Positions 1 through 64,000 of a DNA stretch of 64,000 nucleotides are shown piece after piece (the stretch's first letter is position 1; every line of letters begins with the position of its first letter). The position numbers and the translations under genes are program-made. Source of the stretch: Sneathiella limimaris. GTDB lineage: Bacteria; Pseudomonadota; Alphaproteobacteria; Sneathiellales; Sneathiellaceae. Below the pieces are notes generated by a model, which was given only the letters and a program-made list of their open reading frames with translations, made no database searches and was not told where the DNA came from. Location of the stretch: NCBI RefSeq assembly GCF_012932565.1, contig NZ_JABBYJ010000001.1, positions 682,001-746,000 on the forward strand, given 5' to 3'.

Positions 1-147
1 GCTCATGAAATTGCTCATTTGAAACATATGGATCACAGTCCGCAATTTTGGCGATTTCTTGCTGAAATATACCCTGAATTTGAAGATCCTTTTCAATGGA
101 TGAAAAAAAATGCAGGTAGATTCCACAAATATGATGCAACTATTTAG
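1..147 (+). CDS. YgjP/DUF45-type zinc metallopeptidase, C-terminal fragment
   Basis: This is the last 48 codons of a gene that begins before the window. Frame 1 opens with AHEIAHLKHMDHSPQFW, which contains an HExxH zinc-binding motif (HEIAH) followed by a third histidine in MDHS, and it ends at TAG. The spacing and the following W and P residues resemble the YgjP/M48-like DUF45 family (SprT-like fold), a group of predicted zinc peptidases of poorly defined function. The next gene starts 46 bases downstream on the same strand. The family call rests only on this tail. Confidence 0.7.
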   Translation, partial: AHEIAHLKHMDHSPQFWRFLAEIYPEFEDPFQWMKKNAGRFHKYDATI

Positions 148-193
148 CGTAAACTGTAAGTTAAATTTGCACATTTTGGGAGTGACCATTTGA

Positions 194-1399
194 ATGAGAT
201 ACTTGGGTAAGAATAGTATCTGGTTTACCGTCTTTTTATCTTCAGCCGTAGCTCTTGGTCCTTTGGCTACGGATATGTATTTGCCTACTTTTCCCGTCTT
301 AGAGACTCTTTTTTCGGTTTCGGTTTCAAAAGTCCAATGGACGCTGAGTGTGTTCATGATAGGGCTAGCATGTTTTCAGCTCATTGTTGGCCCGTTGTCT
401 GATCGGTTTGGCAGGAAACCTGTTCTTTTTATCGGTTTACTCATCTTTGTCGCTTCCAGTTACGCAGCCGCACAAGCAACCTCTATCGAAGGCCTCACAA
501 TCGCTCGGTTTTTTCAATCCATAGGCGTGTGTACAGGGGTTGTTATTCCAAGGGCAATGATCCGTGATCTTTTTGAGCGTGAAATGGCGGCAAGAAAATT
601 ATCCCGAATGGGAAGTATTATGGGTTTGGCACCAGCGATAGCGCCGGTTATTGGCGGCTATGTTGCAGTGCACACAGGATGGCCAGGTATCTTTTTATTG
701 CTGATGATATACGGAGTGCTGGTTTTAATTCTCAGCACCTTACTGATAGAAGAATCTCTAAAAAATAAAGATCATAAGGCTATTCATCCTGCCCATATTC
801 TAAGAAATTACAGTGATCTATTATCCTCGTGGCCTTTCATGGGATATGCGCTTACCTGTGCGTTTTGCTTTTCAGGGTTTTTTGCATTTATTTCAGTCTC
901 TTCCCATGTTCTGGTCTCGGTTATGAACGTTCCGATAGAGCAGTTTGGGTATTATTTTGGATGCGTGGTCGTTGGATATATTTCGGGAACCTTGCTGGGC
1001 CCTATTCTGACCTCCCGATTTGGACTGGATACAGCATTATTGTTGGGAACAATTGCCTCTCTCCTCGGTGCGTTTTTACTATGCTTGTTCTTCTACGTGG
1101 ATTTCCAGGTTCCACTCGCCATCATTTTACCTATGATCCTATATGATGTGGGGGTTGGAATCGTCATGCCGCAATCACAGGCGGCCGCAATTCACCCTTT
1201 TCCGGAAAAAGCCGGAGCGGCATCCGCTTTAAGTGGATTCCTGCTGCTAGGATTGGCTTCTTTGACGGGGTTTTTGACGGCGCATTTCTTTACGGGTTCA
1301 GCTTTCTCCCTCACCGTAGCCGTTAGTGTGATGGGGTTGATGGCTTTCGTGATCTGTCGTCTTGCCAGTCGAAAAGTCGTAAAACGGGCGGTCGAATAA
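194..1399 (+). CDS. MFS drug exporter, Bcr/CflA family
   Basis: A 401-residue inner-membrane protein with the hydrophobic periodicity of a 12-helix major facilitator. The N-terminus has the Bcr/CflA hallmarks: LATDMYLPTFP in helix 1 and the loop 2-3 motif GPLSDRFGRKPVL (MFS motif A). A second motif, GLAPAIAPVIGGY, follows at about residues 145-160. Family members export drugs such as bicyclomycin, chloramphenicol or sulfonamides by proton antiport; the substrate here cannot be read from sequence. The gene ends with a basic cytoplasmic tail and is followed by a 94-base gap before the AidB-like gene on the same strand. Confidence 0.88.
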   Translation: MRYLGKNSIWFTVFLSSAVALGPLATDMYLPTFPVLETLFSVSVSKVQWTLSVFMIGLACFQLIVGPLSDRFGRKPVLFIGLLIFVASSYAAAQATSIEGLTIARFFQSIGVCTGVVIPRAMIRDLFEREMAARKLSRMGSIMGLAPAIAPVIGGYVAVHTGWPGIFLLLMIYGVLVLILSTLLIEESLKNKDHKAIHPAHILRNYSDLLSSWPFMGYALTCAFCFSGFFAFISVSSHVLVSVMNVPIEQFGYYFGCVVVGYISGTLLGPILTSRFGLDTALLLGTIASLLGAFLLCLFFYVDFQVPLAIILPMILYDVGVGIVMPQSQAAAIHPFPEKAGAASALSGFLLLGLASLTGFLTAHFFTGSAFSLTVAVSVMGLMAFVICRLASRKVVKRAVE

Positions 1400-1455
1400 A
1401 AAAGTTGAAGGACTTTCCGTTACGATAATCTTGTCGGGGGTAGTTTCATGCGGCA

Positions 1456-1472
1456 CATTACCTTTAGTAATG
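1456..1472. promoter_or_regulatory. Small inverted repeat upstream of the AidB-like gene
   Basis: CATTAC-CTTTA-GTAATG is a six-base inverted repeat about 20 bases before the start codon of the acyl-CoA dehydrogenase gene. It could be an operator or a weak leader hairpin. It is short enough to occur by chance. Confidence 0.3.
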
Positions 1473-1493
1473 AGATAATAAGAGGATCCCCAG

Positions 1494-3185
1494 ATGCCGT
1501 TTCATGCCCCGATGAGTGGACTACCAACCCATGAGGTTGAAAATCAGCCAGCAGCGATGGGTGATCTCAATTATTTAGACATTGACCCTGCATTGAGGGA
1601 AATGATTGATCGTGAAGGCGCTGGATGGGCTTTGGATCATATCCGTAACTTTGCTGCAGACATGGGAACTGCGGAAAGCAGGGAGTTGGCACGGCTGGCT
1701 GACCGGCATTCACCGGAAATTAAACCCTTTGATCCATATGGTCGTCGCGTGAATGAAGTGGAGTTTCATCCCGCCTATCATGAACTGATGAAAAAAGCGA
1801 TGAAAGGCCGCATCCACAATTTTGCCTGGGTGAACGACGGGAAACAGGGCGCTCATGCGGCGCAAATGGCACTTGCCTATATTTTCAGTCAAACCGAAGG
1901 CGGTGTTGCCTGTCCTATGGCGATGACATATGCGGTTTATCCGGCGTTAAAAGCCCAGGAGAATCTCCGTAAAGAATTGGAAGACTTGCTTTTGTCGGAT
2001 GTGTATGACCAACGATCCATTCCAGTTCACCAAAAATCAGGCATGACAATGGGTATGTTCATGACTGAAAAACAGGGGGGATCCGATGTTCGTGCGAATA
2101 GCACAAGAGCGACACCTTTCAAGGAAGCGACAGGACCGGGAGCTGAGTACCTGCTTAATGGTCACAAGTGGTTTTGTTCCGCTCCGATGTCTGATGCGTT
2201 TTTGACGCTGGCACAAACGGAAAAGGGGATTACCTGTTTTTTCCTACCGCGTTGGAAACCGGATGGCAGCCGCAATAATCTATTCATCCAGCGGCTGAAG
2301 GAAAAAGTTGGTAATAAATCAAACGCCTCCAGTGAAATGGAATTCATCGATACATATGCCCTCATGGTGGGTGAAGAAGGACGTGGGGTTCCAACCATTA
2401 TAGAGATGGTTCAACATACACGCCTCTATTGCATAATGGGGTCGGCCGCCTTGATGCGGGCAGGGTTAATCCACGCTATGTATCATGTTTCTAACCGGAG
2501 AGCTTTTCAGAAGCGTTTGATCGATCAGCCCTTGATGCGGGTTTTGCTGGCAGACCTGGCAATGGAGAGTGAGGCGGCTTGCCAGATGATGATGCGTGTT
2601 GCGGGTAGCTTTGACCGGGCAGAAAGCAGCAAGGTTGAAGAGGGTTACAAGCGGATCGTTACAGCCATCGGGAAATACTGGGTTTGTAAGCGAGCCCCGA
2701 ATTTTACATATGAAGCCATGGAATGTCATGGAGGGTCGGGATATGTAGAAGAAAGTCCAATGGGGCGGATATATCGGGAAAGCCCAGTCAACAGCATTTG
2801 GGAAGGTTCAGGAAACGTGATGTGTCTGGATGTCATGCGGGCCATTCTTAGAGAGCCAAAAGCGTTTATGGCGGTTCTTGGCGATTTGAAACAGGATATG
2901 GGTTGGCATCCTGATTATGATCGGGCCTTAAGCGAGATCATTCAAGCCTTTGAAAGTGGTAAACTCGGCGAGGCGCGGGCCCGCTGGTTGACAGAACAGA
3001 TGGCAAAGATAATCCAAGCATCTTTGTTTCACAGAAATGCACCGACAGAAATTGCCAATTGTTTTGCATCCGCCCGTCTGGGCATGGCGGGAGGCCATGT
3101 GTATGGGACCTTGCCAGAAGATGCACCAATTGATCTTATATTGGAAAGAGCTGGCGTGAGCCTGGTCGGAGAGGCTTCCGCATAG
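1494..3185 (+). CDS. aidB: AidB-like acyl-CoA dehydrogenase family flavoprotein
   Basis: The 563 residues align by eye along their whole length with E. coli AidB (about 540 residues): REGAGW near the N-terminus, MTEKQGGSDVRANSTRA and GHKWFCSAPMSDA in the FAD domain, and IYRESPVNSIWEGSGN followed by CLDVMRAI. The glutamate in SIWEGSGN is the acyl-CoA dehydrogenase catalytic base position. AidB binds FAD and DNA and is induced by alkylating agents in E. coli; its chemical role is unsettled. The start is preceded by AGAGGA. The gene stands alone and converges on the penicillin-binding protein gene with a 6-base gap. An isovaleryl-CoA dehydrogenase label is possible in automated annotation, but the full-length similarity favours AidB. 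Confidence 0.88.
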   Translation: MPFHAPMSGLPTHEVENQPAAMGDLNYLDIDPALREMIDREGAGWALDHIRNFAADMGTAESRELARLADRHSPEIKPFDPYGRRVNEVEFHPAYHELMKKAMKGRIHNFAWVNDGKQGAHAAQMALAYIFSQTEGGVACPMAMTYAVYPALKAQENLRKELEDLLLSDVYDQRSIPVHQKSGMTMGMFMTEKQGGSDVRANSTRATPFKEATGPGAEYLLNGHKWFCSAPMSDAFLTLAQTEKGITCFFLPRWKPDGSRNNLFIQRLKEKVGNKSNASSEMEFIDTYALMVGEEGRGVPTIIEMVQHTRLYCIMGSAALMRAGLIHAMYHVSNRRAFQKRLIDQPLMRVLLADLAMESEAACQMMMRVAGSFDRAESSKVEEGYKRIVTAIGKYWVCKRAPNFTYEAMECHGGSGYVEESPMGRIYRESPVNSIWEGSGNVMCLDVMRAILREPKAFMAVLGDLKQDMGWHPDYDRALSEIIQAFESGKLGEARARWLTEQMAKIIQASLFHRNAPTEIANCFASARLGMAGGHVYGTLPEDAPIDLILERAGVSLVGEASA

Positions 3186-3191
3186 GCTCAT

Positions 3192-5300
3192 TTAAGGGCG
3201 TGTATCACTGTCGGCAGGATAGTCTTCCTTCACTTGAGGTGAGTTAGATGTTCCCCCGCTACTGAATGTTTGGACAATTTTATCCCAAATGCTGTCCTGG
3301 TTTTCACTTGGAGTGGTATCATTGACAGCGGTGAAAACAGGCTGGTTTTTGGTTCCAAGTGCACGAACCATGAAATCTTTCCAGGCATAAGAGGGAAGGT
3401 TGCTGCCGGTTACTTTTTTTGTTGCCGTTCCATCATCATTGCCGAACCATACGCCTGCTACCAGCTTTGGTGTAAAGCCAATAAACCAGGCATCCCGGTA
3501 ATCCTGTGTGGTACCCGTCTTACCAGCGGCAGGGAATCCCGGGTTTGCGGATCGCCCTGTCCCGGTTTTCATGGCGCTGGTCATAATATCCCGCATCTCG
3601 TTTACGGTTTGACCCTTGATCATTTGTCCCCGGCCAGAGCTTTTTCGGGAATACAGAACCTCGCCTTTTCGATTTCGAATTTCTTTCACAGCGTAAGGAA
3701 TAACCCCATGGCCACCATTGGCGATAACTGCATAGGCTGAACTCATATCCAATAAGGTGACTTCCTGGGTTCCCAAGGCAATAGATGGATGTGCTTTCAT
3801 GTCACCACCAAGTCCCAAACGGGCGGCCATATTTACCACTCGGTGGCGGCCAATATCCTCGCTCAAACGAATGGCCACAGTATTAATGGATTTGGCAAAT
3901 GCCTCCCGAAGCGTGATGTTTCCTTGATATTTGCGGGTATAATTTTCCGGTTTCCACCCATTAATGTTCACGGGACCATCATAATAGATATCGTCCGAAT
4001 GGCGGCCCGCTTCAAAACCAGCGGTATAAACAATCGTTTTAAAAACTGATCCGGGTTGCCGGTAGGCAGAAGTGGCACGATTGAAGGATGACTTTCCATA
4101 ACTTCGGCCACCGACCATCGCCTTGACTTCCCCTTCCGGACTCATTGCGACAAGGGCAGCCTGAGAAACCCCAAATTTATTCCCGTTTTTGGAGAGTTGG
4201 GTTTCAATGGCCTGTTCTGCAGCTTTTTGCAGGTTGAGATCGAGACTAGTCGTTACTTCAAGATCGTCTTCGTTTCGACCAACATAAGATCGAACTTCAC
4301 TAACGACCCAGTCTGAAAAATAACGTACATTTTTGAAGTTACTCCCAGCGTGGCGGAGAGTTGCCGGATTTTTCACCAACTTGTCCGCTTGAGCCTTGGT
4401 TATAAATTCTTCGGCCTGCATACGGCGAATAACCACGGTTGATCTTTGTTGAGACCGCTTGAGATTTACCGTAGGCGCATAGTAGGTTGGCGCTTTCAGT
4501 AAGCCCGCCAGAAGTGCAGCCTCATTGATCGTAAGTTTGCTGATGTCCTTGTTAAAGTATTTTCGGGTTGCCGCATCAATTCCAAATGTTCCGGATCCGA
4601 AATACATGCGGTTTAGATAGAGCGCGAGAATTTCTTCCTTGCTGTAGTTCGCTTCTAGCCAGAAGGCGAGTAACACTTCGCGAATTTTTCGGGTCATGCT
4701 GCGTTCTGGTGTGAGAAACAGGTTTTTGGCAAGCTGCTGGGTTATGGTGCTACCGCCTTCAACAACTCGGCCTGCCTGATAGTTTCGCCACATGGCCCTA
4801 ACGAGGCTAAAGGGATTGATACCAAAATGGCTGTAAAAATGGGCATCTTCTGTAGCGAGAACAGCTTGTTTCATTTGCACAGGAATTTGCTCAGGTTTTA
4901 GCATTCTCCCATAAAGATCCCCATAAGTCGCAAATGTTTGGCCGCCGTCTGATTTAAGGATCAGGGAGGGACGTTTTTCAATGACGTCAATTCCGGAAAT
5001 GCTAGGCAGGGTATAGGCAAAATAACCCATAACGATGCCAACGAGCAAAACCCCCCATAGAATTACAGTTCCCCCCCAGTTTAGGAGACCAGCCAAAAGG
5101 TGGGAGCTGCGCGAAGAAGCGGGTACCTGAGTGGTTTTGTTTCCTCTGGATGCTTTCGCTTTCGCTGGTTTTTGTGTCTTGGGTTTTTGGGAACGGGAAG
5201 CGTTCAGGCCCCGACGCGGCGGTTGCCTTTGTTCGTAAGACAGTTTCTCAGTATTGGAGGAGGCTGGTTTTTGTGTTGACCGGCGACTTGGTTTTTTCAT
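3192..5300 (-). CDS. Class A penicillin-binding protein 1A-like, glycosyltransferase/transpeptidase
   Basis: A bifunctional peptidoglycan synthase. From the ATG at 5300 it has 702 residues: a basic, proline/lysine-rich cytoplasmic tail (1-65), one membrane anchor (about 68-98), a GT51 domain with catalytic Glu151 in TEDAHFYSHFG and GGSTITQQLAKN at 182-193, then a transpeptidase domain with SVFK (Ser418), SIN (471-473) and KTGTT (594-598). All catalytic motifs are intact. A longer reading from a TTG at 5357 exists, but it would translate straight through a perfect palindrome, so the ATG is preferred. It is somewhat shorter than E. coli PBP1a and may correspond to a PbpC/PBP1A subclass. Confidence 0.9.
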   Translation of the reverse strand: MKKPSRRSTQKPASSNTEKLSYEQRQPPRRGLNASRSQKPKTQKPAKAKASRGNKTTQVPASSRSSHLLAGLLNWGGTVILWGVLLVGIVMGYFAYTLPSISGIDVIEKRPSLILKSDGGQTFATYGDLYGRMLKPEQIPVQMKQAVLATEDAHFYSHFGINPFSLVRAMWRNYQAGRVVEGGSTITQQLAKNLFLTPERSMTRKIREVLLAFWLEANYSKEEILALYLNRMYFGSGTFGIDAATRKYFNKDISKLTINEAALLAGLLKAPTYYAPTVNLKRSQQRSTVVIRRMQAEEFITKAQADKLVKNPATLRHAGSNFKNVRYFSDWVVSEVRSYVGRNEDDLEVTTSLDLNLQKAAEQAIETQLSKNGNKFGVSQAALVAMSPEGEVKAMVGGRSYGKSSFNRATSAYRQPGSVFKTIVYTAGFEAGRHSDDIYYDGPVNINGWKPENYTRKYQGNITLREAFAKSINTVAIRLSEDIGRHRVVNMAARLGLGGDMKAHPSIALGTQEVTLLDMSSAYAVIANGGHGVIPYAVKEIRNRKGEVLYSRKSSGRGQMIKGQTVNEMRDIMTSAMKTGTGRSANPGFPAAGKTGTTQDYRDAWFIGFTPKLVAGVWFGNDDGTATKKVTGSNLPSYAWKDFMVRALGTKNQPVFTAVNDTTPSENQDSIWDKIVQTFSSGGTSNSPQVKEDYPADSDTRP

Positions 5301-5330
5301 GAACGCAGTTCGACTTACCCTTGTGTTTTG

Positions 5331-5352
5331 CAGGTTTAGTAAACTAAACCTG
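5331..5352. promoter_or_regulatory. Perfect 22-bp palindrome upstream of the penicillin-binding protein gene
   Basis: Arms CAGGTTTAGT and ACTAAACCTG (10 of 10 matching) are separated by AA. It lies 31 bases upstream of the preferred ATG of the PBP gene and 55 bases beyond the stop of the upstream secreted-protein gene. There is no T-run after it on the minus strand, so an operator is more likely than a terminator. The binding protein is unknown. Confidence 0.55.
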
Positions 5353-5406
5353 CGCAATCATTACGGCAAAAATAAGTTGTCTGACTGCTAATGGAAAGCT
5401 CAAAAA

Positions 5407-5793
5407 TCAGTTGATATTGGCGACGTATTTAACAGCACCTGATTTTTTTCCAGTGCAAATTTCGTCTGTTCGTTTGATTTTCTCAAAGTTCTTTTTACTG
5501 GCGGTAATCCTTGCATTCAATGATACGCGGGCACAGGCAAAGACCTCACCAGTCCGTTTGTCTTTGCGCGCCTTGATGAATTTCACGGCGCGGCCAACAA
5601 CTTTGATGGATTTATCCAAGGTTGTATCAGTCACCACAGCACTGAGATTGCGTTCATGAATATCCTCAACGACTTTGCGCATCATATATTCTGCGTCTTC
5701 CTTAAGTTCAGGCGAGATTTTACCCGCCGCTTGGGCAGAAAAAGCCAGAAGAGATGAAGCTACAGCTACGCTAATTAGTTTCGTAAATTTCAT
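5407..5793 (-). CDS. Small secreted protein of unknown function
   Basis: I do not recognise the family. The 128 residues start with a clear Sec signal peptide (MKFTKLISVAVASSLLAFS, predicted cleavage after SAQA). The mature part is about 105 residues, lysine-rich, with two cysteines (in FACARVS and DEICTGKKSG) that could form a periplasmic disulfide. The text VVGRAVKFIKARKDKRTGE suggests a small alpha/beta domain rather than a repeat protein. It lies between gyrB and the penicillin-binding protein gene on the same strand, so a periplasmic or envelope role is plausible but unproven. Confidence 0.75.
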   Translation of the reverse strand: MKFTKLISVAVASSLLAFSAQAAGKISPELKEDAEYMMRKVVEDIHERNLSAVVTDTTLDKSIKVVGRAVKFIKARKDKRTGEVFACARVSLNARITASKKNFEKIKRTDEICTGKKSGAVKYVANIN

Positions 5794-5866
5794 GTGGCGT
5801 CCATTTCACAATTTCAATTTCTGTAACTCTGACTGAATAGTGTGAATATTCCGTTAGCCTTGTCAA

Positions 5867-8323
<2,457 letters not shown>

Positions 8324-8329
8324 TTAAGC

Positions 8330-9526
8330 TCAGCATAGTTCGGCCGGACTGATCCGACCTGAATCCACTGTAAAAAATTGTGCCCTCTCCCCCAACTCGG
8401 AAAAGAGTAATTGGTCTGTTCCTGTCATCCAAGCCTGCATGTCGAGAGCGATAATTTCATCGAACAGGGCCTGACGTCTTTTTTGGTCAAGATGGGCAGT
8501 AATTTCGTCTAACAATAATACCGGGGCTTTGCCATGTAATCCAGCCTGTAGACGTGCATCGGCAAGGATTATTGAGATTAAAAGTGCTTTTTGCTCACCA
8601 GTGGAGCATAAAGCGGCTTCTTGATCCTTTTCCCGATGAAAAACAGCCATGTCAGCACGGTGGGGGCCATATGTCGTGCTTCCAGCGCGCCCATCAATTT
8701 GACGTCGTTTTGCCAACTCATCGCGAAAATGATCTTCAGCAGCCAAAGCGGTTAGTCCAGAGACATTGTCTTCAAATTCCCCTGCAATAGTGATTTCGGC
8801 CTTGGGGAAAGCTTTCACACTTGCGTTTGTTGCTTTTTGCTCTTCTTCCAACATAGCCTGATTGAGACGTGCTGTCGTTTCTTCCCGAACCGCATGAATG
8901 GCGAAGCCCAGCTCTGCAAGCCGATGTTCCAAAGAGGAAAGCCAGTGTGGGTCAAGTCTGCCCTCTTTTAAGAGGCGGTTACGCTCCCGCATGGTTTTTT
9001 CATAGAGTGCGGTTCTTTTGGCGTGCTCGGGATCATATCCAAAGGCAAGACGATCGAGAAATCGCCGCCGCCCACCAGCCCCTTCATGAAAAAGCCGATC
9101 CATTTGGGGTGTAAGCCAGCCTACGGATATTAATGACCCAAAATCTGTCGCCTTTAGATTGTTCTCGCCATCAATGCGAACAGTTCGTCGCTCTTGAATA
9201 TCTCCATCGACGATTTTGGTGATGAGACCTGTTCCCAATCGATGTTCAAACTCTTCGTCCTTCAGGAGGGCTGAGACTGCCCAGCCCTTTTTCGCATCCG
9301 TATTGCCTACCTCTTTCAGACGCGCCCGGCGCAATCCACGACCGGGAGAAAAGAAGGAGATTGCCTCCAACAGGTTCGTTTTTCCACTTCCATTAGGTCC
9401 GGTCAGCACAACAGGTCGCGTATCTGTTTCTAATTTCAGGTACGTGTAGTTGCGAAAGTCGGTCAATACCAAGCGCGTGAGTGCGAGAGGGATCAAAGAG
9501 AGCTCCTCATGGGGATAAGGTGCCAC
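8330..9526 (-). CDS. recF: DNA replication and repair protein RecF
   Basis: An SMC-like ATPase that helps RecR/RecO load RecA at gapped DNA. The 398 residues contain a Walker A (GPNGSGKTNLLEAI, about residues 43-56), the signature STGEQKALLIS and a Walker B (PVLLLDEITAHLD) near the C-terminus, with a coiled arm region between. It starts 19 bases after dnaN. The first codon at 9526 gives an N-terminal extension of about 12 residues (MAPYPHEELSLIP) before the usual RecF start region (LTRLVLTDFRNY), so a slightly later start is possible. Confidence 0.95.
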   Translation of the reverse strand: MAPYPHEELSLIPLALTRLVLTDFRNYTYLKLETDTRPVVLTGPNGSGKTNLLEAISFFSPGRGLRRARLKEVGNTDAKKGWAVSALLKDEEFEHRLGTGLITKIVDGDIQERRTVRIDGENNLKATDFGSLISVGWLTPQMDRLFHEGAGGRRRFLDRLAFGYDPEHAKRTALYEKTMRERNRLLKEGRLDPHWLSSLEHRLAELGFAIHAVREETTARLNQAMLEEEQKATNASVKAFPKAEITIAGEFEDNVSGLTALAAEDHFRDELAKRRQIDGRAGSTTYGPHRADMAVFHREKDQEAALCSTGEQKALLISIILADARLQAGLHGKAPVLLLDEITAHLDQKRRQALFDEIIALDMQAWMTGTDQLLFSELGERAQFFTVDSGRISPAELC

Positions 9527-9545
9527 AAAAACCTGAGCCGTGGGA

Positions 9546-10664
9546 TCAGACCCGCATTGGCATCAAGACATACAGGGCTCCGTCATCTGTCCCGTCTTTG
9601 ACAATTGTCGGTGACTGAGCATCCGCAAGCTCGAAATGGGCGTTTGTTCCTTCAATCTGGCCGGTAATATCCAACAGATATTTTGAATTAAAGCCGATCT
9701 CCAGATCTCCAGAATTATAGCTTGCCGCGAGCTCCTCAGTGGCGCTGCCACTGTCTGTTCCAGTAGCAGACAAAGTCACAGTGTCGTCACTCAAGGTTAA
9801 TTTGATCGCTCGGGATTTTTCAGTCGAAACTGTGGAAACCCGGTCAACAGCCTGGGCAAAGGTCTTACCATCCAGTTCTAGAACCTTATTGTTTCCTGAA
9901 GGGATGACCCTTTCATAATCAGGGAACGTTCCGTCGATCAATTTGGATGTCAGAATTGTATGGTCAAAATTGAAACAGATCCGGTTGTCAGAGAGGGAGA
10001 TATTGATATCCCCTTCGCTGTCGTCAATCAGTTTGCGCAGCTCATTTACTGCTTTTCTTGGAACGATTACACCTGGAATATTTTCAGCATCAGTTGGCAT
10101 CGGTGTTTCTACGCGAGCCAGCCTATGGCCATCAGTGGCAACCGCCCGAAGCACAGGAATACCCTCATTCTTGGCCGCATGTAGATAAACACCATTGAGG
10201 TAATAGCGGGTTTCTTCTGTTGAAATTGCAAACCGTGTCTTGTCGATCAGCCGCTTCAATTCTTTAGAGGTCAGTGTGAAGCTATGTGGAAGCTCCCCTG
10301 TCTCCATAATGGGGAAATCATCTTTTGGAAGGCAGGATAGAGCAAACTGAGAACGTCCAGCCCTGACCGTAATCCGACCATCAGCACTCTGATAGTCAAG
10401 TTCAACTTGGGACCCATCAGGCAATTTGCGGACGATATCATAGAGCAGGTGGGCTGGTGCAGTAATCGCGCCGGGTGTTTGGATGTCCGCAGGGACTTGC
10501 TCATTGATCGCGAGATCCAGGTCTGTAGCAACAAGGCCAAGCATACCATTTTCAGCGCTTAACAGAATATTGGAGAGGATTGGAATAGTATTCCGACGTT
10601 CGACAACACTCTGCACATGGTTCAGTGCACTCAGTAGGGTACTGCGTTCGATTGTGAGTTTCAT
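9546..10664 (-). CDS. dnaN: DNA polymerase III beta sliding clamp
   Basis: The ring-shaped processivity clamp, 372 residues, the normal length. The start MKLTIERSTLLSALNHVQSV and the three repeated clamp domains are plain, with LLYDIVRKLPDG and ATDGHRLARVETP as typical DnaN text and the ending YVLMPMRV. The gene is separated from dnaA by a 288-base gap, larger than the gaps on its other side, so it may have its own promoter in addition to read-through from dnaA. Confidence 0.98.
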   Translation of the reverse strand: MKLTIERSTLLSALNHVQSVVERRNTIPILSNILLSAENGMLGLVATDLDLAINEQVPADIQTPGAITAPAHLLYDIVRKLPDGSQVELDYQSADGRITVRAGRSQFALSCLPKDDFPIMETGELPHSFTLTSKELKRLIDKTRFAISTEETRYYLNGVYLHAAKNEGIPVLRAVATDGHRLARVETPMPTDAENIPGVIVPRKAVNELRKLIDDSEGDINISLSDNRICFNFDHTILTSKLIDGTFPDYERVIPSGNNKVLELDGKTFAQAVDRVSTVSTEKSRAIKLTLSDDTVTLSATGTDSGSATEELAASYNSGDLEIGFNSKYLLDITGQIEGTNAHFELADAQSPTIVKDGTDDGALYVLMPMRV

Positions 10665-10952
10665 AGGTTCAACTAAACTTTCTGACTTTCCCTAATGCGG
10701 AAGCCCCATAATGCCCGATTTTGGTGCTTCACATCAACATTATTATCCCTGATTCGAAAAGGAAAAACTAGCACTTAAGAGGTTGATTCTAAAAAATGAA
10801 TCAGACCTGCTGTTTCTCCACTCCTGAACATCAATAATATTGGCAGGACTATACCAGATGTCTGAGCGGTTGCCTAAGTATTTCGGCTTCACTGAGAAAT
10901 GGATAAAAAAGGTCGACCATGCCGGGTTTGAGGGCTTAGTGGTGTGTTGAAA
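10665..10952. other. dnaA-dnaN intergenic region
   Basis: No gene is visible. TGATTC-taaaaaat-GAATCA, flanked by further partly paired bases, forms a short hairpin near 10784-10803, but no T-run follows on the minus strand, so it is not a convincing terminator. The nearest thing to a DnaA box is TTATCCCTG at about 10743, which has two mismatches to TTATCCACA. The gap probably holds the dnaN promoter. Confidence 0.5.
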
Positions 10953-12383
10953 TCAGTTTTCCAACATACGGCGCAAGAGATCAATATCTTCAGCTAATGA
11001 GCTGTCATCGACCTGCAATTCATCAATCTTACGAACTGCGTGCATAACAGTTGTATGGTCCCGCCCGCCAAATTTTCGACCAATTTCAGGAAGAGAACGA
11101 CTAGTCAGTTGTTTAGCCAGATACATGGCAACCTGTCGAGGCCGAGCAACGGCTCGTGCGCGTCGGGCAGAATGCATGTCAGACATTCGGATATTGAAAT
11201 GTTCAGCAACTTTTTTCTGAATTTCCTCAATCGTTGTACGCCGATCGTTTGCCCGAAGGAGGTCGCGCAAGACTTCTTGCGTACTTTCCAGAGTGACAGC
11301 ACGGCCAACTAACTCGGAATAGGCCAGAACCCTGTTCAGCGCACCTTCCAGTTCCCGGACATTGGACGTGATCTTGTGGGCCAGAAACTCAAGGATATGA
11401 GGGTCGATAGAAATATTTCCCTGCTCCACCTTGGACTGCAGAATACCCAGGCGAAGCTCATAGTCTGTTGGGTGAATATCTGCAACAAGCCCCCAGCCAA
11501 GACGGGAGCGCATCCGTTCCTCCATCCCTTCCAGATCCGTTGGAGACCGATCACCAGATATGATGATTTGGTGATTTTGATCAACCAATGCGTTGAAGGT
11601 ATGGAAAAATTCTTCCTGAGTTGACTCTTTGCCGGAGATAAACTGCACGTCATCAATCATCAGCACGTCAACGGATCGGAACTGTTCCTTAAAATTCATG
11701 GTGTCCTTGTAGCGAAGAGCACTGATAAAGCGGAACATGAACTTCTCAGCAGAGAGGTATAGGACCTTTTTCTGTGGGCTATTCTCCGCGATTGCATGAC
11801 CAATGGCGTGCATTAAATGGGTTTTGCCAAGCCCTACACCGCCATAAATATAAAGCGGATTAAAAGGAATATTGTCCTTTGCTTCGGCCACGCGGCGTGC
11901 AGCTGCATGGGCAAGTTCATTGGATTTACCAACCACAAAATTTTCGAATGTAAAACGAGGGTCCAATTGAGATTTCAGACTACCATTTGCCTCTGAATGG
12001 TTCTGTACCCCATTTGCTCCGTTAAGTTTGGTTTTCCCCTGCCCGTCAACCAATGTGGTAGGAGAGACGAAGGCTCGCGAGCTTTCTTCGACTTTTGCGG
12101 GTTGGATTTCACGAACGTGAATATCGATAGATTGAATTTCTTTATTTTGAAGGCACCATAACTGGCGGATGCGGTTGGCGTAATTGTTGATAACCCAATC
12201 CCGCAGAAATTTTGTCGGCAGCGTCATGGTTACATGACCGTTCTTGACTTCTTTCAGATCAATATTTTTCAGCCAAGAGTTATAGGTGGCTTCACCATAT
12301 TCGGCTTTTAGGCTGTCCTGGATACGAATCCAAGATTCTTGATCTTCAGTGGACAAGGTGTTGACCATTTCCTCAGCTGCCAT
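10953..12383 (-). CDS. dnaA: Chromosomal replication initiator DnaA
   Basis: The AAA+ initiator that binds and melts oriC. Its 476 residues contain domain I at the N-terminus (SWIRIQDSLKAEYGEATYNSWL), a variable linker (about 105-150), the AAA+ domain with Walker A GGVGLGKTHLMHAIG and Walker B VDVLMIDDVQFI, and domain IV with the DnaA signature GRKFGGRDHTTVMHAVRKID. The ATG is only 2 bases after the stop of the rhodanese-like gene, indicating translational coupling. The dnaA-dnaN-recF-gyrB order is the ancestral bacterial one; many alphaproteobacteria have scattered it. Confidence 0.98.
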   Translation of the reverse strand: MAAEEMVNTLSTEDQESWIRIQDSLKAEYGEATYNSWLKNIDLKEVKNGHVTMTLPTKFLRDWVINNYANRIRQLWCLQNKEIQSIDIHVREIQPAKVEESSRAFVSPTTLVDGQGKTKLNGANGVQNHSEANGSLKSQLDPRFTFENFVVGKSNELAHAAARRVAEAKDNIPFNPLYIYGGVGLGKTHLMHAIGHAIAENSPQKKVLYLSAEKFMFRFISALRYKDTMNFKEQFRSVDVLMIDDVQFISGKESTQEEFFHTFNALVDQNHQIIISGDRSPTDLEGMEERMRSRLGWGLVADIHPTDYELRLGILQSKVEQGNISIDPHILEFLAHKITSNVRELEGALNRVLAYSELVGRAVTLESTQEVLRDLLRANDRRTTIEEIQKKVAEHFNIRMSDMHSARRARAVARPRQVAMYLAKQLTSRSLPEIGRKFGGRDHTTVMHAVRKIDELQVDDSSLAEDIDLLRRMLEN

Positions 12384-12385
12384 TT

Positions 12386-12829
12386 TTAGTTCTGCTTCCA
12401 GTCAAGGTTACGCACTTTCCAGCCCCCAACGGTTCCCCGGTGACCGTGTGTGTCGTGATCGCCCTCAAATCCTTCAAGGATGTTGTAGCAGGTCTCGTAA
12501 CCCTCTTTGGTTGCGGCAATGGCAGCTGCTATGGAACGAACACCTGAGCGGCAAAGGAACAGGATTGGTTGCGATTTATCAGCCTGAACTTCCTGAATTT
12601 GATCTAGAAATGTCGGGTTGGGTGACATGTCCGGGAACATAACCCATGAAATCATATGACATGACTTATTCAGCGCGGTCAGGTCAGGCACACCAACAAA
12701 GGCCCATTCTGCATTGGTCCGAACATCAACAAGAATGGCGTCAGGGTTTGATTGCAGTATATCCCACGCCTCGTTGGGCGTTATGTCACCAGCATACTCT
12801 TTCTGATCCATGTTGATACCTGTTGTCAT
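12386..12829 (-). CDS. Rhodanese-like domain protein in a tight pair with dnaA
   Basis: A single-domain rhodanese (147 residues from the chosen ATG). ITPNEAWDILQ leads into AILVDVRTNAEW, and the active-site loop is CRSGVRS with Cys93, so the sulfur-carrying cysteine is intact. Such proteins transfer sulfane sulfur or act as redox/sulfur sensors; the partner is unknown. The stop codon is 2 bases before the dnaA start. Three in-frame ATGs are possible (12856, 12829, 12811); 12829 is chosen because GGAAGG precedes it and the rhodanese fold starts just after. Confidence 0.88.
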   Translation of the reverse strand: MTTGINMDQKEYAGDITPNEAWDILQSNPDAILVDVRTNAEWAFVGVPDLTALNKSCHMISWVMFPDMSPNPTFLDQIQEVQADKSQPILFLCRSGVRSIAAAIAATKEGYETCYNILEGFEGDHDTHGHRGTVGGWKVRNLDWKQN

Positions 12830-12881
12830 TATTTTGTCGGCCTTCCTGACAATCATTGAGCAAAGTTAAAATGATCCTCAT

Positions 12882-12899
12882 CCTGCAGAAAACTGCAGG
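12882..12899. repeat. Hairpin CCTGCAG-AAAA-CTGCAGG
   Basis: A perfect seven-base inverted repeat with a four-base A loop, about 55 bases upstream of the rhodanese-dnaA start. It could be an operator or a leader hairpin of the dnaA transcript. Confidence 0.45.
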
Positions 12900-13062
12900 T
12901 TTCAGACCTAAATGGTAGCTTGAGATTGATAGCAAAGAAGCACAGTCTAAGGCATTCAGGATCAACTCAAAAGCATGTCCAAAGTTGATGCCGATCCAAA
13001 CTGCACGATGTGACTATCAAGTGTCTGTTTGTACTCCCAATGACGAAGAATTTAATCTCAAC

Positions 13063-13071
13063 TTATCCACA
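13063..13071 (+). promoter_or_regulatory. Perfect DnaA box
   Basis: TTATCCACA, identical to the high-affinity DnaA-binding consensus. It lies about 235 bases upstream of the rhodanese-dnaA unit and could serve either replication initiation or DnaA autoregulation. Confidence 0.6.
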
Positions 13072-13236
13072 GATGCAAGACGGCCAATTCAGAATCCTTG
13101 AAAATAAAAGTTCCAATTGACAGAAGAAATTCTTGACCTACTAGATCTAGTTGGTTTTCCAAAAATTTCCTGAAATCATAAAATATGTTGAAAATTATGT
13201 AGGCTGAATTCTCGTCAAAAACACACCAAAAAGGCG

Positions 13237-13272
13237 AAAAAAAAGCCGCCCCCAACCATTGGGTAACGGCTT
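13237..13272 (-). terminator. Rho-independent terminator of rpsT
   Basis: Read on the minus strand, AAGCCG and CGGCTT pair around an inner CCCAA/TTGGG stem, followed by a run of eight T. It begins 21 bases after the rpsT stop. Confidence 0.85.
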
Positions 13273-13293
13273 GATTCTCGGCTCTGTGCTGGC

Positions 13294-13560
13294 TTATGCA
13301 GACAGAGCTTTTACCCGGGCATTCAAGCGGGAAATCTTGCGAGCAGCAGTATTCGGCTTGAGGATACCTTTTGTCACGCCACGAGAGAGTTCAGACTGGG
13401 CAGTACGAAGAGCTTCGTTTGCAACGGTCTGATCACCTGCAGTAATGGCAGTTTCTACTTTCTTTACGAAAGTACGAATGCGGCTGCGACGGGCACGGTT
13501 ACGTTCAGTGCGTGTCTCTGTCTGCCGGATCCGCTTAAGAGCTGATTTATGGTTCGCCAT
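13294..13560 (-). CDS. rpsT: Small ribosomal subunit protein bS20
   Basis: 88 residues starting [20 protein letters not shown], the standard S20 N-terminus, very rich in Arg, Lys and Ala and predicted to be all helical. It binds 16S rRNA in the 30S body. The ATG at 13560 is chosen over one five codons upstream because AGGAT lies at the right distance. A strong promoter sits just upstream and a terminator just downstream, so it is transcribed as a single gene. The rpsT-dnaA neighbourhood is common in alphaproteobacteria. Confidence 0.98.
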
Positions 13561-13598
13561 GACAATCCTGTACATTAGCTTCGAAATTCGGAAGCCGG

Positions 13599-13627
13599 GT
13601 TATAACTAGCCATTTTTCTGCCGTCAA
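13599..13627 (-). promoter_or_regulatory. Sigma-70 promoter of rpsT
   Basis: On the minus strand TTGACG, a 17-base spacer, then TATAAC: near-consensus and placed so that transcription would begin about 30 bases before the rpsT ATG. Its -35 region is part of an 11-base inverted repeat (TTTTTCTGCCG at 13613-13623 with CGGCAGAAAAA at 13647-13657) whose loop contains a second small stem, GGAGA/TCTCC. Confidence 0.75.
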
Positions 13628-13683
13628 CAGGAGAATCTCCAAATTCCGGCAGAAAAAGGTAATTTTCGGTGTTTTTACAATGA

Positions 13684-13705
13684 AACCGGGCTTTTTGGCC
13701 CGGTT
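13684..13705 (-). terminator. Terminator-like hairpin after the enoyl-CoA hydratase gene
   Basis: AACCGGGC-TTTTTG-GCCCGGTT, an eight-base stem 11 bases after the stop codon. The following T-run on the minus strand is short (TTT), so it may terminate weakly or protect the 3' end. Confidence 0.65.
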
Positions 13706-13716
13706 CTCATGTCAGT

Positions 13717-14493
13717 TTACTTGTTTTTAAAGGCCGGTGAGCGCTTTTCAGCAAACGCTGCCATGCCTTCTTTCTGGTCTTCTGTTGCAAAAGTAGAGTG
13801 GAAAACCCGCCGTTCGAACATGATTCCCTCTTTCAGAGTAGTCTCGTAGGCTTTGTTGACACTCTCTTTGCAGATCATGGTGACTGGGCGTGACATCTCC
13901 GCGATTGTGGAGGCGACTTTCAGGGCTTCATCCATAAGATCGTCTAGAGGAACAACGCGGCTCACAAGGCCAGAACGTTCAGCTTCGTCAGCATCCATGT
14001 AGCGGCCTGTCAGGCACATATCCATTGCTTTGGATTTTCCAACGAAACGGGTTAGTCGTTGTGTACCGCCTGCACCTGGAATCGTTCCCAGTTTAATTTC
14101 AGGTTGACCAAATTTTGCATTATCGGCGCAGATTATAAAATCGCACATCATGGCCAACTCACAGCCACCACCGAGGGCATAGCCTGCGACAGCAGCAATG
14201 ACTGGCTTGCGGCACCGAGGTACTTCTTCCCATGTGGCTGTAATGAAGTCATTTAAATAGACATCCATATAGGTGCGATCTTTCATTTCTTTGATATCCG
14301 CACCGGCAGCAAATGCTTTTTCAGAGCCTGTAATGACGATGGCCCCAATAGCTTCGTCAGCTTCGAAAATCTTGAGGGCCTCACCCATTTCTTCAGTGAG
14401 TTCCTGGCACAGTGCGTTGAGGGCTTTCGGGCGGTTCAGGCGGATCAAGCCAACCTCACCATGAGTTTCAACAATTATGTTATTGTAAGCCAT
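13717..14493 (-). CDS. Enoyl-CoA hydratase (crotonase)
   Basis: 258 residues, very close by eye to short-chain enoyl-CoA hydratases such as mitochondrial ECHS1. It hydrates trans-2-enoyl-CoA in fatty-acid or amino-acid degradation. AAGADIKEM forms the oxyanion/CoA region, and both catalytic glutamates are present, in [11 protein letters not shown] and in [18 protein letters not shown]. It lies between mutM and rpsT on the same strand, a neighbourhood with no evident metabolic link. Confidence 0.93.
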
Positions 14494-14640
14494 TATCAGC
14501 TCCCCTTACTTATTTGACTGGGCTAATAGCATGTTGTCGGTTGCGGAATACGATCAGCCCCAAAAATTGCAGCCGCCATTATCAAGCTGCCATTTAGATT
14601 GTCCAGATATTTAGTAGGCCCCAGCTTATTAATCAATCCG

Positions 14641-15471
14641 TTATCGTTGACAAGATGAACAATAGAAAGTGGACCGGCCGGATTGAACGATCCGTTGAAT
14701 GGGCTTTTCACAGCCGGGAGAGGGGCAAGGACTTCCTTCTTGATCGTAGACCAGAAACTGATGCTGAAAATATCCAAGTTCTCCATCGGTTCTACTGTAA
14801 TTCCGGAGGGTCGAGCCACCGGACAGGATCGCCTCTCTCAACACTTGTTTGATGGCTTCAGCAAGTCTTTCCGCTCTCTTGCCGGTAATCGTACCTGCAA
14901 TTCGCTTTGGCGAAATCCGGGCACGGTATAATGCTTCACAGGCATATATGTTACCAACTCCGGCAACTACTTTCTGGTCTAGCAATGCCGTTTTTATAGG
15001 CCCTTTTCTCCCCTTTAACGCTGCACTTAAGATGGGGCCACTGAACTCGTTTCCAAGCGGTTCTGGTCCGATGTTTTTGAGTTGCGGGTGGTTTTCCATG
15101 TCCGCTAGCGTTGTCAGCAGCATAAACCCAAATCGCCGAGGGTCGTGATATCGAACGCGAACCCCTTTTTCTGTCTCGAATATAATATGGTCGTGTTTGT
15201 CGACAGCAGTTACCTGTGCATTTTCAATTCGGAAACTGCCGGACATGCCCAAATGACCAATGAGCACTGTCCCATCCTTGAGTGTGAGCAGTAGATATTT
15301 TGCCCGCCGGCTTATGGATTCAATGGATTTCCCAGTCAAAGCTGACGCAAAGTTCGGCGCAAACGGAAATCTGAGATCCGGCCGATTGAGGGTAATTTTT
15401 GTAAATTTATCGTTGAGCAAAGCCTGTTCCAGACCTCGAACAACCGTTTCGACTTCAGGTAATTCTGGCAT
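14641..15471 (-). CDS. mutM: Formamidopyrimidine-DNA glycosylase
   Basis: A base-excision repair enzyme for 8-oxoguanine and ring-opened purines, 276 residues. After Met removal the N-terminal PELPEVETVVRGL supplies the catalytic Pro and Glu. The C-terminal zinc finger has all four cysteines (CPSPGC ... YCSSC) and ends in CQR. It is divergent from ubiE with 91 bases between them. Confidence 0.97.
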   Translation of the reverse strand: MPELPEVETVVRGLEQALLNDKFTKITLNRPDLRFPFAPNFASALTGKSIESISRRAKYLLLTLKDGTVLIGHLGMSGSFRIENAQVTAVDKHDHIIFETEKGVRVRYHDPRRFGFMLLTTLADMENHPQLKNIGPEPLGNEFSGPILSAALKGRKGPIKTALLDQKVVAGVGNIYACEALYRARISPKRIAGTITGKRAERLAEAIKQVLREAILSGGSTLRNYSRTDGELGYFQHQFLVYDQEGSPCPSPGCEKPIQRIVQSGRSTFYCSSCQR

Positions 15472-15562
15472 GGCCAGAGATTAGACCTAAATAGAGACTT
15501 GCGCTATGGTCTTATTTTAAGCAAAACAGGATGGAATTTTTGCCATCGATATGGGGACTTAA

Positions 15563-16351
15563 ATGACATCGACTGAAGAGAACAAAACCTCCGCGTCCTC
15601 TGGTCCAGACAACAATACTACCCATTTTGGCTTTCGCGATGTTCCGGTTGATGAAAAGGCCGGTTTAGTTCGCGGTGTTTTCGACAGCGTTGCTGAAAAT
15701 TACGACCTGATGAATGACCTGATGAGCGGCGGCGTTCATCGTCTATGGAAAACAGCCATGATCGATTGGCTAAACCCGCAACCGGGTCAACATCTGCTGG
15801 ATGTCGCAGGTGGAACCGGTGATATTGCATTTAAGTTTATGGATCGGGTAGACGGCAATGCGAAAGTTACCGTCCTTGATATTAATCACGCCATGTTGTC
15901 TGTCGGCCAGGAACGGGCTCTCGATCAGGGGCGGCTATCTGGCTACGACTGGGTTAACGGAGATGCCATGGCTTTGCCATTACCGGATAAATCTGTTGAT
16001 GCTTATACGATTGCGTTCGGTATCAGAAATGTAACCGATATTCCGGCAGCGCTACGTGAGGCCCGCCGGGTCTTGAAACCAGGTGGCCGTTTTATGTGCC
16101 TTGAGTTCAGCAAAGTAACCCTGCCAGTTTTGAAAGAGTTTTATGATCTCTACTCGTTCAAGATCCTGCCAAAAATCGGTGGCGCCGTTGCGAATGATGA
16201 GGCTTCTTATAAATATCTCGTTGAAAGTATCCGAAAGTTTCCAGATGCGGACACTTTTAAAAAGATGATTGAAGAAGCCGGGCTTGGTCAGGTGAAGTAT
16301 CGAATTCTCTCCGGAGGTATTGCTGCGATCCATTCCGCCTGGCGGATATAG
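15563..16351 (+). CDS. ubiE: Ubiquinone/menaquinone biosynthesis C-methyltransferase UbiE
   Basis: 262 residues. A SAM-dependent methyltransferase with motif [16 protein letters not shown], the UbiE signature [18 protein letters not shown] before it, and [22 protein letters not shown] after it. It methylates the benzoquinol ring in ubiquinone synthesis. ubiB follows after 9 bases, so the two form an operon, the usual alphaproteobacterial arrangement. Confidence 0.97.
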
Positions 16352-16360
16352 GGGGCGTCT

Positions 16361-17965
16361 GTGCTGAGTCTCTTCTCAAATTTTTTCCGCCTGTTAAGGG
16401 TTGTCCGTATTCTTGCCCGGCATGATGCCCTGTTTCTGGTCAATGAACTGGAAAAAGCACCAGTATTGGTCAAGATCGGACTGAAACTTCTTCCTGTATT
16501 TGCGATAGGGGCTAAGTCATCCAAACACCTTCGAAAAGGGGAGAGACTGGCTGAAGCTCTCCGTGAGTTGGGTCCTAGCTTCATTAAATTGGGTCAGGCG
16601 CTTTCTGTTCGTTCTGATCTGCTGGGCGAGGAGATAGCCCTTGATCTTGGGAATTTGCGGGATCGATTGCCGCCCTTTTCTTTTGAAGAAGCCAAAGAAA
16701 CCATTGAATATGAACTGGAAGGGAAGCTTTCCGACCTATTTGTGTCTTTCGAAAATCAACCGGTAGCGGCGGCGTCTATCGCTCAGGTTCATTTTGCAGA
16801 AGTTGAAGAGACAATCCCTGCACCGACTGAAGATGATCCGGAGGCAGTTAGTATTGAGCGCAGAAAGGTCGCCATTAAAGTTCTACGTCCTGGAATTGAA
16901 GAAGCGTTTCAGCAGGATTTGAGGCTCTTTTTCTGGATTGCAGATCTGGTTGAGCGGTTCCAGCCCGCATTTCGCAGGTTACGGCTTCGGAAAATTGTTG
17001 AAATTCTCGAACAATCCGTCTCGCTTGAGATGGATTTGCGGCTGGAGGCTGCAGCCGCAGCAGAATTGGCTGAAAATTTTGCGGATGATCCAGATTTTGC
17101 GGTTCCTGAGATTGACTGGCAGCGGACAGCAAAACGTGTGATGACCCAGGAGCGGATTGAAGGCATTAGCCTTTCCAAACGGGATGAGCTGGTTGAGGCC
17201 GGGCATGATCTTGAAAGGGTTTCTTCAACAGTGATCCGGGTTTTTTTGGATCAGGTCCTTCGGGATGGTTTTTTCCATGCTGACATGCATCATGGGAACT
17301 TGTTTGTGCGCGAGGACGGAACCCTTGTTGCCGTGGATTTTGGAATCATGGGGAGGATGGACCGTCAGACGCGCTTGTTTATGGCAGAGATGCTGTATGC
17401 ATTTTTAATAGGGGATTATCGGCGGGCGGCTGAGGTTCATTTTGAGGCTGGATATGTACCACCTAATAAATCGCTAGATGCTTTCACCCAAGCCTGCCGG
17501 TCAATAGGAGAGCCGATCCTTGGAAAACCGGTCAGTGAAATTTCCATCGCTCGCCTGTTAGTGCAGCTGTTCCAGATCACAGAAACCTTCGAGATGGAAA
17601 CTCAGCCCCAGCTTCTTCTTCTTCAGAAGACAATGGTTACTGCAGAAGGTGTCGCTCAGAGTATGAACCCGGATGTGAATTTCTGGGAAGTCTCCCATCC
17701 AACGGTGGAGGCTTGGATGCGGGAAAATATGGGGCCAGAAGCTAAGGCTGCTCAAATTGTCAAAGATGGATTGTCTTTTGCTCAGAAACTTCCTGCGCTC
17801 GTGAGCAAGGCAGACCACCTGCTTGATCGATTGGAATCAGCAGCTGAAACAGTCGGTAATCGAGATCAAAGCACTCGAAAAGAGAGCCCAATTGCCGAAG
17901 GTTGGGTTTTTGTTGCCGGCATTATCACCGGGGCTGCTGCGTTTTATCTATTGCTTCAAATATAA
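16361..17965 (+). CDS. ubiB: UbiB, ABC1/ADCK-family atypical kinase-like protein
   Basis: 534 residues starting at a GTG preceded by GGGGG. The family motif LGPSFIKLGQALSVRSDLL (about 67-85), the alanine-rich nucleotide loop AAASIAQVH, the HADMHHGNL catalytic loop and VAVDFG are all visible. The C-terminus carries the membrane anchor (VFVAGIITGAAAFYLLLQI). UbiB supports ubiquinone biosynthesis by ATPase activity and handling of lipid intermediates rather than classical protein phosphorylation. Confidence 0.96.
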   Translation: MLSLFSNFFRLLRVVRILARHDALFLVNELEKAPVLVKIGLKLLPVFAIGAKSSKHLRKGERLAEALRELGPSFIKLGQALSVRSDLLGEEIALDLGNLRDRLPPFSFEEAKETIEYELEGKLSDLFVSFENQPVAAASIAQVHFAEVEETIPAPTEDDPEAVSIERRKVAIKVLRPGIEEAFQQDLRLFFWIADLVERFQPAFRRLRLRKIVEILEQSVSLEMDLRLEAAAAAELAENFADDPDFAVPEIDWQRTAKRVMTQERIEGISLSKRDELVEAGHDLERVSSTVIRVFLDQVLRDGFFHADMHHGNLFVREDGTLVAVDFGIMGRMDRQTRLFMAEMLYAFLIGDYRRAAEVHFEAGYVPPNKSLDAFTQACRSIGEPILGKPVSEISIARLLVQLFQITETFEMETQPQLLLLQKTMVTAEGVAQSMNPDVNFWEVSHPTVEAWMRENMGPEAKAAQIVKDGLSFAQKLPALVSKADHLLDRLESAAETVGNRDQSTRKESPIAEGWVFVAGIITGAAAFYLLLQI

Positions 17966-17988
17966 TTTGATATTTGGATAATTAGTCC

Positions 17989-18017
17989 TTGCACAAAAAT
18001 ATTACGGTTACTATTTT
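17989..18017 (+). promoter_or_regulatory. Putative sigma-70 promoter of coaBC
   Basis: TTGCAC, a 17-base spacer, then TATTTT, placed 37 bases before the GTG start of coaBC in an AT-rich gap after ubiB. Confidence 0.5.
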
Positions 18018-18053
18018 ATTCACATAAAAAATTGGTGAAATTGGCGGGTAATC

Positions 18054-19259
18054 GTGACCTCTCAAAAATCAGTGCTGTTGATCATTGGCGGTGGTATTGC
18101 AGCCTACAAGTGCCTAGAGCTGATCCGTCAGCTAACAAAAAGAGGCATTAAAAGCTGGGTTATTCTGACCAAGGCTGGATCGGAATTTGTCACTCCGCTG
18201 TCCTTGGCCGCTTTGTCCGGGGAAAAAGTCTATGACGACTTGTTCTCACTCACTGATGAGACAGAGATGGGCCATATTGAGCTTTCTAGAAGTAGTGATC
18301 TGGTGGTGGTTGCACCGGCGACTGCCGATCTGATGGGAAAAATGGCTGCGGGCTTGGCAACAGATCTGGCAACTACGGCATTGATGGCTACAGATAAGCC
18401 TGTTGTTATCGCGCCGGCAATGAACGTGCGTATGTGGACCCATCCAGCAACTCAACGGAACCTTCGACAGCTAGAGGCAGATGGCATTACGGTCATCGGT
18501 CCAGATGAAGGGGATATGGCCTGCGGTGAGTTTGGCCCTGGCCGGCTGGTTGAGCCTGTGTTTTTGGCAACTGAAATTGAAAAGATCTTAAACGGTGCCA
18601 AATCCGGGCCTCTATCTGGAAAGAAGGTTGTGGTGACAGCTGGCCCAACCCATGAGCCGATTGACCCTGTTCGGTATATTGCCAACCGCTCTTCCGGCAA
18701 GCAGGGATACGCGATCGCAGCCTCACTAGCTGCTCTTGGTGCTGAAGTTACCCTTGTTTCTGGGCCTACACGGCTTGAATGTCCTTCGGGCGTAGATCGC
18801 ATTGAGGTTGAAAGTGCGAGCGATATGTTGGCCGCTACCGAAAAGGCATTGCCTGCTGATGCAGCCGTGTTTGCAGCAGCCGTAGCTGATTGGCGTGTCG
18901 CCAATGCTGCTGATCAGAAGGTCAAAAAACAGGCTGGAGCCTTGCCAGATCTTAAGTTAGCTGAGAATCCGGATATTTTGGCAACAATCTCATGGTTACA
19001 GAAAGGTCGACCAAGTTTGGTCGTTGGTTTCGCTGCCGAAACGGAAAATGTGATTGAAAACGGGAAATCCAAACTGAGCCGGAAAGGGTGTGATTGGATT
19101 GTTGCAAATGATGTCAGTCCAGCGACAGGAACTTTTGGGGGCGATGAAAACCAGGTTCACCTGATTACGCCAAAAGAAGTTGAGGACTGGCCCAAAAAAT
19201 CAAAAGCAGAAATTGCGGACTTGATTGCCGCACGTATTGCTGCTCATTTCGAAAGTTGA
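18054..19259 (+). CDS. coaBC: Bifunctional phosphopantothenoylcysteine decarboxylase/synthetase
   Basis: 401 residues. The N-terminal CoaC flavoprotein domain has the catalytic His in MGHIELSRSSDL, the substrate-binding APAMNVRMW and the flap cysteine in DMACGEFGPGRL. The C-terminal CoaB domain has VVVTAGPTHEPIDPVRYI and NRSSGKQGYA. Together they make 4'-phosphopantetheine from phosphopantothenate, cysteine and CTP. The start is a GTG; dut follows after 6 bases. A cysteine-consuming enzyme upstream of the cysK unit may be coincidental. Confidence 0.97.
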   Translation: MTSQKSVLLIIGGGIAAYKCLELIRQLTKRGIKSWVILTKAGSEFVTPLSLAALSGEKVYDDLFSLTDETEMGHIELSRSSDLVVVAPATADLMGKMAAGLATDLATTALMATDKPVVIAPAMNVRMWTHPATQRNLRQLEADGITVIGPDEGDMACGEFGPGRLVEPVFLATEIEKILNGAKSGPLSGKKVVVTAGPTHEPIDPVRYIANRSSGKQGYAIAASLAALGAEVTLVSGPTRLECPSGVDRIEVESASDMLAATEKALPADAAVFAAAVADWRVANAADQKVKKQAGALPDLKLAENPDILATISWLQKGRPSLVVGFAAETENVIENGKSKLSRKGCDWIVANDVSPATGTFGGDENQVHLITPKEVEDWPKKSKAEIADLIAARIAAHFES

Positions 19260-19265
19260 GTTTGA

Positions 19266-19724
19266 ATGTCAGATGTAAATGTCCAGATTACCCGTTTAGC
19301 TCATGGAGCAGACCTACCCCTTCCGTCTTACGAAACGGAAGGTAGTGCAGGTATGGATTTACGAGCGGCGGTTACGGAAACCTTGGTTCTAGAGCCAGGG
19401 GCACGGGCACTTGTACCAACCGGCTTTAAGATGGCGTTACCTGTCGGGTTTGAAGCTCAGGTTCGGCCCCGGTCTGGTTTAGCCTTGAAGAAAGGGATTT
19501 CTCTGCCGAATACTCCGGGTACTATTGATGCGGATTATCGGGGAGAGGTTGGTGTAATCCTCATTAATCTTGGGGAAGAAGCGTTTGAAATCAACCGGGG
19601 GGATCGCATTGCGCAGATGGTCATTGCGCCGGTCACCAAAGGTATTTGGCAAGAGGTTGATAATCTGGATGAAACCGCTCGCGGTGAGGGCGGGTTTGGT
19701 TCTACCGGTGTATCGGCTGGGTAA
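19266..19724 (+). CDS. dut: Deoxyuridine 5'-triphosphate nucleotidohydrolase
   Basis: Trimeric dUTPase, 152 residues, with the five family motifs in order: [43 protein letters not shown] and the C-terminal GEGGFGSTG. It prevents uracil incorporation and supplies dUMP. The coaBC-dut order is common in proteobacteria. Confidence 0.98.
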
Positions 19725-19733
19725 GGAGGTCTT

Positions 19734-20189
19734 ATGATACACTTACCTAAGAAAATGCTGTACGCGCTGGAAGCTGTCGTTGATATCGCTTTCAATGCAC
19801 GGCCTGACCCGGTGCAGTCAAAGGAGATAACCCGTCGACAGGGGATCCCGCAGCGTTACCTGGAACAAGTTATGCAGCAATTGGTTCACGCTGGCATTTT
19901 AAAAGGTGTGCGTGGGCCGCGCGGAGGTTATCGCCTGGCGCGGGAGCGACGTCGGATAACTGCTGGCGATATCGTTCGTGTGATCAGCGCCGCTGATGAA
20001 GCGGATGGAGATGTCCAGATTTTCTCCTCGGAGATCGGACAGAAGGTGGTCGGACCTCTGTGGATCGAAGCACAGAACGCGTTGTTAAAACAGTTGGATA
20101 GCGTAACTCTTGAAGATCTTTGCATGAAAGCAGATCAGGACTGTCAGGTGGACAAAAATCAGGTTCCGCCGACAGATTTTAATATTTGA
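19734..20189 (+). CDS. Rrf2-family transcriptional regulator beside cysteine synthase
   Basis: 151 residues with the Rrf2 winged helix: MLYALEAVVDIAFNA, then QGIPQRYLEQVMQQL and GVRGPRGGYRLAR. Only two cysteines are near the end (LCMKADQDC), not the three-cysteine ligand set of IscR, so an iron-sulfur sensor of IscR type is less likely; a CymR-like regulator of cysteine metabolism is a reasonable alternative given the next gene. A strong Shine-Dalgarno, AAGGAGG, precedes the ATG. Confidence 0.85.
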   Translation: MIHLPKKMLYALEAVVDIAFNARPDPVQSKEITRRQGIPQRYLEQVMQQLVHAGILKGVRGPRGGYRLARERRRITAGDIVRVISAADEADGDVQIFSSEIGQKVVGPLWIEAQNALLKQLDSVTLEDLCMKADQDCQVDKNQVPPTDFNI

Positions 20190-20264
20190 TTGCACTTTGG
20201 CCTCGGTCAAACCCAAAAATTTTCCCGGAAACCGGCGTTTCTGGTCATAAAATGGAGACTTAAA

Positions 20265-21218
20265 ATGGAAAAAGTACCCCCGCGCGGTAAAGTCTATGAC
20301 AGCATTTTGGATACCATTGGCGGAACACCTTTGGTTCGGGCCAATCGCTTTGCCAAAAACCGGAATTTAAAAGCTAATCTTCTTCTAAAATTGGAATTCT
20401 TCAATCCACTGGCTTCCGTTAAAGACCGGATTTCACTGGCCATGATTGAAGCCATGGAGGAAGCCGGTGTTATTAACGAAAACACCAAAATTATCGAGCC
20501 AACCTCAGGTAATACAGGAATCGGATTAGCGTTTGTTTGCGCCGCTAAAGGATATGATCTTACGTTGGTGATGCCAGAAAGCATGTCTATTGAGCGCCGT
20601 AAAATGTTAAAACTCCTCGGCGCTAATCTGGAGCTGACTGAAGCTGCAAAAGGGATGAACGGTGCTGTTCTTCGGGCACAGGAAATGAAGGAAGAATATG
20701 GTGATGCGGTTATTCCGCAGCAGTTTTCCAATCCTGCAAATCCTGCCGTTCACAAGGTGACAACTGCAGAAGAAATCTGGACCGACACGAATGGCACTGT
20801 GGATGCAGTTGTGATGGGTGTTGGAACGGGCGGAACCCTGACCGGTGTCGGTTCAGTCTTGAAAGGTCATAACAAAGACATCAAAATCGTCGCTGTCGAG
20901 CCAGAAGACAGTCCTATCTTGTCCGGTGGACAACCTGGACCCCACAAAATCCAGGGAATTGGTGCGAACTTTGTTCCAGATAACCTGGATCGGAGCCTTA
21001 TTGATGAAGTTCTGACCATCGGAAACGAAACTGCATTTGAAACTTCACGGGCTTTAGCACGGGAAGAGGGTATTCCGGCTGGTATTTCCTCCGGTGCTGC
21101 CCTTGCAGCAGCCGTTGAAATTGCAGAAAGACCGGAAATGGCAGGCAAAAATATTGTGGTTGTTATTCCTTCTTTTGCAGAACGGTATTTGACAACAGCA
21201 CTTTTTGACGGAATTTGA
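20265..21218 (+). CDS. cysK: Cysteine synthase (O-acetylserine sulfhydrylase)
   Basis: PLP enzyme, 317 residues, making cysteine from O-acetylserine and sulfide. The PLP lysine is in NPLASVKDRIS, the substrate loop is TSGNTGIGLA, and the phosphate loop is GVGTGGTLTGVG. The start at 20265 (MEKVPPRG) is chosen because GGAG lies 8 bases upstream; an upstream in-frame ATG would add a non-family extension. CysK and CysM cannot be separated with certainty by eye. Confidence 0.95.
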   Translation: MEKVPPRGKVYDSILDTIGGTPLVRANRFAKNRNLKANLLLKLEFFNPLASVKDRISLAMIEAMEEAGVINENTKIIEPTSGNTGIGLAFVCAAKGYDLTLVMPESMSIERRKMLKLLGANLELTEAAKGMNGAVLRAQEMKEEYGDAVIPQQFSNPANPAVHKVTTAEEIWTDTNGTVDAVVMGVGTGGTLTGVGSVLKGHNKDIKIVAVEPEDSPILSGGQPGPHKIQGIGANFVPDNLDRSLIDEVLTIGNETAFETSRALAREEGIPAGISSGAALAAAVEIAERPEMAGKNIVVVIPSFAERYLTTALFDGI

Positions 21219-21224
21219 TCCAAT

Positions 21225-22004
21225 ATGCTGACCGATGACCAGCTTGATCGATATGCGCGTCATATAGTCCTTCGGGAAGTTGGCGGTATTGGTCAGCAAA
21301 AACTTCTAGATTCCAAGGTTTTAGTGATCGGTGCGGGTGGACTAGGCTCGCCCCTGATCCTCTATCTTGCTGCTGCAGGTGTGGGCACGATCGGTGTTGT
21401 AGACGATGACGTTGTGGATTTGTCCAATCTGCAACGTCAGATCGCGCATGGAACGGCGCAAATCGGGACGCCGAAGGTTGAAAGTGCGAAAGCTGCAGTC
21501 GCTAGAATTAATCCGGATGTTAAAATTGTTCCGCATGCAGAACGATTAATTCGAGGTAATGTTCGAAAACTGTTTCAATATTACGATCTGGTTGCGGATG
21601 GTTCGGATAATTTTGAAACCCGTTTTCTGATTAATGACGCCTGCTATTTCTTGAATAAACCTTTGGTTTCCGCGGCGATGCTGCAGTTTGAGGGCCAGCT
21701 TTCTACCTATAAGCCTTATTTGGGTGAGGGGCACCCCTGCTATCGGTGTATTTTCCCGTCGCCTCCGCCTGCGGATGTGGCAAGGACTTGTGGCGAGGCA
21801 GGTGTCCTCGGGGCACTTGCGGGTACAATGGGATCTTTACAGGCGGTAGAAGTCCTCAAAGAGTTGTTGGATATTGGGCAAAGTATGTCCGGCCAACTCT
21901 TGATCTATGATGCGCTTTATGCTGATTTTCGGAAAGTTCGCGTCAAACCAGATCCTGGATGCCCTTTATGTGGGGATCAACCGGCCATTAAAGAGGATTT
22001 TTAG
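21225..22004 (+). CDS. moeB: MoeB/ThiF-family adenylyltransferase
   Basis: 259 residues. The E1-like fold is clear: LDRYARHIVLREVGGIGQQ, the nucleotide loop GAGGLGSPLILYLAAAGVG and DDDVVDLSNLQRQ. Zinc cysteines occur as CYRC and CPLC. The enzyme adenylates the C-terminal glycine of a small sulfur-carrier protein (MoaD or ThiS); there is no fused rhodanese domain. It follows cysK after 6 bases, so the Rrf2-cysK-moeB group is likely one sulfur-related operon. MoeB versus ThiF cannot be decided here. Confidence 0.88.
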   Translation: MLTDDQLDRYARHIVLREVGGIGQQKLLDSKVLVIGAGGLGSPLILYLAAAGVGTIGVVDDDVVDLSNLQRQIAHGTAQIGTPKVESAKAAVARINPDVKIVPHAERLIRGNVRKLFQYYDLVADGSDNFETRFLINDACYFLNKPLVSAAMLQFEGQLSTYKPYLGEGHPCYRCIFPSPPPADVARTCGEAGVLGALAGTMGSLQAVEVLKELLDIGQSMSGQLLIYDALYADFRKVRVKPDPGCPLCGDQPAIKEDF

Positions 22005-22019
22005 TCCCTTCTTCCGGTT

Positions 22020-22958
22020 TTACAAGCCCATAAAAACATGCATTGCAAGAGCCACAGAGACAGGTAATGTAATCATGGACAGAAGTGTTTGGATGGTAAT
22101 GATCGCTGCCATAGCTTCAGCGTCACTGCCAAGCTGCCGGGCAAGCGCGTATCCTGAGCTGGCAGTTGGAACTGCGCCATAAATGACCAGAATTACAGCG
22201 GCGATCCCATCAAGGCCGGTCAGAAAGATCACACCGATCATGATAGCTGGAAACAGGATCAGCTTGCCGAACGTGGATATGATGAGCGAGGCGGTTTCGG
22301 TTCGCATGGTCTGAATGTGAAGACCAGCGCCCACACATAGAAGTGCAAAAGGTAGGGCCGCTTTTGCCAGTATGCCCGCCATGTCATGAATGACTGGCAG
22401 TTTTCCGATCCCAGTTAAGTTACAGAAAACACCTGTTCCAATCGCAAGAAGCAAAGGGTTTCGCAAAATTTCCTGCAATAACCGCAGCTTTAAACTTCGA
22501 GAATTGCTTTGCCCTTGATAGGTCACGAGCGCTGAAACACAATAAAGGTTTGTCGGGGGGACAAGAATTGAGGTTGCGACTGCCGCCAACAACAGTCCCT
22601 CTGCCCCAAATAGCATGTCAGCAGTTGCAAAGGCGATAAAGGTGTTATGTCGGGTTGCGCCTTGAAAGACCGACCCACTCAATCCGTTTGAGAATTTCAT
22701 CGCTTTTGAAGCCAAGACAGCCATGAGAGAACAGATTGTGAGTGCGCCGATCAATGCGAGCGCATAGGTCCCGACAATATCTCCTTGCAACGGTGCGGTA
22801 GTTGTTCTGTAAAAAAGAAGCGCTGGAAAAAGCACCCAATAGGTCACTTTGTCTGCCTGTGGCCAAAAATGCTCGCCTGGAAATCCAATCCGTCGGAGGC
22901 CATAGCCTGTCATCAATAACAGGAAAATAGGCAGGATAGAGATTGAGATGGACCACAT
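22020..22958 (-). CDS. AEC-family (auxin efflux carrier-like) transporter
   Basis: 312 residues with about ten hydrophobic helices, the RRIGFPGEHFWPQADKVTYWVLFPALLF text typical of the AEC N-terminus, and a central charged loop. In bacteria such carriers move organic acids such as malate or malonate. It is convergent with the MoeB-like gene (15-base gap); the substrate is unknown. Confidence 0.85.
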   Translation of the reverse strand: MWSISISILPIFLLLMTGYGLRRIGFPGEHFWPQADKVTYWVLFPALLFYRTTTAPLQGDIVGTYALALIGALTICSLMAVLASKAMKFSNGLSGSVFQGATRHNTFIAFATADMLFGAEGLLLAAVATSILVPPTNLYCVSALVTYQGQSNSRSLKLRLLQEILRNPLLLAIGTGVFCNLTGIGKLPVIHDMAGILAKAALPFALLCVGAGLHIQTMRTETASLIISTFGKLILFPAIMIGVIFLTGLDGIAAVILVIYGAVPTASSGYALARQLGSDAEAMAAIITIQTLLSMITLPVSVALAMHVFMGL

Positions 22959-23073
22959 TTTGGGGAGCCTTTTGATTTTCGGGTCGCGAAGTCTTTATTG
23001 TCAGCGGAACTTTTCTGTATCAATCTTTATAAGCGACAGCCAGAATTTTTTAGTTTGGTCCTTAAAAACTTGT

Positions 23074-23727
23074 CTATCTGGATTGGTCCAGAAACAGCCT
23101 GTGAACATGACTGACTGTGGGCATGATTGAGTGTCCAAGTGACCTAACTTCGTCAGTGGGGTCAACCATATCAGGGATTTGGAAAACCAACATATCTGCC
23201 GCGTGGGCAGATTTTACGCCATTATTGGAATCTTCTAACGCCGCACAATGTGTCGGGTTTATGTTTAGTTTTTGGGCGGCGGTCAGGTAAATCTCAGGAT
23301 GGGGTTTACTATTTGCAACGTGATCCCCAAAAACAAGGGCTGAGAAAAAATCAATAAGTCCTGCATTTTCGAGTTTTCGAACTGCATTGATTTCGGGGGT
23401 GGAGCTAGCCACAGCGCATTTAATGCCGCTGTCACTCAGGTAGTTTAGGAAATCCAGAACACCTTCTTTGAGTGGGACCGGCTTGTGGACTGCATTTTCC
23501 ACATATCGCTCGTTCCAGTCCGTCATGAACGGGTTTTTCTGAAAACCGGGCATATTGGTTTCCAGGATCTGGGCTGTTCGCTCTAGGTTACTGCCAATGC
23601 AGCTGTGATACACTTTTTCATCATAGGTAAGTCCAAAATGTGTACAGCTTTCTATGAATGTCCGCTTAGCCACTCGCTCTGTGTCCAGCATCAGACCGTC
23701 CATGTCAAAAATTACTGCATCGCGCAT
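23074..23727 (-). CDS. HAD-superfamily phosphatase/phosphomutase-like
   Basis: 217 residues. HAD motif I is FDMDGLMLDTE (nucleophile Asp and acid/base Asp), motif II is in AVASSTPE, motif III has the lysine in NSKPHPEIY and motif IV is AALEDSNNG. The all-helical cap after motif I matches the beta-phosphoglucomutase/phosphoglycolate phosphatase branch. The substrate cannot be stated. Confidence 0.88.
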   Translation of the reverse strand: MRDAVIFDMDGLMLDTERVAKRTFIESCTHFGLTYDEKVYHSCIGSNLERTAQILETNMPGFQKNPFMTDWNERYVENAVHKPVPLKEGVLDFLNYLSDSGIKCAVASSTPEINAVRKLENAGLIDFFSALVFGDHVANSKPHPEIYLTAAQKLNINPTHCAALEDSNNGVKSAHAADMLVFQIPDMVDPTDEVRSLGHSIMPTVSHVHRLFLDQSR

Positions 23728-23758
23728 TGTAAGCCCTTACCTCTTTCAAATCACTTTG

Positions 23759-24193
23759 TTAGCCGATTGCCAGAACAATTGCACCCGCAGAAATGAGAGA
23801 TATCCCAACCCAACCAGTTCCAGAGATACTTTCGCCTAAGAATAGGGCAGCAAAAAGGGCGACGAAAACCACACTGAGTTTGTCTACGGGGGCAACCTGA
23901 TGAGCGTTCCCAAGTTTAAGTGCCCGAAAATAGCAAACCCACGTTGCCACTGTTGCGAGACCTGAAAGCAGAAGAAAAAGATAGGTTTTGCCCGAAATGG
24001 AACTGAGTGGCTGGAACTGACCCCTGCCATAAAGGATGATCCCTAATGCAAAAAGAACAACGATCGTTCGAATGAAGGTGGCAAAATCAGAGTTGATATT
24101 ATCGATACCGATTTTGGCAAAGATTGCTGTAAGCGCGGCAAAAATGGGAGCCAGCACTGCCCAGAATTGCCAGACAAGCAGGACTTTTCCCAT
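23759..24193 (-). CDS. Half-size EamA/DMT-family transporter
   Basis: 144 residues with five hydrophobic helices, one EamA repeat instead of the usual two (10 helices). The text FAALTAIFAKIGIDNINSD is typical of this single-domain EamA group. Such half-size proteins are thought to work as dimers. The ATG is preceded by GGGAGGAG. It follows the HAD gene direction, with 31 bases between. Confidence 0.85.
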   Translation of the reverse strand: MGKVLLVWQFWAVLAPIFAALTAIFAKIGIDNINSDFATFIRTIVVLFALGIILYGRGQFQPLSSISGKTYLFLLLSGLATVATWVCYFRALKLGNAHQVAPVDKLSVVFVALFAALFLGESISGTGWVGISLISAGAIVLAIG

Positions 24194-24293
24194 TGGAGCT
24201 CTCCTCCCAAATTTAAATTGAAGGCTGCAACATCACATTAAACTTATGGAGCAGGTTATTTCAACGGGTACAGAAGAAACTGGTAACGGACAC

Positions 24294-24327
24294 AAAAAAA
24301 CCCCTGCCAGCAAAGCAGGGGTTTTTT
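24294..24327. terminator. Bidirectional terminator after pckA
   Basis: CCCCTGC-7 bases-GCAGGGG flanked by seven A on one side and six T on the other. It starts 18 bases after the pckA stop, on whose strand it gives a T-run. Confidence 0.92.
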
Positions 24328-24345
24328 AGTTAAATCTGTGAACAA

Positions 24346-25962
24346 TCAGGCGGATTTAGGTGCTGATTTCATCACGTCTTCATCGACATAATCTGTGAAC
24401 TGTTCGAAATTCTCAATAAACAAGCTGACCAGATGTGCAGCCTGATTGTCATAGGCCTCCTTGTCGGCCCATGTGTTTCTAGGGTTCAGGATATGGCCTG
24501 GAACTCCTTCACAGGAGGTTGGCATTGCAAGGCCAAAGAACGGATCCCGCTCAAATTCCACTGAAGCCAAAGTTCCATCGAGAGCCGCATTGACTAATGC
24601 CCTCGTATGGGCGATTGGCATGCGATGACCTGTTCCATAGGCCCCACCTGTCCAACCCGTGTTTACGAGCCAACAATTTACATTATGCTGATCGATTTTC
24701 TCGCCCAAAAGTTTGGCATAAACTGCGGGATGGCGCGGCATAAACGGAGCGCCAAAGCAGGTTGAGAAAGTGGCCTGTGGCTCGTTGCCCAGTCCTTTTT
24801 CTGTGCCAGCAAGCTTCGCTGTGTAGCCTGACAGGAAGTGATACATGGCCTGTTCAGGGCTTAATTTTGCAATCGGAGGCAGCACACCGAAAGCATCTGC
24901 GGTTAACATGATCACATTTTTAGGGTTCCCAGCGATACCAGTGTCACTTGCATTTGGAATAAAATCGATGGGATAGGATGCGCGGGTATTTTCTGTATAC
25001 CGATTATCATCCAGATCCAGCTCTCCGCGTTCATCCATCACGACATTTTCAAGGATAGTGCCGAAACGGCGGGTGGTTTCATAGATTTCTGGCTCTGCTT
25101 CTTCGGAAAGGCGAATAACCTTGGCATAGCAGCCGCCCTCAAAGTTAAAGACGCCTTCATCACCCCAGCCATGTTCATCATCGCCAATCAACATGCGAGA
25201 GGCATCTGCTGACAGGGTTGTCTTTCCGGTTCCAGATAGACCAAAGAAGACTGCACTTTCGTCATCATTGCTCACATTCACAGAGCAATGCATGGGCAGG
25301 ACGCCTTTTTCTGGGAGCAGGTAGTTTAGAATGGAGAAAACTGATTTCTTGATCTCACCAGCATAGGAGGTGCCGCCAATGATGACGAGCTTTTCAGCAA
25401 AGTTTGCCAGAACGAAAACTTCGGATCTGGTACCATCTGTTTCTGGATTAGCCTCAAGGCTTGGGCATTGCAGAACAGTGAATTCAGGAACAAAGCTTTT
25501 CAGCTCTTCATCGGTTGGCTGAATAAACATGTTACGGGCAAACAGATTGTGCCAGGCGCATTCGGTAATAATTCGAACAGGAAGGCGATGACCGCCATCC
25601 GCACCCGCATAACAATCCTGAACAAAAACATCGCGGCCTTCCAGGTGCTCGATCATTTTCTGATGCAGGCCAGCAAACTTGCTGTCTTCAAAAGGCTTAT
25701 TGACCTTGCCCCACCAAATATTGTCTTCGCTGCTACCTTCTTTAACAATAAATTTGTCATTTGCAGAACGGCCTGTGTGCTGGCCGGTTATGGCAACCAA
25801 AGCACCGCCCGCTGATAAGCTGGCTTCGTCTCGTTTTAAGGCTTCCGTATACAAATCTGGAGCTGATAAGTTCCAGTATGCCCTGCCCACACTACCAAGT
25901 CCTTGTTGGTCAATCCCGTACGAACTTATCTGAGGTCCCTTTTGTTCCAATGCCCTCTCCAT
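24346..25962 (-). CDS. pckA: Phosphoenolpyruvate carboxykinase (ATP)
   Basis: 538 residues, normal length. It converts oxaloacetate to PEP, the first committed step of gluconeogenesis. The kinase loop [13 protein letters not shown] and the metal-binding [23 protein letters not shown] region are intact, as is RVDxxx-type text toward the C-terminus. It is divergent from chvI with a 408-base gap. In rhizobia pckA is in the ChvG/ChvI regulon and lies beside it, so regulation by the neighbouring response regulator is likely. Confidence 0.97.
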
Positions 25963-26370
25963 TCATGGCTATATCAGAGAAAAAATTATGCGTTTTTATT
26001 GGGGCAGAAGGATAAGGGGCCGGGATACTTCCTGCAACAGCTTGAGTAAGAAAACTGTCAAAAAAGCTCCGTTTTTATATGATTGTTTCGTCGGGGTTTC
26101 GTAATATTTTCAGAATGAACTTTTTTGAAAATAATTAACCAATTTTTATTTGTGATTTTTGATTGGCTAGGGGAATAGAAAATAGTTTTTTCGTTTTGTT
26201 TCGCTCTGTTTTCATTAGAAACAGATTCAGTGCAAAAAGTGTTTTGATCTAGTCCGAAGCGTTCTAAATACCTCTGAGTTACCTTCAATCTGCCACAATT
26301 GTGCCAAAAGCGGGATGGTATTTAGAGCTTATGGATCTTATTATGACAGAATCGTGGAGAAAAGGAGATC
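25963..26370. other. pckA-chvI divergent regulatory gap
   Basis: 408 bases, AT-rich in the middle, with no credible gene. A perfect ten-base palindrome CACAATTGTG lies at 26294-26303, 68 bases before chvI. Promoters for pckA and chvI must lie here, but I could not pick -35/-10 pairs with confidence. Confidence 0.55.
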
Positions 26371-27069
26371 ATGATGTCCAATAAAATTGCACTTGTAGAT
26401 GATGATCTCAATGTTTTGACAACCGTCTCCATCCTGTTGGAGTCAGAAGGTTTTTCGGTCTCTAAGTTTTCGGATGGAGAGGAAGCTTTAGAGTCCTTTG
26501 ACAAAAACCCGCCAGATCTTGCTGTGCTGGATATTAAGATGCCGCGCATGGATGGGATGGAAATGTTAAACAGACTCCGTCGCAATTCTGATCTTCCTGT
26601 TATTTTTCTGACTTCAAAAGACGATGAGATAGATGAGTTTCTCGGGCTGAAGATGGGAGCAGATGACTATATCAAGAAACCATTTTCTCAAAGGCTACTG
26701 GTTGAACGGATCCGCACAGTCTTAAGGCGCCATAAAGCCAAATCCAGTTCAGAAGAAGGGGAAGATGAGGATGTCCTGATCCGTGGCCGATTGAAACTGG
26801 ACAGTGTTCGTCATGCCTGCTTCTGGGATGACAAGGAAGTTATTTTGACCGTGACTGAGTTCATGCTCCTACATGCATTGGCATACCGACCTGGTCATGT
26901 GAAAAGCCGGGATCAGCTGATGGATGCAGCTTATGACGACAACATTTATGTTGATGACCGGACAATTGATAGTCATATCAAACGGTTACGGAAGAAAATC
27001 AGGGCTGTGGATCCAGAATTTTCGGCTATTGAAACTCTTTACGGGGTTGGATACCGTTTCAAGGACTAA
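26371..27069 (+). CDS. chvI: ChvI-type OmpR-family response regulator
   Basis: 232 residues. The receiver domain has the acidic pair VDDD, the phosphorylation site in [22 protein letters not shown] and KKPF. The C-terminal winged helix ends in [15 protein letters not shown] precedes the start. Partner kinase gene chvG follows after 30 bases. In alphaproteobacteria this pair controls envelope, exopolysaccharide, acid response and symbiosis or virulence genes. Confidence 0.95.
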
Positions 27070-27099
27070 CCGACCGTCCTTGAGAGAGAGGCGCCATTA

Positions 27100-28833
27100 G
27101 TGAGTGATCAGTCAACAGATAAGCCGGCAACTGTGTCATTAGGAGACCCTGTTTATTCATCGGAATCTGAAAAAGCAGCTGTGGGTCAAAACTCATCGCG
27201 AAGCTCTGGTATTCGTCAAAAGCGGAGATGGTGGCGGTTTTCATCGCTGAGTCGCCGAATTATGGCGATCAACCTATTTTCCATAATCTTTCTGGCTGGT
27301 GGCATTCTGTACCTGGATCAGTTTCGCGCAGGGCTGATTGAGGCACGTCTGCAGGCTTTGCAAACCAACGGCCGTATGATTGCCGGGGCCTTAGGTGAGG
27401 CGGCTCTCGGCGAAATGTCATTCACGGGCGGCAGCAATTATTTCAACCTGGATAGTCGAAATATTCGTCGGGTCCTCCGCCGTATGTCGGTTGTAACGGG
27501 TATTCCTGCTAAATTGTTTGACCGAGAGGGGGTTCTTGTTGCGGATAGTCGGTTACTGATCTCATCCGGCCGGGAAATAATTTTGGAAGCGCTCCCGCCG
27601 CCCGATCAACGCAGCCGTTTTCAAAAAATTTATGAAGAAAGTTATGACTTCTTAGCTGGTCTCATCCCGAATTCCCGAGATTATCCGCTTTTTCCGACCA
27701 AACATTCGCTTTCTGCTGATGATTTTAAAGAAGTCCAGGCGGCTATGACCGGTGAGGCTAGTGGGGTCATACGTCAGACTGAGGATGGCCGCCTGATGTT
27801 GTCAGTTGCTATGCCGGTTCAGGGCTTTAAAAGGATCCTGGGTGCCTTAATGCTGGTGGAAAATGGCGATGCAATTGATGAGGCAGTGCGATCGGCCCAG
27901 ATTACAACGCTGACGGTTTTTTCGATTACAGTTATTATCACATTGCTGCTCTCACTTTATCTCGCTCGAACGATTGCAAGCCCTGTCCAGGAAATGGCGG
28001 AAGCCGCAGACAAGGTTCGTTTGGGTATTGGGCGCCGTGTGGACATGCCGGACTTTTCTAATCGCCAGGATGAGATTGGCGATCTTTCTGTTTCCTATCG
28101 TCAGATGACGGAAGCCTTATATGATCGTATGGATGCAATTGAGGCATTTGCAGCAGATGTTTCTCACGAGCTTAAAAACCCTTTGACGTCTCTTGGGACG
28201 GCAATTGATACATTTGAACGGGTTAAGGATGAAGCTACACGCCAGAAACTCCAGGAAGTGATCTCCAGTGATGTAAAGCGATTGGACCGACTTATTACGG
28301 ATATTTCGTCGGCCAGCAGACTGGATGCAGAACTTTCACGGACTGAAGGCGAAATTGTTAATCTTGTCGAAGTCACAGACGGCGTTGTTGGGCTCTATTC
28401 CGGAGAGCGGGCTCGAAATAACGTGACTGTAGAAGTTGAAATCTCTACCCCTGAAATCCTGATAGAGGGTGTTCCCGGCCGCCTTGGCCAGGTTTTTCGG
28501 AACTTGATAGAGAATGCGATTTCCTTTTCACCAGAAAATGGGCGGGTTCTCGTTCGGGTTCATGAAGAGAAAGATTTTAAAGGCCAGAATTGGGTTCAGG
28601 TCGATGTCGAGGACCAGGGACCGGGCATTCCTGAAAATAAGCTAGAGGCTATTTTCAGTAGGTTTTACACAGAACGTCCAAAGAGCGAAGGTTTTGGAAA
28701 TCATTCTGGGCTGGGACTCAGTATTTCAAGATTAATTGTCGAAGCACATGGCGGCACTATTCTTGCGTCCAACCGGATGAGTTCTGAGGGAAAAATAATT
28801 GGTGCTAAATTCACAGTTCGCCTGCCAAAATAG
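27100..28833 (+). CDS. chvG: ChvG-type sensor histidine kinase
   Basis: 577 residues from a GTG preceded by GAGAGAG. An N-terminal basic region leads to TM1 (IMAINLFSIIFLAGGILYL), a periplasmic sensor domain of about 200 residues, TM2 (LTVFSITVIITLLLSLYL), HAMP, the H-box FAADVSHELKNPLTSLGTA and the ATPase boxes NLIENAISFSP, DQGPGIPE and SGLGLSI. All catalytic elements are intact. In other alphaproteobacteria the periplasmic repressor ExoR controls ChvG; exoR is not in this window. Confidence 0.95.
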   Translation: MSDQSTDKPATVSLGDPVYSSESEKAAVGQNSSRSSGIRQKRRWWRFSSLSRRIMAINLFSIIFLAGGILYLDQFRAGLIEARLQALQTNGRMIAGALGEAALGEMSFTGGSNYFNLDSRNIRRVLRRMSVVTGIPAKLFDREGVLVADSRLLISSGREIILEALPPPDQRSRFQKIYEESYDFLAGLIPNSRDYPLFPTKHSLSADDFKEVQAAMTGEASGVIRQTEDGRLMLSVAMPVQGFKRILGALMLVENGDAIDEAVRSAQITTLTVFSITVIITLLLSLYLARTIASPVQEMAEAADKVRLGIGRRVDMPDFSNRQDEIGDLSVSYRQMTEALYDRMDAIEAFAADVSHELKNPLTSLGTAIDTFERVKDEATRQKLQEVISSDVKRLDRLITDISSASRLDAELSRTEGEIVNLVEVTDGVVGLYSGERARNNVTVEVEISTPEILIEGVPGRLGQVFRNLIENAISFSPENGRVLVRVHEEKDFKGQNWVQVDVEDQGPGIPENKLEAIFSRFYTERPKSEGFGNHSGLGLSISRLIVEAHGGTILASNRMSSEGKIIGAKFTVRLPK

Positions 28834-28862
28834 CTTGAAAAGAAAAGGGAGCTTTAAGTTTA

Positions 28863-29303
28863 GTGATTAAGCAACATGCATCAGTGGTTGCGATTGATAG
28901 GAAAGCCATTTTAATCCGTGGACCGTCAGGTGCTGGAAAATCGGATCTTGCACTTCAACTAATCGGCTCTGGTGCCCGGCTCGTTTCAGATGATTATGTC
29001 GAATTACAGGCGTTAAACGGCCGCCTTTGGGCACATACGCCGGAACAACTGAAAGGGATGATGGAGGTCCGGGGACTTGGAGTGATAAAAAACCTGGCCT
29101 ATGTATCTGGCGTCCAAGTAACCCTTTGTTGCGATTTAGTGCCTTGCGCAGAGATTGATCGTTTTCCCGATCCGCCATTAACAACCTGCTTTGAGAATAT
29201 CGATATCGCGTTGATGAATTTGGATCCGTCTTATCGGTCAAATGGGAATCGGATCAGATTGGCGCTTGACCGTCTGTCTCAGATATGGCCCTCTTTAGAC
29301 TGA
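28863..29303 (+). CDS. hprK: Truncated HPr kinase/phosphorylase, alphaproteobacterial type
   Basis: 146 residues, only the C-terminal catalytic domain of the longer (about 310) firmicute enzyme, as usual in alphaproteobacteria. Walker A GPSGAGKSDLALQL, then ARLVSDDYVEL and the HprK signature region MMEVRGLGVI. It phosphorylates or dephosphorylates the regulatory serine of HPr, encoded three genes downstream. GTG start with GGGAG upstream. Confidence 0.93.
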   Translation: MIKQHASVVAIDRKAILIRGPSGAGKSDLALQLIGSGARLVSDDYVELQALNGRLWAHTPEQLKGMMEVRGLGVIKNLAYVSGVQVTLCCDLVPCAEIDRFPDPPLTTCFENIDIALMNLDPSYRSNGNRIRLALDRLSQIWPSLD

Positions 29304-29337
29304 GGTGTTTTCGATCCATAAAGAGTTATAACCTAGC

Positions 29338-30204
29338 ATGGAACAGGTAGAGCAGACCCGTATCGCGCTGATTACCGGGTATTCCGGAGCTGGAAAATCC
29401 ACTGCTTTAAAACAGTTTGAAGATTTGGGCTGGGAAGTTGCTGATAATATTCCCTTATCTTTGTTGTCACCGCTGGTGATGGAAATTAGCCGTGAAGGCG
29501 GCATGAACATTGCGGTGGGCGTCGATACGCGGACATTGGGGTTTAGTGTTGAAAAACTATTGGAACTGACCAATCGACTTAAATTTGAAACCCACAGTCA
29601 GGTTGATCTTGTCTTTCTGGAATGCGATAGCGGGGTTCTAAAAAGGCGCTTTACCGAAACCAGGCGCAAACATCCCCTGGCTTCAGATCGGCCAGTTGCG
29701 GATGGGATAAAGGCAGAACGCGGTCTGTTTAAGGGGCTAAGATCAGAGGCTGATATCTGCATTGATACGACGCTTCTCTCTTTGCCAGAGTTGCGCCATC
29801 AATTAATTCAGCGTTTCAGTTTGGACGAAAACCCAGCGCTAACAACAACTGTGATGTCGTTTTCGTTCAAGAAAGGTATCCCCCGAGAAGCTGACTTGGT
29901 TTTCGATATGCGCTTTCTGAAAAACCCTTACTACAATGAGGATCTGCGGGAAAAAACGGGTCAAGATTCGGATGTTGTTGAATATATTAGGACAGATGAA
30001 GCATTTTCAGCGTTTGTCACTAAGTTAAAGGATCTGCTCGATTTGCTGATGCCGAGGTACTTGTCTGAGGGTAAGTCTTATCTGACAATTGCCATTGGAT
30101 GTACAGGTGGGCGGCATAGATCTGTATGTGTGTCTGAAATTATTCATGACCACATTAAAAAAAGTGGGTATTTTACCCAGCTCTTGCATCGGGACCTGAA
30201 TTAA
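29338..30204 (+). CDS. rapZ: RNase adapter RapZ (YvcJ family)
   Basis: 288 residues. N-terminal P-loop GYSGAGKSTALKQFEDLGW and the C-terminal TIAIGCTGGRHRSVCVSE region, which in E. coli RapZ binds glucosamine-6-phosphate and RNA. In enterobacteria it directs RNase E to the small RNA GlmZ to control amino-sugar synthesis; in alphaproteobacteria that target is not established. It sits inside the PTS block, as is typical. Confidence 0.95.
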   Translation: MEQVEQTRIALITGYSGAGKSTALKQFEDLGWEVADNIPLSLLSPLVMEISREGGMNIAVGVDTRTLGFSVEKLLELTNRLKFETHSQVDLVFLECDSGVLKRRFTETRRKHPLASDRPVADGIKAERGLFKGLRSEADICIDTTLLSLPELRHQLIQRFSLDENPALTTTVMSFSFKKGIPREADLVFDMRFLKNPYYNEDLREKTGQDSDVVEYIRTDEAFSAFVTKLKDLLDLLMPRYLSEGKSYLTIAIGCTGGRHRSVCVSEIIHDHIKKSGYFTQLLHRDLN

Positions 30205-30240
30205 GGTTCTAACAAAGCTTGCTAACTAGAGGCGTATGGT

Positions 30241-30645
30241 ATGATTGGAATGGTATTGGTAACACATGGCCGGCTGGCTGAAGAGTTCGTCGCGGCAACT
30301 GAACATGTGGTTGGCCCGCAGGAGCAGGTTCGAGCAATTTCCATCGGTCCTGATGATGATATGGAGAAGCGCCGTGAGGATATCCTCGATGCTGTCAAAG
30401 AAGTTGACACAGGTACGGGCGTAATTTTGCTGACAGATATGTTTGGTGGAACGCCTTCCAATTTGGCAATTTCTGTTATGGACAAGGCCAATGTTGAGGT
30501 TATAGCCGGCATCAACCTCCCTATGCTGATTAAATTGGCCAGCCTGCGCGGGGAAAATGACATGGAAAAAGCTGTTGCAGCAGCCCAAGAATCCGGGCGA
30601 AAATATATCAATGTCGCCTCTCATCTCTTGGCAAATAACTCCTGA
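30241..30645 (+). CDS. PTS EIIA component, mannose family
   Basis: 134 residues. The phosphorylatable histidine is His9 in MVLVTHGRLAEEF, and ILLTDMFGGTPSNLA is the family hallmark. There is no IIB, IIC or IID gene nearby, so this is a regulatory EIIA (often named manX or ptsM) that receives phosphate from HPr rather than part of a sugar transporter. Confidence 0.93.
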   Translation: MIGMVLVTHGRLAEEFVAATEHVVGPQEQVRAISIGPDDDMEKRREDILDAVKEVDTGTGVILLTDMFGGTPSNLAISVMDKANVEVIAGINLPMLIKLASLRGENDMEKAVAAAQESGRKYINVASHLLANNS

Positions 30646-30664
30646 AACACGGCGATTTTCTGCA

Positions 30665-30961
30665 ATGACCAAAACGCTTCGAAAAAGCCTTCTCATTGAA
30701 AATAAACGTGGCTTGCATGCGCGCGCGGCAGCAAAATTTGTGAAATGTGCTGAGTCTTTTGAAGCTGATATCATTGTGACGAAGGATGAAAACAATGTGT
30801 CCGGCACGTCGATAATGGGCTTGATGATGCTTGCCGCGGCGAAAGGCTCTTCGATAAATGTTTCTGTGACTGGGCCAGATGCAGAAGAGGCACTTTCAGC
30901 GCTGGAAAGTCTTGTCACTGATAAATTTGGTGAAGACCAAGAAGAAGAAACAGCTGATTAG
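30665..30961 (+). CDS. ptsH: HPr-family phosphocarrier protein
   Basis: 98 residues from the ATG at 30665 (MTKTLRKSLLIENKRGLHAR). His18 in RGLHARAA is the phospho-relay residue and Ser49 in TSIMGLMMLAA the HprK target. The tail is acidic (EDQEEETAD). It follows the EIIA gene by 19 bases. A longer frame beginning at 30557 overlaps EIIA and lacks family support. Confidence 0.95.
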   Translation: MTKTLRKSLLIENKRGLHARAAAKFVKCAESFEADIIVTKDENNVSGTSIMGLMMLAAAKGSSINVSVTGPDAEEALSALESLVTDKFGEDQEEETAD

Positions 30962-30990
30962 AGCGGTTGAATTTTCTTCAATTGATCAAG

Positions 30991-31010
30991 ATATAAAGAT
31001 GTCTTTATAT
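30991..31010. promoter_or_regulatory. Palindromic operator upstream of ahcY
   Basis: ATATAAAGA-TG-TCTTTATAT, perfect nine-base arms, lying 6 bases upstream of the predicted -35 box of ahcY. Its form resembles ArsR-family operators such as those of SahR, a SAH-responsive regulator of methionine-cycle genes; that identity is inference. Confidence 0.6.
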
Positions 31011-31016
31011 ATTTTG

Positions 31017-31045
31017 TTGATTGTCTGATTTGTGTTTGCTATATA
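31017..31045 (+). promoter_or_regulatory. Putative sigma-70 promoter of ahcY
   Basis: TTGATT, 17 bases, TATATA, giving a leader of about 65 bases before the ahcY ATG. I did not find SAH-riboswitch features in this leader. Confidence 0.55.
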
Positions 31046-31116
31046 GCCAGCATAGATGGTGTTGACGCTTGGTGCCGTCTTCACATGAGACACCATATAA
31101 AGAATGTGAGTTTTCC

Positions 31117-32412
31117 ATGGCTGATACTGAAGATTTTAAGGTAGCGGACCTTTCCCTCGCTGATTGGGGACGTAAAGAAGTCGCAATTGCAGAAACAGAA
31201 ATGCCTGGGCTAATGGCCTTGCGCGAAGAGTTTGGGTCAACAAAGCCGCTAAAAGGGGCAAGAATTGCAGGTTGTCTTCACATGACAATTCAAACAGCGG
31301 TTCTGATTGAAACCCTGATTGATCTAGGTGCAGAAGTTCGCTGGTCTTCCTGTAATATTTTCTCCACTCAGGATCAGGCCGCCGCTGCGATGGCTGCCGT
31401 TGGTGTGCCGGTTTTTGCCTGGAAAGGCATGAGCGAGGAAGAATTCTGGTGGTGCATTGAGCAGACCATTGAGGGCCCGAATGGTTGGCGCCCAAATCTG
31501 ATCTTGGATGATGGTGGGGACCTGACCCAGATTATGCATGACAAATATCCTGAATATCTGAACGATGTAAAAGGCCTATCTGAGGAAACAACAACAGGTG
31601 TGCATCGCCTTTATGAAATGGCGAAAGCCGGAACCTTGAAAGTTCCAGCAATCAATGTGAACGATAGCGTGACCAAATCAAAGTTTGATAACCTTTATGG
31701 GTGCCGTGAAAGCCTAGTGGATGGCATTAAGCGGGCAACAGACGTTATGGTTGCCGGTAAGGTTGCTGTTGTTGCGGGTTATGGCGATGTTGGTAAAGGA
31801 TCTGCCGCCTCACTTCGGTCCCAGGGCGCACGGGTCTTGGTGACAGAAATTGATCCGATCTGCGCTTTGCAGGCATCTATGGAAGGCTACGAAGTGGTAA
31901 CCATGGATAAGGCTGCTTCACTCGGCGATATCTTCGTGACAACGACTGGCAATATCGATGTGATCACAATTGAGCATATGCGCCAGATGAAGGATCGGGC
32001 GATTGTTAGCAACATTGGTCACTTTGATTCTGAAATTCAGATTGAAGCCTTGCGCAACTATCCTTGGCATAATGTGAAGCCGCAGGTTGACGAAGTCGAG
32101 TTCCCTGATGGAAAGCGCATTATTGTTCTGGCAGAGGGCCGTCTGGTTAACCTTGGCTGTGCCACAGGACATCCAAGTTTTGTGATGAGCGCGTCATTCA
32201 CTAACCAGGTTTTGGCACAGATCGAACTTTGGGAACGCCACGAAAACTATAAGAATGAAGTTTACGTTCTGCCGAAACATCTGGATGAAAAGGTTGCGAG
32301 CCTACATTTGGGTAAATTGGGTGTTGAATTAACAACTCTGAGCCCAGAGCAAGCTTCCTATATTGGTGTTGATCAACAGGGTCCTTTCAAACCAGAGCAT
32401 TATCGCTACTAA
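31117..32412 (+). CDS. ahcY: S-adenosylhomocysteine hydrolase
   Basis: 431 residues from ATG 31117 ([20 protein letters not shown]). It splits S-adenosylhomocysteine to adenosine and homocysteine, clearing the product of all SAM methylations. Seen are [44 protein letters not shown] (with the conserved Lys), the NAD loop [12 protein letters not shown] and the C-terminal [10 protein letters not shown] 16-codon upstream extension lacks family similarity. It has its own promoter, operator and terminator, so it is a single-gene unit inside the cluster. Confidence 0.98.
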
Positions 32413-32435
32413 GTTTGAAAAAATATCATGAAGTG

Positions 32436-32467
32436 AAGGCTGGCAAACACACATGCCAGCCTTTTTT
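32436..32467 (+). terminator. Rho-independent terminator of ahcY
   Basis: AAGGCTGGCA-8 bases-TGCCAGCCTT followed by TTTT, 23 bases after the ahcY stop. Confidence 0.93.
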
Positions 32468-32568
32468 ATATTGATTTCCCAAAAAAGAGATAAAAGTTTG
32501 ATCTTCTTCACTATTATTTGATAACACGGAATCCGGTAGTGATGCTGTTTGGTTATTTGGGTGACTGA

Positions 32569-34689
32569 ATGGCAAAAGGGGAGAGGTCTTGGACCAAAGC
32601 GATGGAAGTTGATTATTCATCCACAGAGCTGGTCATTATCTGGCTGACAGTCCTAATCGTTATTATTTTGGCGATGGCACTTTATGTCATGCGGAAGAAG
32701 GCTTTGTCGCTCTTAACGCAAAGCGACCAAATCTCTGAACGGGTGAAACTTCTCGAAGAGGAACTTGAACTTGCCCATGCCGAGAAAAAAGAAAAAGATA
32801 AAGAGCTTTTGAATACAAAATCCATACTGATGGATACTCGCGCGGAACGGGATGACTACATTGATCTTCTCAATGCAGCTCCATATCCGATCTGGCGCCG
32901 CGATCAGCAATCCCGGATCATCTGGCACAACACACAATTTGAAGAGATAGTGGGTTCTGCCAACTCTATCGGTGATATTCCTGAATTGGCATCCAAGCGG
33001 GAACCAGATCAGGCGCGTAAACTGGCGGCTCGTGCACGCGTTACACAAAGTCCACAATCTGAGATCCGGCGGTTCGTCGTTGGAGGAGATCTTCATAGCT
33101 ATAAAGTCTCTGAAGTTCCGCTGGAGTTCGAAAATCAGCTTGCTGGTTTTGCAGAAGATGTAACGCTTCAGGAACAGATGGCCCAGGATATCAACGAGCA
33201 CATGCGCGGTCAGGAAAGTGTTCTTGAAAATATTACCACAGCCATTGCAATTTACGGCCCTGACCTGCGTCTCGATTTTTACAATCAAACATATGTCAAA
33301 CTATGGAAGCTAAGTGATAGCTTTTTGGAAGAGCGTCCGACAATCCTGGAGGTTTTGGATAAACAACGAGAGTTACGCCGGCTACCGGAGCAGGCTGATT
33401 TTTCTGCCTACAAATCCAAGCGAAAAGCTCTCTTCACAAATTTGATTGAAACCCAGGAAGAGCTGGTTCAGCTTCCGGACGAGACAATGCTGAGAACGGT
33501 GATCGCTCCCCACTCCAAGGGGGGGCTGTTTTTTATGTTTGAGGATGTCACCGACAAGATGATCCTGGAGCGGGCACATAATACTCAAACTGCCGTTCAG
33601 CGTGCGACATTGGACAATTTGTATGAAGCCGTTGCTGTGTTCGGTTCTGATGCCAGGTTAAAGCTCTTTAACGCTGGTTTCAGTGAGATTTGGGGAATTC
33701 CAGAAGATTTTCTGGAAGAAGACATCCATATTTCCGTGCTGGTGGACAAAGTCTTTGAGCAATGGAAGATGGAGGATGCCAGGGATCTGAGGGATCGATA
33801 TATCGCAAATGTGACTCGCCGGGATGCGTTTTCAGGGCAATTGGAGCACCTTACCGATCGGATCGTGAATTATAACCGAGTGCCGCTCCCTGATGGAAAT
33901 GTTCTATTCACCTATCTGGATGTAACCGACCAGCTTCGGGTGGAGAGGATGCTGACAGAGCGGAACGAGGCTTTGGAAGCTGCCGATAGAATGAAAACAG
34001 AGTTTGTGGCAAGCGTGAGTCATGAGCTTCGTACACCGCTGAACACGATCATCGGATTTGCTGAAATTCTAGTGAAGCAGTTTTTTGGACCGCTTAATGA
34101 GAAACAGACCGAATATGGGCAAGGTATCCTCGACAGTTCCAATCACCTGTTGCATCTGATCAATGATATTCTGGATATGGCCAATATTCAGGCTGGTAAG
34201 ATCGAACTGGAACTGGAACCAGTAGATCTGCATGCGCTTCTTGCCAATGTGGTCACTCTCGTTCATGACCGGGCTCGTAAGCGCCGAATTAACCTGGATT
34301 TTGAAATTTCAGATGATCTGGGTTGGGCAACTCTCGATGAACGTCGGATCAAGCAGGTGATCTTTAATCTATTCAGCAATTCCATCAAGTTCACAGATCC
34401 AGGCGGTGAAGTGAAATTGATAGCGGAACGAAATGATGAGGGAATTCTGATTCAAGTCAAAGATACGGGTATTGGTATCTCTAGGGAGTCACAAAAGCGG
34501 ATTTTCGAGCGATTTGCCAAGGGAGATACGACCCAGGAAAATGCGGGTGCAGGCATCGGTCTTTCTTTGGTTAAAAGCTTTGTCGAAATGCATGGTGGGA
34601 CTGTCACGCTGGCATCTGAAGAGAATGTAGGAACAACTATTTACTGCCAGTTACCAAATAGTCTGTGCCTGGAGACAAAACCCAGTTAA
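32569..34689 (+). CDS. PAS-domain sensor histidine kinase in the DivL position
   Basis: 706 residues: one TM helix (about 21-41), a coiled coil (55-90), three PAS-like domains (about 95-200, 215-330, 340-455), then a HisKA/HATPase core. The phospho-acceptor is His485 in ASVSHELRTPLNTIIGFAEI; NLFSNSIKF, DTGIGIS and AGIGLSLVKSFVEMHGG complete the ATPase. I recall that in Agrobacterium and relatives the gene between ahcY and tsaE is divL, whose product has Tyr at this place; here it is His. So it is either a DivL ortholog before Tyr replacement or a PleC-like kinase. There is no receiver domain. A start at codon 12 is also possible. Confidence 0.9.
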   Translation: MAKGERSWTKAMEVDYSSTELVIIWLTVLIVIILAMALYVMRKKALSLLTQSDQISERVKLLEEELELAHAEKKEKDKELLNTKSILMDTRAERDDYIDLLNAAPYPIWRRDQQSRIIWHNTQFEEIVGSANSIGDIPELASKREPDQARKLAARARVTQSPQSEIRRFVVGGDLHSYKVSEVPLEFENQLAGFAEDVTLQEQMAQDINEHMRGQESVLENITTAIAIYGPDLRLDFYNQTYVKLWKLSDSFLEERPTILEVLDKQRELRRLPEQADFSAYKSKRKALFTNLIETQEELVQLPDETMLRTVIAPHSKGGLFFMFEDVTDKMILERAHNTQTAVQRATLDNLYEAVAVFGSDARLKLFNAGFSEIWGIPEDFLEEDIHISVLVDKVFEQWKMEDARDLRDRYIANVTRRDAFSGQLEHLTDRIVNYNRVPLPDGNVLFTYLDVTDQLRVERMLTERNEALEAADRMKTEFVASVSHELRTPLNTIIGFAEILVKQFFGPLNEKQTEYGQGILDSSNHLLHLINDILDMANIQAGKIELELEPVDLHALLANVVTLVHDRARKRRINLDFEISDDLGWATLDERRIKQVIFNLFSNSIKFTDPGGEVKLIAERNDEGILIQVKDTGIGISRESQKRIFERFAKGDTTQENAGAGIGLSLVKSFVEMHGGTVTLASEENVGTTIYCQLPNSLCLETKPS

Positions 34690-34698
34690 TCTCTTTTC

Positions 34699-35184
34699 AT
34701 GTCAACAGAACTCATTCTTAGCCATACCGTTACATCTGAACAGGAGACGGCTGCCTTTGCAAAGGAGCTTGCCGCTTATCTGAAGACAAAAGATGTCGTT
34801 TTCCTAAAAGGAACATTGGGAGCCGGGAAAACATCATTTGCCAGGGCTTTAATCAGGGCATTATGTGGTGGGGATATTGAGGTTCCGAGCCCAACATTTA
34901 ATCTACTTCTGACTTATGAAGGCACCAACGGGCCAATCTATCATTATGATTTTTATCGCCTTGAGGACCCGGAAGAAGTTTGGGAGCTGGATGTAGAGGA
35001 CGCCTACGAGTCCGCTATTACTTTGATGGAGTGGGTAGAACGTCTTGAGGATCTTGCTCCGCAAAATGCGTTGGAAGTTGATATTGAATTGAATGAAGAT
35101 GTTAATAGCCGGACCATCAGACTTAGGGGTAATGCAAATTGGAAGATGCGGTTGCAAGAGCTGGTGGGGCGTCAAACAGCATGA
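34699..35184 (+). CDS. tsaE: tRNA threonylcarbamoyladenosine biosynthesis protein TsaE
   Basis: 161 residues. An ATPase of the t6A37 tRNA-modification complex with TsaB and TsaD. Walker A is KGTLGAGKTSFARALI, followed by VPSPTFNLLLTYE and IYHYDFYRL, both standard TsaE text, and ITLMEWVERL. Its stop overlaps the next start by ATGA. Confidence 0.96.
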   Translation: MSTELILSHTVTSEQETAAFAKELAAYLKTKDVVFLKGTLGAGKTSFARALIRALCGGDIEVPSPTFNLLLTYEGTNGPIYHYDFYRLEDPEEVWELDVEDAYESAITLMEWVERLEDLAPQNALEVDIELNEDVNSRTIRLRGNANWKMRLQELVGRQTA

Positions 35185-36155
35185 CAGTTTCAGTGGATGC
35201 GTTTATTGAACGAGGGGGATTTGCTGGGGCTGCGCGCCAAAAACTAGCAGGTGATGCTTCAAGTCGGAGTTACAAGCGCATTTCGCTTGATGGCAATTCG
35301 GCGATACTGATGCAGGATCCGGATCAATCAAGTGTTAAATCTTTCCTCAAGGTATCGGAAATTTTGAAAGATTGGGGGTATAGCGCACCTGAAATCCTGG
35401 TAGACGGGTCCAAGGATGGTCTGCTGTTGCTTGAGGATTTCGGAGATGAACTCTTCGCGCGAATTCTGGAAACAGCGCCTGAGCGAGAAATGGAACTCTA
35501 TACGCTTGCTGCAGATTTTCTCGTAGATCTAACAAAGCAGGATGCGCCAACAGGTTTGAAACTTTACTCCCAATCATATGTGTTGGACCAGAATGCCTTG
35601 TTTTTAGATTGGTATGTTCCAAACATTTTGGGAGAGTCCTTGCCCGACAAGGCTCGCTTTTTCTTCCAGCAAATTTGGAGAGAACTCTTTGAGCTTCTTT
35701 CAGAGGATCAGGAAGTTTTTCTCTATCGGGATTTTCACGCAGAAAATCTGTTTTTTTTAGAGGGACGTAAGGGGCTTCGCCAGCTTGGCTTAATTGACTA
35801 TCAGGATGCGATGACAGGGCCGGCGGCCTATGACTTGGCTTCATTGTTACAGGACGCTCGCCGAACCGTTTCTACAGAACTGGCGACGTCGATTGTAGAC
35901 CATTACGTATCCAGAACAAATTATGATCAAAAAGAGTTTATGAGAAGCTATTCCATACTGGGGGCTCACAGGTGCCTTCGGATTTTGGGAGTTTTTACAA
36001 GGCTCGCCAAGCAACAGAACAAGGATCGATATTCCCGATTTATGCCGAGGGTACTGGGATATCTGAACAGTAACCTGGCACATCCGGATTTGGTTGCTCT
36101 GAAGCACTGGATCAAAGTGACCTTGGGAAACAATATGGATGAGGTGCCCTTGTGA
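35181..36155 (+). CDS. amgK: N-acetylmuramate/N-acetylglucosamine anomeric kinase AmgK
   Basis: 324 residues of the aminoglycoside phosphotransferase fold: GDASSRSYKRI nucleotide loop, LLLEDFGDELF hinge, catalytic YRDFHAENLFF and metal-binding LGLIDYQDAMTGPAAYDLAS. Placed directly before a MurU-like nucleotidyltransferase with 4-base overlaps on both sides, it fits AmgK, which phosphorylates MurNAc/GlcNAc at C1 in the cell-wall recycling bypass that can circumvent fosfomycin. The start is the ATG overlapping the tsaE stop. The specific function comes from the pair, not from motifs alone. Confidence 0.85.
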   Translation: MTVSVDAFIERGGFAGAARQKLAGDASSRSYKRISLDGNSAILMQDPDQSSVKSFLKVSEILKDWGYSAPEILVDGSKDGLLLLEDFGDELFARILETAPEREMELYTLAADFLVDLTKQDAPTGLKLYSQSYVLDQNALFLDWYVPNILGESLPDKARFFFQQIWRELFELLSEDQEVFLYRDFHAENLFFLEGRKGLRQLGLIDYQDAMTGPAAYDLASLLQDARRTVSTELATSIVDHYVSRTNYDQKEFMRSYSILGAHRCLRILGVFTRLAKQQNKDRYSRFMPRVLGYLNSNLAHPDLVALKHWIKVTLGNNMDEVPL

Positions 36156-36874
36156 GCGGACGTTCGGTTTCAACAGCAATGGTGTTGGCTGCAGGCCTTG
36201 GCAAGCGGTTGAGACCTCTTACAGATCGTATTCCAAAGCCGCTGGTCAAAGTGGGAGGGAAATCTCTTATCGACTACAGTCTCGATTTGGTCCGTAACGC
36301 GGGTATCAAGGATGTGGTGGTAAACTGTCATTATTTGCCGGAGCAGATCGAGGCTCACGTGGAGCAGATTTCAGACCTTAACATACATATTTCTGATGAA
36401 CGGGCGGAGCTCTTGGAAACGGGAGGCGGTGTCCAAAAGGCGCTACCCTTTTTCAAAGGGCAGCCTTTTGCTGTTTTAAACTCGGACATCATTGTTCAAA
36501 ATCGTTTGAAAACTTCCTTGAAAGACTTGATTGAGGCCTGGGATGAGCAAGAGATGGATATCCTCCTTCTGTTGCAACCCAAAGAGGCTGCGTTTGGTTA
36601 TGATGGAGCCGGTGATTACGATCTTGATGATGAGGGACGGCTACATCGTCCGGATCCAGGGAAACAGGCACCCTTTATTTACGCTGGATTGCAAATTGTA
36701 TCACCAAGCCTTTTTGAGGGTGTAGAAACGGGTGCCTTTTCGATGAATGTTATGTTTGATAAAGCAGCCGAACGGGGCAGGCTTTATGGTGCAGTTCATG
36801 ATGGGGTGTGGCTTCATGTCGGAACTGAAGCGGCGCTCCAAGAGGCGGAAGGTTATCTGAAATCCAGTGACTGA
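36152..36874 (+). CDS. murU: N-acetylmuramate alpha-1-phosphate uridylyltransferase MurU
   Basis: 240 residues. Nucleotidyltransferase signature VLAAGLGKRLRPLTDRIPKP, then KPLVKVGGKSLIDYSLDL, LNSDIIVQ and GAVHDGVWLHVGT. It makes UDP-MurNAc from MurNAc-1-phosphate, the step after AmgK. GTG start inside the end of amgK; its own end overlaps addB by 8 bases, so tsaE, amgK, murU and addB are translationally coupled. Confidence 0.88.
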   Translation: MSGRSVSTAMVLAAGLGKRLRPLTDRIPKPLVKVGGKSLIDYSLDLVRNAGIKDVVVNCHYLPEQIEAHVEQISDLNIHISDERAELLETGGGVQKALPFFKGQPFAVLNSDIIVQNRLKTSLKDLIEAWDEQEMDILLLLQPKEAAFGYDGAGDYDLDDEGRLHRPDPGKQAPFIYAGLQIVSPSLFEGVETGAFSMNVMFDKAAERGRLYGAVHDGVWLHVGTEAALQEAEGYLKSSD

Positions 36875-39848
36875 GTTTGGTGAAATCAAAGCTTCTGTTC
36901 TGAATATTCCACCAGAATATCCTTTTGTGGATTGTTTGGCCCGGTACCTATTGGATCGCTATCAGGCAGATTTAACAAAACTTGGTGATATTACCATTTT
37001 AACAACGACCCGCCGGGCGGCAAGGGCATTGCAGAATGCTTTTTTGCGCGAAACCCATGGGAAACCTTTACTTCTTCCAAGAATGAGACCTCTTGGAGAT
37101 GTAGATGAAGATGAACTTGCTTTGGAAGGCGACTTAAGTGGAGATCAGCAAAAAGCGCTTGAGCTTCCCCCTGCAATTGAAAGCCTTCGGCGTCAGCTAC
37201 TGCTATCCCGTCTCATAGCTACACGGGACCCAGAAGCCTACGACCTGTCTCGTGCCGCTGGACTTGCCATAGAGCTTTCACGTCTTTTGGACCAGGTTCA
37301 AACAGAAGGGCTAGAGCTTGATGGTCTGAAAGAGCTGGTGCCAGCTGAGTATGCAGAGCATTGGCAAGTGACACTGGAATTTTTGAAAATCATTAGCGAT
37401 GTATGGCCTCGTATACTGGAAGAAGAAGGTGCGATAGATCCTGCTCGCCGTCGAGATTTGCTTCTTAGATTGCAGATAGAAGAATGGCAAACCAATCCTC
37501 CGGATGGAGAAATTTTTGCCGTTGGTTCAACTGGTTCCATTCCAACGACAGCCGATATGTTGTGCCTCGTTGCCTCTCTTCCAAACGGGACTGTTGTTTT
37601 ACCAGGCGTTGATAAACATTTGGATGAGCAAAGTTGGGAAATCGTTCAAAAGGATCCTAGCCATCCTCAATACGGATTATCACGACTGCTTCAGAAAATG
37701 GGTGTTTCGCGCGAAGATGTTCCGGATTTGAAGCTTGAAGGTTTGCAAAATTGTCCAACTGACCGGTCTGCTTTTCTCTCTGAGGCTATGCGCCCGGCAT
37801 CTACAACGGACAAGTGGCAAGATACGCATATCCCTGCTGTGAAGGACTTTGGTGGAGTTATTCAAATCAACTGCTCCGGTGCACAGGCTGAAGCACAGGT
37901 AATTGCGCTTGCCATGCGGCAATCGTTGGAAGATCCGACAAAAACTACGGCCCTGGTGACGCCGGATCGAGACTTGTCACGCCGTGTGGTCGCAGAACTG
38001 AAACGGTGGGGTTTAGAGGTTGATGACAGTGCAGGTTCGAGTTTAGACCAATCACCGCCTGGGATTTTCTTGCGCTTGACTGCCCGTCTGGTCGCAGAGC
38101 GGTTTGATCCTCTGGTACTTTTATCGACCTTAAAGCATCCATATTCAGCGATGGATTATCCGAAAGGAACGTTTCGCCAGCTGATCCGAGAATTAGAGCG
38201 AAAAGTCCTTAGGGGGCCGCGGCCTGCTGAGGGTCTTTCAGGTATACAGGCTCTTGTAAAGCTTAAGCAGCAGCATGGTGAAATCTCTGATGAACTGGCT
38301 GCTTGGTTTGAGGAGTTTTGTGAGTTGGTGCGGCCATTTTCCGACTTGATGACGGAACCTCAAGTGGATTTTGAGTTATTGGTCAAATCACATGTCCGCT
38401 TTGCCGAACAGCTTTCTGTTTTTGCAGAAACCGGGGATACAAATCTTTGGTATGGGCATTTTGGAGAGAGTGCGGCAGGGTTTATTTCTGAGCTGTTAAG
38501 AGCCTCGGATATTGCGGGCCAGATAAACCCAGAAAGTTGGGCAGAACTTCTGGACAGCCTTATGGTTGGGCGAATGGTTCGAAGTCGGTATGGTCAACAT
38601 CCTCGCCTGCAGATTTGGGGACCAATTGAGGCTCGATTGCAGCGGGCAGATCGTATGATCCTTGGGGGGCTGAATAAAGGGATATGGCCACCAGAACAAG
38701 CTGGCGATCCATGGATGAGCAGGCCCATGCGGCAGGATTTTAATCTTCCCTTGCCAGAAAAGAAAATTGGTCTTTCGGCTCATGACTTCCAGCAGGCCTT
38801 TTGTGCGAAGGAGGTTATCCTCACACGCGCCGAAAAACTGGACGGTGCTCCGACAGTTCCCAGCCGCTGGTTATTGCGGATTGAAACCCTGCTTCGAAAA
38901 AACGGTGAAAGCCTATCCGGTTCTGAAGGTTTAAATTTGCAGGATTGGCAAAATAGGCTGGACCGACCTGTTACCATCGCGCCTGTAGACCCGCCGCGTC
39001 CAACACCACCCTTGTTTGCGCGACCAAGACGACTGTCCGTCACGCGTATCGAGAAATGGATAAAGGATCCGTATTCCATATTTGCGGATGCCATACTGGG
39101 GTTGAAGCCACTTGATGAGATCGGCATGGCTCCAGGAGGGGCAGAAAAAGGTACTCTTATTCATGAAGCGCTAGAGAAATTCGTGAAGTGCTTTCCAGAC
39201 CATCTTCCTGCGGACGCTGAAGAAAGGTTGCTAAAAATCGGGGGGGAGGTTTTTGCTGATGTCCTTGCCTATCCAGCTGTCTGGGCTTTTTGGTGGCCAA
39301 GATTTGAGAGAATAGCGCGATGGTTTGTTGAGTTTGAACGGGAGCGGAGAGAGACTTTCAAACCAACCTTGTTAGAGGCAAAGGGAACGATCGATATTCC
39401 AGCTCCCAAGGGGTCTTTTACTCTCTCAGGAACCGCAGATCGCATTGATGAAAATGGAAATGGTGAAGTCTCCGTTATTGACTATAAAACGGGATCAGTT
39501 CCATCGGATAAACAGGTTGAAACCGGGATATCTCCACAGTTGTCTCTTGAGGCAGCCATGATTGAAAGGGGCGGGTTTACAGATTTGAAATCTGCAAGTG
39601 TGATTGAACTTCTGTATTTGAGATTAAGTGGTGGTGAGCCAGCAGGAGAAGTCAAACATTCTTCCAAAAAAGTGCCGGTAACAGAGCTTGCTGAAGCCGC
39701 ATATGAAGGGTTAAGTCGCCTGATCGCCCAGTTTGATAAAGAGGCAACGCCTTATCTCGTGCGTCCTCGACCAGACTTCGTAGACCGATTTAATGACTAT
39801 GAGCATTTATCCCGCCTGAGAGAATGGTCGGGAGGGCAGGATGACTAG
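36867..39848 (+). CDS. addB: Double-strand break repair protein AddB, alphaproteobacterial type
   Basis: 993 residues, the helicase-like/nuclease partner of AddA. The N-terminal half shows inactive helicase-type segments (ITILTTTRRAARALQNAF) and ALVTPDRDLSRRVV; the C-terminal PD-(D/E)XK nuclease is visible as KGTLIHEALEKF and VSVIDYKTGSVPSDKQVE. The place where Bacillus AddB carries iron-sulfur cysteines (usually CPFQ) reads KDPYSIFAD here, so the cluster is apparently missing. GTG start. Confidence 0.93.
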   Translation: MTEFGEIKASVLNIPPEYPFVDCLARYLLDRYQADLTKLGDITILTTTRRAARALQNAFLRETHGKPLLLPRMRPLGDVDEDELALEGDLSGDQQKALELPPAIESLRRQLLLSRLIATRDPEAYDLSRAAGLAIELSRLLDQVQTEGLELDGLKELVPAEYAEHWQVTLEFLKIISDVWPRILEEEGAIDPARRRDLLLRLQIEEWQTNPPDGEIFAVGSTGSIPTTADMLCLVASLPNGTVVLPGVDKHLDEQSWEIVQKDPSHPQYGLSRLLQKMGVSREDVPDLKLEGLQNCPTDRSAFLSEAMRPASTTDKWQDTHIPAVKDFGGVIQINCSGAQAEAQVIALAMRQSLEDPTKTTALVTPDRDLSRRVVAELKRWGLEVDDSAGSSLDQSPPGIFLRLTARLVAERFDPLVLLSTLKHPYSAMDYPKGTFRQLIRELERKVLRGPRPAEGLSGIQALVKLKQQHGEISDELAAWFEEFCELVRPFSDLMTEPQVDFELLVKSHVRFAEQLSVFAETGDTNLWYGHFGESAAGFISELLRASDIAGQINPESWAELLDSLMVGRMVRSRYGQHPRLQIWGPIEARLQRADRMILGGLNKGIWPPEQAGDPWMSRPMRQDFNLPLPEKKIGLSAHDFQQAFCAKEVILTRAEKLDGAPTVPSRWLLRIETLLRKNGESLSGSEGLNLQDWQNRLDRPVTIAPVDPPRPTPPLFARPRRLSVTRIEKWIKDPYSIFADAILGLKPLDEIGMAPGGAEKGTLIHEALEKFVKCFPDHLPADAEERLLKIGGEVFADVLAYPAVWAFWWPRFERIARWFVEFERERRETFKPTLLEAKGTIDIPAPKGSFTLSGTADRIDENGNGEVSVIDYKTGSVPSDKQVETGISPQLSLEAAMIERGGFTDLKSASVIELLYLRLSGGEPAGEVKHSSKKVPVTELAEAAYEGLSRLIAQFDKEATPYLVRPRPDFVDRFNDYEHLSRLREWSGGQDD

Positions 39849-42800
39849 CTCTTTTTCCTCAATGACATTGGCTGGAATTAAGGCGCAGCAACAGGCTGCA
39901 AATCCTACCCATTCAGTTTGGGTTTCAGCTTCAGCTGGATCCGGGAAAACAAGGGTATTGGTGGATCGTACCTTGCGTTTGATGCTTGGCGGGACAGCGC
40001 CAGAGCGGATTTTGTGTATTACCTTTACCAAAGCGGCCGCTGCTGAGATGGCGAACCGGCTTAACAAAACCCTGGGTGATTGGTCTGTTAAGGATGAAGC
40101 GGAACTCATCGTTGCCATTGAGGAATTGCAAGGATATCGCCCCAGTCCTGAAGAGGTGACCCGTGCGCGGCAATTATTTGCCAATGTGTTGGATGCACCG
40201 GGTGGACTTAAAATCCAAACTATTCATTCCTTCTGTGGATCTGTTCTGGCGCGGTTTCCACTGGAGGCAGGGATCTCTCCTAACTTCCAGGAGCTGGACG
40301 ATCGTACCGCATCCGAAATAATGGAGGTGTGTCGGGACAGGTTGTTGTCACATTCTCAAGGGCCGGGGGAAGAAGCCCTGAAAACTGCGCTTCAGATCGT
40401 CAGTGAAAAAATAAATGAACAGGATTTCTCCGATCTGATGCTGGGTTTGAGTAGCCGGAGAGGTCGATTTAAGCGGTTTTTTCAATCAGCCCAAGACATA
40501 AATGGTGCAGTGCAACATATTGCGGATTTGTTAGGTGCCGATCAAAATCTGACTGAAGAAGAAATCCTTCAAAAAGCGAGTGATGAAACTGCATTTGACG
40601 CGACCTCGTTACGTCAAGCTGTTGAAGTCTTGAACGCCGGTGGAAAACGGGATCAGGACAATGCGGCGAGAATGAGCAATTGGCTAGCCAACCCGCAGGA
40701 TCGGTCCCAACTCTTTGAAGATTATCTGAAAGCCTATCTGACTGCTGAGGGAAAAAGAAAAGCGGATAGTACTCTTGCAAGCAAAGCCTCTGTATCCGCG
40801 ATGCCTGATATCTTGGAGGTTATGAGGGCAGAGGCAGAGCGGTTGTTGGATATCTTGGATCAGTGCCGGCGGATTAGGGTTTTATCCAGTACAAAGGCGA
40901 TGCTGGTGTTAGGTCGATGGTTACTTGATGAATATGAGCGGGAAAAAACAAGACGCGGCGCACTTGATTTTGATGATCTAATTTTGACGACCCGGGATCT
41001 TTTGAGCCAACAAGATGTCACACCTTGGGTGATGTATAAGTTGGATGGCGGGATCGATCATATTTTGGTCGATGAAGCGCAAGACACCAGCCCTGAACAA
41101 TGGGAGGTGATCAAAGCGCTCACCGCAGAGTTTTTTAGTGGTGATACGGCTCGCGATCAGGGGAGGACCCTTTTTGTTGTAGGAGATGAGAAACAGTCCA
41201 TCTATTCCTTTCAGGGGGCTGATCCCGCAGCGTTTGATTACATGCGGCGTTTGTTTGAGAAGAAGGCAGGGGTAGCGGACAAAAGCTGGCAACAGGTTCC
41301 GATGGAGTTGTCTTTCCGATCCACACATGCAGTGCTGTCTTTGGTAGATGAAGTCTTTGCCAGAGAGGAAGCTCGTTCGGGGGTTACGTTTGGCGCTGAA
41401 CAAGTACGCCATTTTATTCACCGGATGGATCAGATTGGACATACTGAAATTTGGCCCGTCGTAAAGCCGGAACCGAGAGAGGACGAGGACCCTTGGGAAA
41501 TTCCAGTGGATCAAGGCTTCACCGTCAGTCCGCCAGCCAAACTGGCAGATAACATAGCAGTTCAGATAAAGGACTGGATGTCTCGCGGTGAAATTTTGGC
41601 CTCCGCTAACCGTCCGATTGCCCCAAAAGACATCATGATACTGGTGCAAAGTCGAAACGCCTTATTCGATGAACTCGTTAGGGCTTTGAAGTCCCATGCT
41701 ATCCCGGTGGCTGGCGCCGATCGGATGCGATTGACCGAACAGTTGGCCGTATTGGATTTGATTGCACTTGGACGGTTTGTCTTGTTGCCGGAAGATGACC
41801 TCAATCTTGCGAGCCTTCTTAAGAGCCCTTTTTGTGGACTGGATGATATGGACCTTTTTGATCTGGCCTATGGTCGAAAAGGAAGTCTTTGGTCTGCCCT
41901 GCAAGACAAGGCGGGGTCGAAAAAGCGCTATGCAGATGCCGTGGAGTTTTTGAAAAACCAGCTTTCTCGGGCCGATTTTGTTCCCGTGTACGAATTTTAT
42001 GCTGAAATTCTGGGTCGCGATCAAGGCCGGCGAAAATTGCTATCTCGATTGGGTGAAGAGGCGCTGGATCCCATTGAGGAGTTTTTGTCTCTGGCTCTCA
42101 CCTATCAGAAGTCCGAAACCAGTTCGTTGCAGGGGTTTCTTCACTGGGTTCAATCTGGTGGGGCTGAGATTAAACGAGATATGGAGCAAGGTCGAAACGA
42201 GGTTAGGATTTTAACCGTTCATGGATCTAAAGGTCTGCAGGCACCCATAGTTTTCCTGCCAGATACCTGTCAGCGATCTGCCCCGCCCCGTTCCAGTCAG
42301 GTCATATGGGCGGAAGGCGACGTAGCGACCCCGCTTTGGCCAGTGCGAAAAGAAAATTTTGATCAATTTACCGCCGGTGTTCGGGATCGACTGAAAGCGC
42401 GTACTGAGGAAGAGAAGCGCCGATTACTCTATGTAGCCCTGACCCGGGCAGAGGACAGACTCTACATTTGTGGTTGGGAAAACAAGCAGTCGAGACCCTC
42501 CGGCTGTTGGTATGATTTGGTGGATATGGCGTTTTCAGACGGATCAGATCACCCTATTGAGGAAGTTGAGCTTCCTTTTGGTGGTGTTGCACGTCGCCGC
42601 ACAAGCGGAACTGTTGTTAATGAAAAGAAAGTTGTCCCCGAAACTTCCGAATTTGTGCCTAGTGAGGCGCTTCCAGAATGGATAACAAAGCCACCAGCCG
42701 CAGAGCCTTTCCCACCACAACCGCTAACGCCTTCTCGTGAGGATGAAGAGCCGCCTGTTCGTTCCCCGCTCGGCACAGATGATGGGCATCGGTTTCATCG

Positions 42801-43260
42801 AGGCTTGATCATTCATCGATTGTTGGAGAGCTTACCGGCTGTCTTGCCAGCGAACAGGGTAGAGACAGCCCGAAACTGGCTTGCACGTCCAACCCACGGA
42901 TTGTCAGAGCATCAACAACAACAAATCTTGGAAGAGACGATGCGTGTTTTGGATCATCCAGAGTTTGGAGAAATATTTGGCCCTGGTAGTAAGGCAGAGG
43001 TTCCGGTCACAGCGTTGATGGGGGATCGGATTATGTCAGGACAGATAGACCGATTGTTAATTGGTGAGGAGGAGATTCTGATTGTTGATTACAAGACGAA
43101 CCGGCCTTCTCCAACAGATATTGGTGATGTGCCATCGGTTTATCTTCGGCAAATGGAAATTTATCGAACCGCTCTAAAAAAACTCTATCCTGAAAAACGG
43201 ATTAAATGCGGCCTGTTATGGACAGATGGGCCCCATATGATGAGTCTTCCAGACACATGA
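39841..43260 (+). CDS. addA: Double-strand break repair helicase-nuclease AddA
   Basis: 1139 residues of UvrD/Rep-type SF1 helicase: Walker A SASAGSGKTRVLVDRTL, motif Ia ITFTKAAAAEMANRL, Walker B HILVDEAQDTSPEQWEVI, GDEKQSIYSFQGADP, HGSKGLQAPIVFLPD, and motif VI YVALTRAEDRLYICG. The C-terminal nuclease has LIVDYKTNRPSPTD. With AddB it resects DNA ends for RecA-dependent repair. It overlaps addB by 8 bases. Confidence 0.95.
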   Translation: MTSSFSSMTLAGIKAQQQAANPTHSVWVSASAGSGKTRVLVDRTLRLMLGGTAPERILCITFTKAAAAEMANRLNKTLGDWSVKDEAELIVAIEELQGYRPSPEEVTRARQLFANVLDAPGGLKIQTIHSFCGSVLARFPLEAGISPNFQELDDRTASEIMEVCRDRLLSHSQGPGEEALKTALQIVSEKINEQDFSDLMLGLSSRRGRFKRFFQSAQDINGAVQHIADLLGADQNLTEEEILQKASDETAFDATSLRQAVEVLNAGGKRDQDNAARMSNWLANPQDRSQLFEDYLKAYLTAEGKRKADSTLASKASVSAMPDILEVMRAEAERLLDILDQCRRIRVLSSTKAMLVLGRWLLDEYEREKTRRGALDFDDLILTTRDLLSQQDVTPWVMYKLDGGIDHILVDEAQDTSPEQWEVIKALTAEFFSGDTARDQGRTLFVVGDEKQSIYSFQGADPAAFDYMRRLFEKKAGVADKSWQQVPMELSFRSTHAVLSLVDEVFAREEARSGVTFGAEQVRHFIHRMDQIGHTEIWPVVKPEPREDEDPWEIPVDQGFTVSPPAKLADNIAVQIKDWMSRGEILASANRPIAPKDIMILVQSRNALFDELVRALKSHAIPVAGADRMRLTEQLAVLDLIALGRFVLLPEDDLNLASLLKSPFCGLDDMDLFDLAYGRKGSLWSALQDKAGSKKRYADAVEFLKNQLSRADFVPVYEFYAEILGRDQGRRKLLSRLGEEALDPIEEFLSLALTYQKSETSSLQGFLHWVQSGGAEIKRDMEQGRNEVRILTVHGSKGLQAPIVFLPDTCQRSAPPRSSQVIWAEGDVATPLWPVRKENFDQFTAGVRDRLKARTEEEKRRLLYVALTRAEDRLYICGWENKQSRPSGCWYDLVDMAFSDGSDHPIEEVELPFGGVARRRTSGTVVNEKKVVPETSEFVPSEALPEWITKPPAAEPFPPQPLTPSREDEEPPVRSPLGTDDGHRFHRGLIIHRLLESLPAVLPANRVETARNWLARPTHGLSEHQQQQILEETMRVLDHPEFGEIFGPGSKAEVPVTALMGDRIMSGQIDRLLIGEEEILIVDYKTNRPSPTDIGDVPSVYLRQMEIYRTALKKLYPEKRIKCGLLWTDGPHMMSLPDT

Positions 43261-43371
43261 TGTAGTCACAGCCACTTGACGGAGACGCAAGGGATACGTA
43301 AGTATCAGAAAAGTGATATGCGATTTTCACTTCGGTGGGCGCGGTATTTTTTAAGTCAGGATGAGAGCATA

Positions 43372-43692
43372 ATGGCTACAACAAATGTAACAGATGCATC
43401 TTTCGAAAATGATGTACTCAAAAATGATGGATTGGTTCTGGTAGACTTCTGGGCCGAGTGGTGTGGCCCCTGTAAGGCAATTGCGCCAGCACTTGAAGAG
43501 CTTTCTAACGAAATGGGTGGTCAGGTCACGATTGCCAAAATCAATATTGATCAGAACCCAAATACACCGACCAAATACGGTGTTCGGAATATTCCAACCA
43601 TGATGCTGTTTAAAAATGGTGAGGTTGCAGCAACGAAAGTTGGGGCATCTCCAAAAGGACAGATCGAAAGCTGGATCAAATCCAGCAGCTAA
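43372..43692 (+). CDS. trxA: Thioredoxin 1
   Basis: 106 residues from the ATG at 43372 ([15 protein letters not shown]). The active site WAEWCGPCK and the cis-proline context [11 protein letters not shown] are intact. An upstream 32-codon extension is not thioredoxin-like. Placement after addAB is conserved in alphaproteobacteria. Confidence 0.98.
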
Positions 43693-43722
43693 GGTTGTAA
43701 TTCAGCCTCCAGTTAGGATAAG

Positions 43723-43751
43723 AGCGGACTAGTTAGCTGGTCCGCTTTTTT
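43723..43751 (+). terminator. Rho-independent terminator of trxA
   Basis: AGCGGAC-10 bases-GTCCGCT followed by five T, 30 bases after the trxA stop. It closes the long plus-strand cluster. Confidence 0.92.
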
Positions 43752-43780
43752 GTTGGAGCAGGGATAATTAAGGGGGGCAT

Positions 43781-44665
43781 ATGGTAAAGGCGAGTTGTAA
43801 TGGGATTGAGCTTGAGTATGAGGTTATCGGAAACCAGGGCGATCCTGTGATCATCTTGATAGCCGGTCTTGGGTTTCAGTTAATTGATTGGCCGCGTGCC
43901 TTTTGTGAAAAACTGGCAAACGAGGGTTTTCAAGTTATCCGTTTTGATAATCGGGATGTAGGATTGTCTGAAAAACTGGATCATTTTGGTATTCCCAATC
44001 CCGTTGAGATCTTCCAGGCAAAATTGGCCGGAAATAAGCCTGACGTTCCTTATCACCTAACAGACATGGCTGCAGATGTTGTTGCTTTGGTTGATAATCT
44101 TGCAATTTCGAAAGCACATATAGTCGGCATGTCAATGGGTGGTATGATTGCTCAGCTTCTTGCTATTCATTATCCAGATCGGGCGTTAAGCCTGACTTCT
44201 ATCATGTCCTCTTCCTCAGATCCGTCTCTTCCCGGTCCCACAGAAGAAGCTGGCGCTGTTTTGGCATCGGCACCTCAGAGCCAGGAAAAATCAGATATCA
44301 TTGATTTTGGGCTCAAAGTGAATTCGGTTATTGGGAGTACCGGTTATCCGTGGAATAAAGTAGCGCTTGAAGCCCATATTGGAGCCTGTATTGACCGATG
44401 CTACAGTCCGGGAGGATATATGCGGCAGTATTCGGCTGTCATGGCCGCGCCATCCCGAAGAGAAGAACTGAAAAGAATTACAGCAAGAACCCTCGTTATT
44501 CACGGTAGTGCTGATACCTTGGTCCAGCCTGCGTGTGGTGAGGATGTCGCCAACCATATCCCGAATAGCCAGTTTGAGTTGGTTGAAGGTATGGGACATG
44601 ATCTATCTCCAGATTTATGCGATCATTTGGCGGATCTTATCCTGCCTCATATATCCTATACTTGA
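43781..44665 (+). CDS. Alpha/beta hydrolase
   Basis: 294 residues. Nucleophile elbow GMSMGGMIAQ (Ser), acid region HGSADTLVQP (Asp) and the histidine in EGMGHDLSPDL complete a triad; the oxyanion region is LIAGLGFQ. The hydrolase group resembling aclacinomycin methylesterase RdmC and related esterases has this pattern (IRFDNRDVGLSEKLD). The substrate is unknown. It ends at the same point as the convergent AMP nucleosidase gene, with no gap. Confidence 0.85.
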   Translation: MVKASCNGIELEYEVIGNQGDPVIILIAGLGFQLIDWPRAFCEKLANEGFQVIRFDNRDVGLSEKLDHFGIPNPVEIFQAKLAGNKPDVPYHLTDMAADVVALVDNLAISKAHIVGMSMGGMIAQLLAIHYPDRALSLTSIMSSSSDPSLPGPTEEAGAVLASAPQSQEKSDIIDFGLKVNSVIGSTGYPWNKVALEAHIGACIDRCYSPGGYMRQYSAVMAAPSRREELKRITARTLVIHGSADTLVQPACGEDVANHIPNSQFELVEGMGHDLSPDLCDHLADLILPHISYT

Positions 44666-46162
44666 TTAGCGGAACGCCGGTTCATCAAAACTTCTGAGTT
44701 TTCGGGAATGCATGCTTTCAATGCCATTTTCTTTGAGCATCCGTAAGGTTTCAATTCCAATGCGCAGATGTTTGGCTGTCCGGTCTTGATAGAATTTGTT
44801 TGCCATACCGGGCAGTTTGATCTCGCCATGTAAAGGCTTGTCAGATACGCAAAGCAGGGTTCCATATGGAACTCGGAAGCGAAAACCGTTTGCGGCGATT
44901 GTTGCAGACTCCATATCGATAGCGATTGCCTTGGTTTGGTTAAATCGCTGCGCAAGTTCCTTATGCCGAAGCTCCCAATCCCGGTCATCAGTTGTATAAA
45001 CCGTTCCGGTTCTGAAATGTTCTTTTAGCTGGGCTCTGTTTGCCTGACCATCAGAATAGGCAGCAACTGCATCCGTTAAGGCCACTTGAATTTCCGCAAT
45101 TGCCGGAAGCGGGACCGACGGATGAATATCTTCATCCAAAACGTGATCTTCCCGGACATAGGCATGTGCCAGCACATAATCCCCGAGACTTTGGGTCCGG
45201 CGGAGACCTCCACAGTGACCGACCATTAACCAGCAATGGGGCCGCAATACCGCGATGTGATCTGTAATTGTCTTCGCGTTTGACGGGCCGACCCCGATAT
45301 TGACCAATGTTATTCCTTCATGGTGGTCAGAGACCAGATGATAGGCCGGCATTTGAGGGAGGTGAGATGGGGCAACGCCGCCCTCTGTTTCTTCACCCTG
45401 AAGGTTAGGGTTTGTTGTGACCACATTACCCGGTTCTACGAAAGCTCTGTATTGATCACCATTTTTGACCTGATCTTTGCCATATTCTATAAACTCATCC
45501 ACGTAGCGCTGGTAGTTGGTAAAGAGAACAAAGCGTTGAAAATGCTCTGGTGAGGTGCCTGTATAGTGCGAAAGGCGAAGGAGCGAGTAATCAACTCTCT
45601 CCGCAGTGAAGAGCGCAAGCGGGTATGGATCGCCAGGTGCTGGTGTATAGGTTCCATTCGCAATAGTATCATTAATATTAGCCAAATCTGGCATCGGAAA
45701 AATACTTTGCAGGGATGGCACATCTGCGGCGGATACATCGGAAGATGCCTTTTCCACAACAAACGGAAGCGGAATAGGGCGGTCACTTAAACCCACATAA
45801 ACAGGCTTCTCGTGATTATTGATAATCAGTTCAATCTGTTCCCGGTAGTAACTCTTAAACAGTTCAGGCCGGGTAAGAGTTGTTCCAAATATTCCGGCTG
45901 AATGAAGGTTTCCGTATGCAAGCCTTCCCGTTAGGTTTATGTCCTGGGCACCAATCTCGATCCCAAGATATGGATAATAAGCAGTGTCCAAAGGAGTTGT
46001 GTTATCTCCTTCGGTGAAGGCCTTGAAGCGCTTCTTAATCTTGCTGACATTTTCGGAATAAAGAGTTTCGATTGCGGCGAGGGCGTCATCTGCCGTCTCG
46101 TATTTGGTGAGCCCGAGGGCTGTACCATGTCCTGACGTTGTGTTTGTCAGAAATCCAGTCAT
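44666..46162 (-). CDS. amn: AMP nucleosidase
   Basis: 498 residues from the ATG preceded by AAGGAAG. It hydrolyses AMP to adenine and ribose-5-phosphate. It resembles E. coli Amn throughout: SGHGTALG at the start, RVDYSLLRLSHYTGT, LFTNYQRYVDEF, ITLVNIGVGPSNAKTI, IGHCGG-like VGHCGGLRRTQSLGDYV, DMESATIAANGFRFRVPYGT and the exact-style end SRKLRSFDEPAFR. A TTG six codons upstream is rejected because it precedes the ribosome-binding site. Confidence 0.96.
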   Translation of the reverse strand: MTGFLTNTTSGHGTALGLTKYETADDALAAIETLYSENVSKIKKRFKAFTEGDNTTPLDTAYYPYLGIEIGAQDINLTGRLAYGNLHSAGIFGTTLTRPELFKSYYREQIELIINNHEKPVYVGLSDRPIPLPFVVEKASSDVSAADVPSLQSIFPMPDLANINDTIANGTYTPAPGDPYPLALFTAERVDYSLLRLSHYTGTSPEHFQRFVLFTNYQRYVDEFIEYGKDQVKNGDQYRAFVEPGNVVTTNPNLQGEETEGGVAPSHLPQMPAYHLVSDHHEGITLVNIGVGPSNAKTITDHIAVLRPHCWLMVGHCGGLRRTQSLGDYVLAHAYVREDHVLDEDIHPSVPLPAIAEIQVALTDAVAAYSDGQANRAQLKEHFRTGTVYTTDDRDWELRHKELAQRFNQTKAIAIDMESATIAANGFRFRVPYGTLLCVSDKPLHGEIKLPGMANKFYQDRTAKHLRIGIETLRMLKENGIESMHSRKLRSFDEPAFR

Positions 46163-46329
46163 ATTTCTTCCTTTCAGCAACCCCTATGGTTACTGCCTAG
46201 TTTCTATAAATCTTTTTTAATCACACTCTATTTAACATTATTTTGTTACAACTCAATTAATGAATCCCCAATTAGCTATTTTGTGATAGAAGAAGCCGCA
46301 ATTCAGCGCCAAAAACTGCGAGCCTTTAA

Positions 46330-47277
46330 ATGAAGCAAACAGTAACCCTGGCCCCGATGGAAGGGGTCGTTGATCAGTTCATGCGTGATATTCTGACCCG
46401 GGTTGGCGGGTTTGATCTTTGCGTGTCTGAATTCGTACGGGTTAGTCAGGAATTGCTCCCAGCCAGTGTTTACTATCGCTATTGCCCAGAGTTACTTGAC
46501 GGAGGCAAAACTGCTGCAGGCGTTCCTGTCCATGTACAGTTAATGGGCGGAGATGCCAGTTTGCTGGCTGAGAGTGCGGAGCAGGTAGTGGCATTAGGGG
46601 CGCCGGGTGTTGATCTGAACTTTGGGTGCCCAGCTAAAACTGTAAATCGCCGAGATGCCGGTGCGACGCTATTGCAGTGGCCGGATCGATTAAACAAAAT
46701 TGTTTCTGCCGTTCGAAAAGCAGTTCCAGATCATATTCCGGTAAGCGCAAAAATGCGATTGGGGTTTCAGGATAAAAGTCTGTATCTGGATAATGCCCAC
46801 GCTGTTGAAGATGGTGGCGCAGGTAAATTGACAGTTCATGCGCGAACCAAGTTGGAGGGGTATAAGCCACCTGCTCATTGGGAGTATTTGGCCCCAATTC
46901 GGGAAGAGCTTAAAATACGCGTTATAGCAAACGGCGAAATCTGGACCCCTGATGATTTTAAGGCATGTAAGTCGATCAGTGGCTGCGAAGAATTTATGAT
47001 TGGCAGGGGTGCAATTGCCCGCCCAAGTCTTGCAAAAGAGATGAAGGGTGAGCTCACCGACAAGTTTCAATGGTCAGACGTTGAAGCTCTTCTGATTCAC
47101 TATAATCAGCTACTTCTGGAAATGAAAAGTGATCATCGCCGGGCAGGCCGTCTCAAACAATGGATAAAGCTTTTGAGTCGAACTTATGATCCCACAGGAG
47201 CACTTTTCGCAAATATTAGAAAGTTGCAGGATCCAGATCATATCCTAAAAGTCCTAGGTAAACCGATTGCAGCCTGA
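46330..47277 (+). CDS. tRNA-dihydrouridine synthase, DusC-like
   Basis: 315 residues, the length of DusC. An FMN enzyme reducing uridine in tRNA. APMEGVVDQFMRDIL opens the TIM barrel, catalytic Cys is in DLNFGCPAKTVNRRDAGATLL, and GEIWTPDDF and MIGRGAIARP form the FMN phosphate site. DusC modifies U16; the exact site here is inferred from family resemblance. Divergent from amn. Confidence 0.92.
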   Translation: MKQTVTLAPMEGVVDQFMRDILTRVGGFDLCVSEFVRVSQELLPASVYYRYCPELLDGGKTAAGVPVHVQLMGGDASLLAESAEQVVALGAPGVDLNFGCPAKTVNRRDAGATLLQWPDRLNKIVSAVRKAVPDHIPVSAKMRLGFQDKSLYLDNAHAVEDGGAGKLTVHARTKLEGYKPPAHWEYLAPIREELKIRVIANGEIWTPDDFKACKSISGCEEFMIGRGAIARPSLAKEMKGELTDKFQWSDVEALLIHYNQLLLEMKSDHRRAGRLKQWIKLLSRTYDPTGALFANIRKLQDPDHILKVLGKPIAA

Positions 47278-47404
47278 GTTTTTACATTTTTTTGGTGTTT
47301 TTCTTCTTTTGTGGAGCTTTGTTAGGAAAGGCTTAAGAAGTCTATACTTAACTTAGCCACATAGTGATAAACGAGTATTTAAAATGTACTGGTTCATAGC
47401 TGTT

Positions 47405-47419
47405 TGGCGGGGTCTTTGC
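47405..47419 (+). promoter_or_regulatory. Possible sigma-54 (RpoN) promoter of the chemoreceptor gene
   Basis: TGGCGGGGTCTTTGC has the invariant GG and GC separated by exactly ten bases and the TTGC half, 56 bases before the start codon. The AC of the usual TGGCAC is GG here. Flagellar and chemotaxis genes of several alphaproteobacteria use RpoN. Confidence 0.35.
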
Positions 47420-47475
47420 GTAAAATCTGATCAAGTCTATGGCAGGTGTGATTCAGTTCCTTTAGGGAAAAAACC

Positions 47476-49257
47476 ATGAAATTACGCAATCTGAGCATCT
47501 CTAAAAAGCTTCTCATTTCTCCCATAATCTTTGTCATAGCACTTGTTGTGCTCGGCATATTGTCGATCTCGAAAAGTCAGAGCAACCTGGATACTATGGA
47601 AGTGCTCTATACGCAGGCGGAGTCTAAAAATGGTGCAGCATACCGGTTCCAGCGGGATCTGCAGGCCTTTAACGGAAATCTATTCCGGTTGATTTCTCAG
47701 GTGGGTGCCGGTGTTGATGAAGCCATTCTCGCAGAATTCCGCAAACAATTGTTGGCCTATCTACAAGGGGCAAACAAGAGTCTCGCTGATTTCATCGAAA
47801 ATGGAAAATACTCAGAACAGGAAATTACACTTCTTGAGAAGCTACAAGGCGAGTTGACTGAGTATGGTAAAGATGTTGAGACCGTTATTGAAATGACGGA
47901 GATTGATCCAGCGACTGCTGTTGTCATGATGGTTAGCGCTGATGATAAGTTTAAAGTTCTGTACAAAACTATTGATGAATTGGTGAAGGTTTGGCAGGCC
48001 GAAGGAAAAGACCGGTTTGAAACAGCGATCGCGGATGGCGAAAGCGGTGTCCAGCAATTCATTGTGATTAGTGTCCTCGCTTTTCTCATTGCTGCGGGCG
48101 TAACTTTCTTGGTCATCCGAATGATTCGGGTTCCTGTACAGAATTTGACAACAGTCATGTCTGAGCTGTCTCAGGGTAACAAGGAAGTCGACGTTCCCAA
48201 CCATGAAGACAAGGATGAAATCGGCGAAATGGCGAGAGCCGTTCTGGTCTTTAAAGAAAATGCTATTGAGCAAGAACGTTTGCAGGCTGAAGCTGAAAAA
48301 CATGCTGAGGAAGAAGCCGAAAGAGAGCGGATTGCTCAGGAAGAAAAACTCAAGCGTGAAACGGCTGAGCGTGAACGTGAACAGCGTGAGGCTGCTGAGA
48401 AGCAGGCGCGTGCGGACCATGTTGCTAAACTGATTGCTGATTTCGAGCAGGAAGTCTCTCAGGTGATGGAAACTGTTTCACTGGCAACCCGTGAATTGCA
48501 AGCAACTGCTAACACCATGTCCAATACTGCCGGTAGCTCTCAGGAGTTGGCAGAAGGTGTGGCTTCTGCTTCCACGGAAGCTTCACAGAACGTGCAGACC
48601 GTTGCTTCTGCAGCCGAGGAGCTAAGTTCGTCTATCAATGAGATTAGTCGTCAGGTCCAGCAAGCTAATGAGGTATCTGAAAAAGCGGTTGTTGAAGCTA
48701 GCAACAGCACTCATTCAGTCTCTACACTGGCCGATACTGCTAAAAAGATCAGTGAAGTGGTTGATATGATTAATGACATTGCCGGGCAGACCAACCTGCT
48801 TGCGCTAAACGCGACGATCGAAGCGGCACGTGCTGGCGATGCTGGTAAAGGCTTTGCGGTTGTGGCTTCTGAAGTGAAGAGCTTGGCAAATCAGACCGCT
48901 CGGGCTACTGAGGAAATTGCTCAGCAGATCAATGATATGCAGAACGCTACGGAAAGTGCTGTTTCTGCGATTGCGAATATTGACTCTGTGATTAACAGCA
49001 TCCGTCAGTCAACAGTTGGAATTTCTTCTGCGATTGAAGAGCAAAGTGCGGCAACCAACGAAATCTCTCGGAATGTTCAGGAAGCCAGCAATGGTACAAA
49101 CCAGGTTTCTCAGAAAATTGGTACGGTCTCTGAAAAAGCGAGTGAGACAGGGGCAGCTGCACAGGAAGTGCAATCTGCTTCAGTTCGCCTCGATGAACTT
49201 TCTCAGAAACTGAAACGCGATATTGAAGGCTTCCTTCACGAAGTTCGTGTTGCCTGA
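47476..49257 (+). CDS. Methyl-accepting chemotaxis protein
   Basis: 593 residues. TM1 (about 12-30), a mostly helical periplasmic domain of about 165 residues (four-helix-bundle style), TM2 (about 196-216), HAMP with [12 protein letters not shown] and [16 protein letters not shown], then an unusually charged Glu/Lys/Arg coiled coil (about 260-320) and the signalling domain, whose tip reads [21 protein letters not shown]. No CheR/CheB-binding pentapeptide is seen at the C-terminus. No che or fla genes are nearby. The ligand is unknown. Confidence 0.94.
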
Positions 49258-49283
49258 TAAGGGTAAAACAACAGAAAAGAAAA

Positions 49284-49307
49284 CCCGGCTTTTAGCCGGG
49301 TTTTTTT
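49284..49307 (+). terminator. Rho-independent terminator of the chemoreceptor gene
   Basis: CCCGGCT-TTT-AGCCGGG followed by seven T. The T-run touches the stop codon of the convergent GntR gene. Confidence 0.93.
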
Positions 49308-50076
49308 ATTGGGTTTTCAGTTCTGGCATCCATCCACTTGGCATGTCAAAAATTGGGTCACCTTTGTGATCAGTTTCCATTTGGAACAAATCTCCTCGAT
49401 AAAGGTAATGTCCTGTCGAGATGATATGTTCGTCCTCGCTACAGAATAACCGGTCAAATTCGGCGATTGGGGAAGACATGTCCACATTCAGGATTGCTGC
49501 ATTTTCATAATCAGCAATTCCGATCTTAAGGATCTGCTTAGCGCTATTAATCGGGATATCCGAATATTTATGGATGAGAGCCGCAATGGTCTTTTTCGTC
49601 ATTTGATCTAAGGGAAGCTTCTTAAAAAGAGTCTCTTCAACATAGATATCCATCAGGCAGAATGGGTATTCTTCATGATAATGAAGTTTGCGCACACAGA
49701 CATATCGATCATAGGTCTTAAAGCCGTATACTGCGCGACTGGGTAACGGTTCTGGTTCGCCAATACTGATGATTTCTATTTTTTGAGGCGTGCTGGAAAA
49801 CGGAGCCGTTCGAGGCTTTTTCGCCTCGCCGGAACCGGTCTCAGAAATGACAAAGGTTCCTTTTCCTCGTTTGCTGTCGATAAAGCCTTCATCAGCCAAT
49901 AAATGAAGCGCCTGACGAACAGTTATTCTGCCAACGTCAAACTCATCACATAGATCCATTATATTTGGCAGTTGATCCCCTTTTCGCCACCGGCCAGTCA
50001 GGATTCTGTTTCGAAGGACATTTGCGACCTTCAGATAAAGAGACATCCGTTGAGTATAAGGACTATCTGACGTCAT
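49306..50076 (-). CDS. GntR-family regulator with UTRA domain (HutC type)
   Basis: 256 residues. Winged helix at the N-terminus (DEFDVGRITVRQALHLLADEGFIDSKRGKGTFVI), followed by a UTRA effector domain with SSPIAEFDRLFCSEDEHII and GHYLYRGDLFQME. It lies 66 bases downstream of the AtuA-like gene on the same strand and may regulate that unit. The effector is unknown. Confidence 0.9.
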   Translation of the reverse strand: MTSDSPYTQRMSLYLKVANVLRNRILTGRWRKGDQLPNIMDLCDEFDVGRITVRQALHLLADEGFIDSKRGKGTFVISETGSGEAKKPRTAPFSSTPQKIEIISIGEPEPLPSRAVYGFKTYDRYVCVRKLHYHEEYPFCLMDIYVEETLFKKLPLDQMTKKTIAALIHKYSDIPINSAKQILKIGIADYENAAILNVDMSSPIAEFDRLFCSEDEHIISTGHYLYRGDLFQMETDHKGDPIFDMPSGWMPELKTQ

Positions 50077-50142
50077 GAGAGGGTTCTTTGATCACGAGGT
50101 GGGTTTTAATTGTCAGGTGTTTATATGCCAATGTTGTTTCCA

Positions 50143-51936
50143 TTAAGCGACTTCCTGCCTCGGTATCAGGCTTTTAGGGACCTCTATTTTTCGGGACCGT
50201 AAATATTCCCCCATAGTCTTGGCCTGGCCATCAATTCTGTTGTTGGCGGCAACCCCATCTCCCAGGATTCCATAGATCATGAAATTCAGGGATTTAATGT
50301 TCGGAAGATCAAACCTTTTTACTTCATAACCTGCCACGTCGGGCATTAGGGCTTTGAATTTTTCTTCTGTAAAGTTGTGATAAAGCCATGAATAGGCCTC
50401 ATCCGTTTTTGCCCATACACCGATATTCGCAGCACCCCCTTTGTCCCCAGATCGGGTCCCGAAAATTCGGCCGAAATGAATGCTCTCCAAAGGCCCGGCA
50501 GGCTCTGGTTTTAGATCTACGGGCACGCTCTGGGCGAGAAACTCATCGGGCTCAAGCTGACTGGTTGGAAGGACTTCAATAGTATCCCCGTTAAAATGAA
50601 CCTTTTCAGTAATATGGGAGCTATCGATCAATGCTGGCCAGTGCATCACAAATGGTCCGCCACCGCCAGGAGCTCCGCGACCCGCAAAACCGGGGTAATT
50701 CGCCAGCGCCAGTTCGATGATTTTGGCTGAAAAAATGCGGCCGACCAGTTTTGGGTTTTGCGACTTTACTGAGATCCGAAGAGACGCAAACGCTTCTTCG
50801 TTGCAAGTTGCCTCTTCCTTATCCGTCCTGATTAGCTCTATAGAGACCTCATCAAACTGATCTTTCCCCCCAACCAGATCAAATAGGGTTTCGGTAAATA
50901 CCTCTGCCTTCTTTTCGATATCCAGGCCCGTCAGTAAAAGCTCCATGCTGTTTTTATAGCCACCCATCATGTTAAAGCACACTTTATGGGATTTTGGTGG
51001 GGCGCTTCCTTTGCATCCGCTAACCCGCACCCTGTGAGGAGCGGTCTGCTCCAGTGTTAGGGTGTCAAAATGACTAATAACATCCGGATTTTTGTAAGCA
51101 GGATCATTGATTTCATACAGCAACTGGGCTGTGACGGTTCCGACAGAGACCAGACCGCCAGTGCCATCATGCTTTGTGATGGTGAAACTGCCGTCCCGTT
51201 CAATCTCTGCAATTGGAAAGCCGACATTTTTGAAAGAAGGAACCTCTTCAAAGAAGGCGTAATTTCCACCACAAACCTGAGCGCCGCATTCAATTAGATG
51301 ACCTGCCGCAACCGCCCCTGCAAGCGCATCGTAGTCGGTCCTGGACCAATTGAACTTCCACGCGGCAGGACCTAACACCACCGCTGCATCGGTTACCCTG
51401 GGGGCAATAACGACATCTGCTCCAAGATCTAACGCCTGTTTTATACCCCAACCCCCGAGATAGGCATTTGCTGTAGCTGGTTTCACTTTGTCAGGATTTA
51501 GATGTTCACCTGTATCAATATTTGTAAACTGCTCTCCCTTTTTCAGAAGATCTGGTAGTCGGGGAATAAGGTTATCTCCGTCCACATAGGCAACCTTGCA
51601 ATCCAGGCCCAATTCAGCAGCAAGTTTTTCCACCTCCGCAGCGAGGCCAGAAGGATTTAGGCCGCCAGCATTAGAGACAATCTTGATATTTTTTTCGAGG
51701 CAGGTCGTCAGCACGTCACGGAGTTGCTTCAGAAATGTACCAACATATCCTTCTTCCGGATTTTTGCGCTGCTGGCCAAAGAGGATGGACATGGTCAGTT
51801 CGGCCAGATAGTCGCCAGTCAGAACATCAATAGGTCCACCTTCAACCATCTCCTTGGCAGCGCTTAATCTGTCCCCATAAAAGCCACTGCAATTGGCGAT
51901 GCGGATAACATCCGCATCTTGGGTAACAGTCTGCAT
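50143..51936 (-). CDS. AtuA-like protein (acyclic terpene utilization family, DUF1446)
   Basis: 597 residues from the ATG preceded by GGGAGGA. It has the DUF1446 core (NCSGFYGDRLSAAKEM, DVLTGDYLAELTMSIL, DVVIAPRVTDAAVVLGPAAW) and a C-terminal AtuA-like domain (GRIFGTRSGDKGGAANIGVWAK). AtuA is needed for citronellol/geraniol degradation in Pseudomonas, but its reaction is not known. None of atuB-atuH is beside it, so the terpene link is only by family. The last residues of a TTG extension at 51939 are not needed. Confidence 0.88.
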   Translation of the reverse strand: MQTVTQDADVIRIANCSGFYGDRLSAAKEMVEGGPIDVLTGDYLAELTMSILFGQQRKNPEEGYVGTFLKQLRDVLTTCLEKNIKIVSNAGGLNPSGLAAEVEKLAAELGLDCKVAYVDGDNLIPRLPDLLKKGEQFTNIDTGEHLNPDKVKPATANAYLGGWGIKQALDLGADVVIAPRVTDAAVVLGPAAWKFNWSRTDYDALAGAVAAGHLIECGAQVCGGNYAFFEEVPSFKNVGFPIAEIERDGSFTITKHDGTGGLVSVGTVTAQLLYEINDPAYKNPDVISHFDTLTLEQTAPHRVRVSGCKGSAPPKSHKVCFNMMGGYKNSMELLLTGLDIEKKAEVFTETLFDLVGGKDQFDEVSIELIRTDKEEATCNEEAFASLRISVKSQNPKLVGRIFSAKIIELALANYPGFAGRGAPGGGGPFVMHWPALIDSSHITEKVHFNGDTIEVLPTSQLEPDEFLAQSVPVDLKPEPAGPLESIHFGRIFGTRSGDKGGAANIGVWAKTDEAYSWLYHNFTEEKFKALMPDVAGYEVKRFDLPNIKSLNFMIYGILGDGVAANNRIDGQAKTMGEYLRSRKIEVPKSLIPRQEVA

Positions 51937-52006
51937 CAATTCCTCCCGTTTTTCTTTTAAAAGTACTAGAAATAGAACTTTTGTCCAGTGGGAAGAATTG
52001 AGTTAA

Positions 52007-53089
52007 TTATAACGCAAGGCTGTAGATCCAACCGCCAAGTAACGCACCGACGAAAGCAAACCCGACATATAGGCTGAAGAGTTTTGGCTTTAGTAGGGAC
52101 CAAATTCCAACTGCTGCTGGAATGCTCGTTGCACTTCCAGCCAACATAAAGGTCAGACCGGTGGCTGGTGACATCCCGAGTTCCAATAGACCATCGACTA
52201 ATGGAATGGCTGCATAACCGTTCAGGTATGCAGGAACGCCGATTATAGCTGCGTAGAGGAGCGATAGGCTGTTTTCAGCTCCTAACAATGAGGTAATCGT
52301 TTCGGCGGGAACATAGGAAACCATCAAACTTTCAAGAACGAATGCAAAAGTCAGCCATTTTCCAAGAAACCAAAGAGAGTTTTTGGATTCGGTCCCAAAT
52401 TTCTGGGTTAATCCAGACTGTTTCCAGAAAGCCCAATGGATAGACGGCTTCTCAATAGGTGCTGCGCCACATTTGGGGCGTGCAATGTCTTTGAGACCGT
52501 TTTCAAGGAAACCAGTCTTCCCGATGAGCAGGGTAACAAGGCCGGTTAGTAAGCCGATGCCAATCGCAGCCGCTGTTTTGACTAAGGCAAAATCTGTCCC
52601 TAATTCAGCCGCCGTGAGGATAAACATTTCCGGGTCCATGATCGGTGAGGAAATGCAAAAGGCCAATACCGGCGCGAAAGGAACACCGGAGGCTAATAGC
52701 GCCGCAACAAGTGGAATTACACCACAGGAGCAGAAAGGAGAGAGAGCCCCAAATAGAGAGGCAACCAGGATGCTTTTGACGGGGTTTCCCCGAAAGACAG
52801 AGGAGACAATCTGATCCGCCCCTGTTGCCTTTAAGTAGGCTGCAATCCCCACTGAAAGGAGGAGAAAGGGCGCGATGGAAAGCAGATTGGATGAAATGAA
52901 GGTCAGATGTGACTGAAAATCTTCTGGAACTGAAACAGCCAAGATAATCAGTATCGCCAGAATACCAAAAATTGGTGTTCCCAACGCTGACAAGATCTGA
53001 TTGATCTTTTGAAAACTGGTTTTAGCGGATGAGTTGGCTGGTCCACAGCAGGAGTTATTCTCAGGGACTGGGGAGATTACTTCACTCAT
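52007..53089 (-). CDS. Permease of the UPF0718/ArsP family
   Basis: 360 residues, about eight to nine helices, with the family motif PFCSCGVIPLVAALLASGVP and a second GVPAYLNGYAAIPLVDGLL. The N-terminal NNSCCGPANSS adds a vicinal cysteine pair facing the cytoplasm. ArsP members export organoarsenicals; others in this family have unknown substrates. It overlaps the arsR-like gene by 8 bases, so metal(loid) or thiol-reactive export is a fair inference. Confidence 0.85.
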   Translation of the reverse strand: MSEVISPVPENNSCCGPANSSAKTSFQKINQILSALGTPIFGILAILIILAVSVPEDFQSHLTFISSNLLSIAPFLLLSVGIAAYLKATGADQIVSSVFRGNPVKSILVASLFGALSPFCSCGVIPLVAALLASGVPFAPVLAFCISSPIMDPEMFILTAAELGTDFALVKTAAAIGIGLLTGLVTLLIGKTGFLENGLKDIARPKCGAAPIEKPSIHWAFWKQSGLTQKFGTESKNSLWFLGKWLTFAFVLESLMVSYVPAETITSLLGAENSLSLLYAAIIGVPAYLNGYAAIPLVDGLLELGMSPATGLTFMLAGSATSIPAAVGIWSLLKPKLFSLYVGFAFVGALLGGWIYSLAL

Positions 53090-53387
53090 GTTCGAGCTCC
53101 AGATTGTCGAGGCAGCAGTCCTCGATCAGTTGACGGATAATCGTATTCACCCTTTCAAGGTTGGCTCTGCAACAGACGGATCTTCCTTCTTTCGTCTGAT
53201 ACACGAGCCCTGCATCAACCAGGCCTTTGAGGTGAAACGCCAGTGTTGAAGCGGGAATATCAAGCTTCTCCTTGATCCCGCTAATGTTTAACCCTTTAGG
53301 TTCCGCTTTTATCAAAATACGGAATATCTCTAAGCGTGTTTCGTTTCCCAGTTCGGCTAGGGATTTTGCCATGTCAGATGTATTCAT
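53082..53387 (-). CDS. ArsR-family regulator with two cysteine pairs
   Basis: 101 residues from the ATG at 53387. A winged helix with ELGNETRLEIFRILI, IPASTLAFHLKGLVDAGLV and QTKEGRSV. Cysteine pairs at 72-73 and 91-92 are candidate metal(loid) ligands, near the recognition wing and at the C-terminus. It would derepress itself and the coupled permease gene on binding arsenite, antimonite or another thiophile. A longer frame to 53582 runs into the divergent gene and is rejected. Confidence 0.9.
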   Translation of the reverse strand: MNTSDMAKSLAELGNETRLEIFRILIKAEPKGLNISGIKEKLDIPASTLAFHLKGLVDAGLVYQTKEGRSVCCRANLERVNTIIRQLIEDCCLDNLELEHE

Positions 53388-53432
53388 AAAGCCTGTATAT
53401 CGGATGTGCTCGAATAAAACAACCATAAAACT

Positions 53433-53448
53433 AGTTATATAGTTATAT
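53433..53448. promoter_or_regulatory. Tandem AGTTATAT repeat between arsR and nitronate monooxygenase genes
   Basis: Two head-to-tail copies of AGTTATAT, 45 bases upstream of the arsR start and 84 upstream of the divergent gene. It lies where the arsR promoter and operator are expected, but the AT content makes chance a real possibility. Confidence 0.4.
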
Positions 53449-53495
53449 TGAGCTGTGAGAAAAAGAATCTTGCAGCCTGAAAAGCGCTCAATTAG

Positions 53496-54500
<1,005 letters not shown>

Positions 54501-54520
54501 GTGTAACGATAACAAATTTA

Positions 54521-54549
54521 GAAAGCCCGGTTTTTTCCGGGCTTTTTTT
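54521..54549 (+). terminator. Terminator of the nitronate monooxygenase gene
   Basis: AAAGCCCGG-TTTTTT-CCGGGCTTT with a T-run, 20 bases after the stop; it also touches the stop codon of the convergent YqaA-like gene. Confidence 0.92.
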
Positions 54550-54976
54550 ATGAAAGGCTTAGGGTCACATACAGAAGAACACTGTATCGTATGGTTTTTC
54601 CGATAGCGACTAAACAGCAGAACACCCAAAAACGAGTTCTGAGAAATCCGGCAATTAGGGTGAGTGGGTCCCCAACTATGGGTAGCCATGAAAAGAGCAG
54701 AGACCACACTCCATATTTCTGAAACCAGTGTTGAGCCCTGTCCAGTTGTTGCTGTGAAGCAGGGAACCATTTGTGATCTTTATATTCGATCAAAAATCGA
54801 CCTAAGCACCAGTTGAGACAGGACCCCAGAACATTCCCGGAGCTAACCGCAGCTAAGAGAGTTATGTACTCACTGTCATCGATTAGAAGAAGCGAAATGA
54901 AAAGAGCTTCAGAGGAGCCAGGTAATAGAGTTGCTGAAAGAAAGCCTGATAGGAAAAGTGAGAAAGCTTCGGTCAC
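54548..54976 (-). CDS. YqaA-family membrane protein (DedA/SNARE-associated superfamily)
   Basis: 142 residues with three to four hydrophobic segments. FLSATLLPGSSEALF, SSGNVLGSCLNWCLGRF and FSWLPIVGDPLTLIAGFLR are characteristic of YqaA/DedA proteins, proposed to handle lipids or support membrane homeostasis. It lies just downstream of the TRAP permease gene (17-base gap) on the same strand. Confidence 0.88.
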   Translation of the reverse strand: MTEAFSLFLSGFLSATLLPGSSEALFISLLLIDDSEYITLLAAVSSGNVLGSCLNWCLGRFLIEYKDHKWFPASQQQLDRAQHWFQKYGVWSLLFSWLPIVGDPLTLIAGFLRTRFWVFCCLVAIGKTIRYSVLLYVTLSLS

Positions 54977-54993
54977 AGGTTGGGGTCCAAGAG

Positions 54994-56757
54994 CTAAAAA
55001 CTAATAAAAATTATAATCAGCCCGATAATAGTCAGCACTCCACGCGTAACCCAGGGCAATGGTGCGATCACTCCGTAAGAAACTGAAACTAAGCCAATAG
55101 CTATTTTAAGAAAGGCGAACAGAGCGCTCCAAGGTGTATCCGCCAATTGGATCAAGTTCGGATTTGCGATTAATCCTAGTGGGATGAGATACAAGCCCAA
55201 GCCTAGAGCCATCGCGTAGAATGACACTTTCAGCCAGTTTTCATTGACCATTCCGGCTGCAATAAAGACAGCTCCGCAAACTGGTGGGGTAATGGTTGAT
55301 AACAGTGCAAACCAGAATACAAATAAATGAGCTTGTAACGGAAGAAGACCAAGCGATTGAAGGGCTGGCCCGGCAACTGATATGCAAATAACATATGCTG
55401 CCGTGGTTGGTACCTCCATCCCCAAGATTAAACAGGCGATGGCCGTTAGCAAGAGAGCTGGCCAGAGCATCTCGTTTGAGCCAGATATGATCAGGGATGT
55501 GATCTTGACGCCAAGCCCTGTTGCGCCAAGGACACCAATTATGAGGGACGCGCAAAGGATGATGGCAGCGATCATACTAATTTGTTTGCCTGCGGTCAGA
55601 CATACGTCTTCTAACCTCAAAAAAGTCCGTTTGAGGTTAAAAGTTAAGCGGCTGTCCAGAAATAACAGAACAAAAGCGACGAGGATGGCAATACAGGCAG
55701 CATATTGGGGTGTCGTTCCACCAATAAACATGCGTTCCAGCAAGGCGAAAAAAGGGAGTGCAAAGAAGCCTGTTGTTATGAGAACTGTTTTGAGTGGTGG
55801 CTGCTGATCCTTGGGAAGGCTTTTTAGGTTAAATTTGCGATCGAAAGCGTTAATGCCGACCCAGACAGTAACGAAATACAGAATGGCAGGAAGAAGTGCT
55901 GCTGTCATAATATCTGTGTAGGGAACACCAGTAAGTTCCACCATCACAAATGCGCCAGCACCCATTAAGGGAGGCATGATTTGACCGCCTGAAGAGGCGA
56001 CAGCTTCCACAGCACCAGCGAGCGCTTTTGGGTAGCCGAGTTTTGTCATGGCGGGCAAGGTAATGGCACCCGTTGAGGCGACGTTCGCGGATCCAGAGCC
56101 GGAAATTGACCCAAACAAGGCAGAGGACAAAGTAGAGACTTTGGCAGCGCCGCCTTTCAACCGTCCTGCAGCTGCAGTGGCGAGGTTCATGAAACCCTGT
56201 CCAGCTTCGCCTGAATTGAGGACAGCTCCCATGATGACGAAAATGGAAACGATGGAGACAGAAACGCCTGTGAGTTTGCCCCATAATCCCCCTTCAGCAA
56301 TAGTAAGATTTCCAAGAAAACTGGAGAGCGGGATTCCCGGGTGACCAAATTCACCTGGCAGATACTGGCCAAAAAACCCATATATTAAGGCAATTCCGGC
56401 TACGGTTGGAAGAGGCCAGCCAATCGCTCTTCGCGCCATTTCAAGGGTAACTGCTAGTAGAGTGAAACCAATTACGATCTGCAGGTCGCTATTTAAAAAC
56501 CCGTATTGGTCTGAGAGGCTCGCTTCATTCAATGCAATGTAAAAACTTGCGGCTAGACCAGCGAAGGTGAAAATCGTGCCCGTAACGAGTTGATTTCTGT
56601 TTTTTGCCGCAAATAAGAATATCCAAGGCAACGCCAGGGTCATGTGCAATGGACGCGAAAGTAGGTTGGGAACTAACCCTGAAAAAATGAGACCTAGATG
56701 AAAGAAAATAGAGACGGCACCAAGAACCATCCAAAAATACCGGCCAGGTGCCGTCAT
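54994..56757 (-). CDS. TRAP transporter fused permease (4TM+12TM), TAXI type
   Basis: 587 residues with about 16 hydrophobic helices, DctQ-like N-terminus fused to DctM. GSISGSGSANVASTGAITLPAM and ASSGGQIMPPLMGAGAFVMVE are hallmark sequences of the fused TRAP permease. It takes a solute from the TAXI binding protein encoded immediately upstream and moves it with sodium or protons. An ATG (56757) preceded by GGAG is chosen over the adjoining GTG. Confidence 0.93.
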   Translation of the reverse strand: MTAPGRYFWMVLGAVSIFFHLGLIFSGLVPNLLSRPLHMTLALPWIFLFAAKNRNQLVTGTIFTFAGLAASFYIALNEASLSDQYGFLNSDLQIVIGFTLLAVTLEMARRAIGWPLPTVAGIALIYGFFGQYLPGEFGHPGIPLSSFLGNLTIAEGGLWGKLTGVSVSIVSIFVIMGAVLNSGEAGQGFMNLATAAAGRLKGGAAKVSTLSSALFGSISGSGSANVASTGAITLPAMTKLGYPKALAGAVEAVASSGGQIMPPLMGAGAFVMVELTGVPYTDIMTAALLPAILYFVTVWVGINAFDRKFNLKSLPKDQQPPLKTVLITTGFFALPFFALLERMFIGGTTPQYAACIAILVAFVLLFLDSRLTFNLKRTFLRLEDVCLTAGKQISMIAAIILCASLIIGVLGATGLGVKITSLIISGSNEMLWPALLLTAIACLILGMEVPTTAAYVICISVAGPALQSLGLLPLQAHLFVFWFALLSTITPPVCGAVFIAAGMVNENWLKVSFYAMALGLGLYLIPLGLIANPNLIQLADTPWSALFAFLKIAIGLVSVSYGVIAPLPWVTRGVLTIIGLIIIFISF

Positions 56758-56786
56758 CACTTTACTCCAATGACAGGGGTGAACTT

Positions 56787-57755
56787 TTACTTAGCAGTTT
56801 CAGGGACGGTAACCCCTTTTTCAGCATAATATTTCAGTGCGCCTGGGTGAATTTTTCCTGAAATGTTGGACAGCATGTCGGTGTTGACACCTTTCCACCA
56901 AGCGTGATCTGCACCCATTTTTTCTTTTTGTTCCCAATAAGTCTTTGTGAGTTCGTAGGCTGTCTCGTCGGACATATTGGTTGTTGTGTAGGCAACGACA
57001 GGAAGTGAAGTGGTGACCGTGTCTGTTTCAATGCCGGCATATGTGCCAGCCGGGATAACCAAACGGGTTCTTTTTGTTTGCTTGATCTGATCTTCACTTA
57101 GAGAGAGGACTTTAACGCCAGTTCCAGCCGCGGCTTCAATAACATTTGGTGCTGGGTAAGAGCCAGCCGTAACAAATCCATCGATCTGTTTGTTCTTAAG
57201 TGCGGGAACGGCATTGGAAAGTTCGACATTAGCCAAGTTGACCTTTCCTTCTAAGCCAAAAAGCTTCAAATATTTTGCCCCTTCACGAGCGCCAAAGGAG
57301 CCTTTTCCGATCAAAATGTTTTTACCTTCCAGATCACTAAACTTTGTAATGCCACTATCGTCGCGAACAACAAAATGCATGGTTAATGAAGGGATTGGAA
57401 ATAGAGCGCGAATATCGGAAAATTTGGGATTCTGCTTATCCTTGAACATCGCTTTACCAGCTGCGGCCAGTCGAACCAGTGCTGGTGGGGTCGTGAAAAC
57501 GTAGTTTCCGGGGCGGACAGCCGCTTCCATAACGTTTTGGACAGATCCCTGACTCTCTTCAACAGTTAGAATAATGTCACCGTTACTTCCTGCTTTCATG
57601 GCTTCAGCAATTTGAACGGCCATTTGGTAGTAGGAAGATGTGCTTTTTGCGGATTTATATGTCACACGGGTTTCAGCGTTAGCATGTGTAGTGGCAAAAA
57701 GTGAACCCGCGAGGATGACCCCGGTTAAGGTTTTCAACAGGGTGGATGCAGCCAT
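56787..57755 (-). CDS. TAXI-family TRAP solute-binding protein
   Basis: 322 residues with a signal peptide (cleavage after HANA). TRVTYKSAKSTSSYYQMAVQIAE, DSGITKFSDLEGKNILIGKGSFGAREGAKYLKLFG and HPGALKYYAEKG near the end are typical of TAXI receptors. They bind small organic acids such as glutamate or others; the ligand cannot be read. The ATG is preceded by GGAGG. The 19-codon upstream extension is rejected. Confidence 0.93.
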   Translation of the reverse strand: MAASTLLKTLTGVILAGSLFATTHANAETRVTYKSAKSTSSYYQMAVQIAEAMKAGSNGDIILTVEESQGSVQNVMEAAVRPGNYVFTTPPALVRLAAAGKAMFKDKQNPKFSDIRALFPIPSLTMHFVVRDDSGITKFSDLEGKNILIGKGSFGAREGAKYLKLFGLEGKVNLANVELSNAVPALKNKQIDGFVTAGSYPAPNVIEAAAGTGVKVLSLSEDQIKQTKRTRLVIPAGTYAGIETDTVTTSLPVVAYTTTNMSDETAYELTKTYWEQKEKMGADHAWWKGVNTDMLSNISGKIHPGALKYYAEKGVTVPETAK

Positions 57756-57900
57756 AATAATTTCCTCCAAACAGAATAATCGAACTCTTATGGCCCGATC
57801 TTTGAGCATCATTCCTTATAATGGAGATGAGTTCAAGATATTCGGTTGAGATCAAACGATTTAAATATGTGTTTGGAGAGAAAAGTAAGAGAGGGAAAAT

Positions 57901-57926
57901 CCTGCCTGATCAGGTGATCAGGCAGG
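57901..57926 (-). terminator. Terminator-like hairpin after the cold-shock gene
   Basis: Perfect 12-base arms (CCTGCCTGATCA / TGATCAGGCAGG) separated by two bases, just after the csp stop, followed on the minus strand by ATTTTCC. The stem is unusually perfect for its size. Confidence 0.75.
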
Positions 57927-57934
57927 TATTGGCA

Positions 57935-58144
57935 CTATTCAATGATAGAAATGCCTTCGGCAGATTCTTTGCCGTTTCTGCCAGGAACAAGTTCGTATGA
58001 AACTTTTGCACCTTCGGTCAAAGTAGTCAGGCCTGCTTTTTCAACAGCTGAGATGTGAACAAAAGCGTCTTTTGATCCATCATCAGGCTCGATAAAACCA
58101 TAGCCTTTTGTTGCGTTAAACCATTTAACGGTTCCTGTACTCAT
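57935..58144 (-). CDS. Cold-shock domain protein
   Basis: 69 residues, a single OB-fold cold-shock domain. RNP1 KGYGFIEP and RNP2 DAFVHISAV are present. It binds single-stranded nucleic acids and may act as an RNA chaperone. AGGAG lies 7 bases upstream of the ATG. Confidence 0.97.
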
Positions 58145-58445
58145 AGTCGCCTCCTGAAGTCTAGCGATGTAAATGACCCCGTCTTGTCTTGGGTGGGGTC
58201 GGGATAACGTTTACCTCGGTAGTGCAAATCAGGAAGCCTCGAAGGACTCCGCTAAAATTAACTTATCGAATGTATCACGTGAGAGGATATTTGGAGCAAT
58301 CTGCCAGATTGTCAATGGAATCTTTATGACAAAAACGCGAAATCTTGGGGATTTTTCAATAAATTTGAAGACTTTGAAGACTTGAAGACAATTTTGATAA
58401 CCTCATATCAACTTATATAAATATAATGTTTGGAGATGTCATCTT
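58145..58445. other. Cold-shock gene leader and promoter gap
   Basis: 301 bases with no gene. Near the cold-shock gene, GACCCC (58175-58180) pairs with GGGGTC (58195-58200), a hairpin 30 bases upstream of its ATG on the minus strand that could be part of a cold-responsive leader. The far end is AT-rich and carries the ribosome-binding site of the small lipoprotein gene. Confidence 0.5.
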
Positions 58446-58571
58446 ATGAAAATACTAGTTTTGATGGGTATCCTGTTTTTGTTTTCAGCGTGCCAAACAG
58501 TCCAAGTCTTCAACCCTAATCCATATGCTGAAACATATCGCACTGACCCTGGAATTAACGCAAAGCCATAG
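58446..58571 (+). CDS. Very small lipoprotein (41 residues)
   Basis: ATG preceded by GGAG ten bases upstream. The protein is MKILVLMGILFLFSACQTVQ followed by about 21 hydrophilic residues ending GINAKP. The hydrophobic run ends in FSAC, a fair lipobox with Cys16 as the acylated residue. After processing only about 26 residues would remain, of entericidin-like size but not of that sequence. I do not recognise a family. The next gene (a crotonase) starts 68 bases downstream on the same strand. Confidence 0.68.
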   Translation: MKILVLMGILFLFSACQTVQVFNPNPYAETYRTDPGINAKP

Positions 58572-58639
58572 AGATCTGTGATTTACTCTTTTTCGGAACC
58601 TGTGTAGCGTGGTTCAAAAAGAACGAAAAGGAATAAGAA

Positions 58640-59434
58640 ATGCTGTTTGAAACGGTGTTAGTAGAAGATAGTGAGTCTCATGTTGCCATTACCCTCAATC
58701 GACCGGAAGCTTTGAACAGTATTTCTCGTGAAATGATTGTCGAACTTACAGTCATTCTGGATATGTATGAGGGTCGCGAAAATGTGCGGGTTTTGTCTAT
58801 AACTGGAGCAGGAAGAGCTTTTTCAGCAGGCGTTGATCTCAAATCTGCTCAGGAGAGGATAACAGCAAGTGGTGGCGCCGATGCGAATTTTCGCTTTCTC
58901 GATGACTTTCGAAAGTTGCTTCTGCGGATTGAAAATTTCCCAAGGCCGGTGATTGCTGCGGTCAATGGTCTTGCGCTTGCCGGCGGATTAGAGTTGGTGC
59001 TGGCTTGTGATCTTGTGCTGGCTGCCCGCTCCGCAAAGTTTGGAGATGCCCACGCCAATTACGGGCTTGTGCCGGGAGGCGGAAGTTCTGTGAGACTTCC
59101 TCGTAAAATTGGGGTTACCCGAGCAAAACAGATGATTTTCAGTGGAGATTTCCTTGAGGCGGAAATTTTAAGGGAGTGGGGTCTGGTAAATTGGGTTGTG
59201 GAGGATGAAGACCTTCCCACCGCGCTTGTAGAACGTATTGACGAACTTGCCGCAAAAAGCCCGCTGGGTCTAAGCCGAATGAAGCAGATGGTAAACGATG
59301 GCCTGGAACAACCTATTGATACAGCGTTAAAAGCTGAGCTTTTAATTAATGCACAGCATTCAACATCAAAAGACCGCCTAGAGGGGCTTGCAGCTTTTAA
59401 GGAAAAGCGCAAACCCAAATTTACTGGCCGTTAA
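58640..59434 (+). CDS. Crotonase-superfamily protein (enoyl-CoA hydratase/isomerase-like)
   Basis: 264 residues. FSAGVDLKSA gives the CoA/oxyanion region, GGLELVLACD keeps the first catalytic glutamate. The second glutamate of true hydratases (FGQPE) is replaced: the text here is FGDAHANYGLVPGGGSS. So an isomerase, hydrolase or other crotonase chemistry is likelier than classical hydration. AAGGA precedes the ATG. Confidence 0.88.
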   Translation: MLFETVLVEDSESHVAITLNRPEALNSISREMIVELTVILDMYEGRENVRVLSITGAGRAFSAGVDLKSAQERITASGGADANFRFLDDFRKLLLRIENFPRPVIAAVNGLALAGGLELVLACDLVLAARSAKFGDAHANYGLVPGGGSSVRLPRKIGVTRAKQMIFSGDFLEAEILREWGLVNWVVEDEDLPTALVERIDELAAKSPLGLSRMKQMVNDGLEQPIDTALKAELLINAQHSTSKDRLEGLAAFKEKRKPKFTGR

Positions 59435-59451
59435 GTAAGGTATTTAGGCAC

Positions 59452-59480
59452 AAAAAAGGCGGTCACTAAGACCGCCTTTT
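59452..59480. terminator. Bidirectional terminator between crotonase and VPLPA-CTERM genes
   Basis: GGCGGTC-5 bases-GACCGCC with six A before and four T after. It can serve both convergent genes. Confidence 0.92.
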
Positions 59481-59504
59481 CTTTAAATCTTTAACGTACA
59501 ACCC

Positions 59505-60188
59505 TTAGGCTTTCCGCTTGCGATTCCAGCCAAACAGACCGAGAACTGCGAGAGCCGCGCCGTAGAGCGGTAGAGCTGCTGGAAGCGGTACCGCTGAAAT
59601 AGCTGCTACTGAAAAATCATTCACGCCTAGATCGTCACCAGGGTTGATATCTAAAGCAGTGAATGTAAGCCAGCTTACATGTTTGTAACCGTCAAATTCA
59701 ACTTTAAGGTAGCCACTGTCACCGTCCGGTTTTATCTCGTCTGAGTCTGCAAAGTATGACGCAAAACCGGCCCCACTATTGCCACCTCCCCAAGACACCT
59801 CAGCTTGCTCCTTAGATTGCCCTCCGAATGACGTGAAAAGATCTAAGAAGTAAATAGCATCGAGAGATATCGCTTTCGCGAAAGAAATCGTAATAGACTG
59901 TCGGCCGGGAGAAACCTCATCGTCCACAACACCTAGGCCGTCCAGAGAACAATCCAGAGGCGGCGTTGCACAAGTCCCGCCATCCTGCGCAGTCCATGTC
60001 AAAGCACCTGCCGTAGAGGAAATAGTGGCTGTTGTACCGAAGAAATCAATTTCACCAGGCGTACCGCCTTCTACAGCTGATTTTGTTGCTTCACTAGTGA
60101 AGTCCAATATGGCTGCTTGAGCGCTAACGCCCATCAGACCTACTGCTACAATACTTGCTCCCGCAAGAGTTGCTAGTTTTTTAAACAT
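59505..60188 (-). CDS. VPLPA-CTERM sorting-domain protein
   Basis: 227 residues: a signal peptide (cleavage after SAQA), a beta-rich extracellular domain of about 170 residues with a cysteine pair (CATPPLDC), and a C-terminal sorting signal VPLPAALPLYGAALAVLG followed by a short helix and RKRKA. VPLPA-CTERM is a PEP-CTERM-like signal handled by exosortases, common in marine alphaproteobacteria. The exosortase is not in this window. The protein is probably exported and processed at the surface, perhaps with exopolysaccharide or biofilm; its own function is unknown. Confidence 0.92.
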   Translation of the reverse strand: MFKKLATLAGASIVAVGLMGVSAQAAILDFTSEATKSAVEGGTPGEIDFFGTTATISSTAGALTWTAQDGGTCATPPLDCSLDGLGVVDDEVSPGRQSITISFAKAISLDAIYFLDLFTSFGGQSKEQAEVSWGGGNSGAGFASYFADSDEIKPDGDSGYLKVEFDGYKHVSWLTFTALDINPGDDLGVNDFSVAAISAVPLPAALPLYGAALAVLGLFGWNRKRKA

Positions 60189-60371
60189 TTATATAACCCC
60201 TCTTCTACATTGCTAATCATTGCAAAAGAAAACAGAACACGACCCAATAGAATTTACTAGGCCCCTAACTTTGGAAACCATGCTCCCTTTTGCACCCGCA
60301 ATTCTGAAACACGGCAATGATACATACTTGCTAATAGAATAAGAGATTTACTCGGTTTGTACATTGGTATT

Positions 60372-60386
60372 TTAATACAATTTTAA
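60372..60386. promoter_or_regulatory. CtrA-box-like site TTAA-N7-TTAA
   Basis: TTAATACAATTTTAA, matching the full two-half-site CtrA consensus, 184 bases upstream of the VPLPA-CTERM start. In AT-rich DNA such a match can arise by chance. Confidence 0.4.
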
Positions 60387-60452
60387 GAAATTTTGAGAAA
60401 ATACAACCTAGCGTATGTATTTTAGGGCACTCACTACTAATGGTAACATTTT

Positions 60453-60483
60453 GTTAACCATATTAGGCATTCCGTTAACTATA
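60453..60483. repeat. Direct repeat GTTAACYATA, 21-base period
   Basis: GTTAACCATA and GTTAACTATA lie two helical turns apart, so a regulator could contact both from one face of the DNA. The first copy contains the CtrA-type TTAACCAT. Confidence 0.5.
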
Positions 60484-60581
60484 CTCACCCCACCGCGCAA
60501 TTTTTTGGGCAATTTTTTCCTAATTTAATGCGAATCAAACAACCGAATCGTAATTTAGGAAACTTTTTTGCGGCCTCCGGG

Positions 60582-61361
60582 TTACATTGTTCCAGGAAAT
60601 GCCCCGCCATCAAGCAGGATATTCTGACCTGTCATATAGGCAGCATGCTGACTGCAGAGAAAAGCGCAAACAGCTCCAAACTCTTCTGGTTCTCCGAAAC
60701 GGCCTGTAGGGTTTGATTGAGCTCTGATTTTTGCTTCGTCTTCAAATGACCTTCCCATCTTTTCAGCCGTAACCTCAAGATTGGATTTGAGCCTGTCTGT
60801 ATTAAATGGACCTGGCAGCAAGTTATTGATCGTCACACCATAAGCGGCAACTTCGCGTGAGGTACCAGCAACAAATCCAGTTAAGCCTGTTCGCGCGCCA
60901 TTTGATAAGCCGAGGATGGCGATGGGAGATTTAACCGCTGCCGAAGTAATGTTGACGATGCGTCCAAACTTCCGATCAATCATCCCGTCTACGACCGCTT
61001 TGATCAAGGCGATAGGTGCGAGCATGTTCGCATCTAACGCCGCGATCCAATCTTCTCGATCCCAGTCCCGAAAATTTCCTGGAGGTGGGCCGCCTGCATT
61101 GTTAACGAGTATATCTGGGTTTGGGCAGGCTTCAAGGAGAGCAAGCCGTCCCTCTTCTGTGGTGACGTCTGCCACGATCGGCGTAACTGCAGATCCAGTT
61201 GCTGAACTGATTTCCTTAGCCGTTTTTAGGAGAGTGTCTTTCGAGCGTCCGTTGATAATGACGTCCACACCTTCAGCAGCCAGTGCCATCGCTGAAGCTT
61301 TCCCAAGCCCTTTTGAGGAGGCGCAGATGATTGCTTTTTTCCCAGATAGTCCCAAATCCAT
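60582..61361 (-). CDS. Short-chain dehydrogenase/reductase
   Basis: 259 residues. NAD(P) motif is KKAIICASSKGLGKASA; the usual GxxxGxG reads ASSKGLG. NNAGG is intact. The catalytic Ser lies in NITSAAV, but the usual YxxxK is not in its normal form: the following text is LGLSNGARTGLTGF, with Ser in the Tyr place. This SDR subgroup (often called 3-oxoacyl-ACP reductase-like) commonly shows it. Its start lies inside the 3' end of the BenE gene, 89 bases of overlap. Confidence 0.88.
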   Translation of the reverse strand: MDLGLSGKKAIICASSKGLGKASAMALAAEGVDVIINGRSKDTLLKTAKEISSATGSAVTPIVADVTTEEGRLALLEACPNPDILVNNAGGPPPGNFRDWDREDWIAALDANMLAPIALIKAVVDGMIDRKFGRIVNITSAAVKSPIAILGLSNGARTGLTGFVAGTSREVAAYGVTINNLLPGPFNTDRLKSNLEVTAEKMGRSFEDEAKIRAQSNPTGRFGEPEEFGAVCAFLCSQHAAYMTGQNILLDGGAFPGTM

Positions 61362-62535
61362 GATCTTTTAATCCTAGTTTGATGGTTTTTTTATTGAGTA
61401 TATTGATCATCAAACCGACAACAAGTCCCCAGAAGGGTGCTCCGATAGAAAAAAGTGTGACGCCTGACGCTGTGATGACAAAAGTAAGGAAAGCGGCTTC
61501 CCGATCGTTTTCTTCGCTAAGAGCGTTACTCATTGCATTTGAAATCGTGCCAAGGAGTGCAAGCCCTGCGATTGTCATGATGAGTTCTATTGGGAACATG
61601 GCAAAAAGATCCGTAATCGTACTCCCGAGTATTCCAACAGATATATAGAAGACACCGGCCCATATTGCTGCGCCGTATCGCTTTGATGGATCTGGATCAA
61701 TTTCTTTACCCATGCATATTGCGGCGGTGATTGCGGCGAGGTTGAAGGCAAACCCGCCAAAAGGAGCAGTTATCAAGCCTGTAATTCCACTCCAGCTAAT
61801 TAGTGGGGAGGCCGGGGTTTGGTACCCATGCGCCCTGAGAACCGCAATACCAGGAATATTTTGAGAGGCCATAGTTACAACAAAAAGCGGAAATCCAACG
61901 CCTAAGAGCACTGGCCAATTTAGTTCAGGCGTGGTCCATACTGGGACTGTAATCGCGAATTTAGGAAGCGTGCTTTTTAATAGACCCTGTCCGGCAGCGA
62001 CAGCTATTCCGACAAGGAGAGTTAATGGAATGGCATAGCGAGCCGTTATTCTTTTGCCGATAAGGTACGTAAAGATCATTGCTCCAGTAAGGAAAAAATT
62101 GCTCTCCATCGAGCTGAAAGCATTGAATGCGAACTGCAAAAGGACGCCTGCTAACATTGCACTAGCAATGGAAACAGGAACAAGTTTCATTATTTTTTCA
62201 AACCACCCCGTGATCCCACATATTGTCAGAAGTGCAGATGAAAACAGAAAAGCACCGACAGCCTCTCCAATTGATACGCCTGGCAAGCTGGTGACAAGAA
62301 GTGCCGCCCCTGGTGTAGACCAGGCAATGATAATTGGTGCTTTAAAGCGCAAAGATAATGCAATCCCGCATACACCCATTCCAACGCCGACAGCCCACAT
62401 CCAGCTTGCAGCTTTGGCCGTATCCGCGCCGCTTGCAAGAGCTGCCTGATAAACAATCGCGGCTGCACTGGAATAGCCGATTAAAACGGCAATAAATCCC
62501 GACGTAATATAGGGTAGCGATAAAAAGCGGTTCAT
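61273..62535 (-). CDS. BenE/YdcO-family transporter
   Basis: 420 residues with about twelve helices. GALLVTSLPG and SQNIPGIAVLRAHGY, then APFGGFAFNLAAITAAICMG are typical BenE text. BenE is a benzoate-proton symporter; the YdcO branch has unknown substrates. The ATG at 62535 is chosen because a start at 62583 would lie inside an operator palindrome. The last 30 residues run past the family's normal end and overlap the SDR gene, an unusual tail. Confidence 0.88.
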   Translation of the reverse strand: MNRFLSLPYITSGFIAVLIGYSSAAAIVYQAALASGADTAKAASWMWAVGVGMGVCGIALSLRFKAPIIIAWSTPGAALLVTSLPGVSIGEAVGAFLFSSALLTICGITGWFEKIMKLVPVSIASAMLAGVLLQFAFNAFSSMESNFFLTGAMIFTYLIGKRITARYAIPLTLLVGIAVAAGQGLLKSTLPKFAITVPVWTTPELNWPVLLGVGFPLFVVTMASQNIPGIAVLRAHGYQTPASPLISWSGITGLITAPFGGFAFNLAAITAAICMGKEIDPDPSKRYGAAIWAGVFYISVGILGSTITDLFAMFPIELIMTIAGLALLGTISNAMSNALSEENDREAAFLTFVITASGVTLFSIGAPFWGLVVGLMINILNKKTIKLGLKDHGFGTIWEKSNHLRLLKRAWESFSDGTGC

Positions 62536-62565
62536 GTGATCGTTCTTTATAGACAGCAAAGTATC

Positions 62566-62581
62566 GTGCGCTATAACGCAC
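62566..62581. promoter_or_regulatory. Operator palindrome 1 (BenE side)
   Basis: GTGCGCTATAACGCAC, palindromic apart from one pair. It lies 31 bases upstream of the BenE ATG and shares its sequence with a second copy 37 bases away (centre to centre). Confidence 0.72.
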
Positions 62582-62585
62582 ATTG

Positions 62586-62614
62586 TTGCGACTATACGGT
62601 TTGTGCGTTATAAC
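62586..62614 (+). promoter_or_regulatory. Putative sigma-70 promoter of the XRE-cupin gene
   Basis: TTGCGA, 17 bases, TATAAC. The -10 box lies inside operator palindrome 2, so a bound dimer would block it. Confidence 0.6.
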
Positions 62615-62619
62615 GTACA
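62602..62619. promoter_or_regulatory. Operator palindrome 2 (XRE side)
   Basis: TGTGCGTTATAACGTACA, palindromic apart from one pair. With palindrome 1 it defines a consensus TGTGCGTTATAACGCACA. Confidence 0.75.
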
Positions 62620-62642
62620 GATATTTTTTATAGGGACTGAAC

Positions 62643-63209
62643 GTGAAAAACCCGAACCGGATCCTTTCTCAAAATTTGAAACAGATCAGAACTCAGCGGA
62701 GCTTAAGTTTATCGAAACTGGCTGATATTTCTGGCGTGAGCAAGGCCATGATTGGTCAAATTGAAAGAGAAGAATCAAGTCCGACAATTGCGACTTTGTG
62801 GAAACTGGCGACTGGTCTTGATGTTTCATTTTCTTCATTGGTTGGGTCAGATGCCTGGAATGAGAGTTTTCGTTTTCCGAAACTTACAGACTCTAATCTG
62901 ATCAGAAACGATGTTGGAAATGATGGAATGCTTGTTTCTATTATTCAGGCATATGAACCGCATCTGGGTTTTGAATGGTTTGAGATAACATTTCCGCCTG
63001 AGTATCTCCGTAATTCCGAGCCCCATATTGTCGGTACATTAGAGTTTGTATCTGTATTAGAGGGCTATCTGGAAGTACTGATTGGTAAGGATTGGGAGAA
63101 ATTAGCTCCGGGGCAAACGATCCGTTTTGCTGCCGACGCGCCACATGGATATAGAACAGGTTCGAATGAAGGTGCGAAAGTTCATTGCATTATACATTAT
63201 ATAAAATAG
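62643..63209 (+). CDS. XRE-family regulator with C-terminal cupin domain
   Basis: 188 residues from a GTG preceded by AGGGA. The helix-turn-helix (about 11-65) reads RSLSLSKLADISGVSKAMIGQ with the standard XRE spacing; the cupin follows at about 100-185 (LEFVSVLEGYLEVLIG, FAADAPHGYR). This is the SutR/YdcN architecture. In E. coli ydcN is beside ydcO, a BenE-family gene, so the divergent pair here is a recognised association. It probably represses itself and the transporter gene. Confidence 0.93.
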   Translation: MKNPNRILSQNLKQIRTQRSLSLSKLADISGVSKAMIGQIEREESSPTIATLWKLATGLDVSFSSLVGSDAWNESFRFPKLTDSNLIRNDVGNDGMLVSIIQAYEPHLGFEWFEITFPPEYLRNSEPHIVGTLEFVSVLEGYLEVLIGKDWEKLAPGQTIRFAADAPHGYRTGSNEGAKVHCIIHYIK

Positions 63210-63227
63210 TGGCGAAAATGGATTTGC

Positions 63228-63255
63228 TTGTTTTCAGGCTCGCCTAACATATAAG
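63228..63255 (+). promoter_or_regulatory. Weak putative promoter of the quinone oxidoreductase gene
   Basis: TTGTTT, 16 bases, TATAAG, ending 48 bases before the ATG. Confidence 0.35.
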
Positions 63256-63302
63256 CTAAACAGAAAAAGCTCTGCCCAGTTTTGGGAAAAGGAGATAGAG
63301 AG

Positions 63303-64000
63303 ATGCGCGCTATTGTCGTTCGAGAATTTGGTCCTTATCAAGAAAAAGCTGTATTGGAAACCATGGACAAACCGGTGGCCGGACCGGGGGAAGTTGTTGT
63401 CCAAAATAGAGCAGCGGGCGTTAGTTTTGCCATGTCGCTCAATATTGCAGGGAAATATCAAAGAAAAGCTCCTCTTCCCTATATTCCAAGCAGTGAAGTT
63501 GCTGGTGTTGTTGCAGAAGTAGGTGAGGGGGTCACTCGTGTTCAAGTAGGCCAGCGCGTTATGTGTAACGTGGATAGCGGAGGCTGTGCTGGCTATAACC
63601 TAGTTCGAGATATTTGTTGTCATCCGATTCCGGATGATCTGGGATTTGCGGAAGCCGCAGCAATGATTACCTCCTACACCACGTCTTATGGTGCTTTGAT
63701 CATGCGGGCTGGCTTGAAGGAGGGTGAAGTACTTCTTGTGCATGGTGCTGCAGGTGGTGTCGGGTTGGCGGCAGTTGAAATTGGGAAGGCGCTTGGGGCT
63801 AAAGTTATAGCTGTAGCAGGGGGAGCCTCTCATTGTGAAACCGCTCTTGCGCACGGTGCTGATGAGGCGATTGACCATCAGAAGGTGGATTTTAGAGAGG
63901 CCGTCTTAGACCTGACAGATGGTCGAGGTGTAGATGTCGTTTATGATAGCATTGGCGGAGATGTAACCCTTCAGTCTATTCGAGCCTTGGCATGGGAAGG
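63303..64000 (+). CDS. NADPH:quinone oxidoreductase-like (MDR family), N-terminal part
   Basis: The gene runs off the window after 232 codons. It starts MRAIVVREFGPYQ, and shows PSSEVAGVVAEVGEGV of the GroES-like domain and the NADPH motif VHGAAGGVGLAAVEIGKALG. The zinc ligands of alcohol dehydrogenases are missing, so it fits the zinc-independent quinone oxidoreductase branch of the medium-chain reductases. A purine-rich GGAGA lies upstream. Confidence 0.92.
   Translation, partial: MRAIVVREFGPYQEKAVLETMDKPVAGPGEVVVQNRAAGVSFAMSLNIAGKYQRKAPLPYIPSSEVAGVVAEVGEGVTRVQVGQRVMCNVDSGGCAGYNLVRDICCHPIPDDLGFAEAAAMITSYTTSYGALIMRAGLKEGEVLLVHGAAGGVGLAAVEIGKALGAKVIAVAGGASHCETALAHGADEAIDHQKVDFREAVLDLTDGRGVDVVYDSIGGDVTLQSIRALAWE

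Follow-up and report, generated by a model that had tools for sequence, protein, structure and literature searches.

A single-domain rhodanese gene conserved ahead of dnaA in Alphaproteobacteria, with a putative role in sulfur and methionine assimilation

Gene order and the rhodanese-dnaA junction

On the minus strand of the window (the whole 64,000-nucleotide stretch of Sneathiella limimaris DNA analyzed here), genes for enoyl-CoA hydratase, ribosomal protein S20 (rpsT), a single-domain rhodanese, DnaA, DnaN, RecF, and GyrB follow one another in that order (Table 1), the identities of dnaN, recF, and gyrB having been assigned by eye. The rpsT stop is 464 nt from the rhodanese ATG, and dnaA is separated from dnaN by 288 nt. 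With the last base of the rhodanese stop codon at 12386 and the first base of the dnaA ATG at 12383, two bases lie between the genes, in agreement with an earlier reading of the letters alone (the sequence-only reading), which had the rhodanese end two bases before the dnaA ATG. The span given there for the rhodanese, 12381-12829, takes in the dnaA ATG, and the ORF itself is 12386-12829.

Table 1. Features of the rpsT-rhodanese-dnaA region (positions in the window)
Feature	Position	Strand	Basis
dnaA, 476 aa	10953..12383	-	TIGR00362, 578.6 bits (cut-off, 343.9)
2-nt gap, rhodanese stop to dnaA ATG	12384..12385	-	ORF coordinates
Single-domain rhodanese, 147 aa, Rv0390/2FSX-like family	12386..12829	-	Pfam PF00581, 42.3 bits; PDB 2fsx_A, E 8e-39
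Codon of loop-end Arg98	12536..12538	-	Identical in 132/132 aligned family proteins
Codon of active-site Cys93, loop C93-R-S-G-V-R98	12551..12553	-	Position in translation
Promoter-like TTGCAT (13073-13078), 17 nt, TTAAAT (13050-13055)	13050..13078	-	Upstream of rhodanese
Perfect DnaA box TTATCCACA in promoter-like spacer	13063..13071	+	Exact box match
Terminator-like hairpin and run of 8 U after rpsT	13237..13272	-	Conserved in genus alignment
rpsT (ribosomal protein S20), upstream neighbor	13294..13560	-	PF01649, 108.6 bits

All 19 junctions compared, 17 from the genus (the window included), one from a second genus of the family (L028), and one from a Sneathiellales MAG (L070), have an in-frame dnaA ATG at -1 to +4 nt relative to the rhodanese stop. 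Throughout this set, the start codon stays close enough to the preceding stop codon to be reached from it, as in coupled gene pairs. A second in-frame ATG occurs 25 to 32 nt further on in six of the 19 junctions, and L017 has one at +10, so the dnaA start is uncertain there. The dnaA Shine-Dalgarno sequence is located within the last rhodanese codons; its predicted strength ranges from -3.3 to -4.8 kcal/mol across 18 junctions and reaches -6.6 kcal/mol in L028, compared with a mean of -2.7 kcal/mol for random 19-mers of the window. Equally weak Shine-Dalgarno sequences are found at other window genes, dnaN among them. The junction and the weak Shine-Dalgarno sequence fit termination-reinitiation, without proving it, and gene anatomy points to probable translational coupling of the two genes, in which dnaA would be translated in part by ribosomes finishing the rhodanese. 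Other families of the class also have dnaA start candidates close to the end of the rhodanese gene, at 0 to +7 nt (L030, L037, L099, L121, L149, L150, L155, and L157).

Tight spacing by itself is ordinary. Among 38 same-strand neighbor pairs in the window (genes taken as long ORFs), gaps of -4 to +4 nt occur in three, rhodanese-dnaA included, and gaps within 20 nt in 14. It is the conservation of the pair that goes beyond chance.

The rhodanese protein

The protein scores well above the PF00581 cut-off (42.3 versus 22.2 bits), and Cys93, which the sequence-only reading had rightly taken to be intact, opens the six-residue active-site loop CRSGVR. No substitution of Cys93, Gly96, or Arg98 occurs in the 132 family proteins aligned, among them that of the window; DVRT..EW and WK..L.WxQ served as search patterns for the 80 named loci considered below, and invariance there is partly due to selection. 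The ATG at 12829 is the conserved start in the genus alignment, and a longer in-frame ATG is present at 12856. Among solved structures, the closest in sequence is 2FSX, and the match to it spans residues 11 to 146, including the C-terminal FEG..HRG..GWK..L.W.Q segment. Structure 2FSX is Rv0390, with loop CRSGNR as listed in Table 4 of PMC8533005, where sulfur transfer from thiosulfate by yeast RDL2 is also described as requiring the loop-end Arg.

No NCBIfam cut-off is passed by the window rhodanese. Identity as GlpE (NF001195) was rejected at 26.6 bits versus an equivalog cut-off of 102, as was identity as the tRNA uridine hydroxylase TrhO (NF001133) at 21.2 bits versus 170. The family is represented by a single copy in the genome. 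The protein is predicted to be an active sulfurtransferase, which would carry sulfane sulfur as a Cys93 persulfide.

Region between rpsT and the rhodanese

The terminator-like hairpin after rpsT has a folding z of -2.9 (13225-13285); a simple scan did not list it. About 160 nt beyond this hairpin lies the promoter-like site, with mean column identities across 21 regions of 94% for TTGCAT and 76% for the -10 side, which is TTACTC-like in a subgroup of six regions. It matches the sigma-70 consensus poorly and was not listed by the simple promoter scan, which returned a single minus-strand site, in rpsT, and three sites in total versus 1.8 expected. The conserved element may function as a promoter.

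In 15 of the 21 regions, the DnaA box in the promoter-like spacer has an exact counterpart at the corresponding place (nine in the same alignment columns and six shifted by a few nucleotides); in the other six, the box is altered or missing. Relaxed DnaA boxes in the whole window occur at the level of chance (6 versus 5.97 expected). With one mismatch or fewer allowed, 69 rpsT-rhodanese regions contain 29 boxes versus 7.2 expected. The genus and its nearest MAG (21 loci) account for 20 of the 29 and the remaining 48 regions for nine, which is no clear enrichment outside the genus. By the same measure, 65 rhodanese-dnaA gaps contain one box (0.3 expected) and 72 rhodanese genes contain five (3.9 expected).

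A dnaA promoter inside the rhodanese gene, which the sequence-only reading had considered grounds for abandoning the coupling, gave no sign in either the simple scan or codon conservation, together a weak test (codon conservation at the rhodanese 3' end, 0.56 over the last 15 columns, with four usable codons, versus 0.54 overall; 20 sequences). No promoter-like site is conserved other than the one before the rhodanese, with its DnaA box. Transcription in the genus would start there, between the rpsT terminator and the rhodanese, and rhodanese and dnaA would form a single transcription unit, the rhodanese cistron first, under one putative shared promoter.

A replication origin in the rpsT-rhodanese gap is not proposed, as the gap contains one exact DnaA box and no origin-like cluster. 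No CcrM site (GANTC) is conserved in this gap apart from one near rpsT. Rfam models, riboswitches included, gave nothing at gathering score for 12300-13700; two matches far below such scores (E 0.32 and 0.99) were taken as chance. GC skew is near zero or slightly negative from ~3 to 15 kb and mostly positive from 15 to 48 kb, and the change at ~15000 would be consistent with a replication origin nearby. A further conserved block, located upstream of the promoter-like site (13117-13156, minus strand; genus consensus about AC.ACATCTTGTAGGTCAAGA), has a mean column identity of ~80% over the 21 regions and, with the terminator, is the best-conserved part of the gap. The window copy of the block contains the palindrome ACTAGATCTAGT.

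Conservation of the pair

Among 60 genomes searched as relatives, 39 have a rhodanese match (E up to 0.001), and a dnaA match is present in 17 of the 21 without one. In 30 of these relatives' loci that were fetched, dnaA lies behind the rhodanese in 24, the contig ends just past the rhodanese in four (L019, L022, L033, and L036), and the rhodanese is elsewhere in two (L032 and L035). In the DnaA box counts, the family alignment, and the tree, L069 was left out as a duplicate of L011.

Across the class, 241 genomes at least 90% complete were sampled. Homologs at E 1e-15 are carried by 103 and were not found at that threshold in 138. All 103 carriers have dnaA, and the rhodanese is directly upstream of it in 76, representing 41 family codes, and elsewhere in 27. 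Both genes are on the same contig and strand in 70 carriers; in six further genomes counted as adjacent (G011, G033, G134, G167, G182, and G247), the rhodanese ends and dnaA begins the same contig, which was taken as circular. Among 72 loci in which dnaA is present or the dnaA side is truncated, 69 have rpsT upstream of the rhodanese, and the order rpsT-rhodanese-dnaA recurs in four of four further class genomes from a phylum-wide sample (G307, G350, G426, and G443). In other classes of Pseudomonadota, the rhodanese is near dnaA in 0 of 38 carriers, many of them drafts. The arrangement is therefore not specific to one strain, an outcome that the sequence-only reading had named as refuting its proposal and that did not occur; as far as sampled, the arrangement is alphaproteobacterial, and it is an old one in that class. 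The rhodanese is of a known type, and its conserved neighborhood is real.

The spacing is less uniform than the order. Estimated rhodanese-dnaA gaps, which assume DnaA of equal length, run from overlap to ~450 nt in the class (70 pairs; 25th percentile, 2 nt; median, 54.5 nt; 75th percentile, 145 nt); 27 of the 70 direct pairs have gaps of 30 nt or less, and several families have 70 to 400 nt. Repeated origin or retention of the tight junction is possible, and in lineages that have it the place before dnaA may matter for dnaA expression.

A tree of 132 family proteins (141 columns) has 11 context changes among dnaA, metZ, and cysI, with 66 of 127 inner branches open, and this poor resolution permits no call on whether the dnaA or the metZ context is older. 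The pair was not found described in the literature on rhodanese and dnaA, which was judged mostly by title and included little of the subscription literature. In the accessible part of a Sinorhizobium tolC paper, a different rhodanese is concerned (PMC2912261), and the word rhodanese is absent from the accessible part of a survey of the alphaproteobacterial cell cycle (PMC2877005).

Association of the family with metZ and sulfur genes

Neighborhoods of the family were surveyed in the best 80 of 537 confirmed loci, which are not a random sample, the search patterns having been taken from the family. In this set, the rhodanese is adjacent to metZ in 33 (22 from Actinomycetota and 11 proteobacterial) and to dnaA in 27; it has only rpsT at a contig end in one and none of these neighbors in 17, and in two, from Magnetospirillum, a divergent gene of the nitrite/sulfite reductase family and cysH adjoin it. 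The metZ query, taken from L144, exceeds the cut-offs of two O-succinylhomoserine sulfhydrylase models (803 versus 618 and 642 versus 510 bits), as does the cysH query that of PRK02090 (246 versus 154 bits). The Magnetospirillum reductase remains under every cut-off, the best being the NirA family (204.5 versus 523). Among the 27 class carriers with the rhodanese away from dnaA, metZ is at most 120 nt away in 15 and within 6 kb in three more. In the genome under study, metZ (G000:C1:982929) is ~288 kb from the rhodanese, and the frequent, non-defining adjacency of the two is absent.

A SAM_alpha riboswitch (RF00521) directly precedes metZ in eight of 17 proteobacterial metZ-adjacent loci scanned (L071, L077, L080, L090, L095, L110, L156, and L164). 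In L090, L095, L110, and L156, riboswitch, metZ, and rhodanese follow one another on one strand, with ~29 to 52 nt between the ends of the metZ and rhodanese matches, and this succession places the rhodanese in a putative SAM riboswitch unit. Since L090 and L095 are close relatives, these amount to about three independent cases; in the other four riboswitch loci, metZ points at the rhodanese from the opposite strand. By their gene order, the riboswitch loci place the rhodanese family with methionine synthesis. No SAM riboswitch was found in the 22 dnaA-adjacent loci scanned or in 12300-13700 of the window, and no Rfam family at all reached its gathering score in those 22 loci. The dnaA-linked copy is outside SAM_alpha riboswitch control.

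The rhodanese also tracks metZ across genomes. In the 241 class genomes, MetZ scores over its curated cut-off in 93 of 103 rhodanese carriers versus 44 of 138 noncarriers (odds ratio, 19.9), and in 69 of the 76 genomes with the rhodanese next to dnaA. When only the 180 genomes with any MetZ-model match are counted, the figures are 93 of 103 versus 44 of 77. Taking one genome per family, the only way in which kinship was handled in these counts, gives 47 of 52 versus 24 of 45 (p 6e-5), and genomes of at least 3.5 Mb give 56 of 58 versus 30 of 38, with weaker significance (p 0.013). Against an association with MetZ, 10 of the 103 carriers are without MetZ over the cut-off, and metZ is near the rhodanese in 0 of 38 carriers of other classes even though 34 of them have a MetZ-like gene.

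Other neighborhoods were also seen. In 19 loci without dnaA, metZ, rpsT, or cysI, neighbors were viewed by eye (L072 apart), the rhodanese ORF being missing from the script's calls in nine. An NAD(P)-binding oxidoreductase-like gene directly adjoins the rhodanese in L072 (2688-5737), from a Rhodospirillales MAG, and a MoeB-subfamily gene and a small gene that matches no NCBIfam model at 1e-10 are convergent with the rhodanese. The window itself has a plus-strand sulfur cluster at 19734-22004, ~7 to 9 kb from the rhodanese, comprising an Rrf2-family regulator, cysteine synthase A, and a MoeB-subfamily gene, each over its NCBIfam cut-off. In Rhodococcus proteomics, rhodanese and MetZ are mentioned separately and unlinked in the accessible part of the study (PMC8557817).

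Interpretation and alternatives

The best reading of the locus as a whole, with a probability of roughly 0.7, is that the gene encodes a sulfane-sulfur transferase of sulfur/methionine assimilation and forms the first cistron before dnaA. It draws on gene identity, the junction, conservation, family contexts, co-occurrence with metZ, and the riboswitch before metZ-rhodanese pairs elsewhere; the riboswitch result raises confidence in it and slightly lowers that in its rivals. The sulfane sulfur would most likely be used around homocysteine/methionine synthesis, in the MetZ branch, in a presumed partnership with that enzyme, and the metabolic job would be unchanged whether the gene lies beside dnaA, metZ, or other sulfur genes.

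Alternatively, translation of the rhodanese could serve as a nutrient gauge, with DnaA synthesis following the supply of sulfur or methionine. Such coupling would suit the in-frame ATG at all 19 junctions, the mostly weak dnaA Shine-Dalgarno sequence, and the spread of the pair over 41 family codes, and the 155-nt leader that lowers dnaA translation in Caulobacter upon nutrient depletion (PMC4489657) provides a parallel. A tight junction is not general in the class, however, where the middle half of the 70 estimated gaps spans 2 to 145 nt; furthermore, neither 12300-13700 nor the 22 dnaA-adjacent loci hold an Rfam family at gathering score, and more than half of the sampled class genomes (138 of 241) lack the homolog. 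Regulation of this kind is unlikely, and it is quite unlikely in its most specific form, in which the rhodanese cistron of Sneathiella and its relatives would be a translated dnaA leader whose flow, under the DnaA box promoter, ties initiation to sulfur/methionine supply. Chance entry or retention of the rhodanese between rpsT and dnaA, with dnaA on its own promoter and the spacing due to compaction, is similarly improbable. Gene order near dnaA changes slowly, tight gaps are not rare in the window, and several families have ample space between the two genes, all points in favor of such plain synteny; nevertheless, the genus leaves no room between rhodanese and dnaA, the last part of the rhodanese gene shows no raised codon conservation (on few codons), and the promoter-like site that is conserved is upstream of the rhodanese.

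A direct role in replication, for example, persulfidation of DnaA or its protection from oxidation, has the conserved neighborhood as its sole point in favor and is highly improbable. It was discarded on two grounds: in other genomes the family is associated with metZ, in some loci behind a SAM riboswitch, and many class genomes lack this rhodanese. In addition, the rhodanese is never near dnaA in the 38 carriers of other classes, and literature containing both words, judged mostly by title, draws no link. Of the coupling proposed in the sequence-only reading, the abutting genes and a junction permitting termination-reinitiation stand, whereas a link to replication initiation is not supported: the family is found by metZ, tracks metZ, and gave no hit at E 1e-15 in 138 of 241 class genomes.

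Assignment to sulfane-sulfur transfer would replace a puzzling connection between a rhodanese and replication with a concrete function, sulfur supply near MetZ, and would give a function to a widespread rhodanese family that in some relatives appears to be part of a SAM riboswitch regulon. It also draws attention to a conserved dnaA neighborhood in Alphaproteobacteria that was not found described in literature searched mostly at listing level. Should DnaA synthesis indeed be set by the tight junction, the locus would offer a simple system in which nutrient state acts on replication initiation.

Comparison with known systems

The closest parallel discussed here is Rv0390 of Mycobacterium tuberculosis (PDB 2FSX), which resembles the window rhodanese over residues 11 to 146 (E 8e-39) and shares with it the loop CRSG-x-R and the C-terminal GW..L.W.Q segment. 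Actinomycete relatives precede metZ (22 of the 33 metZ-adjacent loci among the best 80 of 537), whereas the window gene precedes dnaA; Rv0390 itself presumably neighbors metZ. The rhodanese of PDB 8w14 is also similar over residues 11 to 146 (E 1.2e-26). The thiosulfate sulfurtransferase GlpE is likewise a single-domain rhodanese but has the loop CYHGNS (PMC8533005, Table 4) in place of CRSGVR. In Caulobacter, dnaA is preceded by a stretch that controls its translation, as may also be the case in the window; the stretch is an untranslated leader of 155 nt in the former (PMC4489657) and a rhodanese cistron in the latter.
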